From assembly GCA_022842325.1 (NCBI GenBank), contig JALHPU010000015.1, positions 1 to 64,000 on the forward strand: a stretch of DNA of 64,000 nt, read 5' to 3'. The DNA comes from Sulfuritalea sp. (lineage in GTDB: Bacteria > Pseudomonadota > Gammaproteobacteria > Burkholderiales > Rhodocyclaceae). The notes beneath the pieces are model-generated. The model saw nothing but the letters and a program-made list of their open reading frames with translations, searched no databases and was not told the origin of the DNA. A program made the translations under genes and the position numbers. Shown one piece after another: positions 1 through 64,000 of this stretch. Position 1 is the stretch's first letter. Every line of letters starts with the position of its first letter.

Positions 1-2126
1 TGCTCATTACGCATTCGTCGTTCGAGCGGATCAAGCTCGGCGATGGGTTCATCGAGGATTTCATCCAGAAGCAAATCGATGAGATTGAGCAGGCCATTCG
101 TGACGCGAACCAGAATCGTGGCAACAGGATCGTCAAGGAGCTTGAGCGGGCGAAGAAGGTCTGGCTGGCGAGGCTGACAAAGCTTGCGGCCAGGGAGAAG
201 AAGGACGACGTGCTGACGTTCGACGAGCTGGGTATTGATTGGCTTTTCGTTGATGAGGCGCATCTGTTCAAGAACCTCTACCGCTTCACCAAGATGACGC
301 GCGTGGCGGGTTTGCCCAACAGCAACTCCGAGCGGGCCTTCGACATGTTTCTAAAGACGCGATGTGTCATGGCCAGGCATCAAGGCCGTGCCGGCGTAGC
401 GTTTGCCACTGGAACGCCCGTGTCTAACAGCATGGCGGAGATGTGGACGATGCAGCGGTATCTGCAACCCGATACGTTGTCGGCGTTCAGGCTTCAGCAG
501 TTCGATACCTGGGCAGGCAACTTCGGCGAGTCGGTGACCGCGCTGGAACTGGCGCCCGATGGCCGGGGTTACCGGATGCATACCCGCTTCGCGCGGTTCG
601 TCAATCTTCCAGAACTGATGTCCATGTTCGGGCAGGTGGCGGACATACGCACGGCGGAGATGTTGAAACTCCCGGTACCTCGCGCTTTGAAGGAGACGGC
701 CACGGCGAAGCCGACCCCGGAACTGAAAGCCTACGTCCAAACCCTCGTGGAGCGGTCGGAAGCGATCAGGAATGGAACGGTAACGCCTCAGCAGGACAAC
801 ATGCTGGCGGTGACGGGCGATGGTCGCAAGGCCGCGCTGGACATGCGGCTGATAGATCCGTTCGCCGAGGACTATGAGGGAAGCAAGACCAACCAGTGCG
901 CCGAGAAGGTCTTCGGGGTCTGGAAGGAAACCGCATCAACCAGAGGCACACAGATCGTATTTTGTGATTTGAGCACCCCTGTTGAAGATGGGCGATTCAG
1001 CGTCTACCAGGACCTGAGAAGGAAGCTCATCGAGATGGGAATGCCGGTTGCAGATATTGCCTTTATTCACGACTACGACAGTGACTCCCAAAAGGAGGAA
1101 CTGTTCAAGGCGGTGCGAGAGGGGCGTGTGCGCGTAGTACTGGGCAGCACACAAAAGATGGGGGTCGGCACCAATGTTCAAACCCGCCTTGCGGCGCTTC
1201 ATCATCTGGACGCCCCGTGGCGTCCATCCGACGTGGAACAGCGGGAAGGTCGCATCATTCGCCAGGGCAACCTGAACGAGGAAGTGCGTATCCATCGCTA
1301 CGTCACCGAAGGCTCTTTCGATGCGTACATATGGCAGACCCTTGAGACCAAGGCGCGTTTCATCGCCCAGGTCATGCAGGGGAACACCGGAATGCGCAGT
1401 GCGGAGGATGTGGAGCTGGCGGCGTTGTCATATGCCGAGGTGAAGGCACTGGCGTCGGGGAATCCCCTGGTGCTGGAAAAGGCGGGTGTGGATACCGAGC
1501 TTGCCAAGCTGTCGCTCCTGAAATCTCAATGGGAGCAGCAGCAATGGAGAAACAAGTCGGAGCTGGCCGCATTGCCCGGCCGCGTCGAGTGTATTCAGCA
1601 ACGGATCGCCGGCATGGAAGGCGATGTTGCCAACCGTCAGAACGTGACGGGAGACAGCTTCCGCATGCAGATTGACGGCACGTGGTATTCGGACCGTACC
1701 GAAGTCACTAGGCAACTGGTGCTGCGGTTCAGCGTCGTGAAGCCGGGCGACACCCGGGTGATCGGGCTGTTTGGCGGATTCCGGATGGCCATTCGCTCGC
1801 ATGTGAAACGTGACTTTGGCAAGCGTCTTGTGCTCCTCGGCAACGTGGAGCATGAGGCCGGGCATACGGACAACCCCAACGGGTTTATCCGTGTTCTCGA
1901 AAATCTGATGAACCGAATGGAAGAGCGGCTCGCAGAAGATAGCGACTACCTCGCCCGGACGGAGAAGCGGATGAGCGACCTGAAGGCTGAGATTGCAAAG
2001 CAGTTTGACAAGGCGGATCGGCTGGCATGGCTGGCCTGCCGTCAGAAAGAAATCGACGCCGCCCTGGATCTATCGAAGGGCGATACGTCGGCGGTGGAAG
2101 AGGAAGAAACCTCCGAAACCGTTTGA
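1..2126 (+). CDS. DEAD/SNF2-like helicase of the N12-class methylase-helicase type (5' partial)
   Basis: The reading frame is already open at base 3 and ends with TGA at 2124-2126, so only the last 707 or so residues of a much larger protein are seen. Directly visible are ITHSSFERI near the left edge, a DEAH box (LFVDEAHLFKNL, about 241-276), a GTPVSNS motif III region near 412, and a C-terminal helicase lobe with LGSTQKMGVGTN and a motif VI DVEQREGRIIRQGN (about 1230-1270). A charged helical tail follows. Proteins with this architecture (COG4646-like, N-terminal adenine methylase plus helicase) are known from plasmids and integrative conjugative elements. The methylase half would lie left of the window, so that part is inference. 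The context suggests the edge of a mobile element. Confidence 0.8.
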   Translation, partial: LITHSSFERIKLGDGFIEDFIQKQIDEIEQAIRDANQNRGNRIVKELERAKKVWLARLTKLAAREKKDDVLTFDELGIDWLFVDEAHLFKNLYRFTKMTRVAGLPNSNSERAFDMFLKTRCVMARHQGRAGVAFATGTPVSNSMAEMWTMQRYLQPDTLSAFRLQQFDTWAGNFGESVTALELAPDGRGYRMHTRFARFVNLPELMSMFGQVADIRTAEMLKLPVPRALKETATAKPTPELKAYVQTLVERSEAIRNGTVTPQQDNMLAVTGDGRKAALDMRLIDPFAEDYEGSKTNQCAEKVFGVWKETASTRGTQIVFCDLSTPVEDGRFSVYQDLRRKLIEMGMPVADIAFIHDYDSDSQKEELFKAVREGRVRVVLGSTQKMGVGTNVQTRLAALHHLDAPWRPSDVEQREGRIIRQGNLNEEVRIHRYVTEGSFDAYIWQTLETKARFIAQVMQGNTGMRSAEDVELAALSYAEVKALASGNPLVLEKAGVDTELAKLSLLKSQWEQQQWRNKSELAALPGRVECIQQRIAGMEGDVANRQNVTGDSFRMQIDGTWYSDRTEVTRQLVLRFSVVKPGDTRVIGLFGGFRMAIRSHVKRDFGKRLVLLGNVEHEAGHTDNPNGFIRVLENLMNRMEERLAEDSDYLARTEKRMSDLKAEIAKQFDKADRLAWLACRQKEIDAALDLSKGDTSAVEEEETSETV

Positions 2127-2132
2127 ATCACT

Positions 2133-2159
2133 CCTTGTGGGGCATCACGCCCCACAAGG
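2133..2159 (+). terminator. Strong hairpin after the helicase gene
   Basis: A perfect 10-bp inverted repeat (CCTTGTGGGG, 7-nt loop, CCCCACAAGG) starts 7 bases after the helicase stop codon. No T-run follows, so it is either a terminator without a clear U-tract or a transcript-stabilising hairpin. Confidence 0.5.
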
Positions 2160-2194
2160 GCGTGGTGCGCCATGATGTAACACTTCGCGCGTAG

Positions 2195-2330
2195 CCGGGT
2201 GTCGTGGTAGGCCACCGGTGGTTTCCTGGCAACTCAGTTTCGATGGCTCCTGTGCGGCAGCGAACTTGAAGGATTCAATTTCGGCTTTGTGCCCTTATGT
2301 AAAGCTTTGCATAAGTGCCCTTTGCTGCCT
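2195..2330. repeat. Degenerate repeat, copy A; resembles an unoccupied RIT target site
   Basis: Bases 2195-2310 align without gaps to 20915-21030 (88 of 116 bases identical by my count). The alignment runs up to the left end of the RIT element. From 2309 the sequence GCATAAGTGCCC plus TTGC instead matches the outer right end and right flank of that element (24221-24237). Copy A therefore looks like the repeat without the element. No coding capacity was recognised. The stretch 2127-2525 holds otherwise only the hairpin and a possible -10 (TATACT, 2511-2516) unusually close to the czcI start. Confidence 0.6.
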
Positions 2331-2525
2331 GATGAAATTTTCATAGGCAATGGCGGCTTACTCATCATAAAGCTGCCGACTACGGACCCCTGACGTCTGA
2401 GTGCTGCTCGGCCTGAACGGACGTTGGTGATCCGGGCTACCTCCGTCCGCAATGAATCAGTTATCGCCATGCAGCCGTCGCCGACATAAGGGCCATCCAG
2501 TCGATTGCTATATACTGCATCGCTC

Positions 2526-2870
2526 ATGAGACGCTTCTTCGCCATTCTTCTGCTGGTTCTGCTTCCGCTGAACGCCGCCTTCGCTGCGGCGGCCGGCTAT
2601 TGCCAGCATCAGAAGGAATCCCCGCAGGCGGCACATTTCGGACATCACACGCACCAGCACGATAGTTCGGCCGACAAGGCGGGCAACAACGGCGCTCAGA
2701 TCGATCCCGACTGCGGATTCTGCCACCTGTCGTTCTCGTCGTTTGTGCCGGCTTTGCCGCCGATGCTGGGCGATCACAGCCCGCCCCAGCTCGTCGCATC
2801 ACCTGTCGCGGAGTTCCGCTCCGCCACCGTCGATCCCTTCGACCGTCCGCCACTCGCCCGCCTCGCCTGA
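2526..2870 (+). CDS. czcI: CzcI-like small periplasmic metal-resistance protein
   Basis: A 114-residue protein with an N-terminal signal peptide (MRRFFAILLLVLLPLNAAFA) and a His-rich stretch around residues 40-50 (HFGHHTHQHD), followed by a short DCGFCH motif. Size, export signal and position directly upstream of czcC match the CzcI family, which in Cupriavidus is linked to expression of the czcCBA efflux operon. I chose the ATG at 2526 because it begins the signal peptide; a TTG at 2505 would only add seven residues. The His/Cys content suggests metal binding, but its role here is inferred from family and position. Confidence 0.75.
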   Translation: MRRFFAILLLVLLPLNAAFAAAAGYCQHQKESPQAAHFGHHTHQHDSSADKAGNNGAQIDPDCGFCHLSFSSFVPALPPMLGDHSPPQLVASPVAEFRSATVDPFDRPPLARLA

Positions 2871-2985
2871 TCCGGCGGGACGCGCTACATCTTTTCGTCC
2901 TTGACGGCTGACTGAGTCCGCACCAGCGGGCCGTCGGCTGCGTTCCGTCGGATTCTTCGCATGATTCAACTCGCTGAGGAATTCG

Positions 2986-4305
2986 ATGAAAAAGACACTA
3001 TTGCTATTGCTGGGGCTGCTTACCGCACTGCCCGCCGCCGCTCAAAACTCTCAGTATCCGGGCAACGTTGTCGCGACACCCGCGTCTGCCGGACTCGCCA
3101 CCCCGGCTGCTGATCTCCCTCTGACCCTGGAACACGCATGGCAACTTGCGGAACAGGCCAATCCCACGCTGAAGAGCGCCCAGGCCAACCTTGCTACCGC
3201 CGAAGGACAACTCGCCGACGCCCAGGGCCTGCTCTGGAACAATCCGCAGATCGCCGCCGAGCGCGTGCGGCACACGGTGCCCGATCCGGGGCTCGGTGAC
3301 CGGACGCAGCGCGAGTGGAGTGTGGGCCTGACGCAAGCGCTGGAGATCGCCGGACAGCAGGGTTATCGGCGAACGGCTGCGGAACAGGAACTAGCGGCGC
3401 TGCGCGAAACCATCGAGGAAGCCCGTCGGCAATTGCGCGCCGAGGTCGAGCAGAAGTTCGTCCGCGTGGTGAGCCTGCAACTGCGCGCCGAGATGGAAAC
3501 GGGCCTGGTCGATCTGATCAAGAACAACAGTGCGGTGACCCGCAAGCGCTTCGACGCGGGAGAAGACACCAAGCTCGACGCCAATTTTGCCGAAGTCGAA
3601 CTCGGGCGGGCGCGCAATCAGCTCGAGACTGTCAGCGAGCAACTGATTCAGGCCCGTGCCGATCTGGCCATGCTGCTACAACTGCCTGCAGAAACGCTGC
3701 CTGTCGTCAAAGGAGCGCTCGTCGCGAAACCGGAACTGCCTTATACCCTGGAACAGTTGCTGGCCGCGGCAGCGAGCCGAGCGCAGCTGCGCGCCCTCGA
3801 CTACCGTGAACAAGCGGCACGCAACCGGCTGGGCCTCGAACGTGCGGCGGTCTATCCCGACATCACTGTCGGTCTGAGTTCCGCTCGCGAAGGTCCCGGC
3901 GATGCTCGAGAAAAGCTCGTCGGGCTGAGCGTCTCCATTCCCTTGCCATTCTTCCGCCGCAACGCCGCTGGCATCGGCAAGGCGTCGGCCGAACTGACGC
4001 AGGCGGAGATCGAGAAACAGGCCGCTGGCCGTGACGTCCGCGCGCGCGTTCTGGCGCTGTGGCAAAAGCTCGACAGTTTGCGCCAACGGACTCAGCGGCT
4101 GGAACAGTCGGTGTTGCAGCGTCTCGAAGAAAACCAGCGCCTGTCCACCGCCGCCTATCGTGCCGGCGAGATCAGCTTGGTCCAGATGCTGCTCGCCACC
4201 CGGCAGGTGCTCGACACCCGCCGCGAGGTACTGGAGGCGATGACCGATTTCGCCCTGACCCGCAGCGACTTGGAACAGAGCGCCGGCTGGACGGGAACGA
4301 AATGA
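2986..4305 (+). CDS. czcC: CzcC-type outer-membrane factor of heavy-metal RND efflux
   Basis: A 439-residue TolC-family protein. It starts with a signal peptide (MKKTLLLLLGLLTALPAAAQ) and has long Ala/Gln/Glu-rich helices typical of outer-membrane efflux proteins, including LEHAWQLAEQANPTLKSAQA in the first repeat and a second repeat from about residue 270. It would form the trimeric outer-membrane channel of the CzcCBA complex that expels Zn, Co and Cd. Its stop overlaps an upstream possible ATG of czcB, and czcI precedes it by 115 bases, so these genes form one operon. Length is normal for the family. Confidence 0.88.
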   Translation: MKKTLLLLLGLLTALPAAAQNSQYPGNVVATPASAGLATPAADLPLTLEHAWQLAEQANPTLKSAQANLATAEGQLADAQGLLWNNPQIAAERVRHTVPDPGLGDRTQREWSVGLTQALEIAGQQGYRRTAAEQELAALRETIEEARRQLRAEVEQKFVRVVSLQLRAEMETGLVDLIKNNSAVTRKRFDAGEDTKLDANFAEVELGRARNQLETVSEQLIQARADLAMLLQLPAETLPVVKGALVAKPELPYTLEQLLAAAASRAQLRALDYREQAARNRLGLERAAVYPDITVGLSSAREGPGDAREKLVGLSVSIPLPFFRRNAAGIGKASAELTQAEIEKQAAGRDVRARVLALWQKLDSLRQRTQRLEQSVLQRLEENQRLSTAAYRAGEISLVQMLLATRQVLDTRREVLEAMTDFALTRSDLEQSAGWTGTK

Positions 4306-4346
4306 TGAGCGGCTACCTGAAGAACACACGTATTGGAAAAGAACTC

Positions 4347-5603
4347 ATGAAGACATCAAGAACGGAACTGGGCATCGTGCTGGCGATCGCCATGGCGAGC
4401 ATTTCCCTGGCCGGCTGCGGCAAACCCGAACCATCGCCGACGGCGGCCGCGCAGCCGGCTGCCGCGAAACCCGCTGCAGCCGCCGACAAAGCGCACGAGA
4501 AGCCTGGTGAGCACAAGGAAGGCGAGGCCGGACACGGTGAGGAGGAGTCATTGAAGCTCAGCGCCGAGGCGATCGAAGCCGCCGGGATCAAGGTCGAAGA
4601 ACTCGCGGCGCAGGAAATCAGTGAGCAGTTGACGGTCACCGCCACCATCCGCCCCAACCAGGATCGCATCACCCATGTCTCACCGCGGGTGCCGGGACGC
4701 ATCGTCAAGGTCCACGTCAATCTCGGCGATCGGGTGAAGGCCGGACAGGCGCTGGCCGTGCTCGACAGCCTTGATGTGGGCGAAGCGCACTCCAGCTATC
4801 TCCAGGCGAAGACCCAGCTCGCGGTGGCCAAGGCCGACTTCGAGCGTGCCGAAAAACTCCACGGCGACCAGATCATCGCCCAGAAGGACCATTTGCGCGC
4901 CCACGCCGAGTACGAGAAGGCCAAGGCATCGTTCGCCGCCGCCGGCGACAAGCTGCGCATGCTTGGGGTGGGGACAACGCCAGCCGACGATGGCCGAGCC
5001 GTTTCGACTTTCCCGCTGACCACGCCGTTTGCCGGCACGGTAATCGAGAAGCACGCCATCCTCGGCGAGCTGGCGCAACCCGACAAGCAGATGTTCACCG
5101 TGGCCGACCTCTCGAAACTGTGGATCGAGGCCAACCTGTTCGAGAAGGATCTCGGCCGGGTCAAGACCGGCGCGGAAGCGATGGTCACTGTCGATGCCTA
5201 TCCCGGCGAATCCTTCCAGGGCACGCTCACCTACATTGCGGCGGTCGTGGACAAGGAGTCGCGCACGGTCCAGGCCCGGGTCGAGGTCGCCAATCCGGGC
5301 GGACGGCTCAAACCCGAGATGTTCGCCACCGCAGCTATCCGTACCAGCGGAACGGTCGGCGTCGCGGGCAAAGCCAAGGCGTTGTTGCTGCCGCAGGAAG
5401 CCGTGGTGCTGATGCAGGGCCAACCGACGGCCTTCGTCGAGGAACACGGCGGCTTCGAGCCGCGTGCTGTCGAGCTGGGAGAAAAACTGCGTGACCGGGT
5501 CGTGATCAAAAACGGATTGCAGGCCGGCGAGCGGGTGGTGACTGCCGGAACGTATGCGCTCAAGGCGCGCCTGCTCAAGTCGCAAATCGGCGATTCGCAC
5601 TGA
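4347..5603 (+). CDS. czcB: CzcB-type periplasmic adaptor lipoprotein
   Basis: A 418-residue membrane-fusion protein. The start at 4347 has GGAAAAG just upstream and gives a clean lipoprotein signal (ISLAGC, Cys24). An in-frame ATG at 4302 overlapping the czcC stop is an alternative. After the lipid anchor comes a His/Glu-rich linker (HEKPGEHKEGEAGHGEEES), then biotinyl-lipoyl and hairpin segments (GRIVKVHVNLGDRVKAGQ) and the beta-barrel domain. It would bridge CzcA in the inner membrane and CzcC in the outer membrane; the His-rich linker may bind metal. Ten bases separate it from czcA. Confidence 0.88.
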   Translation: MKTSRTELGIVLAIAMASISLAGCGKPEPSPTAAAQPAAAKPAAAADKAHEKPGEHKEGEAGHGEEESLKLSAEAIEAAGIKVEELAAQEISEQLTVTATIRPNQDRITHVSPRVPGRIVKVHVNLGDRVKAGQALAVLDSLDVGEAHSSYLQAKTQLAVAKADFERAEKLHGDQIIAQKDHLRAHAEYEKAKASFAAAGDKLRMLGVGTTPADDGRAVSTFPLTTPFAGTVIEKHAILGELAQPDKQMFTVADLSKLWIEANLFEKDLGRVKTGAEAMVTVDAYPGESFQGTLTYIAAVVDKESRTVQARVEVANPGGRLKPEMFATAAIRTSGTVGVAGKAKALLLPQEAVVLMQGQPTAFVEEHGGFEPRAVELGEKLRDRVVIKNGLQAGERVVTAGTYALKARLLKSQIGDSH

Positions 5604-5612
5604 GGACCGGCC

Positions 5613-8600
5613 ATGCTCAATTCAATTGTCGATCTCTCGCTGCGCTACAAGGTCCTGGTCCTGGTCGGATTCCTGCTCGTCGTGGTGTTCGGTGTGCAAG
5701 CCTTCCGCGCCGTGCCGGTGGACGCCTTTCCGGATGTGACGCCGATTCAGGTCAATGTCTACACCGAGTCGCCCGGCCTCGCCGCCGAGGATGTAGAGAA
5801 GCTGCTCACCTTCCCGATGGAAACGGCCATGGCCGGCTTGCCCGGCGTGGAAGAAATCCGTTCCGTGTCGCTCTTCGGGCTGTCCTTCGTCAGCGTCTAT
5901 TTCAAGGACGACGTCGACATCTACTTTGCCCGTCGCCTGGTCGGCGAGAAGATGCTCGAAGCCAAGACGCGCATGCCAGAAGGCTATGGCGAGCCAACGC
6001 TGGGGCCGAACTCTTCCGGGCTCGGTCAGGTGTTCTGGTACACGGTCGAATCGGCCGACCAGAAGCTCTCGGCCATGGACCTGCGCACCTTGCAGGACTG
6101 GAACGTGCGCCTGTTGCTGCGTACCGCGGCGGGCGTCGACGACGTCACCTCCTGGGGCGGCGACGAGAAGCAGTTCCAGGTGCTGATCCAGCCGCACAAA
6201 CTGATCAAGTACGGGCTGACCTTCAAAGCAGTTATCGAGGCGCTGGCCGCCAACAATCGCCAGGTCGGCGGGCAGTACGTGAACCTCGGCCGCGAGCAGT
6301 ACCTGGTGCGCGGGCTGGGACTGGTCACCGGCACGCGCGACATCGGCAATGTGGTGATCACGCAACGCGAAGGCTCGCCGATCTACGTCCGCGACGTGGC
6401 CGAGGTGAAGGAAGCGCCCGGCCTGCGTTTTGGTGCGGTGACACGGGACGGCAAAGAAGTCGCGCTAGGCATGGCGCTGGCACGCATCAACGAGAATGCC
6501 AAGAACGTCGTCGATGCGGTCAAGGCAAAGCTCAAGCTGGCGCAGCAGGCATTGCCCAAGGGCGCCTCCATCATCCCAGTGTACGACCGCACGGAACTCG
6601 TCGACAAGGCGCTCGCGACGGCCGAAAGCGCGCTGCTCGAAGGCTCGATCCTGGTCGCCGTCGTCCTCTTCCTGTTTCTTGGCGAAATCCGCTCCGCCAT
6701 CGTCGTAGTCGTCACGTTGCCGCTCGCGATGCTCATTGCCTTCATCCTCATGCAATACGTCGGTATGTCGGCCAACCTGATGTCGCTGGCCGGGCTGGCC
6801 ATCGGTATCGGCATGATGGTGGATGGCGCGGTGGTGATGGTGGAGAACAGCTTCCGCCTGCTCTCGCATCAGGCCGGCAAGACGGTGAACCGCACCCACG
6901 TCATCCTGGAAGCGGCGCGCGAGGTGATCAACCCGATCGCCTTTGCCATCCTCATCATCATCGTGGTGTTCCTGCCGCTGTTCTCGCTGACCGGGCTGGA
7001 GGGCAAGCTATTCAAGCCGATGGCGCTGACGATTACCTTTGCCATGGTCGGCTCGCTGATCCTGACCATGACGCTGGTGCCGGTGCTCGCGGCGCTGATC
7101 TTGAAGCCCATGGAAGAGAAGGACACCTTCCTTGTGCGCTGGGCCAAGCAGCTCTATCTGCCGCGCCTTGACTGGGCGCTCGACAACAAGCGCAAGGTCA
7201 TCGGTGGGGCGCTTGTACTTCTGGTTGCGTCGCTTGCGGTGTTTCCGTTTCTGGGCAAGGAGTTCATGCCCAGCCTGCAGGAAGGCTCGATCATGTTTCG
7301 CGTGACCGGCATTCCGTCTACTTCGCTGGACGAAAGCATTGCGGTGTCAAAGCGCTTCGACGCCATGCTGAAGCAGAACTTTCCGCAGGTGAAGTCGACG
7401 CTCGCCACCATCGGCCGCGCCGAAAAGGGCGAGACCGCCGATGTCAATTACATGGAGATTCTGATCGAGGTCAAGCCGGAGAACGAGTGGCCGAAGAAGA
7501 TCAGCATGCCCGAGCTCTCGGGGGAGATGCAGGAGTTCATGGAAAAAGCGATGCCCACGGTGGTGCTGGCTGCCACGCAGCCGATCCAGATGCGCGTCGA
7601 AGAGCTGATCTCCGGCGTGCGCGCCACCCTGGCACTGAAGATCTATGGCGAAGACCTGACCACGCTCGACCGCCTGGCCGGCGAAGCGAAGGCCGTGCTC
7701 GACAAGGTGCCCGGCGTCGCCGACCTCGCGCTGGAAGCGAACAAGGGCAAACCGCAACTGGTGATCAAGGTCAATCGTGACGAGGCGGCGCGCTATGGCA
7801 TCAACGCCGACGAGATTCTCGAGGTGGTCCAGGCCGGAATCGGCGGCAAGAGCGTCAGCACGGTGATCGACGGGGTCAAGCGCTTCGATATCCAGGTGCG
7901 GCTCGACGCGGCCTTCCGCGACAGCCCGCAGGCGATCAGCGACATTCCGATTCGCACCCAGTCCGGCGCGCTGGTGCCGCTGTCGCGGGTCGCTACGGTG
8001 GAGACCGACGAGGGCTATTCCTTCGTGCGCCGCGAGCAGTTGCAGCGTTATGCCGTGCTGCAACTGGACGTGAAAGGCCGCGACGTGGATGGTTTCGTCA
8101 AGGAAGCCGATGCCAGAATCCGTAGCCAAATGAAACTGCCCGAAGGCTATTGGATCGAGTGGGGCGGTGCCTTCGAGAACCAGCAACGGGCTATGGCCCG
8201 GCTCGCCGTCATCGTGCCGCTCACCATCGGCCTGATCTTCATCCTGCTCTACACCGCCTTCAATTCGCTGAGCCACGCCACGTTAATCATCGCCAACGTG
8301 CCTTTCGCCGTGATCGGTGGCGTCTTCGGCCTGGCGATTACCGGGCAGTACGTGTCGGTGCCCTCGGCCATCGGCTTCATCGCCGTGTTCGGCGTCGCCA
8401 TGCTCAACGGCATCGTCTTGGTGTCCTTTCTGAATGATCGGCGGCGACAGGGATTCAGCATCCGCGAGGCGGTGCGCGAAGGGGCGGCGCTGCGGCTGCG
8501 GCCGGTGCTGATGACGGCCTCGGTGGCGATTTTGGGCCTGATCCCGATGCTGCTGTCGCAGGGCGTCGGGGCGGAGACGCAACGGCCGTTGGCGACGGTC

Positions 8601-8705
8601 GTCGTCGGGGGCTTGTTCACTTCAACGGCACTGACCCTTCTTCTCCTGCCGCTCATGTACGAGTGGCTGGAAATTCGCAGGGAACGCAAGGCGGCATCGG
8701 CATGA
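5613..8705 (+). CDS. czcA: CzcA-type heavy-metal RND proton antiporter
   Basis: A 1030-residue RND pump of the heavy-metal (HME) family: one N-terminal membrane helix, a large periplasmic loop, six helices, and a repeat of that plan. The TM4 signature GIGMMVDGAVVMVEN contains the Asp and Glu needed for proton coupling. At the site matching E. coli CusA Met672 the sequence reads MRVEELISGV and the other two CusA methionine positions are not Met, so a divalent substrate (Zn, Cd, Co) is more likely than Cu(I). It follows czcB by 10 bases. Substrate is inferred from family and neighbours. Confidence 0.9.
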   Translation: MLNSIVDLSLRYKVLVLVGFLLVVVFGVQAFRAVPVDAFPDVTPIQVNVYTESPGLAAEDVEKLLTFPMETAMAGLPGVEEIRSVSLFGLSFVSVYFKDDVDIYFARRLVGEKMLEAKTRMPEGYGEPTLGPNSSGLGQVFWYTVESADQKLSAMDLRTLQDWNVRLLLRTAAGVDDVTSWGGDEKQFQVLIQPHKLIKYGLTFKAVIEALAANNRQVGGQYVNLGREQYLVRGLGLVTGTRDIGNVVITQREGSPIYVRDVAEVKEAPGLRFGAVTRDGKEVALGMALARINENAKNVVDAVKAKLKLAQQALPKGASIIPVYDRTELVDKALATAESALLEGSILVAVVLFLFLGEIRSAIVVVVTLPLAMLIAFILMQYVGMSANLMSLAGLAIGIGMMVDGAVVMVENSFRLLSHQAGKTVNRTHVILEAAREVINPIAFAILIIIVVFLPLFSLTGLEGKLFKPMALTITFAMVGSLILTMTLVPVLAALILKPMEEKDTFLVRWAKQLYLPRLDWALDNKRKVIGGALVLLVASLAVFPFLGKEFMPSLQEGSIMFRVTGIPSTSLDESIAVSKRFDAMLKQNFPQVKSTLATIGRAEKGETADVNYMEILIEVKPENEWPKKISMPELSGEMQEFMEKAMPTVVLAATQPIQMRVEELISGVRATLALKIYGEDLTTLDRLAGEAKAVLDKVPGVADLALEANKGKPQLVIKVNRDEAARYGINADEILEVVQAGIGGKSVSTVIDGVKRFDIQVRLDAAFRDSPQAISDIPIRTQSGALVPLSRVATVETDEGYSFVRREQLQRYAVLQLDVKGRDVDGFVKEADARIRSQMKLPEGYWIEWGGAFENQQRAMARLAVIVPLTIGLIFILLYTAFNSLSHATLIIANVPFAVIGGVFGLAITGQYVSVPSAIGFIAVFGVAMLNGIVLVSFLNDRRRQGFSIREAVREGAALRLRPVLMTASVAILGLIPMLLSQGVGAETQRPLATVVVGGLFTSTALTLLLLPLMYEWLEIRRERKAASA

Positions 8706-8730
8706 TCAAGGCGAAAAGAAAGGGGGAATC

Positions 8731-9162
8731 ATGAAAGCAAGGACAGCAGTATCGGCTTGTCTGGCAATCCTCGTGCTGACCGCTTGTGCCGGACATTCGC
8801 ACAGCCTGGTTCGGGAGGAAAGCGACCGGGACATCACGACCGGCATGTTCCGTCACGAAGGGCCAGAGGGATCGTCGATGGCACTGGAATTTCGCGGGAT
8901 ACGTTTCGAGGCGCGTGGCTTCGCCATCGAGCGCAATCAGAACCTGGCGGAGTTGAAGCGACGTTACGGGATCGACCGCAAGCATTGGGACCGGATTTTT
9001 TCAGGCATGGATACGGACCACTACGTGTATGCGGCCCAACCCGAGTTACACGCCGGCAATGGCGCGACGCTACGGTGCTCGGCCATCTGGCGGTCCGGTG
9101 GATCCCCTGCCGGGGAGTGCGTCACCACCGACGGGTTGCACGTCAATTTCCGCTTCGAGTGA
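8731..9162 (+). CDS. Putative small lipoprotein linked to czc
   Basis: A 143-residue protein with a lipoprotein signal ending LTAC (Cys19) followed by GHSHS. The rest is soluble, with charged segments and two Cys residues in the C-terminal part (LRCSAIW, GECVTT). A GGGGGA ribosome site precedes the ATG. I do not recognise the family. It lies 25 bases after czcA and 39 bases before a PII-like gene, so it probably belongs to the czc operon and sits in the periplasm. A short trace of a related gene end (FE plus stop, then similar bases) is seen before the second PII-like gene at 14642. Confidence 0.6.
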   Translation: MKARTAVSACLAILVLTACAGHSHSLVREESDRDITTGMFRHEGPEGSSMALEFRGIRFEARGFAIERNQNLAELKRRYGIDRKHWDRIFSGMDTDHYVYAAQPELHAGNGATLRCSAIWRSGGSPAGECVTTDGLHVNFRFE

Positions 9163-9201
9163 CCCGAAATCGGCCCACGAAATGAACGAAGGAGAACCGA
9201 C

Positions 9202-9525
9202 ATGAAAGTGATCAAGGCATTCATCCACCAGCACCGCGCCGCCGATGTGATCCAGGCGCTCAAGGCAGCCGGTGGCGTCAGCAATCTGTTCGTCACCACC
9301 GGCCAGGGCATGCTCGTGGCCATCGACGCCGGCGAGCAGCACTACTCGATGGATCTCGGCGACACCGTGATCCGGGAGTGCAAACTGGAGTTGCTATGCG
9401 AGGACGAGCAGGTCGATGCATTGGTGGCGGTCGTCCGCCAGCACGCGCGAACCGGGAAACCGGAAGCGGGATGGGTTTACGTGACCGATGTCATTCAGGC
9501 TATTCCGATCGGCACTAGTGAGTAG
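9202..9525 (+). CDS. PII-like signalling protein associated with metal efflux (copy 1)
   Basis: A 107-residue protein with the ferredoxin-like PII fold pattern (MKVIKAFIHQHRAADVIQAL at the N-terminus; CKLELLCEDEQVDALVAVV in the middle). The T-loop is shortened and carries no uridylylation Tyr-containing YRGAEY motif. The B-loop reads TGKPEAGWVYV where GlnB has TG-GDGK-IFV, so classical ATP/2-oxoglutarate sensing is unlikely. A divergent PII group (PII-NG) is known next to metal efflux pumps, and this gene fits it. A trimeric cytoplasmic regulator or sensor of the pump is the likely role. The leader GAACGAAGGAGAA is repeated before the paralogue at 14642. Confidence 0.75.
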   Translation: MKVIKAFIHQHRAADVIQALKAAGGVSNLFVTTGQGMLVAIDAGEQHYSMDLGDTVIRECKLELLCEDEQVDALVAVVRQHARTGKPEAGWVYVTDVIQAIPIGTSE

Positions 9526-9580
9526 CCCGTCCGGAATGGTAAAGCCGACTGCTGTAGCGAAGACTCGATCACGGTAATCA

Positions 9581-10420
9581 ATGCCCTCTATGCTTAGTCT
9601 GGTAAATCAAAAAATTCGCAAAGATCAACGCATCTTGTTTCGCGTGCTGCCGTTCATTTTTGTAATCATGGTGATCAAACTGGGTCTGCACTACATGGAC
9701 TTGGAATTGCTATCCATCAATGCCATCTTTTCTGGCTTGATTGGTGCCAATGTTTTTCTTATGGGCTTTTTGCTCAGTGGAGTCCTTGCCGATTATCGTG
9801 AGAGTGAGCGTATTCCAGGGGACGTGGCCGCAACCCTAACGACGATTGCCGACGAGTTCCAGATCACGCACCAACGGAATCCAACTCGGCAGACAGCAAA
9901 TGCGCTGAACCATATCCGTGATCTGGCTAATAACATCCACACCTGGCTGCATAAGAAAGAACGTTCATCCGTGGTCATGGAGAAGATCACGCGCCTGAAC
10001 CAGGATTTCTTTGCCTTGGAACCGATCACGCAGGTCAATGCCATCACGCGCTTGAAACAGGAACAAAGCGCTTTACGAAAACTCATCATTCGCATCCACA
10101 CTATCCGGGAAACAAACTTCATTTCCTCTGGTTACTACATCGCGCAGAGTACAACGATCCTGCTCATTCTCGGACTGACACTTGCCCGCATCGAACCATT
10201 TTACGAGTCGCTATTCTTTGTTTTCATCGTCAGTTACCTGCTTCTATTCTTGTTATTTCTAATTCGAGATCTGGATAATCCGTTTGGTTACTATGAAGTG
10301 GGGTCCTCGGAAGATGTTTCATTAAAGCCGCTTGATGATGCATTGATGGACCTTGTCAAGCGAGCAAGCGATGGCCAAGCACTTCTCGATGGTGAGTTTT
10401 TTTCAATGCAGTCGTCATGA
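9581..10420 (+). CDS. Four-helix membrane protein, bestrophin-like/DUF4239 type
   Basis: A 279-residue protein with two membrane segments near the N-terminus (LPFIFVIMVIKLGLHYM and IFSGLIGANVFLMGFLLSGV), a cytoplasmic central domain of about 110 residues with many charged helices, and two more membrane segments near 185-240 (TTILLILGLTLARIEPF; YLLLFLLFLIRDLDNPFGY). This order and the GANVFLMGFLLSGVLADY segment suggest a bestrophin-like channel family. That assignment is from memory and not certain. Base composition is lower in GC than the neighbouring czc genes, hinting at a separate origin. A 60-codon frame overlaps its stop at 10417 but I could not support it. Confidence 0.6.
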   Translation: MPSMLSLVNQKIRKDQRILFRVLPFIFVIMVIKLGLHYMDLELLSINAIFSGLIGANVFLMGFLLSGVLADYRESERIPGDVAATLTTIADEFQITHQRNPTRQTANALNHIRDLANNIHTWLHKKERSSVVMEKITRLNQDFFALEPITQVNAITRLKQEQSALRKLIIRIHTIRETNFISSGYYIAQSTTILLILGLTLARIEPFYESLFFVFIVSYLLLFLLFLIRDLDNPFGYYEVGSSEDVSLKPLDDALMDLVKRASDGQALLDGEFFSMQSS

Positions 10421-10595
10421 TGCTGTCGATTTGGTACCTGCTGATCGAGACGGCGATTTACATGAGCTTTCCGAAATGGGCTATTGCATCGCCAATGTCT
10501 CGGCTGATTGAATCCGCACTTACTTTGCTGGACTATTCGACCCTTAAATTGGCAACTTCTTGCCTGGCAACAGCCGCCCGCTCGGTGAAGTTGTC

Positions 10596-11027
10596 GTGAC
10601 TGACAAATCGACATCGCGGCAATGGAACTTGCTGTTCGTCGGTTGGCTGATTGCGGGGGCGGCCACGCTGGGTAGCCTGTTTTTTAGTGAAGTAATGGAG
10701 CGGGTGCCCTGCGTGTTGTGCTGGTATCAGCGTATCGCCATGTTCCCACTCGCCTTCATCTTTACCGTTGGACTGTTTCCTCTGGATGTTCGTTGTGTGC
10801 GCTATGCGCTGCCCATTGCGCTGGCAGGGTGGGCTATCGCGCTGTACCACTGCCTCCTTTACCTCGGGGTTATTCCCGAGAGTCTGCGGCCGTGCACCCA
10901 AGGCGTGTCCTGTGCGGACGTCAAGATCGAACTGGTGGGCTTCGTCACCATTCCTTTCTTATCACTTCTCGGATTCACCCTCATCATTTCACTGCTCCTT
11001 GCTGTGCGGAAAGGCATCAAACAATGA
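10596..11027 (+). CDS. DsbB/BdbC-type disulfide oxidoreductase
   Basis: A 143-residue inner-membrane protein with four hydrophobic helices. The first periplasmic CxxC is in ERVPCVLCWYQR and the second Cys pair in RPCTQGVSC, the arrangement of the short BdbC-like DsbB proteins that reoxidise a DsbA partner using quinone. The GTG at 10596 is preferred because GGTGAAG lies five bases upstream; the frame is open further upstream. Its stop overlaps the next start (ATGA), coupling it to the DsbA-like gene, which is its probable substrate. Confidence 0.85.
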   Translation: MTDKSTSRQWNLLFVGWLIAGAATLGSLFFSEVMERVPCVLCWYQRIAMFPLAFIFTVGLFPLDVRCVRYALPIALAGWAIALYHCLLYLGVIPESLRPCTQGVSCADVKIELVGFVTIPFLSLLGFTLIISLLLAVRKGIKQ

Positions 11028-11689
11028 ACAAGTTAGTCATCGTTGGAGGCGCTGCGGTTGTCTTGGTCGGCGCGTTTGTCATCGGCATGAACGTCTATAG
11101 AGGACAGCAAACGGAGAAAGTCAGCCAGATTGCGGCGACCGATAGCGATTCGCCCTTCAACCGTCCGGATGCCCCCATGATCGGTACCATCATGGCCAAG
11201 GTGGAGATCGTCGAATATTTTGATCCGGCCTGCGAATCCTGCCGGGAGTTTTATCCCTACGTCAACAATGTGCTGGAGCAACACAAAAATCAGGTGCGTT
11301 TAAGTCTGCGTTATGCCGCATTTCACAAGGGGTCCGACTACGTCGTGCAAATTCTTGAGGCGGCACGCTTACAGGGGTTTGATATCTACGTGAAATCCCT
11401 GGAAACGGTGCTTGATGCCCAACCCATTTGGGCGAATCACAATAATCCAAACCCGAGCATGGTATGGGCGTTATTGGGTAACACTGGAATTGATATCGAA
11501 CGGGCCAAGCGCGAAATGAACGACCCCAGGATTCTTGCCCGCCTGAAGCAGGATGCCGCCGATATCGTCAAGCTAAATGTGCGCAAAACCCCCACTTTGT
11601 TCATCAACGGCAAGCCGCTACGGGAATTCAGCCCGGAGGGCCTAGCTTCCCAAGTTGCCAGTGAAGTTCGCGCCGCGTACAAGAACTAA
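11024..11689 (+). CDS. Membrane-anchored DsbA-family thiol oxidoreductase
   Basis: A 221-residue protein with an N-terminal membrane anchor (VIVGGAAVVLVGAFVIGM), a thioredoxin-fold domain with active site CESC (in DPACESCREFYPY) and the cis-proline loop VRKTPTLFING near the end. This is the DsbA/DSBA-like thioredoxin family. It would introduce disulfides in exported proteins or guard thiols against metal and oxidant damage, and be reoxidised by the DsbB-like product encoded just upstream with a 4-base overlap. The placement within a metal-resistance cluster suggests a role under metal stress, which is inference. Confidence 0.85.
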   Translation: MNKLVIVGGAAVVLVGAFVIGMNVYRGQQTEKVSQIAATDSDSPFNRPDAPMIGTIMAKVEIVEYFDPACESCREFYPYVNNVLEQHKNQVRLSLRYAAFHKGSDYVVQILEAARLQGFDIYVKSLETVLDAQPIWANHNNPNPSMVWALLGNTGIDIERAKREMNDPRILARLKQDAADIVKLNVRKTPTLFINGKPLREFSPEGLASQVASEVRAAYKN

Positions 11690-11811
11690 TCTGATCTATC
11701 CAGAATACCTCAGGCGCCTAGCGGCCGAAATTGGAACGACAGAAACCCCGAACGCATGGCCGCTGAACGGAATTCCGAGGCGATTTGATAACGAGTAGAA
11801 GCGAGAAAATC

Positions 11812-12171
11812 ATGCTGACAGAGTTTCCTTCGAAAAAGCAGGTGCCCGGCGAAAGAAAGCGTCGCTGGTTTTTCTGCCACGAACTCGACCTGGTGGTCTG
11901 GTTCGACGATCAGGACCACCCGGTCGCTTTTCAACTGGCGTATGACAAGTATAGTGATGAGCGGTCGATTACCTGGGACGCGGAAACAGGATACCGCCAC
12001 TATGCGGTGGATGAAGGAAACCCTTTCCCCGGGAAAACGCAAACGCCGCTGTTGTTTGAGGATGGTGCGTTTGACGCCAATCGAGTAATCGATTTATTCA
12101 AGTCGCTGTCCGCGGAAATGCCACCGGATATCGCGACCTTTGTCCTTCACAAATTGTCCGGCTACCGCTGA
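11812..12171 (+). CDS. Hypothetical protein of 119 residues
   Basis: A small, soluble, charged protein (start MLTEFPSKKQVPGERKRRWF) with aromatic-rich strands in the first half (WFFCHELDLVVWFDD) and a helical C-terminus. No signal peptide or membrane segment is seen and I do not recognise the family. ATG 11812 was taken over 11785 because the shorter form begins closer to a purine-rich stretch (GAAGCGAGAAAA), though the ribosome site is weak either way. It lies 21 bases before the P1B ATPase gene, so it may be co-expressed with it. Confidence 0.5.
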   Translation: MLTEFPSKKQVPGERKRRWFFCHELDLVVWFDDQDHPVAFQLAYDKYSDERSITWDAETGYRHYAVDEGNPFPGKTQTPLLFEDGAFDANRVIDLFKSLSAEMPPDIATFVLHKLSGYR

Positions 12172-12192
12172 TAGTCAGCCAGAAAGCTCATC

Positions 12193-14529
12193 ATGACCGA
12201 GAAACTTAAACTGGACTTGCCCCTGATCTTGCCGGATGTCGCCGATGAGCGCGACGCCTGCGTGGGGCGCTTGACCAGGTTGCTGCAGGCCGAAGGGTTG
12301 GGAATGGCACACATGGTCCACGAGGACGGCAGCGCCCGCCTTTGCCTGCACTACGACCCGCAGCGATTCAGCGTGAGCCGGGTGCGCGATCTGACGCAAG
12401 CGGCCGGCGCGAAGATCGGGGACCGCTTTCGCCACGAAAACCTGCGCATCGATGGCATGGACTGCCCCACCTGTGCCACCGTAATCGAGCATGCTTTGCA
12501 ACGCACGGACGGTGTGCTGGAAGCTTCCGTGAGCTATGCCGCCGAGCGCCTGCGCCTGGAATTCGACAGCGAGAAAATCCAGCGTTCGGCAATCGTCGGG
12601 CGCATACAGGCGCTCGGCTATGCCGTGCGCGAGGAAGGCCACGAGGCCGGGTGGTTCGCCGAGCATCGCGAGCTTATTTTCAGCTGCGTAGCCGGCTTGC
12701 TCTTGCTGGCCGGCTGGCTTGCAGGTCGCGCCGACGCACCGCGCAGCTTGGCGCTCGGCTTGTTGCTGGGCGCATACGGGGCAGGCGGTTTCTACACCCT
12801 GCGCGATGCCTGGCAGAGTTTGCGCAGCCGGAGCTTCGACATCGATACCCTGATGATCGTCGCGGCGGCCGGGGCGGCGGCGCTGGGGGCCTGGGAAGAA
12901 GGCGCGCTGCTGCTGTTCCTGTTCAGCCTGGGCCATGCCTTGGAACATATGGCCATGGACCGGGCACGCAAGGCCATCGAGGCACTGGCGGAACTGGCCC
13001 CCAAGACCGCCATCGTGCAGCGGGATGGCGTGGAGATCGAGGTGCGTGTCGAAGACTTGCAGCGCGGCGACCGGGTGATCGTCAAACCCGGTCAGCGCAT
13101 CCCCGCCGATGGCCAGGTGGCGACCGGCAACTCGGCGGTGGACCAGTCTCCGGTGACCGGCGAATCCATGCCGGTGGACAAACAGGCGGGCGACAAGGTC
13201 TTCGCCGCCACCGTCAATGGCGAGGGCGCGCTCATCATCGAGGTGACCAAGCTGGCGCGCGAAAGCACGCTGGCGCGAATGATGGATATGGTGGCCGAGG
13301 CGCAGACACAGAAATCGCCCACGCAACGCTTTACCGACCGCTTCGAGCGGATATTCGTGCCCGTCGTGCTGGTGGGTGTCGGTTTGCTCATTGTGCTTCC
13401 GCCGCTGTTCGGTTTCCCCTTCGCCGAATCCTTTTACCGTGCCATGGCGGTACTGGTGGCAGCTTCGCCCTGCGCGCTGGCCATCGCTACCCCGTCGGCG
13501 GTGTTGTCCGGCATCGCGCGCGCCGCGCGCGGCGGCGTGCTCATCAAGGGCGGCGTGCACCTGGAAAATCTCGGCGTGCTTACGGCAATCGCCTTCGACA
13601 AGACCGGCACCTTGACCGTCGGCAAGCCCAGGGTGACCGACGTCGTCGCCATCAACGCAGACGAGGCAGGTCTGCTGACCGTGGCCGCCGCCGTGGAAAG
13701 CCGCAGCGCCCACCCCCTGGCGCAGGCGGTAGTGACGGAGGCGAAGCGGCGCGGTTTGAGTTGGAGTGAGGCCGGCGAAGTCGAAGCAGTTACCGGAAAA
13801 GGATTGCGCGCCGCAGTCGATGGCAAAAAGGTAGCGATCGGTAACGCTAGACTGTTTGACGGCGAATCCATTCCCGAAGCCATTCGACAGCACTCTGAGC
13901 GCCTCCAGACGGAAGGCAAAAGCATCATGCTCATCCAGGCCGACGGGCAGTTCCTCGGCGTCGTGGGCCTGGCCGATACCCCGCGCGACGGAGTGAAGCA
14001 GGTGCTGGAACGATTGCAGCAGATCGGCATCAGCAAAACCATCATGCTGACCGGCGACAACGAACGGGTCGGACGCGCCATTGCCGACGCGGTCGGTCTG
14101 GACGAAGTGAAAGCGGGACTGCTGCCGGAAGACAAGGTCACGGCCATGGAAGAACTCGGGCAACGTTACGGTCAGGTGGCCATGATCGGCGACGGAGTCA
14201 ACGATGCTCCGGCCATGGCACGCGCCACGGTCGGCATTGCGATGGGTGGCGCCGGCACCGATGTGGCGCTGGAAACGGCGGACGTGGCGCTGATGGCGGA
14301 CGATCTGTCCAAGCTGCCCTTTGCCGTGGCTTTGAGTCGCGCATCGAGGCGCATCATTCGCCAGAACCTTTGGGTCTCGCTAGGCGTGGTGGCACTGCTG
14401 ATTCCTGCCACCTTGTTTGGCTGGGCTGGCATCGGCCTCGCGGTGTTGGTGCATGAAGGCTCCACGCTCGTGGTAGTGATCAACGCCTTGCGTCTGTTGG
14501 CCTATCCCGGCGAAGAAAATACCAAGTAG
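12193..14529 (+). CDS. P1B-type metal ATPase with SPC motif (CzcP/P1B-4-like, with HMA domain)
   Basis: A 778-residue heavy-metal ATPase. Residues 1-75 look like a degenerate HMA fold without CxxC. A second HMA domain carries GMDCPTC (Cys91, Cys94). Then come the membrane domain, TGES near 322, the TM metal site SPC (Ser425-Pro-Cys), the phosphorylated DKTGT (Asp469), the HP motif (SAHPLAQAVV) and GDGVNDAPA. SPC instead of CPC is the mark of the P1B-4 group; CzcP of Cupriavidus is such an enzyme encoded near czc. It would export divalent cations (Zn, Co, Cd) from the cytosol. An intact CxxC HMA domain on an SPC enzyme is unusual. Confidence 0.85.
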   Translation: MTEKLKLDLPLILPDVADERDACVGRLTRLLQAEGLGMAHMVHEDGSARLCLHYDPQRFSVSRVRDLTQAAGAKIGDRFRHENLRIDGMDCPTCATVIEHALQRTDGVLEASVSYAAERLRLEFDSEKIQRSAIVGRIQALGYAVREEGHEAGWFAEHRELIFSCVAGLLLLAGWLAGRADAPRSLALGLLLGAYGAGGFYTLRDAWQSLRSRSFDIDTLMIVAAAGAAALGAWEEGALLLFLFSLGHALEHMAMDRARKAIEALAELAPKTAIVQRDGVEIEVRVEDLQRGDRVIVKPGQRIPADGQVATGNSAVDQSPVTGESMPVDKQAGDKVFAATVNGEGALIIEVTKLARESTLARMMDMVAEAQTQKSPTQRFTDRFERIFVPVVLVGVGLLIVLPPLFGFPFAESFYRAMAVLVAASPCALAIATPSAVLSGIARAARGGVLIKGGVHLENLGVLTAIAFDKTGTLTVGKPRVTDVVAINADEAGLLTVAAAVESRSAHPLAQAVVTEAKRRGLSWSEAGEVEAVTGKGLRAAVDGKKVAIGNARLFDGESIPEAIRQHSERLQTEGKSIMLIQADGQFLGVVGLADTPRDGVKQVLERLQQIGISKTIMLTGDNERVGRAIADAVGLDEVKAGLLPEDKVTAMEELGQRYGQVAMIGDGVNDAPAMARATVGIAMGGAGTDVALETADVALMADDLSKLPFAVALSRASRRIIRQNLWVSLGVVALLIPATLFGWAGIGLAVLVHEGSTLVVVINALRLLAYPGEENTK

Positions 14530-14641
14530 ATGACAGACGAAAACGCACAGGACGGCTACGGGCGAGGGCTATTCGTTTGTTTGCGGCGAGCAGTTCGAGT
14601 GAGCCAAAGACAGGTTACAAAGTGAACGAAGGAGAATCGGC

Positions 14642-14983
14642 ATGAAAGAGATAAAGGCATTCATCCGCCAACACCGCATCGCCGACGTGCTGCAGGCGTT
14701 GCGGCAATCGGGCCTGTGCGAGCTGGCTACCCCTGGCGCCAGTTGCCACAACATCACGGTATCCCAAGTGCAACGGCCGCTGGCCAGCACGGATCCGACG
14801 CAACAGCATTACTCGATGGACCTGGCCGAAGCCGTCGTCACCGAGTACAAGCTGGAGCTGGCCTGCGCCGACGACGTGGCCGATGCTCTGGTTGACGCCA
14901 TCGCCAAGGCGGCGCATACGGGGCAGCCCGAAGCGGGCTGGATTTTTGTGAACGATATCCAGCGCTCAGTCCAGATTCGCTGA
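14642..14983 (+). CDS. PII-like signalling protein associated with metal efflux (copy 2)
   Basis: A 113-residue paralogue of the product of 9202-9525. Both start with MK-IKAFI-QHR-ADV-QAL, both have QHYSMDL followed by a conserved K/E LEL strand, and both end in the altered B-loop TG-PEAGW. This copy keeps a longer T-loop region (NITVSQVQRPLASTDPTQ). The upstream leader GAACGAAGGAGAATCG is shared with copy 1. It sits between a P1B ATPase and an ankyrin protein, so each metal exporter in this part has its own PII-like partner. Function is inferred as metal-responsive regulation. Confidence 0.75.
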   Translation: MKEIKAFIRQHRIADVLQALRQSGLCELATPGASCHNITVSQVQRPLASTDPTQQHYSMDLAEAVVTEYKLELACADDVADALVDAIAKAAHTGQPEAGWIFVNDIQRSVQIR

Positions 14984-14991
14984 GGCGGGCA

Positions 14992-15552
14992 ATGAAAGAC
15001 AAGCACCAGCGCCCATCGTCTGCAGCGAAGGAAAGAACAAATCCTTCCGCGCAGGCAGACTGTCTTGCAGCGGTCCAAGGGGGTGCGCTGGAGAGCGTGA
15101 GCGCCCTTCTGCGGGAGGGGGTAGCCGTGAATTGGCAGGACAGGGACGGCTGCAGTTTGCTTTTCCATGCGATTTTCAGAAGACATTTCGCCATTGCAGA
15201 GGAACTCCTCGCGCGAGGAGCGAACATCGATCTCCCGGACCGGCGTGGATGGACACCGCTATTCTGGGCGGCTTTCAATGGCCACACCGACATCGTCGGT
15301 TTTCTGGTCGCGCACCTCGCCGATGCAAATGCGGGAACCCATGAAGGTGACCGGCCCTTGTTCATGGCTGCTTACAAGGGTCACGCAGAAGTGGCCCGTT
15401 TGCTGCTGGCCGGAGGGGCTCAGTGGGATGCGGTCGACCCCGGAGGCCACGATGCACTTTGGGTTGCTGGCATGAAGGGCCACCACGAGATCGTGGAACT
15501 GCTGGAAGCAAAAGCGGCCTCGCCGAGAAGGCAACTGCCCGACGTGCATTGA
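14992..15552 (+). CDS. Ankyrin-repeat protein
   Basis: A 186-residue soluble protein with four to five ankyrin repeats. Visible are ALESVSALLREGVAVNWQDR, DGCSLLFHAIFRRHFAIAEELL, GWTPLFWAAFNGHTDIVGFL, DRPLFMAAYKGHAEVARLLL and GHDALWVAGMKGHHEIVELL, each shown here only by its core. No signal peptide is present, so it is probably cytoplasmic. It starts 8 bases after the PII-like gene, suggesting co-transcription and possibly a protein-protein scaffold role with PII or the ATPase. Such a partner function is a guess. Confidence 0.8.
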   Translation: MKDKHQRPSSAAKERTNPSAQADCLAAVQGGALESVSALLREGVAVNWQDRDGCSLLFHAIFRRHFAIAEELLARGANIDLPDRRGWTPLFWAAFNGHTDIVGFLVAHLADANAGTHEGDRPLFMAAYKGHAEVARLLLAGGAQWDAVDPGGHDALWVAGMKGHHEIVELLEAKAASPRRQLPDVH

Positions 15553-15630
15553 TGGGTGTGCGACGAGCCAGAAAGTCGGCGCTGGCGCCACGGCGTTCCG
15601 GTGTTCTGTCTTTCCTCCCGATATTCGCCA

Positions 15631-15975
15631 TCAGTCCTGAATATCTTTTTTCATTTGCTCAAATTCTTCGCGGGAGATTTCACCCTTCGCATAGCGTTTC
15701 TCAAGAACCTCGATGGCGGTCTCGGAGTCTTTGGGATGGCTTGATGGCCGGTCAGAATCATTCCACCACGGCGGCCTAGAACCACCACGCCCGAAAGCAA
15801 AGTAGAACATGGTCACAAACATAACGACGGCGATAGCCATGATGATGGGAAATGGCAACGATCCGCCCCACCAGAAATGCTCCGGGCCCATAAGATTTCT
15901 CCTGTCCTGGTTGATCGTCCCGAACCACGCCACGTTCAGACCGTTCCAATCGTAGAGGAATTGCCTGAATGTCAT
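15631..15975 (-). CDS. SHOCT-domain membrane protein
   Basis: A 114-residue protein starting MTFRQFLYDWNG, with one membrane helix (PFPIIMAIAVVMFVTMFYF) and a C-terminal SHOCT motif (LEKRYAKGEISREEFEQMKK). The start at 15975 overlaps the stop of the cadA-type gene (ATGA), so translation is coupled and the two form an operon. SHOCT motifs are short oligomerisation helices found at the ends of many small bacterial membrane proteins; the specific role here is unknown. It could be an accessory subunit of the metal ATPase or of envelope stress. Confidence 0.7.
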   Translation of the reverse strand: MTFRQFLYDWNGLNVAWFGTINQDRRNLMGPEHFWWGGSLPFPIIMAIAVVMFVTMFYFAFGRGGSRPPWWNDSDRPSSHPKDSETAIEVLEKRYAKGEISREEFEQMKKDIQD

Positions 15976-18185
15976 CGCCGCAGCAGGCGCAAGCCGTTGA
16001 ACACCACCAGCAGGCTGGCGCCCATGTCGGCGAACACCGCCATCCACATGGTGGCGCTGCCGACTATCGCCAGCACCAGAAACACCGCCTTGATGCCCAA
16101 TGCCAGCACGATGTTCTGCCAGAGAATGGCATGGGTAAAACGCGACAGCCGAATGGCTTCAGGAATCCGCCGCAGATCGTCGTTCATGATTACGATGTCG
16201 GCGGCCTCCATCGCGGTATCGGTTCCGGCCGCGCCCATCGCCACGCCAATGTCGGCACGGGCCAGCGCCGGCGCATCGTTGATGCCGTCGCCGGTCATGG
16301 CGGTCGAACCATAGCGCTTTTGCATTTCCTCGATGGCCGCCAGCTTTTCTTCGGGCAGCAGGTTGCCGCGCGCATCGTCGATGCCGGCCTCGCGGGCGAT
16401 GGTTCTGGCCGTCGCGCTGTTGTCGCCGGTGAGCATCACCGAGGCGACGCCAAGTTGATGCAGTTCGGCGATGGCCGTGCGCGAGCTGTCCTTGATCGTG
16501 TCGGCCACGGCAAAAATCGCCAGCACCTGCTGCTGCGAGGCCAGCAGCGTCACGCTGCGCCCTTGCGATTCATGTACCTCCAGCCGCGCCTCGATTTCCT
16601 TGCTGCACAGGCCGCGCTCCTCGATCAAGCGATGATTGCCCAGCGTCAGCCGTTCGCCATCGGTGCGTGCCTCGATGCCTCGTCCGGGAAGGGCGATGAA
16701 ATCCTGGAGGGCATTCTCGGGCAGCTCGAGTCCGCGCGCGATAGCCTTCGAGACGGGATGGTCGGAGTGCCCGGCGAGACTGGCTGCCCAGGCCAACACC
16801 CGGGCTTCCGGCACGGCCGAGGACAGCACCTCGGTCGCCACCAGGCGTGGCTTGCCTTCGGTGATGGTGCCGGTCTTGTCCAGCGCGATAACGCGCAGTT
16901 TGCGCGCCTCTTCCAGATAGACGCCGCCCTTGATCAGAATGCCGCGCCGGGCCGCCGCCGCCAATCCGCTGACCACCGTGACGGGCGTGGCGATCACCAG
17001 TGCGCACGGGCAGGCGATGACCAGCAGCACGAGCGCCTTGTACAACGCGTCGGACCAGTTCCAGCCGAGCAGCCAGGGCGTCAGCAGGGCCACCGCGACG
17101 GCGATCGCGAATACCGACGGCGTATAGATCTCGGCAAAGCCGTCGACGAAGCGCTGAGTCGGTGCCTTTGTTCCTTGGGCTTGCTCCACGGCATGGATGA
17201 TCCGGGCCAGCGTTGTATTGGTGGAGATCGCCGTCACCCGGAATTCGAGCATGCCTGTTACGTTGATCGTGCCGGCGAACACCATGTCGCCCTCGGCTTT
17301 GTCCACCGGGATGCTCTCGCCGGTGACCGGGGCCTGGTTGACCGCGCTTGTTCCTGCCGTCACGCGGCCATCGAGCGGGATTCGCGCACCCGGTTTGACA
17401 CGCACGCAGGCGTCGAGCGCCACCTGTCCGGCAGGGACTTCCCGCCAGACACCATCAGCCTGCCGGACCTCAGCCGTATCGGGCGTCAGATCGAGCAGGC
17501 TCTTGATGGCATTGCGCGCCCGATCCACCGAACGCGCCTCGATCAGCTCGGCGATGGCATACAGCGCCATGACCATCGCCGCCTCGGGCCATTGTCCGAT
17601 CAGGAAGGCACCGGTGACGGCGACCCCCATCAGCGCGTTCATGTTCAACTGGCCGCGGCGCAACGCCGCCAGCCCCTTGGTGTAGGTCGACAACCCGGCG
17701 AGCCCGATGGCGATGGCTGCAATCGCCATGCCCAGCCCCCTGAACGGCAGTGTATCGGGCGCAATAAAGTGCACCAGTTCGGCGCCCGTGGCCAGGGCCA
17801 GGGCCAGCACGGCTTTCCACAACTCGGCCTTTACGGAACTGCCTTCACTTGCTTCGCTGCCCACGGCAAGTATCTTGGCTTCGTAACCGGCCTGGCGAAT
17901 GGCCGCGACGGCGGCAGGCAATACCGAGTCGGGGGCGTCGATGGACAGCGTCCGTGCTGAAAGCTGGAAACTCAAGGAACGAATACCATCGATACCCGCC
18001 AGGGCGCGGCGAATGTCGTTTTCCTCGCTGGGGCAATCCATCGCCGGAATCAGCAGCACGGTTGCGCCAGCCTGACTAGCCGCGACGGGCACTTCGGACA
18101 GGGGAAGCGTTGTCGAGCAACTGCCGCTGCATCCGCAGCCGGAGGATTTGATTGGAATGGTGTGTTCGGATGTAGGCGATGTCAT
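15972..18185 (-). CDS. cadA: CadA/ZntA-type Zn/Cd/Pb P1B ATPase
   Basis: A 737-residue heavy-metal ATPase of the P1B-2 group. The N-terminus has a Cys-rich segment (SSGCGCSGSCS, residues 15-25) and an HMA-like domain with the CadA-type AMDCPSEEND (Cys51) in place of full CxxC. The membrane site is CPC (Cys392, Cys394); TGES is at 288-291, DKTGT at 436 (phosphorylated Asp) and GDGINDAPAL near the C-terminus. It would pump Zn, Cd and Pb to the periplasm, from where CzcCBA could remove them. A MerR-type promoter lies directly upstream and the cadR-like regulator gene is on the other side of ynfA. Confidence 0.88.
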   Translation of the reverse strand: MTSPTSEHTIPIKSSGCGCSGSCSTTLPLSEVPVAASQAGATVLLIPAMDCPSEENDIRRALAGIDGIRSLSFQLSARTLSIDAPDSVLPAAVAAIRQAGYEAKILAVGSEASEGSSVKAELWKAVLALALATGAELVHFIAPDTLPFRGLGMAIAAIAIGLAGLSTYTKGLAALRRGQLNMNALMGVAVTGAFLIGQWPEAAMVMALYAIAELIEARSVDRARNAIKSLLDLTPDTAEVRQADGVWREVPAGQVALDACVRVKPGARIPLDGRVTAGTSAVNQAPVTGESIPVDKAEGDMVFAGTINVTGMLEFRVTAISTNTTLARIIHAVEQAQGTKAPTQRFVDGFAEIYTPSVFAIAVAVALLTPWLLGWNWSDALYKALVLLVIACPCALVIATPVTVVSGLAAAARRGILIKGGVYLEEARKLRVIALDKTGTITEGKPRLVATEVLSSAVPEARVLAWAASLAGHSDHPVSKAIARGLELPENALQDFIALPGRGIEARTDGERLTLGNHRLIEERGLCSKEIEARLEVHESQGRSVTLLASQQQVLAIFAVADTIKDSSRTAIAELHQLGVASVMLTGDNSATARTIAREAGIDDARGNLLPEEKLAAIEEMQKRYGSTAMTGDGINDAPALARADIGVAMGAAGTDTAMEAADIVIMNDDLRRIPEAIRLSRFTHAILWQNIVLALGIKAVFLVLAIVGSATMWMAVFADMGASLLVVFNGLRLLRR

Positions 18186-18208
18186 GGGAAATATCCTTGC
18201 TTTCCAGC

Positions 18209-18239
18209 ATTTAAAACCCTGTAGCGACTAAAGAGTCAA
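18209..18239 (-). promoter_or_regulatory. MerR-type (CadR/PbrR/ZntR) promoter-operator for cadA
   Basis: On the minus strand a -35 TTGACT (18234-18239) is separated by 19 bases from a -10 TTAAAT (18209-18214). The spacer holds the imperfect dyad ACTCTTTAGTC...CTACAGGGT. The 19-base spacer and this sequence match the known pbrA/zntA-type promoters that MerR-family regulators underwind. It reads into the ATPase gene, whose ATG is at 18185. Confidence 0.8.
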
Positions 18240-18269
18240 GTAGCTACAATGATGATGGAAGGAAAAAAG

Positions 18270-18608
18270 ATGCTGGAGTTTTTCAGGATATCTGGTCTCT
18301 TCGTCATTACGGCACTGGCTGAGATTGTCGGTTGCTACCTGCCGTGGCTTGTCTTGACCCAAGAACGTTCCCGTTGGTTGCTTATCCCAGCCGCTCTGTC
18401 ACTGGCAGCGTTCGCTTGGTTGCTCACGTTGCATCCTGGTGCTGCCGGGCGTATCTATGCAGCCTATGGCGGCGTCTATGTTGGCATCGCCATGCTTTGG
18501 CTTTGGCAGGTCGACGGCCTCACTCCGACGCGCTGGGATCTAATCGGCAGCGCGGTGAGCCTTGCCGGTATGGCCATCATTGCCATGCAGCCAGGTCGCA
18601 GCGTTTAG
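18270..18608 (+). CDS. YnfA/UPF0060-family small membrane protein
   Basis: A 112-residue, four-helix membrane protein. [14 protein letters not shown] near the start and [17 protein letters not shown] near residue 75 are typical of the YnfA family, which belongs to the SMR-like small drug transporter fold. I took the ATG at 18270 (preceded by GGAAGGAAAA) because it matches the usual family length; 18249 is an alternative. It is divergent from cadA and 6 bases upstream of the cadR-like gene, so it likely shares its transcript. Transport substrate is unknown. Confidence 0.8.
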
Positions 18609-18614
18609 GCGCTC

Positions 18615-19073
18615 ATGAAAATCGGAGAACTTGCCCGCCATACCGGTACCCAGGTGGAGACCATCCGCTATTACGAGCGCGAGGGGCTGTTGCCGGAAAC
18701 CGCGCGTACCGACGGCAACTACCGCATCTATGGGCCCTCGCATGCGGAACGGCTGCGCTTCATCCGCAACTGCCGCAGCCTGGACATGACGCTCGACGAG
18801 ATTCGGCTATTGCTGCGCTTCAAGGATTCGCCAGCGGAAAACTGCGGAGGCGTGAATGACTTGCTCGACGAGCACATCGGCAATGTCGCCAGCCGCATCC
18901 GCGAACTGCGCCAACTGGAACGGCAACTCAAAAGCCTGCGCGAACTTTGTCAGGTTGCCAGCGATGCGGGCCGTTGCGGCATTCTGAATAAGCTAACGCA
19001 ATCAGATACGACAAAGCCGCGTTCTTTGGCGATTTCTCATACATCTAAGGCCCTCAGTAAATGTGGAAGGTAA
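18615..19073 (+). CDS. CadR/PbrR-type MerR-family regulator
   Basis: A 152-residue regulator with the MerR helix-turn-helix (MKIGELARHTGTQVETIRYY) and a coiled dimerisation helix. Cys77, Cys112 and Cys121 lie at the positions of the three metal-binding Cys of CadR/PbrR, which sense Cd(II) or Pb(II). The C-terminal tail after residue 125 is longer and more basic than usual, ending SKALSKCGR, and runs into a degenerate intergenic stretch, so the natural end may have been altered. It would activate the 19-base-spacer promoter at 18209-18239 and so cadA. Confidence 0.85.
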   Translation: MKIGELARHTGTQVETIRYYEREGLLPETARTDGNYRIYGPSHAERLRFIRNCRSLDMTLDEIRLLLRFKDSPAENCGGVNDLLDEHIGNVASRIRELRQLERQLKSLRELCQVASDAGRCGILNKLTQSDTTKPRSLAISHTSKALSKCGR

Positions 19074-19328
19074 GCAAATACCGCATTTCACAACCATTAA
19101 GGAAATCCTAGCTACGGATGTGGCCTGTCATTGGTGTTAATTGCTCGCCGAAAACTGGCCGTTCAGGTAAGCCAGCGGGTGCATCAGGTATTCAAATTGG
19201 AAGGCTACCTTGTATGGCCGGCTATTGCGGAGCTCGGCCGATGTACGGATCAAATTGCTCGCCGGATACCGGACATCCAGCGAGCTCCAGAGACTGAAAT
19301 TTGAACGACATCTCGAATGACCGGATAT
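19074..19328. other. Non-coding stretch left of the insertion sequence
   Basis: No gene was supported here. The bases contain loosely repeated GGCCG / TTGCTCGCCG phrases (for example TTGCTCGCCGAAAACTGGCCG at 19140 and TTGCTCGCCGGATACCGG at 19254) and look like decayed repeat DNA interrupted by the insertion sequence. Confidence 0.4.
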
Positions 19329-20916
19329 GGCCTATTGTGTTGAAAAACTCCTGGACATGCCATAGGCATTAATGATATGATTATGGCATTGTTTAGGAGG
19401 ATGCATTGCCATGATGGGTCGTCAAGCAACGGGTCGTGAGCAGCTGTTCTACACCTTCAGCATGGAAGACCACGTTCCGGAGGATCATCTGCTCCGGGGC
19501 ATTCATCAGTTTCTCGACCTGAGTTCCTTCCGGAAACACTTGGAACCGTTCTACAGCCCGGTCGGGCGACCCTCGATTGATCCCGAGTTGATGATCCGCA
19601 TGCTGATCGTCGGCTACTGCTTCGGGATTCGTTCAGAGCGGCGCCTGTGCGAGGAAGTCCATCTCAACCTGGCTTATCGCTGGTTCTGCCGGCTGGGCCT
19701 GGAAGATCCGGTGCCGAATCACTCGACGTTCTCCAAGAACCGGCACGGTCGCTTTCGTGACAGCGAGGCTTTTCGCCATTTGTTCGAAGGCGTCCTTCAG
19801 CGCTGCATGGTCGAAGGGCTGGTACGCGGCGAAGGCTTTGCGACCGACGCCAGCATTGTCAAGGCCGATGCCCAGCGGCAGAGTGGCGTACCAGGAAATG
19901 AGCCTATTGACTGGGGCAACCCGGACGAGGCCACTCGACCGGTGCGCGAGTACCTTGCGGCATTGGAGGAGACGAATGATCCGGTTGCGCCGCGTAAATC
20001 CATCTCGCGGACAGATCCTGCGGCCTCCTGGACTTGTGCTCCGGGCGGTCCGGCCTTCTTTGCCTACTCGACCAACTATCTGATTGATCTCAAGGCCGGC
20101 ATCATCGTCGACGTCGAAGCGTCGGCCGTCAATTCGGCAGCCGAGGTAAATGCTACCAAGGCGATGATAGAGCGGGTCGAGAACAAATTCGACCTGAAGC
20201 CGGAACGCTTGGTCGGCGATACCAACTACGGTTCGGCCGCCATGCTCGGCTGGCTGGTCGATGAGAAGCAGATCGAGCCGCATGCGCCGGTTTGGGACAA
20301 GTCCGAGCGTGAGGATGGAACATTCTCGTCCAGCGAGTTTGAGTGGAATGCGCAGACCAACGAATACTGCTGCCCGGCAGGCAAGGTGCTTCGCTCCAAT
20401 TGGCGTCCCTTCAAGAATCCCCGCACACGTATTACGAAGGTGGACACCATCGTCTATCGCTCAAGCCAGTTCGACTGCACCAAATGCCCGATGAAGAGCC
20501 AGTGCTGTCCGAACACGCCGATTCGCAAGATCGCCCGCAGCATCCATGAGGACGCGCGTGATGTGGCTCGCGCCATCGCGACAACCGATGCCTACGCGCA
20601 GTCACGCAAGGATCGAAAGAAGGTTGAGATGCTGTTCGCTCATCTCAAGCGCATCCTGAAACTCGACAAGTTGCGATTGCGTGGCTTCAGCGGTGCGGAA
20701 GATGAGTTCTTGCTTGCAGCAACCGTGCAGAATTTACGAAGAATGGCAATGTGGTTGATGCAAAATGCACCAAAACCAGAACTGATCCCCGCATAACAGC
20801 GGGTTGGAGGCGTGTCGCCTTCAGAATCTCACCATCAACTTCGCCTGCACTTCGGTTTCTCCATAGCCCGCCTCATCTGCCAAAAATTTAAACCGACTTT
20901 TTCAACAGAATAGGCC
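19329..20916 (+). mobile_element. IS1182-like insertion sequence
   Basis: One transposase gene is enclosed by inverted repeats 19329-19350 and 20895-20916 (22 bp, two mismatches; core TGTTGAAAAA). The outermost 8 bp (GGCCTATT / AATAGGCC) may be a palindromic target instead of the element, so the true ends may be 19338 and 20907. No clear direct target duplication is seen. The right end abuts the degenerate repeat copy B, so the element is inserted within or next to that repeat. Confidence 0.75.
19411..20796 (+). CDS. IS1182-family DDE transposase
   Basis: A 461-residue transposase with an N-terminal DUF772-type DNA-binding region (GRPSIDPELMIRMLIVGYCF; FSKNRHGRF) and an RNase H-like DDE domain: ATDASIVKADA (first Asp), GDTNYGSA (second Asp) and KKVEMLFAHLKRIL (Glu). 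A Cys-rich insertion (FDCTKCPMKSQCCP) is typical for this family. The gene is intact and begins with tandem ATGs at 19411 and 19414 after AGGAGG. It fills the element defined by the flanking inverted repeats, so it is probably still active. Confidence 0.9.
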   Translation: MMGRQATGREQLFYTFSMEDHVPEDHLLRGIHQFLDLSSFRKHLEPFYSPVGRPSIDPELMIRMLIVGYCFGIRSERRLCEEVHLNLAYRWFCRLGLEDPVPNHSTFSKNRHGRFRDSEAFRHLFEGVLQRCMVEGLVRGEGFATDASIVKADAQRQSGVPGNEPIDWGNPDEATRPVREYLAALEETNDPVAPRKSISRTDPAASWTCAPGGPAFFAYSTNYLIDLKAGIIVDVEASAVNSAAEVNATKAMIERVENKFDLKPERLVGDTNYGSAAMLGWLVDEKQIEPHAPVWDKSEREDGTFSSSEFEWNAQTNEYCCPAGKVLRSNWRPFKNPRTRITKVDTIVYRSSQFDCTKCPMKSQCCPNTPIRKIARSIHEDARDVARAIATTDAYAQSRKDRKKVEMLFAHLKRILKLDKLRLRGFSGAEDEFLLAATVQNLRRMAMWLMQNAPKPELIPA

Positions 20917-21034
20917 GGGTGCTGCGGTAGGCCAACGGCAGCTACCTGGCACCGCAATTTCAATGGCTGCTTCGCGGCGGTGAACTTGAAGGATTGGATT
21001 TCGGGTTCGTGCCCTTATGCGGAACTCCACATAA
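20915..21034. repeat. Degenerate repeat, copy B, between the IS and the RIT element
   Basis: Gapless homologue of 2195-2314. It ends in a perfect hairpin: GTGCCCTTATG (21009-21019) and CATAAGGGCAC (21030-21040), the right arm of which runs into the left inverted repeat of the RIT element. The stretch 20797-21189 contains the IS tail, this repeat and the RIT left end, and no gene. Confidence 0.6.
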
Positions 21035-21066
21035 GGGCACTTATGCTGACCTCCCGATTATGTGGA
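21035..21066 (+). repeat. RIT element left terminal inverted repeat
   Basis: Thirty-two bases, matching the reverse complement of 24201-24232 except at one position (C versus T at the 20th base). It overlaps the right arm of the copy B hairpin by six bases. Confidence 0.9.
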
Positions 21067-21077
21067 ATGGTATGAAT

Positions 21078-21098
21078 GCCAGGCTGCCAAAGCCTGGC
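21078..21098. repeat. Perfect hairpin in the left subterminal part of the RIT element
   Basis: GCCAGGCT, 5-base loop, AGCCTGGC. It lies between the left inverted repeat and the first recombinase gene, and could be an accessory protein-binding site or a barrier to read-through transcription from outside. Confidence 0.5.
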
Positions 21099-21189
21099 TG
21101 CGAGGTGGTTTTCAGGTATTGATGTGACAGCAAGGTCGACATAATTTCTGCGGTCGTCTGAAGTAGTGGTTCTACTTCAGGAGACCGTT

Positions 21190-22149
21190 ATGAACCAAAT
21201 CACTCTGCAACAGGCCGCGCCAAGGGCGGGGCAATCTGAGGCGCTCTCGGACTGCATCATCGAGGAGCTGCGCCGTTACGACGAACACCTATGCGACGTG
21301 CGCGGGTTGGCCGCAGGGACGCGGAGCCATCGGTGTCTGATTGTGGGACGCTTCCTGCATCAGAAGTTCGCGGGTTGCCCTGTCGATATTGCCAAGCTAC
21401 ACCCCGAGGACGTGCGCCAGTTCATTGCCGACCAACTGGACGTACGTCGGACACCATCCAACGCGTCGCAGTTGGCGGCCGCATTGCGTAGCTACTTCCG
21501 TTACCGGACGACCTGCGGCGATCAGGTCGGATCAGTGATGGCGGTAATCACGAATCCTGTTCACTGGAAGCTGGCGTCATTGCCGCGCGCGCTCAAGCCC
21601 GACGAGATCGAGCGCCTGTTGAATTCCTTCACTGCTGTGCATCGCTGGCCGAAGTACGGCTATGCCATCGTTCGTTGCGCACTGGACATGGGACTGAGGG
21701 CTGGTGAAATCGCGAACCTCATGATCAGCGACATCGACTGGCGTTCTGGGACGGTAACGCTGCGGGGAACGAAATCCCTGCGTCAGGACATCCTTCCATT
21801 GCCGATGGAAACCGGGCAGGCGTTGGCCGACTATCTGGAACATGAACGCCCGCTCACCAGCAATCCAGCGGTCTTCGTCCGATGCCTGGGGTGGCGTGAT
21901 CAGCCCATTACGTCGATGGCGATCCAGAAGGTGATCAAACGAGCCTGTTGCCGAATTGGTCTGATGCATTTCAGCGCGCATTCGCTGCGCCACACTCTGG
22001 CATGTCGTCTTGTGGAGAACGGTAGTTCGCTCAAGGAAGTGGCTGATGTACTGCGGCACCGTTCGCTGAACACCACCCTGATCTACGCCAAGCTCGATAC
22101 GCCGAAACTGTCCGCCGTACCGTTGCCCTGGCCGGGGAGCGGATCATGA
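21190..22149 (+). CDS. RIT tyrosine recombinase A
   Basis: A 319-residue site-specific recombinase. The catalytic set is visible: Arg170 (MGLRAGEI), Lys195 (RGTKSLRQ), His264 and Arg267 (HSLRH), His290 (LRHRS) and nucleophile Tyr299 (LIYAKLD). The N-terminal part (residues 20-125) is the SAM-like core-binding domain. ATG 21190 has AGGAGA upstream. Its TGA overlaps the next ATG by 4 bases. It would cut and join DNA at the element ends together with the two other recombinases. Confidence 0.9.
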   Translation: MNQITLQQAAPRAGQSEALSDCIIEELRRYDEHLCDVRGLAAGTRSHRCLIVGRFLHQKFAGCPVDIAKLHPEDVRQFIADQLDVRRTPSNASQLAAALRSYFRYRTTCGDQVGSVMAVITNPVHWKLASLPRALKPDEIERLLNSFTAVHRWPKYGYAIVRCALDMGLRAGEIANLMISDIDWRSGTVTLRGTKSLRQDILPLPMETGQALADYLEHERPLTSNPAVFVRCLGWRDQPITSMAIQKVIKRACCRIGLMHFSAHSLRHTLACRLVENGSSLKEVADVLRHRSLNTTLIYAKLDTPKLSAVPLPWPGSGS

Positions 22150-23120
22150 GCCGGCGCATCAGCCTGCAGACAAGGATCGATGACTTTCTTGCCGAGCGCC
22201 GTCGCCTTGGATTTGAGTTGCGGTCGCGGGATACCCTCTTGTCTGGCTTTGCGCGCTACGTGGCCAGCCGACATCACCGCGGAGCACTGACCGTCGAACT
22301 GATGGCGGATTGGGCACGGCACGACAAGAGAAACCGCGAAACACCGGGCACATGGGCTCGTCGACTGGAGAGGGTGCGGCTATTTGCCCGATATCTGAGT
22401 CAGTTCGAACCGGATACCGAGGTGCCGGACGAATCGATCTTTGGGCCTGTACCCGGTCGCGTGGCGCCGCACATCTACCGCGAAGACGAGATCGTCGAAT
22501 TGCTGGCGGCGGCTCGCCAACTCGGACCGCGCAACAGTTTGCGCCCGGCCACCTACGAGGCGCTATTCGGTCTGATGGCATCGAGCGGACTGCGTGTGTC
22601 CGAAGCCATTCACCTGCGCGATGCCGATGTTGATTTCAAAACCGGGATGCTGACCATACGGCAAACCAAGTTCGCCAAGTCTCGGCAGTTACCCATGCAT
22701 CCAAGTACGGTGGAGGCGATGGCGCGCTATCGGCGGGAGCGTGTGCAGCAGGTTCCATCCACACCGGACACACCGTTCCTTGTCAGTAGTCGCGGTCGTC
22801 GCCTGGGGCAAGCGCTCAGCGCCCGCCAGGCTCACCGCGTCTTCACTGCACTACGTAACAGTCTCGGTTGGGTCAATCGCGGCGCGCACGATGCGCCGCG
22901 ATTGCACGACCTGCGCCATACCTTTGCCGTCCGGCGCATGATGCTCTGGCATGCCGATGGCACCGATATCGAGCAGATGATGCTGGCGCTATCCACCTAC
23001 ATGGGCCATGCCAAGATTTGCTACACGTATTGGTACCTCACGGCCGTACCGGAATTGATGGCTCTTGCCGGTGGCAAGTTTGAGCGCTTCGCCGATCTTT
23101 CGGGGGATTGCGATGCGTAA
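22146..23120 (+). CDS. RIT tyrosine recombinase B
   Basis: A 324-residue recombinase with Arg150 (SSGLRVSEAI), Lys175/178 (QTKFAKS), His254 and Arg257 (HDLRHTF), His288 (YMGHAK) and Tyr297 (TYWYL). It begins inside the stop of recombinase A and ends 8 bases inside recombinase C, so the three are translationally coupled. The fixed order and overlap suggest that the three proteins act as one complex. Confidence 0.9.
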   Translation: MSRRISLQTRIDDFLAERRRLGFELRSRDTLLSGFARYVASRHHRGALTVELMADWARHDKRNRETPGTWARRLERVRLFARYLSQFEPDTEVPDESIFGPVPGRVAPHIYREDEIVELLAAARQLGPRNSLRPATYEALFGLMASSGLRVSEAIHLRDADVDFKTGMLTIRQTKFAKSRQLPMHPSTVEAMARYRRERVQQVPSTPDTPFLVSSRGRRLGQALSARQAHRVFTALRNSLGWVNRGAHDAPRLHDLRHTFAVRRMMLWHADGTDIEQMMLALSTYMGHAKICYTYWYLTAVPELMALAGGKFERFADLSGDCDA

Positions 23121-24132
23121 GATCAAGCAACCCAAGGCACCGCCCTCATTCGCCGCGCTCGTGCAAACCTACTTTGCCGAGTATCTGACCCAACAGCGGG
23201 CGCTCAGCCCGCAGACCATCGCCGCCTACCGGGACGCATTCGTGCTATTCCTCAACTTTGCAGAGTCACGCCTGGGCAAGTCACCGACTGCCATGGCGCT
23301 GGCAGACATTACGCCAGCGCTGATCATCGCCTTCCTCGACCACCTGGAACGTCAGCGACACAATTCCGTGCGTAGTCGAAATGCGCGTCTGACGGCCTTG
23401 CGATCGTTTCTGAAGTTTGCGGCCCACCGGGATGTGTCGTCTCTGGGAGCGATTGAGCGTGCGTTGGGTGTGCCCGTGAAACGCTTCGAACGCCAGATGT
23501 TCGAGTATTTGTCGCGCGAGGAGATGCTGGAGGTGATCGACATGCCCGATGCAACCTGGGTGGGCCAGCGGGATCATGTGCTGTTCCTGCTGCTTTACAA
23601 CACCGGGGCGCGCGTGTCGGAGATCATCAGCGTCAAGGTCGGCGAGGTGGTACTTGACGAAGGTGCCTCCTGCGTCCATCTACATGGCAAGGGTCGCAAA
23701 CAACGCAGCGTTCCGCTGTGGCACGCTACCGTAAAGACCATCCGGGCCTGGTTAAAGTTGAATCCACAGTTCGATGCAGCCTCTCCTTTGCTGCCAACCC
23801 GCAACGGGGTTGCGATGTCGCGTTCATCGGTCGCAAAGCGACTGGCGTTGGCAGTATGCGAGGCGGCCACAACATATCCCAATCTGAAGAAGAAGCGGGT
23901 TTCTCCCCATACCATCCGCCACACCACGGCGATGCATCTGCTGCAAGCCGGCGTGGACATCAGCGTAATCGCGCTTTGGCTCGGCCACGAAAGTCCTGTA
24001 ACCACCCATGGCTACGTCGAGGCTGATCTGACGATGAAGGAGCGCGCCTTGGCCAGGCTTCACGAACCGGATGCCAAAATCCAGCGCTACCGGGCACCAG
24101 ACTCGCTGATCGACTTCCTGAACGCGCTGTGA
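23113..24132 (+). CDS. RIT tyrosine recombinase C
   Basis: A 339-residue recombinase with Arg167 (NTGARVSEI), Lys193 (HGKGRKQR), His266 and Arg269 (HTIRH), His292 (WLGHES) and Tyr301 (THGYVEA). It is the XerC-like member and has a longer C-terminal tail than the other two. The internal ATG at 23113 was chosen because it overlaps the previous stop by only 8 bases; the upstream frame extension lies within gene B. It ends 68 bases before the right inverted repeat. Confidence 0.9.
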   Translation: MRKIKQPKAPPSFAALVQTYFAEYLTQQRALSPQTIAAYRDAFVLFLNFAESRLGKSPTAMALADITPALIIAFLDHLERQRHNSVRSRNARLTALRSFLKFAAHRDVSSLGAIERALGVPVKRFERQMFEYLSREEMLEVIDMPDATWVGQRDHVLFLLLYNTGARVSEIISVKVGEVVLDEGASCVHLHGKGRKQRSVPLWHATVKTIRAWLKLNPQFDAASPLLPTRNGVAMSRSSVAKRLALAVCEAATTYPNLKKKRVSPHTIRHTTAMHLLQAGVDISVIALWLGHESPVTTHGYVEADLTMKERALARLHEPDAKIQRYRAPDSLIDFLNAL

Positions 24133-24200
24133 TTATGCGGACATCGAAATGCGCGCCCGCCCCGTGTCATCAGCGGTTGGCGCTCGTTTCGTATCCCGAA

Positions 24201-24232
24201 TCCACATAATCGAGAGGTCAGCATAAGTGCCC
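24201..24232 (-). repeat. RIT element right terminal inverted repeat
   Basis: Thirty-two bases, inverted copy of 21035-21066 with one mismatch. Its outer 12 bases (GCATAAGTGCCC) and the following TTGC one base beyond also occur at 2309-2325 in the unoccupied repeat. Confidence 0.9.
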
Positions 24233-24541
24233 ATTGCAGACCTTCAGCCTGTTACTTGTTGTATGGCTGGTAGCAAAGTACAGCAGCCGTTCCAACTGAT
24301 TGCTCACCATCAACACTTTGGCCAGAACGGCCATTGGACGCTTGCAGCTTGAGGGGCAGCAACAATGCGTATTGCCGCCGTTCATCAAATCACCGGAAAA
24401 AAATCCTGCGTGACCAATCTGCGCGGCAGCCTATCCAAAATCGCTACTCACCCTTCGTGCCAAAAACAGGCATACGGGTATCGCTATTGCTATGGTCTGC
24501 AAGCGAATGAAAAGATGACCTTCTGAGAGAGCCAACGGTAC
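24233..24541. other. Non-coding stretch right of the RIT element
   Basis: No gene, RNA or strong hairpin was seen. It includes phrases such as GGCCAGAACGGCCATTGGAC resembling the decayed repeat DNA on the other side of the element. Confidence 0.4.
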
Positions 24542-24631
24542 TTAATCGCGATCCTTGGACGGCAGAAACATCGCGCACAGGCTGCCCAGGAAGGGCAGAA
24601 AAGTGATCAGCACAAGTTCCATGTCAGCCAT
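24542..24631 (-). pseudogene. Fragment of the 5' end of an mrpA gene
   Basis: The minus strand encodes 29 residues ([20 protein letters not shown], then MFLPSKDRD and stop). They match the start of the intact mrpA at 32766 ([20 protein letters not shown]) at 22 of 29 positions. Similarity continues upstream of the ATG through CACTAGAATGGC and reaches into the end of the neighbouring CNNM gene (to about 24665). It is a remnant of a duplicated or displaced mrp operon start and is too short to work as an antiporter subunit. Confidence 0.75.
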
Positions 24632-24643
24632 TCTAGTGGGGCA

Positions 24644-25966
24644 TCAAGATGTTCCCGGACCAGAACTGGCTGTCGCCTGCAATCTGACAGCCAGCACCTC
24701 GTCAACCCGGTTGTGGTCCATATCCACTACTTCGAACTGCCACTCGCCATGGCGAAACTTTTCTGCGCGTTTGGGAATCTTGCCCATGTGCGCCACCACA
24801 AAGCCACCGACCGTGTGATACAGGCCATTGGCCTCCTCCCCCAGCCCCGATATTTCGAGCTTGTTCTGCAGCATGTCGATGGGGAGCAGCCCATCGAGCA
24901 GCCAGGACCCATCTTCCCGCTGCACGGCGAGCGATTGCTCCGGATCGTCGACGCCGGGCATCATGTTGCCTGCCATGGTCTGAAATAGATCGCTGATGGT
25001 GACCACGCCTTCGGTCAGGCCGAATTCGTTGACGACCAGGGCGAAGTCGGCGTTACGCTCGCGAAAGGTACGCAACAGTTCCATCAGCGTCAGGCTAGCC
25101 GGAACATAAAGGGGTGGTGTAAGCGGCAAGTCTGCAAAATGCTTCAACTCACCGGAAAGCGCTGCCTGGAGCAGGGTGCGGCTTTCTGCCAGACCGACCG
25201 CTTTCTGCATACTGCCATTGCAAATCGGATAGCGGCCATGCGGAGCATCGCGCAGGACATGCAGGTTCTCATTGTGCGAGCGCTCAAGATCGATGAAGGC
25301 AACATCCTTAAGTGGCGTCATGACGGCAGCAACATGACGGCCTTCGAGCAAAAACACATTGCCCAGCAAATGGCTCTCTTCCGGCGCGATGGCGCCCGAC
25401 CGGATTCCTTCATCCACCGCGGCGAGAATATCCTCGACACCGGTCACTTCGGGCGCGGAGCGGACTGGCAGCACCTTCAACACAAGGTCAGCAGACCAGG
25501 ACAGCAATCGGATGGCCGGTGACAAGGCGCGGATGAACAACTGCATGAAGGGGGCGACCAGACTGGCTACCTGTTCCGGATAGGCGAGAGCGATGCGCTT
25601 GGGTACGATTTCGCCAAAGACTATGGCAAAGGCCGTGACCACAATCACGGTGGTGGTGATGGCGATTTCGCTGCGCGCCGCCGCGAGCAGCGGCAGCGAC
25701 TCCGCGATGAAGTTCTCGATGTGCCCGGCCAGTGCATTCTCGCCGAAGATTCCCGCCAAAAGACTCGCGGTAGTCAATCCGGTTTGCGTGGCCGCAATGA
25801 AGCGCGAAGGTGTTTCCTTGATGCGCATCGCCCGCGCCGCCGCGTGGCTGCCGGCTTCGACCATGAGTTGCAGGCGGGATCGTCTTGATGCAGCCAGAGC
25901 CATTTCTGCCAGGGCAAAAAAGCCGCAGATCAAGATCAGCAAGACCAATATAGCCAGGGCGTTCAT
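24644..25966 (-). CDS. CNNM/CBS-domain transporter (hemolysin/CorC family)
   Basis: A 440-residue membrane protein: N-terminal CNNM (DUF21) domain with four helices (MNALAILVLLILICGFFALA; ITTTVIVVTAFAIVFGEIVPKR), then a CBS pair from about residue 200 (GRHVAAVMTPLKDVAFIDLE; LRTFRERNADFALVVNEFG) and the CorC/HlyC domain at the end. The family is implicated in Mg2+/Co2+ or other cation export. The stop codon lies within DNA that is similar to the mrpA upstream region, so the last residues (SSGPGTS) may have been gained by that junction. Confidence 0.85.
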   Translation of the reverse strand: MNALAILVLLILICGFFALAEMALAASRRSRLQLMVEAGSHAAARAMRIKETPSRFIAATQTGLTTASLLAGIFGENALAGHIENFIAESLPLLAAARSEIAITTTVIVVTAFAIVFGEIVPKRIALAYPEQVASLVAPFMQLFIRALSPAIRLLSWSADLVLKVLPVRSAPEVTGVEDILAAVDEGIRSGAIAPEESHLLGNVFLLEGRHVAAVMTPLKDVAFIDLERSHNENLHVLRDAPHGRYPICNGSMQKAVGLAESRTLLQAALSGELKHFADLPLTPPLYVPASLTLMELLRTFRERNADFALVVNEFGLTEGVVTISDLFQTMAGNMMPGVDDPEQSLAVQREDGSWLLDGLLPIDMLQNKLEISGLGEEANGLYHTVGGFVVAHMGKIPKRAEKFRHGEWQFEVVDMDHNRVDEVLAVRLQATASSGPGTS

Positions 25967-26087
25967 CGCGTGACATTCTCTTCGGGAGGATTCAGAGAAT
26001 ATCTCATGGAATCCTTCTAAATCAGTTGCTGACTTCCAAGGAGGGACAGAGTGAAGTGCTTCTATTCATCGGACTGCCAACCCCCAA

Positions 26088-26402
26088 TCAGCCCTCAATC
26101 AGCACCTGATCCCGGAAGCCGCTCTTGCGGATGAAACTGTACGCTGCATCAAGATCGGCCCACAAGCGCTGGCTGCCTTCGCGGTTGAGTTCGATCCTGT
26201 TGGTGGCATCAGTTGGCAGGGCCTGCCCATAGGCATAGACAGTCCATGCGACAGTAGACGATGGCCTGCTGATGGTCATCTTCTCGACAACGCCGTTTTC
26301 GATGAAGGCGACAAGATCCTTGGGAAGCATTTTCGAATTATGACTACCACGCGTTGGCCTCCCCATGAGGGAGGAATGTCTTGCGTTACATGAAGCTCTC
26401 AT
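26088..26402 (-). CDS. Hypothetical protein of 104 (or 80) residues
   Basis: The first ATG at 26402 overlaps the stop of the YdcH-like gene (ATGA), which suggests coupled translation. A second in-frame ATG at 26330 (MLPKDLVAFIENGVVEKMT) starts the more protein-like part, with a ribosome site weak at both. The core looks like a small alpha/beta protein with a helix near the end (QRLWADLDAAYSFIRKSGF). No family was recognised. It closes a string of four small genes on this strand. Confidence 0.5.
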   Translation of the reverse strand: MRASCNARHSSLMGRPTRGSHNSKMLPKDLVAFIENGVVEKMTISRPSSTVAWTVYAYGQALPTDATNRIELNREGSQRLWADLDAAYSFIRKSGFRDQVLIEG

Positions 26403-26623
26403 ACCTGGACCGAACTGGCTTTCTTGATCAGTTCGTACATTTCGTCCTTTAGCCGTAATTTCCTCTTTTTCAATATCTCGATATCTTCATGACTTGCCGG
26501 ATCGATGCGGGCCTCCATGTTCCGAATCTTGTGATCCAGTTCATTGTGCTTGCTGAACAGGCTGTCAAAGTGACGGTCATTCGCCTTGAGTTGGGAAATT
26601 AACTCACGATATTCCGGAAACAT
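26399..26623 (-). CDS. YdcH/DUF465-like small coiled protein
   Basis: A 74-residue, highly charged helical protein (HFDSLFSKHNELDHKIRNME; ILKKRKLRLKDEMYELIKK), matching the short DUF465/YdcH family of unknown function. An AAGGAGG ribosome site lies just before the ATG. It overlaps the next gene by 4 bases. Confidence 0.7.
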   Translation of the reverse strand: MFPEYRELISQLKANDRHFDSLFSKHNELDHKIRNMEARIDPASHEDIEILKKRKLRLKDEMYELIKKASSVQV

Positions 26624-26694
26624 TGCTGTCCTCCTTGGTAGTCTGGAAACCCAATACTGTCAGTGATCCGCTCTTAAAAAGCTTGGTCATGACT

Positions 26695-26904
26695 TCATCC
26701 CTCAAACGTGGCCAGCACGAACAGGGTGTGACGACCTTTTCCGCCAATGCGGCGAATTTTTCCATTTCGCTCCAAATTGTCGATGACCGCCTTGAGCATT
26801 GAGTTGGCGGTATCAACTCCAAGCTGGAAGGCCAGCTTGCGTAGGTCAAGTAAGGTGTCCTGACGGAACAATTTCAATACCGAATCGCTTGAAATCGAAT
26901 TCAA
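26695..26904 (-). CDS. Small winged-helix-like protein (TTG start)
   Basis: A 69-residue protein (MNSISSDSVLKLFRQDTLLD...) with helix-helix-hairpin pattern ending in GKIRRIGGKGRHTLFVLATF, suggesting a compact winged-helix DNA-binding fold. The start is TTG at 26904 with AGGAG 8 bases upstream, and it overlaps the stop of a 33-residue frame. It may be the regulator of this small-gene group. Family not recognised. Confidence 0.5.
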   Translation of the reverse strand: MNSISSDSVLKLFRQDTLLDLRKLAFQLGVDTANSMLKAVIDNLERNGKIRRIGGKGRHTLFVLATFEG

Positions 26905-27002
26905 GTGGTTTCTCCTGAGGTGTCGATGATGTCCAGCCCGATAGCATGAATCCTACGCGTGATCGCGTTGCGGTCATTATCCAGCAAGCGGTCGGTATCC
27001 AT
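26901..27002 (-). CDS. Possible 33-residue protein upstream of the winged-helix gene
   Basis: The minus strand reads MDTDRLLDNDRNAITRRIHA and ends GLDIIDTSGETT, stop. A very strong purine-rich ribosome site (GGGAGGGGGG) precedes the ATG at 27002, and the stop overlaps the TTG of the next gene. The good start signal and the overlap argue for a real leader or small protein; no homologue is known to me. Confidence 0.4.
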   Translation of the reverse strand: MDTDRLLDNDRNAITRRIHAIGLDIIDTSGETT

Positions 27003-27160
27003 GCGCCCCCCTCCCGTGGTGGCAAGTGCGCAGCGGATCAGGGGCGACTCAAACTTCTGGCTCGTTGCGTGACACACCTTGCCCAGTTATTGGGCGAGTA
27101 AGCAATTGGTTTGATGTGTCAGTGCGTTGTTCCAGAGGTTGTGCATGGCAATGCCTCCGG

Positions 27161-27607
27161 CTATGGGGTCTTGACGGTCGCGAAATCTGTGCCAATGGGC
27201 CGGGGCTGAAAGAGAACACGCTCCACCCGCAGGCGATGTACCTTGCCGCCCGGTAAATCCCAGTCAATCGACTGCCCGGCGCTCAGGCCCAAGAGAGCGC
27301 AACCAACAGGGGCCAAGACCGAAACCCTGCCCATCATTGGGTCGGCCTCGTCGGGGTAAACCAACTCGACCTCACGCGTCGTACCGGTGCTTTCGTCGCG
27401 GTAGATCACACGGGAATGCATGGTGACGGTATTCTTTTGAATACGATCCGATGGAACGACAATGGCCCGGTCCAATTCTTCGGCCAGGTCATGATCTCCG
27501 ACAATCTCGCGCAAGCGGACATAATCATGCAATGCGATGACCAATTCGCCTGTATTCAGAAGCGGTGCGTCTTTGTGCCGGAGGGTTGATGTGTTTTCGT
27601 GTCTCAT
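27161..27607 (-). CDS. rnk: Rnk-type nucleoside diphosphate kinase regulator
   Basis: A 148-residue protein. The N-terminal helical part (LHDYVRLREIVGDHDLAEEL) is followed by a C-terminal GreA/GreB-like beta domain (VELVYPDEADPMMGRVSVLA; GCALLGLSAGQSIDWDLPGG), the layout of Rnk proteins, which bind RNA polymerase and affect nucleotide pools. It lies alone between the small-gene group and the LysR gene. The first dozen residues have no clear counterpart in E. coli Rnk and a later start is possible. Confidence 0.82.
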   Translation of the reverse strand: MRHENTSTLRHKDAPLLNTGELVIALHDYVRLREIVGDHDLAEELDRAIVVPSDRIQKNTVTMHSRVIYRDESTGTTREVELVYPDEADPMMGRVSVLAPVGCALLGLSAGQSIDWDLPGGKVHRLRVERVLFQPRPIGTDFATVKTP

Positions 27608-27734
27608 GCTGGTGCATGTTACCGAAATCCAAAGCTACCGATTAGCCCCGGGATTGGAACCTTAATGTATCCTATAAGGAGACAATAGGACGTAAAATTC
27701 AGCTATCCCATTACTATCTTGTCGATGGTTGCGC

Positions 27735-28646
27735 ATGCTCGATTTGAACTTGTTGGCCGTATTTGCTCGTGTCGTGGAGGCCGGCAGCTTTGCGGAGGCT
27801 GCACGGCGCCTATCGAGTTCCCGCTCGGCCGTGAGCAAGTCCGTCGCCAAACTGGAAGTGGCTCTCGGAGCGCGATTGCTCAACCGCACGACCCGCCACT
27901 TGAGTCTGACCGAGATTGGCGCGGCCGTTGCCGAGCATGGCGGTCGTATCGTCGAAGAAGCGATTGGCGCCGAAAACCTCGTGGCCAGTCTCGCTTCCGA
28001 GCCGCGCGGCGTGTTGCGTGTCAGTGCGTCAGTGGCCTTTGGCACGCTCCATGTTGCCCCCGCGCTGGCCGAGTTTCTTCCACGCTATCCGCAAATGAAG
28101 GTCGATATGACGATCACGGATCGCTTGGTTGATCTGGCCGAAGAAGGCTACGACGTGGCGATCTATGTCACCGGGCAACCGCCGCAACATTGGGTGGCGC
28201 GCAAGCTGGCGCCGATACGCCGCAAACTGTGCGCGACTCCGGAATACTTTCGCCAGCGAGGCGTTCCGCTCACCCCCACGGATCTGGTTGGGCATAACTG
28301 TCTCGACTACACTCGCTCCGGCGAGCAGGGGCGCTGGCGATTTACCGGGCCGGAGGGAGATATTTCGGTTCCGGTGAACGGACCGCTACACGTCGATGAC
28401 GACGAGGCGCTATCGCAAGCCGTACTCGGTGGCTTGGGCATGGGCCTGCTGCCAACCTTCATCATCGGCAAGGATCTTCAGAGCGGAAAGTTGCAGGCCG
28501 TGTTGTCCGAATACATTCCGGTGGAACGCCACGTCTACGCCATGTACCTACCCACGCGACATCTCCCCAACAAAGTCAGAGTGTTCATCGACTTTCTCGT
28601 GAAGCTAATAGGCGAGGAACCCTATTGGGATCGAAGCGTCGCCTAG
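27735..28646 (+). CDS. LysR-family regulator
   Basis: A 303-residue LysR regulator: winged helix-turn-helix in residues 1-60 (FARVVEAGSFAEAARRLSSS; GARLLNRTTRHLSLTEIG) and a periplasmic-binding-like sensor domain. It belongs to the DsdC/YhjC-like branch with YDVAIYVTGQ. The ATG at 27735 is preferred to a TTG at 27729. It is a relative, not a copy, of the regulator at 41673. Its targets are unknown; rnk (divergent) is the nearest. Confidence 0.85.
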   Translation: MLDLNLLAVFARVVEAGSFAEAARRLSSSRSAVSKSVAKLEVALGARLLNRTTRHLSLTEIGAAVAEHGGRIVEEAIGAENLVASLASEPRGVLRVSASVAFGTLHVAPALAEFLPRYPQMKVDMTITDRLVDLAEEGYDVAIYVTGQPPQHWVARKLAPIRRKLCATPEYFRQRGVPLTPTDLVGHNCLDYTRSGEQGRWRFTGPEGDISVPVNGPLHVDDDEALSQAVLGGLGMGLLPTFIIGKDLQSGKLQAVLSEYIPVERHVYAMYLPTRHLPNKVRVFIDFLVKLIGEEPYWDRSVA

Positions 28647-28675
28647 CTAGGAAAGAATCAACGAGTGTCCAGACT

Positions 28676-28837
28676 CTAGCTGAAGCGCCCCGCGTCGCCA
28701 ACTCGCTCGCCTAGAAAGTCGAGCCACGCCCGAACCTTGGCCGGGACGTGTTTGCGTCTCGGATAGAAGGCGTAAATTCCCAATTCGACTGCCTGATACT
28801 CGGACGTCAGTTCGACCAGCGTGCCGGCGGCCAGATC
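28676..28837 (-). pseudogene. 3' fragment of a LysR regulator gene
   Basis: The minus strand encodes about 54 residues ending in stop, among them TLVEL, YQAVELGIYAFYPRRKH and VPAKVRAWLDFLGER. They match the C-terminus of the intact LysR protein at 41673-42572 at about 46 of 54 positions, with several runs identical at the DNA level. The rest of the gene is missing. It is flanked on the left by a short frame of unknown origin. The interval 28647-28984 contains only this scrap. Confidence 0.8.
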
Positions 28838-28984
28838 CATAGTTCGAGGTGAACTTCGGTTGTCAGGCCGAAGCCGTCAATACGTTCGACGGTGACCCAC
28901 TCTCGCCGGCACCTTGTCTCCGGCGATGCTCGTGTTTGTCCGCGTTGACTGATTGAGGTTGTGAGGTATCTTGAGGTCTAAAGC

Positions 28985-29884
28985 TCACGCATCCACTGCA
29001 ACCAGTACATCGCTTTGCGATTCGGCAATCACGTGCTGCGTAACACTGCCGAGCAGCAACTCCTCCGTAACGCTGGTGCCATGCTTTCCCATCACGATGA
29101 GGTCGCAGTCAAGCTCCTGTTCTTGCTCGATCGCTTGTAGAGAAGGATCGCCATGCAGAACAAGTGGCATGTAGTCGCCGACTTCCAGGCCGGCCATACG
29201 GGCAAGATGGTGCATGCGCTTCATGGCATCATTTCGTGCCGCCACGCGGTAACGTGCAATCACGTCATCTTCGACGCCAGCAAATCTAAGTTTTGATTCG
29301 AAGGGAACTTCGAAGGCGTGAAGCAGGACGATATCTGCATCGGGGGCGACCACCCGGCCAAGACGGATTGATTTTTCCGATACCGGAGAAAAATCGACGG
29401 GAATCAGCAATCGACGGTAGGGTGCGTACGGCGGTTGCTTAACCATCAGTATGGGATGCTGAATGGTTTTGCGCAGCAGTCGCGATGCCGTGGATCCCAG
29501 CAGCAAATGACGCAAGTAGTCCTCACCGCGCACGCCGAGGATCAGCAGATCCGCCTCCAGGGCAGCGGCGTTGGCGACAATCGAGGCCAGTGGCGCGCCA
29601 GAGACGATCAGCGCGTTGGCGGTTACACCTTGATTGTGGGTGGGATCAGCCAACGAGGTCGCCAGCAATTTCCGTACGTTATTCTCAAGTTTCTGCTTCA
29701 CCTCGGTGGTGTCGTCTCCGATCAGTTCGCGCAGGGCATCGATTGCATCGAGTTCGATCGCGTGCATGACGCTGTAGGAAGCTCCGGTAGTGGCGGCGAT
29801 CCGGAAACCCCGGTCGACTGCATGACGCGACGGGGCCGAAAGATCCGTCGCGGCTAAAAGTTGCTTGAGTTTGACCATGTTCAA
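28985..29884 (-). CDS. Tandem-domain universal stress protein
   Basis: A 299-residue UspA-family protein with two Usp domains. Each has the ATP-binding pattern G-2x-G-9x-GS: LGVRGEDYLRHLLLGS near residue 130 and MGKHGTSVTEELLLGS near 275. Tandem Usp proteins are cytoplasmic and act in general stress survival. Starts at 29884 or 29878 differ by two residues. It is divergent from the P2 ATPase gene with about 94 bases between. Confidence 0.9.
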   Translation of the reverse strand: MNMVKLKQLLAATDLSAPSRHAVDRGFRIAATTGASYSVMHAIELDAIDALRELIGDDTTEVKQKLENNVRKLLATSLADPTHNQGVTANALIVSGAPLASIVANAAALEADLLILGVRGEDYLRHLLLGSTASRLLRKTIQHPILMVKQPPYAPYRRLLIPVDFSPVSEKSIRLGRVVAPDADIVLLHAFEVPFESKLRFAGVEDDVIARYRVAARNDAMKRMHHLARMAGLEVGDYMPLVLHGDPSLQAIEQEQELDCDLIVMGKHGTSVTEELLLGSVTQHVIAESQSDVLVAVDA

Positions 29885-29978
29885 ATTCCTCCCGCTTGAA
29901 TGCTGTTATCTTTTTACAGACAAGTTCGACAATCCAACAAATGGGCCATGCATAAAGATACACGGAGATACCTCTCTG

Positions 29979-32705
29979 ATGACTGAAAACCAGATTAATG
30001 GTTCCCGGCATGAAGGCTGGCACAGCCTGACTCATGAAGATGTCTTGCGGGCGCTACGAACCGAACCGGGTGGCCTGGCAGACTCCGAGGTACGCGAGCG
30101 AATGGCGCGTTACGGGCCGAATCGACTGACGCCGCCCAAGCGCCGTAGCCCGTTGCAACGTCTGCTGATGCAGTTCCACAACATATTGCTCTATGTGATG
30201 CTGGGGGCCGCCGTCATCACAGCCTTTCTCCACCATTGGGTCGATACGGGTGTATTGCTTGCCGCAGTGGTGATCAACGCCATCATCGGATTCATCCAGG
30301 AAGGCAAGGCCGAGGCCGCGCTCGATGCCATTCGTGCGATGCTGTCTCCGCATGCTACGGTAATTCGTGCCGGCAGCCGGCGCGAAATCGACGCCACCGA
30401 CCTGGTGCCGGGCGACTTGGTATTCCTCGTCTCGGGCGACCGTGTTCCGGCAGACCTGCGTCTGGTTTCAGTCAAGGACCTGCGCGTTGAAGAGGCCGCG
30501 TTGACCGGCGAGTCGATGCCGGTGGAGAAGAGCATCGATACCGTCAGCGCCGATGCCCCGCTGGGTGACCGATATGACATGGCCTATTCGGGCACCCTGG
30601 TGGTCTATGGTCAGGCAACAGGCGTTGTGGTTGCGACTGGTGCCATGACCGAGTTGGGCAAAATCAATGAAATGCTCACCGGCATTCAGAGCTTGACGAC
30701 ACCACTGCTGCGCCAGATCGACCGCTTCGGCCGCGTATTGGCGCTGGCCATTCTGGGAATGTCCGCGGCTACCTTTGTGCTGGGTACGTTGTGGCGTGAC
30801 CATGCTCCCGCTGAAATGTTCATGATGGTCGTGGCGCTGGCGGCCTCGGCGATTCCTGAAGGATTGCCGGCGATCATGACGGTGACCCTGGCGCTCGGCG
30901 TGCAGCGCATGGCACGCCGCCGCGCGATCATCCGTCACCTGCCCGCCGTCGAAGCGCTCGGGTCGGTGACGGTAATCTGCTCGGACAAGACCGGTACGCT
31001 GACCCGGAATGAGATGACAGTGCAACGCGTGGTCTGCGCCGGGCATGTATTCGACGTCGGCGGAGTCGGTTACGCTCCGGTAGGTGATTTCAGTATCGAC
31101 GGCCGCATCATCGATACCGAACACTACCCATCGCTGGCCATGGCAATCCGTGCCGGCGTGCTCTGCAACGACGCTCGTCTGCGTCAGGAAGACGACAGCT
31201 GGCGCGTGGAAGGTGATCCCACCGAGGGAGCTCTGCTCGTGCTGGGTGGCAAGACCGGGTTCTGGCAGCATGCCGGCGAGACTGCCTGGCCGCGACTCGA
31301 TACCATTCCCTTCGAGTCGCAGAATCGCTTCATGGCCACGCATCACCGCGATAGCGACGGCGACTCCTGGATTTTTGTCAAGGGTGCCCCCGAGCGAATT
31401 CTCGACATGTGCAGCTTCCAGTTGAGCCGCGATGGCGAACATCCGGTCGATGTCGATACCTGGCGGCGCATGGCAACTGATACGGCAGCACAGGGTTTGC
31501 GTCTGCTCGCGCTGGCCTGCAAGCGGGCAGCGCCGGAGGGCGAGCGTTTGAGCGTTTCCGACCTGGAAGATGGATACACGCTCCTGGCACTGGTCGGTAT
31601 CATCGACCCGCCGCGCAAGGAGGCCGTCCGTGCCGTAGGTGAATGCCATCATGCCGGCATCCGCGTCAAGATGATTACCGGCGACCACGCAGAAACGGCG
31701 CGTGCGATCGGCGCCCAGCTCGCCATCGGCGTCGGCAAGCCGGCCATAACCGGAGCTGAAGTCGCATTGATGGACGATGCCGCCTTGCGGCGCGTGGCGA
31801 TGGAAGTCGATGTCTTTGCCCGTGCCAGCCCGGAACACAAGCTGCGTCTGGTGCAGGCCCTGCAGGCCGACGGCCAGGTAGTGGCAATGACCGGCGACGG
31901 GGTGAATGATGCGCCGGCGCTCAAGTGCGCCGATGTTGGTGTGGCAATGGGTATGAAGGGCACCGAAGCTGCCAAGGAAGCCGCCGACATGGTGCTGGCC
32001 GACGACAACTTCGCCACCATCGCGTCCGCCGTGCGTGAAGGTCGGGCGGTCTATGACAATTTGAAGAAGTTCATCCTCTTCATGCTGCCGACCAACGGCG
32101 GCGAGGCCCTGGTGGTAATTGCCGCCATCCTGTTCGAGCTGGCCCTGCCGCTCACCCCAGCGCAGGTGTTGTGGATCAACATGGTCACCTCCAGTACCCT
32201 GGGCCTGGCCCTGGCTTTCGAACCCGCTGAGCACGGCATCATGAACCGACGTCCCCGCCCGCCGGGCGAAGCGTTGTTGTCCGGTTTCTTCATCTGGCGG
32301 GTATTGATGGTTTCCGTTCTGATGATGACAGGTGCGCTTGGCCTGTTTCTGTGGGAACTGGAAATCGGCACCAACATCGAAACGGCACGAACCATGGCAG
32401 TCAATGCGGTGGTCGTGGCGGAGATGTTTTACTTGGTCAATAGCCGCTATATTCTCGCGCCTGTGGTGAACCTGGAAGGGCTGACCGGGAACCGCTACAT
32501 ATTGCTTGCGATAGCGGCCTGCATCCCGCTGCAACTCGCCTACACCCACGCCCCGATGATGCAGTCCATTTTTGATTCCACCGACCTGTCGTTGCTGGAA
32601 TGGGCCAAGGTCGTCGCCGCCGGCCTGCTGGTGTTCTGCATCGCCGAACTCGAGAAGGCCGTTATTCGCCGTTTACCCCTCGCAGCGCGACTCGGACACG
32701 CATGA
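29979..32705 (+). CDS. P2-type cation-transporting ATPase
   Basis: A 908-residue P-type ATPase of the PacL/Ca2+-ATPase-like group. Present are an N-terminal cation-ATPase domain (SLTHEDVLRALRTEPGGLAD), TGES, PEGLPAIMTVTLALGVQ in TM4, DKTGTLTRNEMTV (Asp336), ITGDHAETARAIG, and GDGVNDAPALKCADVGVAMG. ATG 29979 was chosen because GGAGAT precedes it and the family domain begins soon after; the frame is open further upstream but that part overlaps the divergent usp gene. It could move Ca2+, Na+ or K+. Its end is 60 bases before mrpA, so it may be linked to cation homeostasis with Mrp. Confidence 0.87.
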   Translation: MTENQINGSRHEGWHSLTHEDVLRALRTEPGGLADSEVRERMARYGPNRLTPPKRRSPLQRLLMQFHNILLYVMLGAAVITAFLHHWVDTGVLLAAVVINAIIGFIQEGKAEAALDAIRAMLSPHATVIRAGSRREIDATDLVPGDLVFLVSGDRVPADLRLVSVKDLRVEEAALTGESMPVEKSIDTVSADAPLGDRYDMAYSGTLVVYGQATGVVVATGAMTELGKINEMLTGIQSLTTPLLRQIDRFGRVLALAILGMSAATFVLGTLWRDHAPAEMFMMVVALAASAIPEGLPAIMTVTLALGVQRMARRRAIIRHLPAVEALGSVTVICSDKTGTLTRNEMTVQRVVCAGHVFDVGGVGYAPVGDFSIDGRIIDTEHYPSLAMAIRAGVLCNDARLRQEDDSWRVEGDPTEGALLVLGGKTGFWQHAGETAWPRLDTIPFESQNRFMATHHRDSDGDSWIFVKGAPERILDMCSFQLSRDGEHPVDVDTWRRMATDTAAQGLRLLALACKRAAPEGERLSVSDLEDGYTLLALVGIIDPPRKEAVRAVGECHHAGIRVKMITGDHAETARAIGAQLAIGVGKPAITGAEVALMDDAALRRVAMEVDVFARASPEHKLRLVQALQADGQVVAMTGDGVNDAPALKCADVGVAMGMKGTEAAKEAADMVLADDNFATIASAVREGRAVYDNLKKFILFMLPTNGGEALVVIAAILFELALPLTPAQVLWINMVTSSTLGLALAFEPAEHGIMNRRPRPPGEALLSGFFIWRVLMVSVLMMTGALGLFLWELEIGTNIETARTMAVNAVVVAEMFYLVNSRYILAPVVNLEGLTGNRYILLAIAACIPLQLAYTHAPMMQSIFDSTDLSLLEWAKVVAAGLLVFCIAELEKAVIRRLPLAARLGHA

Positions 32706-32765
32706 AGAGGAGGAACACGAGTGACGGTCAGTTCCGTCCCGGCAATCCCGTAATGCGCCGCTAGA

Positions 32766-35650
<2,885 letters not shown>

Positions 35651-35651
<1 letters not shown>

Positions 35652-35998
35652 TGGAAATCGTCTTTGCCATCGCCATCGGCGTCATGGCCGGCTCCGGCAT
35701 CTACCTGCTGCTGCGCCCACGCACCTTTCAGGTAATCATGGGCCTGTCGCTGCTGTCCTATGCGGTCAACCTGTTCATCTTCGGCATGGGCCGGCTACGC
35801 ATCGGCGCTGCGCCGGTGATCGACGCGACACGCAGCGCCGATCCGGCACTCTACGCCGATCCGGTGCCACAGGCCCTGGTGCTGACCGCCATCGTCATCG
35901 GCTTTGCCGTCACCGCGCTGCTACTCGTCGTTCTGCTTGCCGCACGCGGATTGTCGGGCACCGACCATGTGGACGGCCGCGAGCCGGAGCAGGAATGA
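35651..35998 (+). CDS. mrpC: Mrp antiporter subunit C
   Basis: A 115-residue, three-helix NuoK-like protein (MEIVFAIAIGVMAGSGIYLL; VIMGLSLLSYAVNLFIFG; ALVLTAIVIGFAVTALLL). Length and sequence fit MrpC/MnhC/PhaC. It begins in the mrpA stop codon and its TGA overlaps the mrpD ATG by four bases, so the operon is tightly coupled. Confidence 0.9.
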
Positions 35999-37590
35999 CG
36001 CAGCACCTGCTCATCCTGCCAATCCTGCTGCCATTCTTAACCGGGGCATTGCTGTTGTTCTCGAGCGAGGCGCGCCATGGATGGCGCGCCCTGTTCGCCC
36101 TGTTCGCCACACTGGCGCAACTGGCGGTGGCGCTCACCCTGCTCGCCGGCATCGACGGCTGGATTGCCACGCCCTGGCAGGACGGCGTCACCGTCTATGC
36201 GCTTGGCAACTGGGCCGCGCCGTTCGGCATCGTGCTGGTAGCGGACCATCTGGCCACTCTGATGCTGACGCTCACCTCCATCCTCGGCCTGGCCACGCTG
36301 GTCTACGCCCTCGCCCGTTGGGAACGCGCCGGCAGCCATTTCCTGCCCCTCTTCCAGTTCCTGCTGATGGGTCTCAACGGCACCTTCCTCACCGGTGATC
36401 TGTTCAACCTGTTCGTCTTCTTCGAGGTGTTGCTGGCCGCTTCCTACGGGCTGGCCCTGCATGCCTCTGGCGTGCCGCGCGCCAAGACGGGCCTGCACTA
36501 CATCGTGGTCAACCTGGTCGCATCGCTGGTCTTCCTGGTCGCCGCCGCCCTGATCTACGGCGTCACCGGCACGCTCAACATGGCCGAAATAGCGCTTGCC
36601 GTGCCACGGCTCGACACTGACGCGCGCGCCCTGTTCGAAATCGGTGCACTCCTCCTAGGCATCGTCTTCCTCGTCAAGGCCGGCGCCTGGCCTCTCAACT
36701 TCTGGCTGCCCGCCACCTACGCCGCCGCCACCCCACCGGTCGGCGCGGTGTTCGCCATTCTCACCAAGGTCGGCGTGTATGCGCTGCTGCGTTTTTCCAT
36801 CCTGTTCGGCCAAGATGTCGCGCCGGCACCCTTCAAGGGCGACTGGCTGTTCTTCTGCGGCCTGGCCACTATCGCAGTCGGCACGCTGGGCGTGCTCGCC
36901 GCGCAGAAGCTCGACCGCCTCGGCGGCTTCATGGTCGTCGTCTCCTCCGGCACCCTGCTGGCCGCCTTCGGCTTCACCGGCACGACGCTCACCGCCCCTG
37001 CGCTCTACTATCTCGCCAGTTCGGTGCTCGGCAGCGGTGCCTTCTTCATGTTGATCGAATTGGCCGAACGCAACCGTACCGCCGCCGCCGACCTGCTGGC
37101 CATCAGCTTCGAGGCTTTCGGCCTGCAGGATCGGCACGAGTCGGAGCATCCAGACGAAATGGCCGGCGTCGCGATTCCGGCAGCGATGGCCTTCCTCGGC
37201 TTGGCCTTTTTCTCCTGCGCCGCCGTGCTCAGCGGCCTGCCGCCGTTGTCAGGCTTCGTCGCCAAGTTCGCGCTGCTAAAGGCTGCCATCGCCGCACCGC
37301 CGGTGGCCCCCGCACTGAACGCCGGTCTGCTGTTCACCGCCTTGCTGCTGTCGGGCCTTGCCGCCCTGATCGCGCTGTCGCGACTCGGCATCCGCGTCTT
37401 TTGGGACAGCGAGCGGCCGACGCCGCGCCTGCAATGGCTGGAAGCCGGCCCGGTGGCAGGACTGGTGCTGCTGTGTTTTGCGCTGGCCTTCGGCGCCGGC
37501 CCGGCAATGGCCTATTTCGAGGCGGCGGCACGCGCGCTGCACGATCCCGCCACCTACATCGGTGTCGTGCTGTCTGGAGGCCGACCATGA
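35995..37590 (+). CDS. mrpD: Mrp antiporter subunit D
   Basis: A 531-residue NuoM/NuoN-like protein with about 14 helices. Visible motifs include LMGLNGTFLTGDLFNLFVFF with the key Glu shortly after (FEVLLAASYGLAL), and VKAGAWPLNFWLPATYAAAT with the conserved Lys. These mark the proton-translocating antiporter subunits. MrpD works with MrpA in cation/proton exchange. The stop is 10 bases before the mrpE start. Confidence 0.9.
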   Translation: MTQHLLILPILLPFLTGALLLFSSEARHGWRALFALFATLAQLAVALTLLAGIDGWIATPWQDGVTVYALGNWAAPFGIVLVADHLATLMLTLTSILGLATLVYALARWERAGSHFLPLFQFLLMGLNGTFLTGDLFNLFVFFEVLLAASYGLALHASGVPRAKTGLHYIVVNLVASLVFLVAAALIYGVTGTLNMAEIALAVPRLDTDARALFEIGALLLGIVFLVKAGAWPLNFWLPATYAAATPPVGAVFAILTKVGVYALLRFSILFGQDVAPAPFKGDWLFFCGLATIAVGTLGVLAAQKLDRLGGFMVVVSSGTLLAAFGFTGTTLTAPALYYLASSVLGSGAFFMLIELAERNRTAAADLLAISFEAFGLQDRHESEHPDEMAGVAIPAAMAFLGLAFFSCAAVLSGLPPLSGFVAKFALLKAAIAAPPVAPALNAGLLFTALLLSGLAALIALSRLGIRVFWDSERPTPRLQWLEAGPVAGLVLLCFALAFGAGPAMAYFEAAARALHDPATYIGVVLSGGRP

Positions 37591-37600
37591 AAGGCCGGTC

Positions 37601-38089
37601 GTGAATCGCCCACCTGTCGTGCCGCTGCTACCGGTCGTGCTGCTGATCGTCTGGCTGCTGCTCAACGACAGTCTGTCGCTCGGCCATGTCCTGCTGGGCG
37701 TCGCTTTCGCCTTGTTCGTCAGCGCCGCCGTGAGACGGCTGCGCCCGTTGCCGGCATTGCCGCACCGCCTCCATGTCGCCATCGGCCTGTGCTGGCGTGT
37801 GTTCCTGGATATCGTACGCTCCAACATCGGCGTCGGCCGCGTCATTCTTGGCGCGGCGCGACGTCAGCCGACCATCGGTTTCCTCAAGATTCCACTTGAC
37901 CTACGTGATCCGCACGGCCTGGCCATGCTATCCATCATCGTCACCGGCACGCCCGGCACGGTGTGGTCCGGCCACGACCCGACGACCAACGTGCTCACGC
38001 TGCACGTCCTCGACCTGCAAGACGAGGACGCGTGGATCCACACGATCAAGGACCGCTACGAACGCCCCCTGATGGAGATCTTCGAATGA
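37601..38089 (+). CDS. mrpE: Mrp antiporter subunit E (GTG start)
   Basis: A 162-residue protein with two or three N-terminal helices (VVPLLPVVLLIVWLLLNDSL; GVAFALFVSAAVRRLR) and a soluble C-terminal domain (ANVLTL-like TTNVLTLHVLDLQDEDAW). The family length argues for the GTG at 37601; the open frame further upstream overlaps mrpD. It assists assembly and stability of the Mrp complex. The stop overlaps mrpF by 4 bases. Confidence 0.88.
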   Translation: MNRPPVVPLLPVVLLIVWLLLNDSLSLGHVLLGVAFALFVSAAVRRLRPLPALPHRLHVAIGLCWRVFLDIVRSNIGVGRVILGAARRQPTIGFLKIPLDLRDPHGLAMLSIIVTGTPGTVWSGHDPTTNVLTLHVLDLQDEDAWIHTIKDRYERPLMEIFE

Positions 38090-38367
38090 ACGTCATCCTT
38101 CCCTTCGCCGTGAACTTCGCGCTCACCTGCTTCGCGCTGGCCATGCTCTGCGCCCTGATCCGCCTGCTGCGCGGCCCCGCCGCCCAGGACCGCATCCTCG
38201 CGCTCGACACGCTCTACATCAACGGCATGCTGACCATCCTGATGCTGGGCATCGGCTTCGGCTCTGCGATCTACTTTGACATCGCGCTGCTGATTGCCCT
38301 GTTCGGCTTCGTCGGCTCGACGGCGATGGCCAAGTTTCTGCTGCGCGGCGAGGTAATCGAGCCATGA
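38086..38367 (+). CDS. mrpF: Mrp antiporter subunit F
   Basis: A 93-residue, three-helix protein (RLLRGPAAQDRILALDTLYI is the typical MrpF segment, followed by IYFDIALLIALFGFVGSTAM). It overlaps both its neighbours by 4 bases. Confidence 0.9.
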   Translation: MNVILPFAVNFALTCFALAMLCALIRLLRGPAAQDRILALDTLYINGMLTILMLGIGFGSAIYFDIALLIALFGFVGSTAMAKFLLRGEVIEP

Positions 38368-38675
38368 GCGCTGCCGACGTCCCCCTCTGGGCTGCACTGC
38401 CCGCCGCACTGCTGCTGATCTGCGGCGGCCTGCTGACCCTCGTCGGCTCGCTCGGGCTGCTGCGCCTCGACTCCTTCTTCGCCCGCATCCACGCACCGAC
38501 CATGGGCGGCACGCTCGGCGCCGGCTGCGTGTTACTCGCTTCGATGCTCGTCTCGACAGCCTTGGCGCAGCGTCCGGTGATCCACGAACTGCTCATCACG
38601 CTGTTCATCCTCATCACCGCGCCGGTCACGACGATGCTGCTGATGCGCGCAGCTATTCTTCGCAGCAAGGAATAG
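38364..38675 (+). CDS. mrpG: Mrp antiporter subunit G
   Basis: A 103-residue, three-helix protein. LTLVGSLGLLRLDSFFARIH and APTMGGTLGAGCVLLASML are typical MrpG signatures. It is the last gene of the operon, and no clear terminator hairpin with a T-run is visible behind it. Confidence 0.9.
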   Translation: MSAADVPLWAALPAALLLICGGLLTLVGSLGLLRLDSFFARIHAPTMGGTLGAGCVLLASMLVSTALAQRPVIHELLITLFILITAPVTTMLLMRAAILRSKE

Positions 38676-38795
38676 GGCAAAAGGAAGATTGCGCAGGTAC
38701 ATGAAATGTATGGCGCTATAAACTACCCTCGGGAAGAATTGTGTGCGAAGCCTGACCCGTGAGGGGAAAGAACCGCAGCGTGCGCTGCCTTCGTC

Positions 38796-39305
38796 CTACG
38801 ATCTCACCTCAATGAACGCAAAATCCAGATGGTGCATGAATTCTCGCAGTATCAGCAAAGTCGCCGAGAACTGTGCAGTGGTCGGGATTGGGTCCATAGT
38901 GGCCGGCCGCCCCTGCACGATCGCGGCAAGCCTATTAAATGTCTGTTCCACCATATCGCGTGAAAGCATCATGTGAGATTGCTCGGGAACGCCGGCAGTT
39001 GTGGCAATGGTGCGAACGGACGCATCTGTCGTGGAAAGTGTTGAGCCGTTCACGATCGAGAGATGAATTCGAAACAGTTCGTCCTCCACCAGGGTGATCG
39101 CGTTCTCCATCTCGGCCTCGGTGGGCGGATTGTGCTTGAATTGCCTTGCGATTCTTACCGAGCCCAATAGTAGCGTAATCGGCGGTGCCGACCCAATTTC
39201 GTCTCGACTGACGACAACGGTCTGCTCCTCCCCGATATGGATGATAGTGGCAGGACCGTTGGCAGAGCGATTATCGATTTTTTGCCTACGTTTATTGCTT
39301 GGCAT
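38796..39305 (-). CDS. Hypothetical protein of 169 residues
   Basis: A soluble protein with a basic N-terminus (MPSNKRRQKIDNRS), a beta-rich part (ATIIHIGEEQTVVVSRDEIG) and a helical second half with FMHHLDFAFIEV at the end. No signal or membrane segment; not recognised. It overlaps the upstream 70-residue gene by 14 bases, so they are probably co-translated. It is convergent with mrpG, 120 bases apart. Confidence 0.55.
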   Translation of the reverse strand: MPSNKRRQKIDNRSANGPATIIHIGEEQTVVVSRDEIGSAPPITLLLGSVRIARQFKHNPPTEAEMENAITLVEDELFRIHLSIVNGSTLSTTDASVRTIATTAGVPEQSHMMLSRDMVEQTFNRLAAIVQGRPATMDPIPTTAQFSATLLILREFMHHLDFAFIEVRS

Positions 39306-39504
39306 CTGGTTTATCTTTTCCCATGGAGTTGAACAACTCGATGGATGCCAGGGCGTTGAACGGCAAGGTTACATTGTGCTTGAGTCCTTCGCCGTAGGCT
39401 GCCTTCAAGTCCTTAAGCAAAACAGCCAAGGCAGTGTCTGCCGTCCACGCTGAAACATCGCTCCAGTTTCTGACGACCCAGCTATCACCTGTACTCACTT
39501 TCAA
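39292..39504 (-). CDS. Hypothetical protein of 70 residues
   Basis: A small protein (MKVSTGDSWVVRNWSDVSAW, later LLKDLKAAYGEGLKHNVTLP) of unknown family. Its last 14 bases overlap the start of the 169-residue gene. No convincing ribosome site was found, but coding frame overlap with its partner supports expression. Confidence 0.45.
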   Translation of the reverse strand: MKVSTGDSWVVRNWSDVSAWTADTALAVLLKDLKAAYGEGLKHNVTLPFNALASIELFNSMGKDKPDAKQ

Positions 39505-39611
39505 TAGATAGCGGTTTCAAGTCCCAAGCGCTTCGCGACGGCCGATCAAATTGTCAGACATCATGCAAACCGTCGCGAAGCAAGAGGGAGCGTTGGTTGC
39601 AGCGTGCTGGC

Positions 39612-40211
39612 TCAGCTGAACAGTTTGTTGGCGGTTTCGGCAATCAGCTTGCCCTGAAAGCGCGCCCCATCGAGTTCGTTCGCGCTAGGCTGACGCTGCC
39701 CCTGACCGCCGGCAATCGTCGTCGCGCCGTACGGGCTGCCGCCAACGATTTCATCGAGCGTCATCTGGCCCTGGTAGCTGTAGGGCAGGCCGACGATGAC
39801 CATGCCGAAATGCATGAGGTTGGTGATCACCGAAAACAGCGTGACCTCCTGCCCGCCGTGCTGAGTGGCGGTCGACGTGAAGGCGCCACCAACCTTGCCG
39901 TGCAAGGCGCCCCGCGCCCACAGTCCGCCGGCCTGGTCGAGGAAACTCGCCATTTGCGAAGGCATGCGGCCGAAGCGAGTCGGGCAGCCGACGATGATGG
40001 CGTCGTAATCGGGCAGTTCTGCCACCGTCGCCACCGGGGCGGCCTGGTCGAGCTTGAAATGGGCGGCTTTGGCGACCTCTGCCGGGGCCGTTTCGGGCAC
40101 CCGCTTGACATCGACCGTGGCGCCTGCGGAGCGGGCACCTTCGGCGACGGCCTGCGCCATGGATTCAATATGACCGTAGCTTGAGTAATAGAGCACGAGG
40201 ACTTTTGACAT
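39612..40211 (-). CDS. wrbA: WrbA-type NAD(P)H:quinone oxidoreductase
   Basis: A 199-residue flavodoxin-like protein starting [20 protein letters not shown], with the FMN-phosphate loop (SSYGHIESM), the [20 protein letters not shown] segment and [12 protein letters not shown], all typical of WrbA. It reduces quinones by two electrons and so limits redox cycling. It heads away from, and is probably controlled with, the DoxX and reductase genes on the same strand, possibly by the LysR regulator at 41673. Confidence 0.9.
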
Positions 40212-40392
40212 GGGTATCTCCACTTGAGGTTATTGGTTTTGCGATGGTCTGTACGCGGCACGGGCGTGAATTCGCGACAACGTCCACCACGCGGAATAAT
40301 AGGCGTTATAAAGTGTTGCAGAAAATATTCATGCGCTTCGGGATTCAAGCGCGGCGCCAGTGCCGCACTTGAATCCGAAGTCATATCGGCGA

Positions 40393-40860
40393 CTACTGCC
40401 GTTCAAGTCGTTCGGCCAGCACCGCATCGATTGATGCCCGCCCCGCGCCGCTGATCCCCAGCGATACGGTCGCGGCCAGCAAGGCGAGGCCGAACTCGAT
40501 GCCGTTGTTGCTCATGAACAGGCCGTTACCGATATGCACGCTGAAGATGGCGACCAGCATGGTGAAGCCCAATATGGCCGCAGCGGGGCGAACCAGGAGA
40601 CCCAGGAGCAGGGCCAGACCGCCGAAGAACTCGGCGCCGCCGGCCAGCGCGGCCATCAACATACCCGGTTCGATGCCGATCGAGGCCATCCATTTGCCGG
40701 TTCCTTCGAGGCCGTAGCCGCCGAACCAGCCAAACAGTTTCTGTGCGCCGTGGGCGGCGAAGATGATGCCAACCGGAATGCGCAGGGCGAGTGGAGACAG
40801 TCCGGCGGTGGTGGCAACGAGGTGCTTGATGATCGAAGTGTTGTTGGCATTCATGGTCAT
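40393..40860 (-). CDS. DoxX-family membrane protein
   Basis: A 155-residue, four-helix protein. LRIPVGIIFAAHGAQKLFGW and GGAEFFGGLALLLGLLVRPA are typical DoxX-family motifs. Family members take part in thiol/redox or quinone stress responses. It lies 26 bases behind the F420-type reductase gene, which suggests an operon. Confidence 0.85.
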   Translation of the reverse strand: MTMNANNTSIIKHLVATTAGLSPLALRIPVGIIFAAHGAQKLFGWFGGYGLEGTGKWMASIGIEPGMLMAALAGGAEFFGGLALLLGLLVRPAAAILGFTMLVAIFSVHIGNGLFMSNNGIEFGLALLAATVSLGISGAGRASIDAVLAERLERQ

Positions 40861-40886
40861 GCTCCTGGGTTCAGTTCAAAAAAGTC

Positions 40887-41519
40887 TCAACTCTTGCGGA
40901 TGAAGGTCGGCGCGATGCTGGTACCAAGTCCGGCGCCGTAGCCGAGGTAGATGTTCAGCCCGGCCAGCGGTTCGAGATAACGCGCGTTCTTGAGGCTGCC
41001 GGCGTCGATGGTTTCGAAGCCCATGCTGTCGGCCAACTGGCGCGCCGTTTCCTTCGCTGCGGGGCTGTCGCTGGCGAGAAACACGCTGACCTTGCGACCA
41101 CCGCCGAAATCAGCCCCCTCGGCCAGCACCGGCGCGAAGACGGTGTTGAACGCCTTGACCACTTCGGCGCCCGGCACCGCCTTGGCGATTTCCTCGCTGG
41201 CCGATGTGCTGTGGCCAAGCGTGAGGCCCATGTAGTCGGCCGTCAGCGGGTTGGTGATGTCGATCACCACCTTGCCTTGCAGATTGCCGACCGAGCGCAG
41301 CGCGGCAATGGCATCGTCGAAGGCGGTCGCCAGCACTACGACATCGGCGCCGGCTGCGGCGTTGCCGGCATTGACTGCCGCAGCACCTGGGTTGGCGGCG
41401 GCGACGGTGCGCGCCTTGTCGAGATTGCGTGCGGTGATGCTGACCTGGTGGCCGGCGCGGGTGAGTTGCTTGACGAAGGCCGAGCCCATATTGCCGGCGC
41501 CAATAACGGTAACTTTCAT
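40887..41519 (-). CDS. NADPH-dependent F420-reductase-like oxidoreductase
   Basis: A 210-residue Rossmann protein with the dinucleotide loop VIGAGNMGSAF at the N-terminus and DITNPLTADYMG and VKAFNTVFAPVLAEG further on, as in the family of coenzyme-F420-dependent NADP reductases found in many bacteria that lack F420. The likely cofactor is therefore NADPH; the substrate is unknown. It is divergent from the LysR regulator with about 150 bases between, a common layout for LysR control. Confidence 0.85.
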   Translation of the reverse strand: MKVTVIGAGNMGSAFVKQLTRAGHQVSITARNLDKARTVAAANPGAAAVNAGNAAAGADVVVLATAFDDAIAALRSVGNLQGKVVIDITNPLTADYMGLTLGHSTSASEEIAKAVPGAEVVKAFNTVFAPVLAEGADFGGGRKVSVFLASDSPAAKETARQLADSMGFETIDAGSLKNARYLEPLAGLNIYLGYGAGLGTSIAPTFIRKS

Positions 41520-41672
41520 GATGATTCCTTTCTGAGCAGTGGTTGGAGTGAAGCTTTGCCGTTGCGTGTTTGTTGTGCGCTTGGCATGGATGGAACTTTA
41601 TAGAACCGATTAAGATTGATAAACTGGACTCGGTGGCATAGATCGTTCCGATAAACGAGACAATAGAAGGCA

Positions 41673-42572
41673 ATGAACAAGCTTTTGCAAATCGAGGTTC
41701 TGGTCGAGGTCGTGCGTTCCGGCAGCTTTGTCGGTGCGGCCGAGGTGCTCGGCATGTCGAAGGCGGCGGTGTCGCGCCACGTCAGCGAACTCGAGGCCCG
41801 GCTCGGCATGCGGCTCCTGCAGCGCACGACGCGCCGGCTCGCCTTGACCGAGGCGGGGCAGATCTTTCATGCCCGCAGCAAGGACATCCTGGACAGCGTG
41901 AGCGAGTCCGAGGACGAAATTTCGACCCAGACCGGCACCGCCAGCGGCCAATTGCGGATCAGCGCCCCGGTGACTTTTGGAGTGCGCCATCTGGCACCAC
42001 TGTGGGGCGAGTTCCGGCGGCGCCACCCCAAGGTGACGCTGGACATCACGCTGGCCGACCGGGTGGTCGATCTGATCGAGGAGGGCTACGACCTGGCGAT
42101 CAGGATCGGCCGCCTGAGCAGTTCAACGCTGGTCAGCCGCCGGCTGGCAATCACCCGCATGGTGCTCTGCGCCGCACCCGACTATCTCGCTGCGCACGGC
42201 ACGCCGCGTCATCCGCACGAACTGGCGGGGCATGAAATCCTGGCCTACAGCTACTGGTCGGACAAGGATGAATGGCGCTTCGACGGTCCGGAGGGGGCGG
42301 TCAGCGTGCGTACCCAGCCCTGCCTGAGTTCCAACAGTGGCGATACCTGCCGGGCCGCGGCACTGGCTTGCCAAGGGGTGATCCTGCAACCCTCGTTTTT
42401 AGTGGATACGGATTTGGCGGCGGGTACGTTGGTCGAGTTAATGCCAGAGTATCGGGCGGTCGAATTGGGAATTTACGCCGTCTATCCGACGCGCAAACAC
42501 GTCCCGGCCAAGGTGCGGGCGCTGCTCGACTTTCTCGGCGAGCGATTTGGCGACGCGGGGCGCTTCCGCTAG
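41673..42572 (+). CDS. LysR-family regulator of the redox cluster
   Basis: A 299-residue LysR protein: helix-turn-helix (VVRSGSFVGAAEVLGMSKAA; RLGMRLLQRTTRRLALTEAG) and sensor domain (LADRVVDLIEEGYDLAIRIG). Divergence from the reductase gene suggests that it controls 39612-41519. Its 3' end is the parent type of the scrap at 28676-28837. Confidence 0.87.
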   Translation: MNKLLQIEVLVEVVRSGSFVGAAEVLGMSKAAVSRHVSELEARLGMRLLQRTTRRLALTEAGQIFHARSKDILDSVSESEDEISTQTGTASGQLRISAPVTFGVRHLAPLWGEFRRRHPKVTLDITLADRVVDLIEEGYDLAIRIGRLSSSTLVSRRLAITRMVLCAAPDYLAAHGTPRHPHELAGHEILAYSYWSDKDEWRFDGPEGAVSVRTQPCLSSNSGDTCRAAALACQGVILQPSFLVDTDLAAGTLVELMPEYRAVELGIYAVYPTRKHVPAKVRALLDFLGERFGDAGRFR

Positions 42573-42676
42573 AGTCTGTGCTTCTGTCTGGAACCTAAGC
42601 AGCGGTTGCCTGAAGCACACGCGGCTGACCGGCAAGTTGCGTATCCAGATCGCCTTGCCTGAAGGGAGTCCCGGCC

Positions 42677-43558
42677 ATGATCAGCATCGAGCGCATCGCC
42701 ACACGTCCGGCCGACCTCGGCGGCGGCATGATCGTGCGTCGCGCATTGCCAACCCGACAGCGGCGCATGGTGGGTGCCTGGTGCTTCCTCGATCATGCCG
42801 GGCCGGTGGAGTTTCCCGAAGGCGAGTCGATGCGAGTCGGAGCACATCCCCATACCGCCCTGCAGACATTTACTTGGCTGATCGAAGGCGAAATCCTCCA
42901 CCGGGACAGCCTGGGCAGCGAACAGATCATCCGTCCGGGGCAGGTGAACCTGATGACAGCCGGGCGCGGCATCGTCCATACGGAGGACTCACTGCCTCAT
43001 GTCCGTCGGCTACATGCCGCGCAACTGTGGATTGCCTTGCCGCGTGAGGCGGCGGATTGCGCGCCGGCTTTCGACCACCATCCCAAATTGCCAAACTGGA
43101 CCGAGAACGACTGCGAACTCACACTGCTGGCTGGCACCTATCGCGGCCATCGCGCGCCAGTACGCCTGTATTCGCCGTTATTGTGTCTTGATCTGTACAG
43201 CATGCCTGGCGCCACGATCGAGCTTGAGCTGAATCCGGATTTTGAGTATGGCATCCTGCCTTTGGAAGGCTCGGTGTTCCTCGAAGGGAACAGCTTCGCG
43301 ATGGACGAGTTTATCTATCTCGGTGTCGGCATCGACAAGCTCCGCCTGAAACTGGCGGCCGGCAGCCGCCTTCTGCTGCTGGGTGGCGAGCCGTTCGGCG
43401 AACCCATCGTGATGTGGTGGAACTTTGTCGGCCACAATAAGTCAGCCATCGCCGCTGCCCAGCGCGAATGGGAATCCGGCGGATTGCGCTTTGGGCACGT
43501 CGAGGGCGACGATGGGCGGCGACTTGTTGCGCCTACTTTGCCTTGGTCGGGTTACTGA
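42677..43558 (+). CDS. Pirin-family protein
   Basis: A 293-residue bicupin. The metal-binding motifs are AHPHTALQTF (two His) and RGIVHTED (His and Glu) in the N-terminal cupin domain, as in pirins that may act as quercetinases or redox-linked regulators. It follows the LysR gene by about 100 bases and ends 7 bases inside the convergent DedA-rhodanese gene. Confidence 0.85.
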   Translation: MISIERIATRPADLGGGMIVRRALPTRQRRMVGAWCFLDHAGPVEFPEGESMRVGAHPHTALQTFTWLIEGEILHRDSLGSEQIIRPGQVNLMTAGRGIVHTEDSLPHVRRLHAAQLWIALPREAADCAPAFDHHPKLPNWTENDCELTLLAGTYRGHRAPVRLYSPLLCLDLYSMPGATIELELNPDFEYGILPLEGSVFLEGNSFAMDEFIYLGVGIDKLRLKLAAGSRLLLLGGEPFGEPIVMWWNFVGHNKSAIAAAQREWESGGLRFGHVEGDDGRRLVAPTLPWSGY

Positions 43559-44484
43559 CTCTCCGGCTTCCCGGTCGCGGCACGCCAAGCATCGTACCCA
43601 CCCTGCAAGGGCCGGACGGATAGATAGCCAGCATTGAGCAAATTCCGGGCAGCCTGGACAGCACCGGCATCCTCGGGGCAAGCGCATAGCGTGACGATGG
43701 GATGAGACTTCGGCCAATCGCCGACCGCCTCGCGCAGGAAATCATGCTCGGCAACCTTCGTACCGGGAATCGGGCCGGTCTGTGCAACCATCGTAGCGCC
43801 GCGCAGATCAAGCACCAGCGGCGGCTGTTCGGCCTGCATCGCCGCGACCAACTCGCCAGGGGTAATGTGTGGAACGGCGCAGAATTTCCTGAACCGGTAT
43901 TTCTGCCACAGCTTCCATCCCAGCCAGATGCCGAGCACAGCCGCTGCAATCAGCGCCGCATTGCCGGCATGCTGTTCCAGAAACGTGATGGTGGCTTGCA
44001 CGGTATCCTTCAGCATCCAGCCCGCCCCCAGAGCCAGCCCGGCCCACAAGCCGGCGCCGGCCCCGGCGGCCAGGAGAAACCCCGGCTGGCTCATGCGCAG
44101 CGCGCCGGCAATCGGCGGTGCCACCGTCGAGAAGCCGGGAATGAATTTGGCCACGACAAGTGATGACACGCCCCAGCGAATGAAGCGCGCCTCGGTCTGG
44201 CTGACGCAGGAGGCGGGGTTGATGGAGAGCTTGCACAAGCCCGACAACACCCGGTAGCCGAAAAGTTTGCCCGACCAATACCAGATCCAGTCAGCAATCA
44301 CGGAAGCGACGATGGCGGCAGCCAGAACTTTGCCCAGGTCACCCGGCGTCGCCATCAGGCTGCCGGCCAGCAACAAGGTCGGCACCGCCGGCACCGGCAA
44401 TCCGATCTGCTGCAGGAATACGTTTACGAATATGACCGCAACAGCATCCTGTCGCAAGGTTTCGCCAATCTGTGCCATCTCCAC
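43552..44484 (-). CDS. DedA membrane protein fused to a rhodanese domain
   Basis: A 310-residue protein. Residues 1 to about 200 are DedA-like with several helices and the typical EARFIRWGVSSLVVAKFIPG plus APPIAGALRM. Residues 205-310 are a rhodanese fold (PPLVLDLRGATMVAQTGPIP) whose active-site loop reads TLCACPEDAG, starting with a Cys at the expected place. DedA proteins take part in membrane lipid transport and envelope homeostasis; the fused rhodanese would handle sulfur on the cytoplasmic side. Overlaps the pirin gene tail-to-tail. Confidence 0.85.
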   Translation of the reverse strand: MEMAQIGETLRQDAVAVIFVNVFLQQIGLPVPAVPTLLLAGSLMATPGDLGKVLAAAIVASVIADWIWYWSGKLFGYRVLSGLCKLSINPASCVSQTEARFIRWGVSSLVVAKFIPGFSTVAPPIAGALRMSQPGFLLAAGAGAGLWAGLALGAGWMLKDTVQATITFLEQHAGNAALIAAAVLGIWLGWKLWQKYRFRKFCAVPHITPGELVAAMQAEQPPLVLDLRGATMVAQTGPIPGTKVAEHDFLREAVGDWPKSHPIVTLCACPEDAGAVQAARNLLNAGYLSVRPLQGGYDAWRAATGKPESQ

Positions 44485-44691
44485 CGCAAACTCCCGCAGA
44501 TATTAGCTACGACGCGCGTTAACCTTGACCAAAGCCTGCACCTGGCCATTGGCATACCGGCAGGTTTCAGGATGCTGCTGTCGTAGAAGTTACAACCGCC
44601 ACCGGCCGCACTTGGCCGACTGCACGTATTGAGCATCGTGCCAGAAAGCGGTCGCACGATGTAGCAGGGCGACCGCCAAATGATGAAGACT

Positions 44692-45306
44692 CTAAATCTC
44701 AGTCTGCTCAGAGATCTCCAGGGCGTCATCTACTTCAATACCGAGATACCGAACGGTGCTTTCCAGCTTCGAGTGACCCAACAGAAGCTGAACGGCCCGT
44801 AGATTCTTGGTCCTTTTGTAGATCAGTGTCGCCTTGGTACGCCGCATCGTATGGGTGCCATAGACCGTCGGATCGAGGCCGATAGCAGCAACCCAATGAT
44901 GGACGATCCGAGCGTACTGTCGCGTTGAGACATGGGGCGATTTGGAAAGGCGGCTAGGAAACAGGAATTGCTCCGGCTTCAACTTCCCTTTCTCTATCCA
45001 CGCTGCGACAGCGGCCCTGGTGGGCTCAGTCAGCTCGAACTGTACCGGCCGTTGCGTTTTCCGCTGCACGACCATTGCTCGGGCCAAGACCTGGCTGCCG
45101 TGTGTGATATCACGAACGTGCAAATTGACGAGATCACAGCCCCGGAGCTTGCTATCGATTGCGAGGTTGAACATGGCCAAGTCTCGAACCTGATGCGCAT
45201 TCTGGAGCTGAATCCGGATGGCCCAGATATCCTTCGGCTTCAAGGGTGGCTTCTGACCAACCAGCTTGCCTTTGTTCCAGGGTTCCAAGTGATGAGTGGA
45301 TTCCAT
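44692..45306 (-). CDS. Small tyrosine recombinase (FimB/integrase-like)
   Basis: A 204-residue recombinase consisting mainly of the catalytic domain: Arg55 (DSKLRGCDL), Lys83 (VQRKTQR), His152 and Arg155 (HTMRR), His178 (LLGHSKL) and Tyr187 (VRYLGIE). The short length without a full core-binding domain resembles the FimB/FimE-type invertases and some genomic-island integrases. No invertible repeat pair or attachment site was found beside it, so its target is unknown. Confidence 0.85.
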   Translation of the reverse strand: MESTHHLEPWNKGKLVGQKPPLKPKDIWAIRIQLQNAHQVRDLAMFNLAIDSKLRGCDLVNLHVRDITHGSQVLARAMVVQRKTQRPVQFELTEPTRAAVAAWIEKGKLKPEQFLFPSRLSKSPHVSTRQYARIVHHWVAAIGLDPTVYGTHTMRRTKATLIYKRTKNLRAVQLLLGHSKLESTVRYLGIEVDDALEISEQTEI

Positions 45307-45620
45307 AACTGACTCCTACGTTGTTGATCGGAGTCTGATTGTTCTACGTCTGAGCGACGGGCGCATTTCCGATCAGGTGCTGGGTGCGTTCAACCGGTCT
45401 GAACCTGTCGGTTCCAGTATTTGAAAGAGCCATCATCAATATGGCCACTTCATTTTGATACCTGCCTGACGTTGGCCACTTGGCACCGCTTGCATATTGG
45501 CTTTAGTCTCAACGATGTCGGTAAATAGCAGCCATGACTGAAGCCAGCGAGCCCATCTGTGATAGCGGGAGCCAATCATGGACATTGGATAAATTCACTT
45601 GCTGCCGGGAAGTGCTATGG
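45307..45620. other. Non-coding stretch before katG
   Basis: No gene was supported. It contains decayed phrases such as TTGGCCACTTGGCACCGCTTG that resemble other non-coding stretches in the window. Confidence 0.4.
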
Positions 45621-47850
<2,230 letters not shown>

Positions 47851-48492
47851 TATTGGCAGGATGTCCTGGAGCACCAGTCGAACGCAATCGTGCTGGCATC
47901 CAGGATGCCTCTCGCGCCATCACAGGCTGGGCGGCAGGGCAGCTCAGATGCCGGCCGTTGCGCAACCACCTGCACCGGCATCGCCCACTACCGGTCGCTA
48001 CCTCTTACCGTGCGAGCTGTTTAGTGCTTAGACGCAAAGGGCGAGTAGCGATTTTCGATAAGCTGCCGCTCTGACTCATCGCCCTGGCTATTTACTGAGG
48101 AATTTGCGAACGGCGGCAATAAGCATTGTTGCAGCCCATCAAGCAGCAAGCGCCCAATGGCCGTTCAGGCCGAGTTGTGTGAATTGACGTTACGGCAGGT
48201 TTTCGAGAGAACCAGCCATTCCAGTGGCCGCTATCCGGTGGAGACCAATTTCCGCTTGTGGCCGGCAAGACTCAGTGCCCACCGGCAGCTACTTGGCATC
48301 GGACCTCAGCGGCAGCTATTCGACCGCAAACTTGTAGTGATCAGTGCGTGATCGGTGCCCAAAACGGCCTTAGCGGTTTCCCGATAGTGGCCAGTCAGCC
48401 AAACCCAGGTTCTGCGAACTGGGATGCTCCGAAGCGACCGTTGGCGACATTTCAGCGTTCCCATGTATCGGGATCACCGGTCTCGTTCTACT
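47851..48492. other. Non-coding stretch with a third, partial copy of the degenerate repeat
   Basis: No gene was seen in 642 bases. Bases 48279-48298 (CCACCGGCAGCTACTTGGCA) match the copy B core at 20932-20951 in 18 of 20 positions, and a further piece (GCGGCAGC...GCAAACTTG) follows. It seems to be another decayed member of the family described at 2195 and 20915. Confidence 0.4.
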
Positions 48493-49914
48493 TCACGTTA
48501 GCTCACCCGACTTCGGTGGGCCGAAGGGCAAAATCAGCTCGAAAGCCGTGATCCCGTGGTCCGATCGTCCCAGTATCTCTCCATCGTGAGCGCGGGCAAT
48601 CGAGCGCGTAATCGCCAGACCCAGCCCCGCGCCTTCGCCAAGATACTGGCGGGAAGTATCGACGCGATAAAACCGGTCGAACAGTCGCCCCATGTGCTCC
48701 GCTGGAATGGTATCCCCGGTATTTTCGACCACAAGCTTCGCCACCCTTTGATCGCTGTCGTCCATTCGAACGGTGACGCGGCCACCATCCGGCGTGTGGC
48801 GAACGGCATTGGATAGCAGATTGCTGATAGCGCGCCGGATCATCAGGCGATCTCCCCATACGATGCCGCTTCCGGAACATTCCAATGTGATGTGTTTCTC
48901 TTCAGCGAGAACTCCGTGATACTCCAGCAACCCCTCGACCTCAAGGGCCAGGTCAACCGGCTCACGGTTGGGAATGATCAAGTCATTTTCCGACTTGGCG
49001 AGAAAGAGCATGTCAGCAATCATGCGCGACAAACGTTCGAATTCCTCCACATTGGAGGCCAGGATGTCGCGGTAGTCGTCGGCCGTCCTGACCTTCGACA
49101 GCGTCACCTGCGTCTGCGTCAACAGGTTGCTGACGGGTGTGCGCAGTTCATGGGCGAGGTCCGAAGAGAAGTCCGACAGCCGCCGAAAGGAACCCTCCAG
49201 ACGGGCCAGCATCTCGTTGAGGGTTTCGGCGAGATCCGCCAGTTCGGTCGGAATCGAGTCCGTAGGTAGTCGGGCGTTGAGTCGATGCGCGGTAATACCT
49301 GCCGCCTCACGTTTGATGGCCTGTAATGGCGCGAGCCCGCGCCGAACGGCAGCCCAACCAAGAACGCCTGTCGCGAGGGCTGCCAGGATCACCACGGACC
49401 ACAGGGTGGTTCGAAATGAACTCATGAAGTGCTGGTGATGTGAAATATCGGTCGCCACGGCAACCACAGCGGGCTGGACACCGTCGATACCCGTTCGCGT
49501 TCGAGCGACAAGTCCGCGGAAGGGCGTACCCTGCTTCGATCTCCAGACCGTCGGATGCGTGGAAACGTCCAGTATCTGCCGATCCAGCAACGCCTGAGGA
49601 AAATCCGCACCGCTCGTCGCAAAGAGTGTCCGACCGTCCGGACCTACGACGAGAACCTCCAGCGCGTGGTGTCCGATCAAGGAGTCGTCCAGTTGTTGCG
49701 GAAGAGAATCCAGATCCTTCTTCGAATGGACCTTCTCAAGAGCGTGCCGGGCCAGTTCCAGCTTGCCGGAGAGAACTTCCATGTCTTGCTCTTCAAAATG
49801 CGCCTCGACTGAGCGGCCGATCAAGAAACCAAGTACCAGCAGAACCACTGTCGAGACTAACGCAAAGAGCAGCGTCAGACGGAAGGTAATTGACTTTTGC
49901 CCGCTCAATCGCAT
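48493..49914 (-). CDS. Heavy-metal sensor histidine kinase (CusS/CzcS/IrlS type)
   Basis: A 473-residue kinase with two membrane helices ([40 protein letters not shown]) around a periplasmic sensor of about 130 residues. A HAMP domain, an H-box with His255 ([12 protein letters not shown]), an N-box ([11 protein letters not shown]) and a G-box ([11 protein letters not shown]) follow. The periplasmic part contains a His cluster close to the membrane (DISHHQHFM), a candidate metal site. It overlaps the regulator gene by 10 bases. Likely ligand is Cu, Ag or Zn/Cd. Confidence 0.9.
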
Positions 49915-50588
49915 CCAGGCATCTCCAGCACGTAACCCATACCACGCACGGTACGGATGAGCTTTGGCTCGAATCCGTCATCCATCTTTGCCCGGAGGCG
50001 CCTGACGGCGACTTCAATCACATTCGTGTCACTGTCAAAATTCATGTCCCATACTTGCGATGCGATCAGCGAGCGGGGAAGAACCTCACCCTGCCGGCGC
50101 AACAGCAGTTCGAGCAGTGCGAATTCCTTTGCCGTCAGGTCGATGCGGCGGCCTCCACGGGTTACCCGGCGGCGCAGCAAATCGAGTTCCAGATCCGCCA
50201 CCCGCATCTGCTCTGGTTCCTTGCTGCGACTCCCTCGACGCAACAAGGAACGCACTCGGGCCAGCAACTCGGCAAAGGCGAAGGGCTTCACCAGGTAATC
50301 GTCGGCGCCTTGCTCGAAACCCTTTACGCGATCCGCGACCTGATCGCGAGCCGTGAGAAACAGTACCGGCAACTCACGCTTGACGCGGCGTATGCCGGCG
50401 AGTACCTGCCAGCCATCCAGCTTGGGCAGCATCACGTCGAGTATCGCCAGATCGTAGTCTCCGGTTTCGCCCAGGTGCAGACCGTCTACGCCATCAAGTG
50501 CCAGATCGACGACGAAACCCGCCTCGACCAGACCCTGTTTGACGTACTCGCCGGTTTTCCGCTCATCTTCGACAAGAAGTATTTTCAT
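49905..50588 (-). CDS. Heavy-metal response regulator (CusR/CzcR/IrlR type)
   Basis: A 227-residue OmpR-family regulator: receiver domain with phospho-acceptor Asp51 ([13 protein letters not shown]) and conserved Lys (LFLTARDQ, later [10 protein letters not shown]), then a winged-helix domain ([40 protein letters not shown]). It is transcribed away from the second RND operon, with a perfect dyad in the 195-base gap, and heads the operon with the kinase. Confidence 0.92.
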
Positions 50589-50648
50589 CGCGCTTCCATC
50601 TCATGCTGATGGCGCGATTGTGCGCGCACGGAATCGATGGACTCCAGA

Positions 50649-50666
50649 GATTACATAAATGTAATC
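50649..50666 (+). promoter_or_regulatory. Probable response-regulator box between the two-component genes and the second RND operon
   Basis: A perfect dyad GATTACAT-AA-ATGTAATC. Almost the same box recurs at 57378-57395. In both, GTCAGC follows 6-8 bases after the box. Such boxes are known for CusR/CopR/CzcR-type regulators. From its place it can serve both the regulator operon and the genes from 50784. Confidence 0.75.
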
Positions 50667-50783
50667 CGGGCGTCAGCCAATTGACGGAATGACCCAATCA
50701 GAATGCGCCTTACTCGAAGTCTAAACAAAGATTGCACGGAACCCCAACATGAATCGTCCATTGATCGCAGCTGAAAACCGAAC

Positions 50784-52040
50784 ATGGAAATGAAGTCAAT
50801 TCGCTGGAAACGGAGGATGGCCGTATGCGCTATTGGGCTACTGCTTGCCCTGCCGACGGTGGCCGCCGATACCCCGGCTGCCTCGACCGGTTTGGCTCGT
50901 GCGCTGGAGCAAGCCTGGCGACTGCATCCGCAGGCGGCAGGACTGGACGCCCGCGAGGCTGAGGCGCGAGCCGCGCAGGAGGTTGCCGCTGGTCTCACGC
51001 CGGAGCCGCCGTCGGTCGCAATTGGTAGCCTGAACGACCGCTACAACCGGAATCTGGGCAGGCAAGAGTGGGAAGTCGAGCTCGCAGCGCCGCTCTGGCT
51101 TCCAGGACAAAAGGCCGCGCGCGAGGCGGAGGCGGCGAGCCGCGTCGAAGAAGCGGCGGCAAAACGCGCCGCCTTGCGCTGGGGGCTGGCAGGCGAGTTG
51201 CGCGAGGCTTGGTGGTCACTGGCGGCGGCGCGTAATGTCAATGCGCTGGCGATTCGTCGCCTTGCAACTGCGCAGGCGCTGGAAGCTGATGTGCGGCGCC
51301 GCTACACGGTCGGCGAATTGTCCCGCATTGACGCCAATCTGGCGCAAGCCGAGGTACTTGCCGCGAGTGCCGAGCAGGCCGAAACCGAGACGGCGCTGCT
51401 GCAGGCGGAACAGGCATTACGAACGTTGACAGGTACGGTAGCGCCTCAGGATGTGGGCGAAGAAGTGCCGACGACGCTGCGCCGTTCAGGCGGGCTTCTG
51501 AGTATGCCCGATGCCCACCCATCGCTTGTCGCTGCTGCCGCTGCCACTCGCGGCGCCCGCGCCAGGGTGACAGTCGCCGATGAATCGCGCCGTGCGGCGC
51601 CGGAGCTGGCGCTGCGCGTGGTGCGCGAGCGCGGCGATTTCGCCGAGCCCTACGCCAACACGGTGGGCATACGCCTGAAAATTCCGTTCTCCTCGGGGCC
51701 TCTGGTTCGCCGCGAAACTTCGGCAGCAAAGGCCGACGCCGACCAGGCCGACGCCGAGATGGTACGTGCCCAAACCCGCATCCAGCTCGAAGCAGAACGA
51801 GCCGATCGCGCCCTCGCTTCATCGGAGCGGCAGTTCCTTATGGCGCAGGAGCGCCGCCAGCTCTCCGCCGAGAACCTTCGCTTGTCCGAAAAAGCATTTT
51901 CACTCGGCGAATCCGACCTAGCGACGCTGCTGCGCATCCGTGCTGCCGCCTTTGACGCCGAAGCCTTTCTCGACCGCCAACGCGTCGCCCGCGCCGCCGC
52001 CATATCGCGTCTGAATCAAGCCTTGGGAGTATTGCCGTGA
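50784..52040 (+). CDS. CzcC-like outer-membrane factor of the second RND pump
   Basis: A 418-residue TolC-family protein with signal peptide (CAIGLLLALPTVAAD) and long Ala-rich helices such as LARALEQAWRLHPQAAGLDA and, in the second repeat, AENLRLSEKAFSLGESDLAT. It forms the outer-membrane channel of the tripartite system encoded by the next genes. Its stop overlaps the next GTG start. Starts at 50784 or 50790 are equally possible. Confidence 0.87.
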   Translation: MEMKSIRWKRRMAVCAIGLLLALPTVAADTPAASTGLARALEQAWRLHPQAAGLDAREAEARAAQEVAAGLTPEPPSVAIGSLNDRYNRNLGRQEWEVELAAPLWLPGQKAAREAEAASRVEEAAAKRAALRWGLAGELREAWWSLAAARNVNALAIRRLATAQALEADVRRRYTVGELSRIDANLAQAEVLAASAEQAETETALLQAEQALRTLTGTVAPQDVGEEVPTTLRRSGGLLSMPDAHPSLVAAAAATRGARARVTVADESRRAAPELALRVVRERGDFAEPYANTVGIRLKIPFSSGPLVRRETSAAKADADQADAEMVRAQTRIQLEAERADRALASSERQFLMAQERRQLSAENLRLSEKAFSLGESDLATLLRIRAAAFDAEAFLDRQRVARAAAISRLNQALGVLP

Positions 52041-52570
52041 AGCAAGCGAGAGCATTATTGTTGGCCACTGTCATCGCCTTTCCCGCCTGGGCCGGAGGCG
52101 ACAGCAGCGATGGCCATACGCACGCGGCGCCTGAGCCGCTCCCGGTTGGCACTTTGTCGCCGCGGGCAGCGGCGGCAACTGAAGATTTCGAAGTGGTTGC
52201 AGCCATCGAAGGCAAGAAGCTGGTGGTCTATCTCGATCGCTTCGCCAGCAACGAGCCGGTGACAAAGGCCAATGTGGAGGTAGAGGGCGGAGGGCTGAAG
52301 GGAGTCGCCGGCGAGATAGCGCCAGGAACCTACGCCCTGGAATTGGCAACGGCCATGTCCCCGGGCAAGCATCCGCTCACGATTGCCATCGAAGCCGGCG
52401 ATACCGCCGATCTGCTGACGGCCACGCTGGATATTTCTCCTGCTGCGACGAGTGAAGAACATATACACGGCTGGAGCGAACGAATCGTCTGGATTGTCGC
52501 CAGCCTTCTTCTACTTGCCGCTGGCGCTCTGCTGGTCGTGCGCCGCCGCAACAAATCCAAAGGAATCTGA
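52037..52570 (+). CDS. Membrane-anchored periplasmic accessory protein of the second RND pump (GTG start)
   Basis: A 177-residue protein: signal peptide (ALLLATVIAFPAWAGG), a His-containing linker (DGHTHAAPEP), a beta-sandwich-like domain (ALELATAMSPGKHPLTIAIE) and a C-terminal anchor (WIVASLLLLAAGALLVV) with basic tail. The PRAAAATEDFEVVA segment resembles an N-terminal part that some CzcB-type adaptors carry, here on a separate protein. It overlaps the previous gene by 4 bases and ends 2 bases before the adaptor gene. Possible metal or adaptor partner; function inferred. Confidence 0.6.
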   Translation: MKQARALLLATVIAFPAWAGGDSSDGHTHAAPEPLPVGTLSPRAAAATEDFEVVAAIEGKKLVVYLDRFASNEPVTKANVEVEGGGLKGVAGEIAPGTYALELATAMSPGKHPLTIAIEAGDTADLLTATLDISPAATSEEHIHGWSERIVWIVASLLLLAAGALLVVRRRNKSKGI

Positions 52571-52572
52571 AC

Positions 52573-53715
52573 ATGCGAATCACGCGTATGCGATCCCTCG
52601 CTGTTGCAATGCTGTTTGGCGTGGCCACTGTCGCGCTGGCCCACGGCGATGAGGATCATAGTCAGGACAAGGCACCTAAAGCCGCTCCGACCACGGCTGG
52701 TGCAACGCCAGGCGCGTCGGGCATGCTCCAACGCCTGGCCGACGGCAGCCTGTTCGTGCCCAAGACAGTGCAGCGGCAACTCGAAATTCGTACCCGCGCT
52801 GCCCGCATCGGCGATCTCGCAGCGACGGTCGAGCTCAACGGCAAGGTGATCCCGGACCCCAATACGAGCGGCCGGGTTCAGGCCACCTTTGCCGGCAGCG
52901 TCATGCCCGGCCCCAAGGGCATGCCGGTGCCTGGAAGAAGAGTCGCCAAAGGTGAGGTGCTGGCCTACCTGCGCCCGGTCAGCGGCGCCATCGAGCGTGG
53001 CAATCAGAGGTCGCAACTGGCAGAGCTGGAAGCACAGCTGGCCATTGCCGATGGGCGCGTCAGACGCTTCGAACAACTTGAGGGCGCAGTGCCGCAAAAG
53101 GAAATCGAAGCGGCAAGGATCGAGCGCGACGCGCTGCAAAAGCGCCGTGCCTTCGTCGGCGCCAGCATCAATGCCGCAGAGCCGCTACTGGCACCTGCAG
53201 CGGGCGTGATCAGCGCCTCGCACCATCTGGTGGCCGGGCAGATCGTCGACGCCAGGGAGGTTTTGTTCGAGATCGTCGATCCCGCCCGCCTGGCGGTGGA
53301 GGCGTTGGCCTACGATCCGGGCATCGCGGCAACACTTGTCTCCGCCAGCGCGCTGGTGGAACAAATTGCGCTGGAACTCAAATTCGTTGGCGCCGGTCGT
53401 CAGTTGCGCGAGCAGGCACTGCCACTCTTGTTTCAAATCGCCACGATCAATCCCGCCGTGGCAGTGGGTCAGCCGGTGAAAGTCATCGTGCGCACGGCAC
53501 AGGGAATCAAGGGTGCGGCGATACCGCGCTCGGCACTGACCAAAGTCGGCGCTGGCGAGACGGCGATCTGGGTACATGCCGAGGCTGAACGCTTCGTTGT
53601 ACGGCGTGTCCGCCATCAGTCGCTGGATGCCGCCAACGTCGCCATCGTCGATGGCCTGCACGACGGCGACCGCGTGGTAGTTGAAGGCGCCGGCCTGTTG
53701 TCCCAGGTGCGCTGA
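52573..53715 (+). CDS. CzcB-like periplasmic adaptor of the second RND pump
   Basis: A 380-residue membrane-fusion protein with signal peptide ([20 protein letters not shown]), His-rich beginning, and lipoyl/hairpin parts ([40 protein letters not shown]). It links the outer-membrane factor and the RND pump that follows. No lipobox is visible, so it is probably soluble or bound by the pump. One base separates its stop from the next ATG. Confidence 0.87.
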
Positions 53716-53716
53716 G

Positions 53717-56700
53717 ATGTTTGATTTCATCATCCACGCCGCGCTCAAGCAGCGATTGATCGTCATCTGCGTCTCGCTGCTGCTGATCATTTACGGCGCG
53801 ATCACGCTGCGGCAGATGCCGGTCGATGTCTTTCCCGATCTGAACAAGCCGACCGTAACGCTGATGACCGAAGCCGGCGGCATGGCACCGGAAGAAGTCG
53901 AGCAACTGGTCACCTTCCCGGTCGAATCCAGCATGAATGGCATGCCAGGCGTGACGCGCGTGCGCTCGGTATCGGGCATCGGCCTGTCCATTGTCTATGT
54001 CGAGTTCGAATGGGGCTCCGACATCTATCGCAACCGGCAACAGGTCGCCGAACGCCTGAACCTGGTGCGCGAACAACTGCCTCCGGGCATCGTGCCGCAG
54101 TTGGGTCCGATCTCCTCGATCATGGGTGAGATCCTGCTCATCGCACTGCCTGCCGACCCCGCCAAGGTGAGTCCGATGGCGGTGCGCGAGTATGCCGACT
54201 GGGTCGTGCGGCCACGCCTGCTGACGATTCCCGGCGTCGCTCAGGTGATTCCCATCGGCGGCGAAGTGCGCCAGTACCGCGTCGAGCTGAAGCCCGCCCA
54301 GCTTCAGGCGCTTGGCATCGAACGCGAAAAGCTGGAGGCCGCGCTGAAGGATTTCGGCGCCAACACCAGTGGCGGCTTTCTCGAAGTGCAGGGCCGAGAG
54401 TGGCTGATCCGCCAGATCGGTCGCAGTTCGCGCATCGAGGATTTGCAAAACCTGGTGGTGGCGGTGAAAAACGGGCAGCCGATCCTGCTCAGGCAGCTTG
54501 CCGACGTGAAACTGGCGCCGGCGATCAAGCGCGGCGATGGCAGCTACATGGGCAAGCCGGCGGTGATCCTGTCGGTGCAGAAGCAGCCGGCCGCCGACAG
54601 CGTAACCCTGACCCGCGAGGTGGAAAAGGCCATCGCGGAACTTGGCAAGAACCTGCCGCAGGGCATCGAAGCGCCGTCCTTCCTGTTCAAGCAGGCCGAC
54701 TTCATCGAGCACTCCGTGAACAATGTCGAGGAGGCACTGCGCGACGGGGCGATGCTGGTCGCGGTGATCCTGTTCCTGTTCCTGCTCAACGTGCGCACCA
54801 CGATCATTTCGCTGATGGCGATTCCGGTGTCGCTGCTGGCGACGGCGCTGGTGTTCCATTATTTCGGACTGTCGATCAACACCATGACGCTGGGCGGGCT
54901 GGCCATCGCCATCGGCGAGCTGGTGGATGACGCCGTGGTCGGCGTCGAGAACGTCTTGCGCCGGCTGAAACTGAACCAGGCTTCTGCCACACCGCGCCCG
55001 GTGGCCGAGGTCATCGCCGCCGCGACGCTGGAAGTGCGCTCGGCGATCGTCTATGCCACGGTGATCATCGTGCTGGTGTTCGTGCCGCTGTTCGTCCTGC
55101 CCGGCATCGAGGGCCGGCTGTTCACGCCGCTGGGGGTGGCCTACATCGTTTCGATCCTCGCCAGCATGATCGTTTCGGTCACGCTGACGCCGGTGATGGC
55201 TTACTACCTGCTGCCGCGCATGAAGCAGCTGCATGCCGGCGACAGCCCGCTGGTGACCTGGCTCAAGCGGCAGGATGCGAAGCTGCTGCAGTGGTCCTTC
55301 GGCCATGCGCGCACACTCCTGGCCGGCGCGCTGGCGCTGGTGGTGATCGTCGCGGCGAGCGTGCCCTTCTTCCCGCGCTCCTTCCTGCCGCCGTTCAACG
55401 AGGGCACGCTGACGGTCAACGTGCTGCTCAATCCCGGCACCTCGCTGGCCGAATCCAACCGCATCGGCACCCTGGCAGAACAACTTGTCGCCCAGGTGCC
55501 GGAGGTGACCAAGGTCGGCCGCCGCACCGGTCGCGCCGAGCTCGACGAACATGCCGAAGGCGTGCATTACACCGAGATGGATGTCGACCTCAAGGCGTCC
55601 GATCGCAGCCGCGAACAGATCATCGCCGACATCCGGCAACGCCTGGCGAGCCTGCCGGCCGCCTCCAACGTCGGCCAGCCGATTTCACACCGTCTCGACC
55701 ACCTGCTGTCCGGCGTGCGCGCCCAGATCGCGCTGAAAATCTACGGCGACGACCTCGACACGCTGCGCGGCCTGGCCGCCGAGCTGCGCGAGCGCCTGGC
55801 GAAGATTCCCGGCGTGACCGATTTGCAGATCGAGAAACAGGTGCTGATCCCGCAGATCAAGATCCGCCTCGACTACGAGCAGGCGGCGCGCTACGGCGTC
55901 GCCCCCGGCAACCTGCTGCGCAGCCTGGAGCAGATGATCGAGGGTGAGCGAATTACCCAGATCATCGAGGGCAACCGGCGTTTCGACCTGCTGGTGCGCC
56001 TGCCGGAAAGTGCGCGCAGCCCACAGGCACTGGCCGACTTGCTGATCGAAACCCCCAATGGCTATGTGCCGCTGTCGAAAATCGCCAGTGTCGAGGAAAG
56101 CGATGGCCCCAACCAGGTCAGCCGCGAGAATTCACGGCGGCGTATCGTGCTTTCGGCCAACACCGACGGCCGCGACATGTCCAAGGTTATCGCCGACATA
56201 CGTGTCGAACTGGCCTCAAATCCGCTGCCGGAAGGTTATTTCACCGCGCTCGAAGGCCAGTTCCAGGCACAGGAGCAAGCCGCAAGGCTGATCACGCTGC
56301 TCGCTGCAGTGTCGCTAACCATGATCTTCATGGTGCTCTACAGCCGCTACCGTTCGACGGCACTGACGCTGATCATCATGGGCAATATTCCACTGGCCCT
56401 GATCGGCAGCGTGATCGCGCTGTGGATTTCGGGTCAGCCGCTGTCGGTCGCGGCGCTGGTCGGCTTCATCACCCTGACCGGCATTGCCACGCGCAACGGC
56501 ATCCTCAAGATCAGCCACTACATCAATTTGTGCGCGTTCGAAGGCGAGACTTTCGGCCAGGCGATGATCGTGCGCGGTTCGCTGGAACGCCTGACGCCGG
56601 TGCTGATGACAGCGCTGGTCGCCGCCTTCGCCCTGCTGCCGTTGCTGCTGTCGGCCGACGCCCCGGGCAAGGAAGTGCTGCACCCGGTGGCGGTGGTTAT

Positions 56701-56821
56701 CTTCGGCGGCCTGATCAGTTCAACCCTGCTCGATACCCTGCTTACGCCGCTGATGTTCTGGCTTTGGGGTCGGCCGGCCTTGGAGCGCCTGCTCGCTGCC
56801 CACGAAAGCGAAAGTTTCTAA
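53717..56821 (+). CDS. Heavy-metal RND pump of the CzcA/CusA family (second system)
   Basis: A 1034-residue RND protein. The TM4 motif [17 protein letters not shown] retains the proton-relay Asp and the EN pair. At the three positions of CusA methionines the sequence has non-Met residues ([11 protein letters not shown] at the third), unlike the third pump, so it is probably not a Cu(I)/Ag(I) exporter. It belongs to a HME subgroup of less well known specificity. ATG 53717 starts the first membrane helix right after the adaptor stop. The adjacent two-component system and regulator box indicate metal-induced expression. Confidence 0.88.
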
Positions 56822-56848
56822 CCCACCTCAACCACAAAGGAGTTCCCC

Positions 56849-57316
56849 GTGAAGAGAGCCTTGCGTTTCATAGCCGTTGCCAGTGTCTTCGGCCTGGCGA
56901 GTTCAACCCTGCTTGCCCACAGCGATGAAGTCTTGGATACCCAGAAGGCGCCTAACGGCGGGCAACTGCGCATGGCCGGCGTCTATCACTTTGAACTGGT
57001 GGTGGCCAAAGACAGCAAGGTGACCACGGAAAGCCCCGTCGTCGTGTACGTCACTGATCATGCCGGCACCAAGATTCCGACAGTCGGCGCTGGCGGCACG
57101 GCGACTATCCTCGCCGGCAAGCAGAAAGCCAGTGTCACGCTGGTTCCCGATGGCGACAACCGTCTCAAGGGCGTCGGCAAGTACGTTTCGACGCCGGACA
57201 TGAAGGTGGTGGTTGCTATCACCCTGGCGGGCAAGACCGCCGAGCAGGCGCGCTTTACACCGCTGACTGCGCCGCTGGCCGTGGTGAAGGACGGGCATAC
57301 GGATCATAAGCACTGA
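56849..57316 (+). CDS. Small periplasmic protein linked to the second RND pump (GTG start)
   Basis: A 155-residue protein with signal peptide (FIAVASVFGLASSTLLAHSD) and a beta-rich domain (GVYHFELVVAKDSKVTTESP; KASVTLVPDGDNRLKGVGKY), ending in a His motif (KDGHTDHKH). AAAGGAG precedes the GTG at 56849. Such proteins accompany metal RND operons; metal binding through the terminal His residues is plausible but not proven. Confidence 0.65.
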   Translation: MKRALRFIAVASVFGLASSTLLAHSDEVLDTQKAPNGGQLRMAGVYHFELVVAKDSKVTTESPVVVYVTDHAGTKIPTVGAGGTATILAGKQKASVTLVPDGDNRLKGVGKYVSTPDMKVVVAITLAGKTAEQARFTPLTAPLAVVKDGHTDHKH

Positions 57317-57377
57317 CTTTTGTACGAAGTTCCTTGGTCGCAGCCTCATCTACACGTCTTTCTGCAACCGTGTGGAA

Positions 57378-57395
57378 GATTACAGAAATGTAATT
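57378..57395 (+). promoter_or_regulatory. Second response-regulator box, before the DUF411/CusF genes
   Basis: GATTACAG-AA-ATGTAATT, 16 of 18 positions as in the box at 50649, followed by GTCGGTCAGC. It starts 83 bases upstream of the DUF411 gene and so probably brings this gene and cusF under the same two-component system. Confidence 0.7.
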
Positions 57396-57460
57396 TGTCG
57401 GTCAGCTTCCTGTCGGAGTGGGCCGGGCAAACTGTGCCCATCCGCCTAAGGAACTTCGCC

Positions 57461-57898
57461 ATGAAACTTCGTCTTCATTCTCTACTGCTCATTGCCGCGC
57501 TTGGTTCCGCGCATGTTTGGGCGCAATCCTCGGCTGCGGTCGAGGTGTTCAAGAGCCCCTACTGCGGTTGCTGTGGGAAATGGGTCGAGCATTTGCGCCA
57601 GAACGGATTTCAGGTCAATACCCACGACGTCGAAGATGTCACGGCGGCCAGAAAGAAAATGGGGATGCCTGATCGACTGGGCTCCTGCCATACCGCCAAG
57701 ATTGGCGGCTATGTCGTCGAGGGACACGTCCCCGCCGCCGACATCCAGCGACTGCTGAAGGAAAAGCCCAAGGCCCTGGGGCTGGCAGTGCCCTCCATGC
57801 CCCCCGGTTCGCCGGGGATGGAAAGTTCGAAACCGATTCCCTATCAAACATTGCTGGTCCAATTCAATGGATCAACCCGTGTCTTTGCCCAACACTAA
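57461..57898 (+). CDS. DUF411-family periplasmic metal-binding protein
   Basis: A 145-residue protein with signal peptide (LLIAALGSAHVWAQ) and the DUF411 signature YCGCCGKWVEHL followed by LGSCHTAKIGGYVVEGHVP. The Cys motif is thought to bind copper or other metals. It lies behind a regulator box and 24 bases before the CusF-like gene. A role in periplasmic metal sequestration is likely. Confidence 0.85.
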   Translation: MKLRLHSLLLIAALGSAHVWAQSSAAVEVFKSPYCGCCGKWVEHLRQNGFQVNTHDVEDVTAARKKMGMPDRLGSCHTAKIGGYVVEGHVPAADIQRLLKEKPKALGLAVPSMPPGSPGMESSKPIPYQTLLVQFNGSTRVFAQH

Positions 57899-57922
57899 AC
57901 TACGACTTCAATGGAGAACACC

Positions 57923-58267
57923 ATGAGAGCTATCGCCACCATCACCATCCTCGTTGCCGCCGGCTTTTCCATGCCAGGTATTGCCGCCACCGATCACGAT
58001 TCGCAAGCCGGACACGGCTCGATGTCTGCTAAGCCAAGTGCGGATGCTTCACTTATCGATGGCTTGGTGAAGAAGGTCGACAAGTCCGCTGGTAAAGTCA
58101 CGGTATCCCACGGTCCGTTGCCAAACGGCATGCCGGCTATGACCATGGTATTCAAGGTCAAGAATGCGGCGTGGCTCGATCAGATGAAGGCAGGCAGCAA
58201 GATCCGCTTCGCGGCCGACCAGATAAATGGCTTGATGACGATCGTCCGTTTTGCGCAGGCCGAATAG
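57923..58267 (+). CDS. cusF: CusF-like periplasmic copper-binding protein
   Basis: A 114-residue protein with signal peptide (TITILVAAGFSMPGIAAT) and the CusF OB-fold (KVTVSHGPLPNGMPAMTMVF). The His, the two Met residues (MPAMTM) and a nearby aromatic residue match the Cu(I)/Ag(I) ligands of CusF. It would deliver monovalent metal to the CusCBA pump encoded from 58781. ATG 57923 is preferred; 57911 would only add four residues. Confidence 0.88.
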   Translation: MRAIATITILVAAGFSMPGIAATDHDSQAGHGSMSAKPSADASLIDGLVKKVDKSAGKVTVSHGPLPNGMPAMTMVFKVKNAAWLDQMKAGSKIRFAADQINGLMTIVRFAQAE

Positions 58268-58386
58268 CAAGGCGTGCTTGAAATACGGCCCTATCGCTTG
58301 TATTGCTCCGCTCGAATTATCCGTCGCACCCGCCCATGCGTTTGGCCCAATGATGCTACCCATGATGACCGGAGGGTCAGCATGCC

Positions 58387-58748
58387 ATGGGTAACAGCCA
58401 TGGAGCCAGCGACGAAAACAGGAGTCACGAGTCACACGCGGAGCAAAGTCACCCTGCCACCGCAGGCGCGCAACCTATACCACCGACAGATTATTCCGAA
58501 CTGCCTCAAGCCGGAAGCGAGGCGAAGTTCGAGCCGGCGCCCAGAGAGAACACCCAGTAGGATGCCCGTCCGCCGCATCGAAATCTGCGCCGCCTGCCTT
58601 CCTCGAATACATGCTGCTCTGAGGATTGGTTGCGGCGGGGATTGCAGCATTTATTGTGTATCTTGGTAGAAAAAAGCACGGCAATAAAAATGCAGCGTCC
58701 GGATCAAACGTGGCTCGTAAGAAAAAGCCACGTCGGCCTGGCAAATAA
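58387..58748 (+). pseudogene. Broken His-rich membrane protein gene (two frames)
   Basis: From ATG 58387 a frame of 57 residues begins MGNSHGASDENRSHESHAEQ and stops at TAG 58558. In another frame, FLEYMLL, a stop, then GLVAAGIAAFIVYLGRKKHG continues as a membrane helix and a basic tail (VARKKKPRRPGK) up to TAA 58746-58748. Together they look like one small His-rich, membrane-anchored protein that has suffered a frameshift and a stop. The alternative is that only the 57-residue piece is used. The stretch 58268-58780 has nothing else. Confidence 0.4.
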
Positions 58749-58780
58749 GGAATCGCCTTTCAAGTTTGGACAAGTCATCC

Positions 58781-60094
58781 ATGAACCATTTACATGTTCT
58801 TCAGGGAGTCCGTAGGCGCGGAACGCCCTCCGTGCCGGCGCTGATCCTGATGCTGGCCTTTGCTGCGGCGACACCCGCGCTGGCGCAGGAAACCGCGTTG
58901 GGCACTAGCGTCGAAAGCCTGCTCGACTATGCCAAGGCGCGCAATCCGGAATATGCCGCCATGCGTCTGGAAGCCGAAGCGGTTCGCGAGCGCGTCTATC
59001 CGGCTGGCGCGCTGCCCGACCCGATGCTGCGCACCGAACTGCAGAACGTTACCAACTTCGGCGCCGAGTCCGGCACTAGCTTCAACCTGCTGCCCAGCCG
59101 TGTCGGCAGTACCAAATACACGCTGATCCAGCCGCTGCCTTTCTGGGGCAAGCGCGATCTCAAGCGCGATGCGGCCGAGGCCGAGGCCGATGTGGCGCTG
59201 GGTAAAGCCGGCATCACCTGGACCGAACAGGCGGCGCGCATCAAGGCCACCTATGCCCAGTATTTCGCCGCGGCGAGGCTGGTCAGCCTGACGAAGCAAG
59301 TCATCGATCTGATCGATCGCATCGAGGGGATCACCCAGGCGCGCTACGCCGGTGGCCTGGTGCCGCAACAAGATGCGATCCGTGTCCAGGTGGAACGCAC
59401 CGCGATGAGAAGCGAGCTAATCCAGATGGAAACCGAAAGCCATCATGCGCGTTCCCGCCTCAATGGACTGCTGGCGCGTCCGGCCCAATCCACTCTGGCC
59501 GTCCCGGAACGCCTGCGGCCAATTCCTGCGGTCGCCAGGCTCGACTATGTCGTACTGGAAGAACGCCTGCGCGGCAGGAATCCAAGTCTCTTTGCCGACG
59601 ACGCGCGGATTCGCGCAGCGGAAAAGAACCGCGACCTGACTTATCGCAACCGCTATCCCGATTTCACCCTTGGCATTTCGCCGATCCAGACGCGCAACCG
59701 CGTGAACATGTGGGAACTGATGTTCGAACTGAACATACCACTGCAACAGGAAAGCCGTCGCAGCCAGGAACGCGAAGCCGAGAAAATGATCGAGGCCAGC
59801 CACGCCCGCAAGGAGGCGACCGCCAACCAATTGCTGGCTGATCTTTCCGAAAACCTGGCCGGCATCAACGCCGCGCGGCGCGTGGAAACGCTGGCGCAAA
59901 CCAGCCTGTTGCCGCAGGCCGAACTCACTTTTCGTGCGGCGCTCGCCGGGTATGAAACCGGCAAGGTGGATTTCGCCACCTTGCTCGACGCGCAACGGCA
60001 GATTCGCAAGGCGAAGCAGGACGTCATCAAGGCGCAGGCGGAGCAGCAGGCGCGCCTGGCGGACATCGAACGACTCATCGGGGAAGATCTATGA
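58781..60094 (+). CDS. cusC: CusC-like outer-membrane factor
   Basis: A 437-residue TolC-family protein with signal peptide (ILMLAFAAATPALAQ) and the helical pattern of outer-membrane efflux channels (SLLDYAKARNPEYAAMRLEA; YTLIQPLPFWGKRDLKRDAA). It directly precedes cusB (ATGA overlap) and cusA, hence the channel of the Cu/Ag pump. The ATG at 58781 was preferred to an upstream TTG. Confidence 0.87.
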   Translation: MNHLHVLQGVRRRGTPSVPALILMLAFAAATPALAQETALGTSVESLLDYAKARNPEYAAMRLEAEAVRERVYPAGALPDPMLRTELQNVTNFGAESGTSFNLLPSRVGSTKYTLIQPLPFWGKRDLKRDAAEAEADVALGKAGITWTEQAARIKATYAQYFAAARLVSLTKQVIDLIDRIEGITQARYAGGLVPQQDAIRVQVERTAMRSELIQMETESHHARSRLNGLLARPAQSTLAVPERLRPIPAVARLDYVVLEERLRGRNPSLFADDARIRAAEKNRDLTYRNRYPDFTLGISPIQTRNRVNMWELMFELNIPLQQESRRSQEREAEKMIEASHARKEATANQLLADLSENLAGINAARRVETLAQTSLLPQAELTFRAALAGYETGKVDFATLLDAQRQIRKAKQDVIKAQAEQQARLADIERLIGEDL

Positions 60095-61740
60095 AACAGG
60101 GAATGGGGATGGTGGTCGCCGTCGCGGTGGCGGCACTGGCGGCGGGCGGCGGCTACTGGATCGGAGCGCGCAAGGGCGGTGGCGAGCTTGGCGCTGCGCC
60201 TGCCGCGCAATCGGCATCTATAGCCCCCGTGGGCGCCAAGAAGGAACCCAAGCTGCTCTACTACCGCAACCCGATGGGGCTTCCTGACACCTCGCCGACG
60301 CCAAAGAAAGACCCGATGGGCATGGATTACGTGCCGGTCTACGAAGGCGCCCAGGACGAAGAACCAACGCCCGCTAACCAGATCAGGATCAGCACCGAGA
60401 AGATACAGAAACTCGGGGTCAGAACCGAAGTCGCCAGTTTGCGTGCACTGGACAAACTCGTTCGCGCTGCCGGCCGCGTCGAGCCGGACGAGCGCCGCAC
60501 CTTTGCCATCTCGCCCAAGTTCGAGGGTTATGTCGAACGCCTGCACGTCAATGCCACCGGCCAGCCGGTAGCCAAAGGGCAGGCCCTGTTCGAGGTCTAT
60601 AGTCCTGAACTGGTGTCGGCCCAGCGCGAATATGCCATCGCCGCCCAAGGCGTCGATTCCCTGAACGAAGCCGGCGGCGAAGCCCAGGCCGGCATGCGGC
60701 AATTGGCTGCGTCGAGCCTGATGCGCCTCAAGAACTGGGACATCTCCGAAGAGCAGGTCAAGGCGCTGGCGAAGTCCGGCGAGACCAGGCGCACCCTGAC
60801 CTTCCGTTCGCCGGTGAGTGGCATCGTCACCGAGAAAAAAGCCCTGCAAGGCATGCGCTTCATGCCGGGCGAAGCCCTGTACCAAGTCGCCGATCTGTCG
60901 GCCGTGTGGGTTGTCGCCGACGTCTTCGAGCAGGACATCGGACTGGTGAAAGTCGGCGCTGGCGCCACGGTGAAAATCAATGCCTACCCGGAAAAGGTTT
61001 TCAAAGGCTCCGTCACCTACGTCTATCCGACGCTGACAGCGGAGACTCGTACCATTCCGGTCCGCGTGGAACTCGCCAATCCCGGGCAATTGCTCAAGCC
61101 CGGTATGTACGCCCAGATGGAAGTCACCGTCGCGGCGAAAGGGGCCGTTGTCACGGTACCCATCTCGGCCGTCATCGACAGCGGAACCCGCCGCATCGTG
61201 CTGATCCAGGCCGGGGAAGGTCGCTTCGAGCCGCGCGAGGTCAAGCTCGGCGCCCGTAGCGACACCTACGTTGAAGTCATTGAGGGCGTCAAGGACGGCG
61301 AGCCGGTGGTGGTGGCCGCCAACTTCCTGATCGATGCGGAAAGCAATCTGAAGGCGGCAGTCGGCGGCTTCGGACATTCGGCACACGGTGCGGCGCCCAA
61401 GACGGAGGGGAATGGATCAGCCCAGACACCTGCAAACTCCAGCGTTGAGGCAAAGCAGGCGACGCCTGCCGCCAACGGTTCCAGCCACCAGGCGGAAGGC
61501 AAGATCGACGCCATCGACGCCAAGGCGGGGACGGTATCCATCGCCCACGGTCCGGTGGCAAGCCTCAAGTGGCCTGCCATGACGATGGACTTCATGCTCG
61601 CCAATTCCGCACTGATCGGCACGCTCAAGCCAGGTGCGACGGTCGCCTTCACATTCGTCGAGCGCAAACCCGGCGAGTGGGTGATCGTCAAGCTCGAAGG
61701 CACGGGCGCGTCGCGTCCCTCGGCCCATTCCGGCCACTGA
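60091..61740 (+). CDS. cusB: CusB-type adaptor with C-terminal CusF domain
   Basis: A 549-residue membrane-fusion protein. After an N-terminal anchor (VVAVAVAALAAGGGYWIGA) comes the heavy-metal-binding motif YYRNPMGLPDTSPTPKKDPM followed by GMDYVPVY, then the CusB lipoyl and beta-barrel domains. Residues from about 470 form a CusF-like OB-fold (GTVSIAHGPVASLKWPAMTM) with the conserved Trp and Met ligands. It therefore carries its own metal chaperone domain in addition to the separate CusF. Links CusC and CusA. Confidence 0.9.
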   Translation: MKQGMGMVVAVAVAALAAGGGYWIGARKGGGELGAAPAAQSASIAPVGAKKEPKLLYYRNPMGLPDTSPTPKKDPMGMDYVPVYEGAQDEEPTPANQIRISTEKIQKLGVRTEVASLRALDKLVRAAGRVEPDERRTFAISPKFEGYVERLHVNATGQPVAKGQALFEVYSPELVSAQREYAIAAQGVDSLNEAGGEAQAGMRQLAASSLMRLKNWDISEEQVKALAKSGETRRTLTFRSPVSGIVTEKKALQGMRFMPGEALYQVADLSAVWVVADVFEQDIGLVKVGAGATVKINAYPEKVFKGSVTYVYPTLTAETRTIPVRVELANPGQLLKPGMYAQMEVTVAAKGAVVTVPISAVIDSGTRRIVLIQAGEGRFEPREVKLGARSDTYVEVIEGVKDGEPVVVAANFLIDAESNLKAAVGGFGHSAHGAAPKTEGNGSAQTPANSSVEAKQATPAANGSSHQAEGKIDAIDAKAGTVSIAHGPVASLKWPAMTMDFMLANSALIGTLKPGATVAFTFVERKPGEWVIVKLEGTGASRPSAHSGH

Positions 61741-61764
61741 AGCGGCCGCTGACAGAGAGTCGCC

Positions 61765-64000
61765 ATGCTTGCCAATATCATTGAATGGTCGGGCAGGAAC
61801 CGCTTCCTGGTTCTGCTCGCCACCCTGTTCGTCACGATCGCCGGCATCTATGCGGTATTGCGCACGCCGATCGATGCCTTGCCCGATCTCTCGGACGTGC
61901 AGGTCATCGTCTACACCGAATACCCCGGCCAGGCGCCACAGGTAGTAGAAGATCAGGTCACCTATCCGCTCACCACCGCCATGCTCTCGGTGCCGAAGTC
62001 GAAGGTGGTGCGCGGCTTTTCTTTCTTCGGCGCGTCCTTCGTCTATATCATTTTCGAGGACGGCACCGACATCTACTGGGCGCGCTCGCGCGTGCTCGAA
62101 TACCTCAACTTCGCGTCCAGCCGCATGCCCAAGGGCGTAACGCCCTCGCTAGGGCCGGACGCCACGGGCGTCGGCTGGGTCTATCAATATGCGCTGCTAG
62201 CGAAAGACAAGACGCTGGCCGAGTTGCGCACCATACAGGACTGGTACGTCCGCTATCAACTGACCAAGGCGCACGGCGTCGCCGAAGTCGCATCCATCGG
62301 TGGCTTCGTCCAGACTTATCAGGTCACAGTCGATCCGGTTAAGCTGCGCGCCTACGGCATTCCGTTGATGAAGGTTGCCCAGGTGATCCGCGACTCCAAT
62401 CGCGATGTCGGTGGCCGGGTCGTGGAGATGGCCGAGACCGAGTACATGGTGCGTGGCGAGGGCTATCTCACGGGCCGTGGCGACATCGAGATGCTGGTCG
62501 TCAAGAGCGAGAAGGGAACGCCGGTACTGATTCGCGACATCGCCCGCGTTGAACTGGGGCCAGACGAACGTCGCGGCCTGACCGAACTCAATGGCGAGGG
62601 CGAAGTGGTGTCGGGCATCGCCATGGCCCGCTATGGTCAGAACGCGCTGGAAGTCATCCATAACCTGAAAGCCAAGATCGCTGAAATCGGCCCCGGCCTA
62701 CCCGAGGGGGTCACGGTGCAGACGGTTTATGACCGCTCCGAACTTATTCACCGCGCCATCGATACCCTCAAGCGAACGCTGCTTGAGGAATCGATCATCG
62801 TCGCCCTGGTCTGCTTCGTCTTCCTGCTGCATGTGAGGAGCGCCCTAGTCGCGATCCTGATGCTGCCGGTCGGTATCCTGATCGCCTTCATCGCCATGCG
62901 CTCGCTGGGCATGACCTCCAACCTGATGAGCCTGGGCGGCATCGCCATCGCCATCGGTGCAATGATCGATGCCGCGATCGTAATGATCGAAAACGCGCAC
63001 AAGCACCTGGAGCGCCTGCCCGAGGGTCATACGACCAACGATCGCGCCGATGCCATGCTCGCTGCCTGTAAGGAAGTCGGGCCGGCGCTGTTCTTCTCGC
63101 TGCTGATCATCACGGTCTCCTTCCTGCCGGTCTTCAGCCTGGAAGGCCAGGAGGGCCGGCTGTTCTCGCCGCTGGCCTACACCAAGACATTTTCCATGGC
63201 CGGCGCGGCGCTGCTTTCGATCACGCTGGTGCCGGTGCTGATGATGCTGTTCATCCGCGGCAAGATCATGCCGGAAGCGAAAAACCCGGTGAATCGTTTC
63301 CTGATTTGGGTATATCGGCCGATCATCGCCGGGGTGATGCGCTGGAAGAAGTTGACCATCGCGCTGGCGTTGCTCGCCCTTGGCGTTTCGATTTATCCGG
63401 CCACAAAGCTCGGTTCCGAGTTCATGCCGACGTTGAATGAGGGAACCCTGCTCTACATGCCGGCTTCCCTGCCGGGTATGTCGATCACCAAGGCAGCGGA
63501 ACTCATGCAGACGCAGAACAAGATCATCAAGAGCTTCCCCGAGGTTAGCTCGGTCTACGGCAAGGCCGGTCGCGCCAACACGGCGACCGACCCGGCGCCC
63601 ACCGAAATGTTCGAGACCGTGATCAATCTCAAACCGGAATCAGAATGGCGCGCCGGCATGACCACCGACAAGCTGATTGCCGAACTCGACAAGGCGATGC
63701 AATTTCCCGGTGTCGCCAACGCCTGGACCATGCCGATCAAGGCGCGTATCGACATGCTGTCCACCGGTATTCGCACGCCGATCGGCATCAAGGTCTTCGG
63801 CAAGGATTTGGCTGAGATGGAGAAGCTGGCCAAGCAGATCGAAGCCACGGTGAAAGCCGTACCCGGCACCACCAGCGCCTTCGCCGAGCGTATTACCGGC
63901 GGTTTCTATATCAACATCAAACCGGACCGCGAGCAACTGGCCCGCTTTGGACTGGCGGTGGGCGATCTGCAGGACGTGATCGGTACGGCGCTTGGCGGCG
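61765..64000 (+). CDS. cusA: CusA Cu(I)/Ag(I) RND pump (3' partial)
   Basis: 745 residues are visible before the window ends; a full CusA has about 1050. The TM4 motif GAMIDAAIVMIENAHKH (Asp402) is the HME4 signature. The three methionines that bind Cu(I)/Ag(I) in E. coli CusA (573, 623, 672) have counterparts here: Met565 (LLYMPASLPG), Met615 (PTEMFETV) and Met664 (RIDMLSTGI), with identical spacing. This strongly supports monovalent copper/silver export. It starts 24 bases behind cusB. Confidence 0.92.
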   Translation, partial: MLANIIEWSGRNRFLVLLATLFVTIAGIYAVLRTPIDALPDLSDVQVIVYTEYPGQAPQVVEDQVTYPLTTAMLSVPKSKVVRGFSFFGASFVYIIFEDGTDIYWARSRVLEYLNFASSRMPKGVTPSLGPDATGVGWVYQYALLAKDKTLAELRTIQDWYVRYQLTKAHGVAEVASIGGFVQTYQVTVDPVKLRAYGIPLMKVAQVIRDSNRDVGGRVVEMAETEYMVRGEGYLTGRGDIEMLVVKSEKGTPVLIRDIARVELGPDERRGLTELNGEGEVVSGIAMARYGQNALEVIHNLKAKIAEIGPGLPEGVTVQTVYDRSELIHRAIDTLKRTLLEESIIVALVCFVFLLHVRSALVAILMLPVGILIAFIAMRSLGMTSNLMSLGGIAIAIGAMIDAAIVMIENAHKHLERLPEGHTTNDRADAMLAACKEVGPALFFSLLIITVSFLPVFSLEGQEGRLFSPLAYTKTFSMAGAALLSITLVPVLMMLFIRGKIMPEAKNPVNRFLIWVYRPIIAGVMRWKKLTIALALLALGVSIYPATKLGSEFMPTLNEGTLLYMPASLPGMSITKAAELMQTQNKIIKSFPEVSSVYGKAGRANTATDPAPTEMFETVINLKPESEWRAGMTTDKLIAELDKAMQFPGVANAWTMPIKARIDMLSTGIRTPIGIKVFGKDLAEMEKLAKQIEATVKAVPGTTSAFAERITGGFYINIKPDREQLARFGLAVGDLQDVIGTALGG

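Follow-up and report, generated by a model that had tools for sequence, protein, structure and literature searches.

A 20-bp palindrome placed 6 bp outside the end of RIT elements, and its probable solo footprint in a Sulfuritalea genome

The window analysed here, a 64,000-nucleotide stretch of a Sulfuritalea genome, contains at 21041-24226 an element with three tyrosine recombinase genes that run in the same direction: ritA (21190-22149, + strand; 319 aa; PF00589, E 3.9e-31), ritB (22146-23120, + strand; 324 aa; PF00589, E 4.1e-20) and ritC (23113-24132, + strand; 339 aa; PF00589, E 9.5e-29). Neighbouring genes overlap by 4 bp (ritA/ritB) and 8 bp (ritB/ritC), and inspection of the translations by eye found the residues R, HxxR, H and Y in RitA, RitB and RitC. 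The element is bounded by a left terminal repeat (21041-21066, + strand), made up of an outer arm TTATGCTGACC, 6 bp and an inner arm TTATGTGGA, and by a right terminal repeat (24201-24226, - strand); with the 6-bp spacers counted in, the terminal inverted repeat matches at 31 of 32 bp. RIT (recombinase in trio) elements, reportedly described by Van Houdt and colleagues in 2009 and 2012 and by Ricker and colleagues in 2013, likewise have three adjacent tyrosine recombinase genes with short overlaps, a length of about 3.2-3.5 kb and a terminal inverted repeat. Because three PF00589 reading frames with short overlaps occur together with the catalytic residues and with a terminal repeat close to 28-34 bp, the window element is a RIT element. 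Within its own genome RitB has one full match; RitA and one other protein match it weakly.

The RIT is part of a compound arrangement, S-palindrome-S'-RIT-S, in which S denotes the 6-bp spacer GTGCCC and S' its reverse complement GGGCAC. A repeat unit, X, forms the target (20915-21014, + strand) and ends in the palindrome-side outer spacer S (21009-21014, + strand). There follow a 20-bp palindrome, TTATGCGGAACTCCACATAA (21015-21034), the inner spacer S' (21035-21040, + strand), the RIT itself and the RIT-side outer spacer S (24227-24232, + strand), so that the module of GTGCCC, palindrome and GGGCAC spans 21009-21040.

A second copy of the repeat, here called copy A, lies at 2195-2314 and is related to 20915-21034, as the preliminary description of this DNA had recognized. 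The alignment is gapless from 2194 past 2314 and scores 114, against 27 for the best of 300 shuffles; a second comparison gave E 3.1e-22 and 77 % identity. Also present, as that description had stated, is GCATAAGTGCCC with TTGC at the far right end of the element, where the bases GCATAAGTGCCCATTGC occupy 24221-24237 and agree with copy A at 16 of 17 positions; past GTGCCC-nTTGC the right flank of the RIT diverges from copy A. The proposed crossover within or next to CATAAGTGCCC would fall in its 6 bp GTGCCC, the same bases that the termini of the element were correctly said to share with the target.

Copy A consists of unit X (2195-2294, + strand; related to 20915-21014), which ends in a first GTGCCC (2289-2294, + strand), a 20-bp palindrome TTATGTAAAGCTTTGCATAA (2295-2314), a second GTGCCC in direct orientation (2315-2320, + strand) and a further repeat unit, Y (2321-2393, + strand). 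It can thus be read as X-GTGCCC-palindrome-GTGCCC-Y, with the module GTGCCC-TTATGTAAAGCTTTGCATAA-GTGCCC at 2289-2320. The palindromes of copy A and of the occupied copy are equal in size and position, and the size and ends of the former, which are those of RIT-linked palindromes, mark it as a probable RIT footprint. Both repeat units also occur without a palindrome: elsewhere X ends in GTGCCC followed by unrelated DNA, with one genome (L051, G011) agreeing with copy A at 54 of 54 bases as far as GTGCCC, and Y is preceded by unrelated DNA and starts with GTGCCC, as in L210 (G014), which has a single GTGCCC and 95 % identity over 81 bp. In L212 (G016), which has 81 % identity over 67 bp, a single GTGCCC connects X with Y. 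Twelve further repeat copies, picked from 25 listed places because they reach GTGCCC, were aligned, and 12 of 12 have a single GTGCCC and no palindrome.

In the best model of these sequences, the palindrome-free copies with one GTGCCC would be the real empty targets. The preliminary description had taken copy A for the repeat before insertion. Since palindrome-free copies of X and of Y exist, and copy A already holds a 20-bp palindrome with GTGCCC on both sides, we reject that role for copy A and prefer to see in the supposed empty site a palindrome footprint within the same target. Across the genus, X ending in GTGCCC and Y starting with it have many different partners (2195-2393; L051, L068, L210, L222, L227), so that GTGCCC looks like a joint of intergenic mosaics. 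The repeat consensus had no match in the plasmids searched, and the flanks of four insertions from the genus gave no joint-spanning match among the matches listed for 31 genomes. That the 120-bp repeat might be the end of an IS21 or IS66 element is a guess.

The spacing of the palindrome recurs in other RITs. Among 11 related loci, eight had both ends, and in all eight a 20-bp palindrome stood on the outside of a RIT end, 6 bp away from it; the remaining three were incomplete or ran into the end of a contig. A wider census covered 88 loci, namely the best 80 of 293 from genome contigs and eight plasmid loci, of which 24 had no ends that could be found, 13 were cut by the contig without a palindrome in view, and 51 were others. 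We scored the 49 RITs in which both ends were present and each was bordered by no less than 32 bp of flank. In 40 of these 49, a 20-bp palindrome lies beyond a RIT end at a distance of exactly 6 bp, compared with 0 of 1280 trials on shuffled flanks; the choice of ends gave a 6-point preference to a palindrome, in an identical procedure for real and shuffled flanks, and the census includes near-duplicates (L112/L113 and L156/L157). Two more palindrome-bearing RITs, L124 and L169, are cut on the other side and bring the total to 42; the palindrome is on the ritA side of 22 of these RITs, on the ritC side of 18 and on both sides of two. The palindrome-bearing taxa are mostly Pseudomonadota and also include Draconibacterium, Kibdelosporangium, Streptomyces and an Acidobacteriota metagenome-assembled genome. 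No palindrome was found in nine of the 49, six with sound ends (L135, L144, L146, L147, L170 and L190) and three with doubtful ends (L111, L171 and L181), which indicates that the palindrome is not always needed or kept.

Two side observations concern whole elements. Palindromes lie at both RIT ends in L118 (the same element as L017), L129 and L206. Several contigs (L121, L123, L149, L178, L180 and L020) are almost exactly one RIT long and end at the spacers or a few bases from them; these could be collapsed repeats or circles.

The spacers and arms follow a similarly regular pattern. The outer 6-bp spacers are identical direct repeats in 30 of the 42 palindrome-bearing loci and agree in at least five of six bases in 33; permuted outer spacers gave a mean of 3.0 identical pairs and a maximum of nine. 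The palindrome-side S itself varies, with 27 different sequences among the 42 loci. S' is the exact reverse complement of the palindrome-side S in 27 of 42 loci and of the RIT-side S in 26; exceptions to the rule are thus the 12 loci with unequal outer spacers and the 15 in which S' is not the reverse complement of the palindrome-side S. An inner arm was placed at offset 17 in all 42 RITs, the offset being the best match to TATG among offsets 13-20 with ties assigned to 17. The palindrome arms agree with the inner arm of their own element at 3.3 of five variable positions, compared with 2.9 of five for their own outer arm and 2.1 of five for the inner arms of other elements.

Insertions in IS66 allow the side of the palindrome to be compared with the direction of the RIT genes. 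The comparison drew on 46 insertions with a palindrome on one side, 40 from the census and six added by hand from 11 Sinorhizobium, Agrobacterium and Croceicoccus copies; the other five were excluded, namely L198, whose far flank could not be clearly assigned to IS66, L202, L203 and L208, which were rearranged or showed no palindrome, and L206, which has a palindrome at each end. Thirteen of the 46 were assigned to IS66 by a simple sequence rule, the R-K-N motif, and in these 13, which are not all independent, the palindrome was downstream of the tnpC break in 13 of 13, with the RIT genes running with tnpC in seven and against it in six. Around the site, L199 and L201 have the same tnpC sequence, which belongs to a damaged copy of the gene; their RITs point in opposite directions, with the palindrome on the same side.

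We propose that the insert would leave as a circle with a junction that runs RIT-right, S, palindrome, S', RIT-left. Such a junction would form one long, near-perfect palindrome with two mirror-image tyrosine recombinase cores, each made of an arm, 6 bp and an arm; the junction predicted for the window RIT is 84 bp long, with 39 of 42 base pairs palindromic. S would be the 6-bp crossover sequence and S' its reverse complement, and the palindrome would be delivered with the element. Either core could cross over with a target that bears a similar 6 bp. Because the two cores would be mirrored, a fixed palindrome side combined with a free gene direction is what the circle junction predicts: the target would set the side of the palindrome, and the RIT genes could lie in either direction. 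A crossover between the inner core and the RIT-side core would remove or invert the RIT, and its removal would leave a solo palindrome, as S-palindrome-S or S-palindrome-S'. Copy A (2289-2320) would be such a solo palindrome within the same repeat target, probably derived from a RIT of a different subtype. From these arrangements we infer circle formation, inversion, excision and movement of the RIT, and we consider it probable that the scheme as a whole is correct, that is, the compound insert S-palindrome-S'-RIT-S, a circle with two mirrored cores and copy A as a solo footprint.

Solo palindromes are not confined to copy A. A search of the genus with the GTGCCC pattern found eight sites in six of 31 genomes, the window RIT and seven solo palindromes; among the seven, direct spacers occur only in copy A and the other six are S-palindrome-S', with inverted spacers. 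The RIT-linked palindrome of L016 escapes this pattern because its S' is one base short. A TCGGCC pattern gave 31 sites in 20 of 399 genomes of the order. When one locus per genome was read, 14 of 20 were solo and six of 20 lay next to a RIT-type end, after one of seven marked as RIT-adjacent by a script (L252) proved false by eye. Reversed-pattern controls gave 0 matches, and a search of one other genus with the palindrome pattern found five sites in two of 18 genomes. Besides the GTGCCC class, the genome of the window itself has TCGGCC-class palindromes (C34:32887, C26:11723, C32:9264 and C34:19586). One solo palindrome (L242) lies upstream of an rpe-like gene; of this locus, a sister genome matches the downstream part only. 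The right flank of the window RIT at 24390-24454 is a reversed copy of DNA that borders a solo palindrome of the same genome, L008 (score 58, best of 200 shuffles 24), and L009 has the same sequence.

Shortened elements were also seen. Three of the six RIT-adjacent TCGGCC loci (L239, L241 and L246) are mini-RITs of 339-394 bp that have kept an adjacent palindrome and in which tblastn found no match to Rit proteins; another mini-RIT, L044, is 442 bp long, is without a palindrome and has no Rit genes to be seen. The palindrome of copy A differs from that of the window RIT and is one base off a solo palindrome in another genome (G022:C107), so the most likely origins of copy A are a visit by a RIT of another subtype, which left it as a footprint, or the insertion of a solo palindrome in trans.

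The second of these origins can be extended to solo palindromes in general, which would then be the smallest non-autonomous elements, inserted by Rit proteins acting in trans, rather than excision scars. The direct 6-bp duplication around copy A is what a fresh insertion would show; the gene-less mini-RITs of 339-442 bp make action in trans likely; and solo palindromes outnumber RIT-linked ones among the TCGGCC loci read, a mostly solo class that would also fit palindromes moving or existing without a RIT. Against this, a 20-bp body between two crossover sites would presumably leave little room for circle formation, and six of the seven solo GTGCCC sites are S-palindrome-S', unlike a simple insertion with duplication. 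We regard an origin of the solo palindromes by insertion in trans as possible though doubtful. A point against the proposed circle scheme is that, among the loci compared, none was seen with a RIT, with a solo palindrome and empty.

Where the palindrome comes from is best addressed in IS66. On the Sinorhizobium meliloti plasmid pSymA (L114), an IS66 tnpC gene is interrupted by GAGAAA-RIT-TTTCTC-palindrome-GAGAAA. Joining the two flanks with a single GAGAAA gives a sequence that is matched at 216 of 216 bases in 14 of 20 plasmids among the matches listed; 94 records have some match to this target, and the uninterrupted full-match sites are free of the palindrome. Because the empty target has no palindrome, comparison of the occupied and empty records demonstrates that the palindrome came in with the RIT there, the full empty site being that of an alphaproteobacterial IS66 target, distinct from the window locus. 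The preliminary description had treated the hairpin as a property of the target, and at this site it belongs to the insert instead; its account of the locus is thus upheld for the relatedness of the copies, the crossover and the shared ends, and superseded for the empty site and the target hairpin. It had also named RITs at unrelated sequences as evidence against its reading; such RITs occur, in IS66 tnpC and in many other flanks, and the rule of a 20-bp palindrome between 6-bp spacers (6-20-6) still holds there.

Other IS66 insertions point the same way. In four of four cases tried (L112, L113, L114 and L116), joining the flanks leaves tnpC with an uninterrupted reading frame, with a 6-bp target that was chosen by the analyst and later seen in native form in relatives of L112 and L113; the upstream tnpC portion of L113 is itself damaged. 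These relatives, 95 % and 93 % identical to the two targets, read CCGTAA and GCGTAA, whereas the inserts in L112 and L113 both carry the S' TTTCGG, which suggests that S' is carried along and that the outer spacers are of target type or mixed. L112 and L113 have the same RIT and the same palindrome in different targets, and the Sinorhizobium RITs of L198, L199 and L200 are 99.2-100 % identical to that of L114, with the same palindrome in different targets; some Sinorhizobium copies (L198, L202, L203 and L208) are rearranged at one end or are without the palindrome. Near-identical copies in different targets are comparative evidence that RITs may be mobile. In L228 (2501-2532; the same in L231), two 3' halves of IS66 were seen by eye to be joined head to head through spacer, palindrome and spacer, as if palindromes mediate rearrangements. 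Sequence comparison thus shows the architecture of RITs and, where the target is IS66, that palindrome and RIT arrived together.

These data bear on the alternative that the palindrome is a resident, REP-like repeat chosen as a target by RITs, which would make copy A truly empty. The existence of solo palindromes (seven of eight GTGCCC sites in the genus and 14 of 20 TCGGCC loci read) and the resemblance between palindrome arms and RIT arms speak for it, yet the 216 of 216 bases at the empty L114 target contradict it for that target; moreover, palindrome and RIT jointly interrupt one tnpC frame in four of four joined reads, the same palindrome accompanies the same RIT into different targets, and the 12 further repeat copies are palindrome-free. 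We consider a resident palindrome improbable. Hairpins are common between genes, but a chance or unrelated hairpin beside the element, for example a transcription terminator, is exceedingly improbable: the length of 20, the 6-bp distance, the conserved ends and the matching spacers recur in 40 of 49 RITs, compared with 0 of 1280 shuffles, and the reversed-pattern controls gave 0 matches.

Taken further, the delivered palindrome and its two cores allow a broader reading, which we put forward tentatively and with somewhat less than even confidence. RITs would be tyrosine recombinase transposons with a palindromic circle junction of about 84 bp and two mirrored cores; the palindrome would read the polarity of the target, the gene block would insert or flip either way, and the 6-bp spacer would be inherited as a tag. 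Solo palindromes left by excision would be a record, in several phyla, of earlier visits by RITs. By analogy with integron cassettes, the RIT hairpin may be used as a folded single strand.

Parts of this arrangement have counterparts in other mobile elements. REP-targeting insertion sequences also place a mobile element next to a palindrome, which in their case is resident at the target; the palindrome of RITs is brought in, as the IS66 evidence indicates, and no resident palindrome was found at the empty IS66 target (216 of 216 bases). Elements of the Tn916 type have a mismatched coupling sequence. RITs resemble them in having a short overlap, possibly unequal in element and target, that is left at the ends; we know of no palindromic second core in Tn916-type elements, nor of a decoupling of their orientation from the target as in RITs. 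For Tn916, excision with a heteroduplex spacer is described in the portion of PMC10214605 consulted. The same portion describes SE (strand-biased circularizing integrative elements) and GInts as having several tyrosine recombinases, a 6-bp footprint, short inverted repeats and few selected targets. The 6-bp footprint is shared with RITs, in which exact outer repeats were found in 30 of 42. SE/GInts differ in having four conserved genes, including a small non-recombinase; here ritA, ritB and ritC occupy 21190-24132 of 21041-24226 and no fourth gene of that type was found. No palindrome module is described for SE/GInts in that portion, whereas the RITs studied here have one.

Published accounts of RITs, in the excerpts covered, give parts of this structure. 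RIT ends are said to vary, with no convincing repeats besides the inverted repeat and an overlapping palindromic sequence (excerpt of PMC3414803); one RIT was found in an IS66 tnpA (excerpt of PMC2864759); and the target specificity and empty site of RITs are listed as not tested (excerpt of PMC10214605). Compared with the present results, these excerpts do not give the role, position or origin of the palindrome, the 6-bp spacers, the target rule or an empty site. The palindrome rule was not found in the literature searched, which did not extend to Ricker 2013, Nielsen 2017 and most subscription papers; 'RIT' is used for terminators in the excerpt of PMC12306157.

RITs are widespread, and their ends, targets and products are described as undefined or untested in the parts of the literature covered. 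The 6-20-6 rule gives exact RIT borders, a target test with a real empty site and a testable circle junction, and it makes it possible to search for solo footprints and for mini-RITs without genes. The presence of several recombinases might be explained by the two kinds of arms together with the two mirrored cores. Overall, the comparison defines the boundaries of these little-studied elements and their probable mode of insertion, and it provides a general structural rule for RITs.
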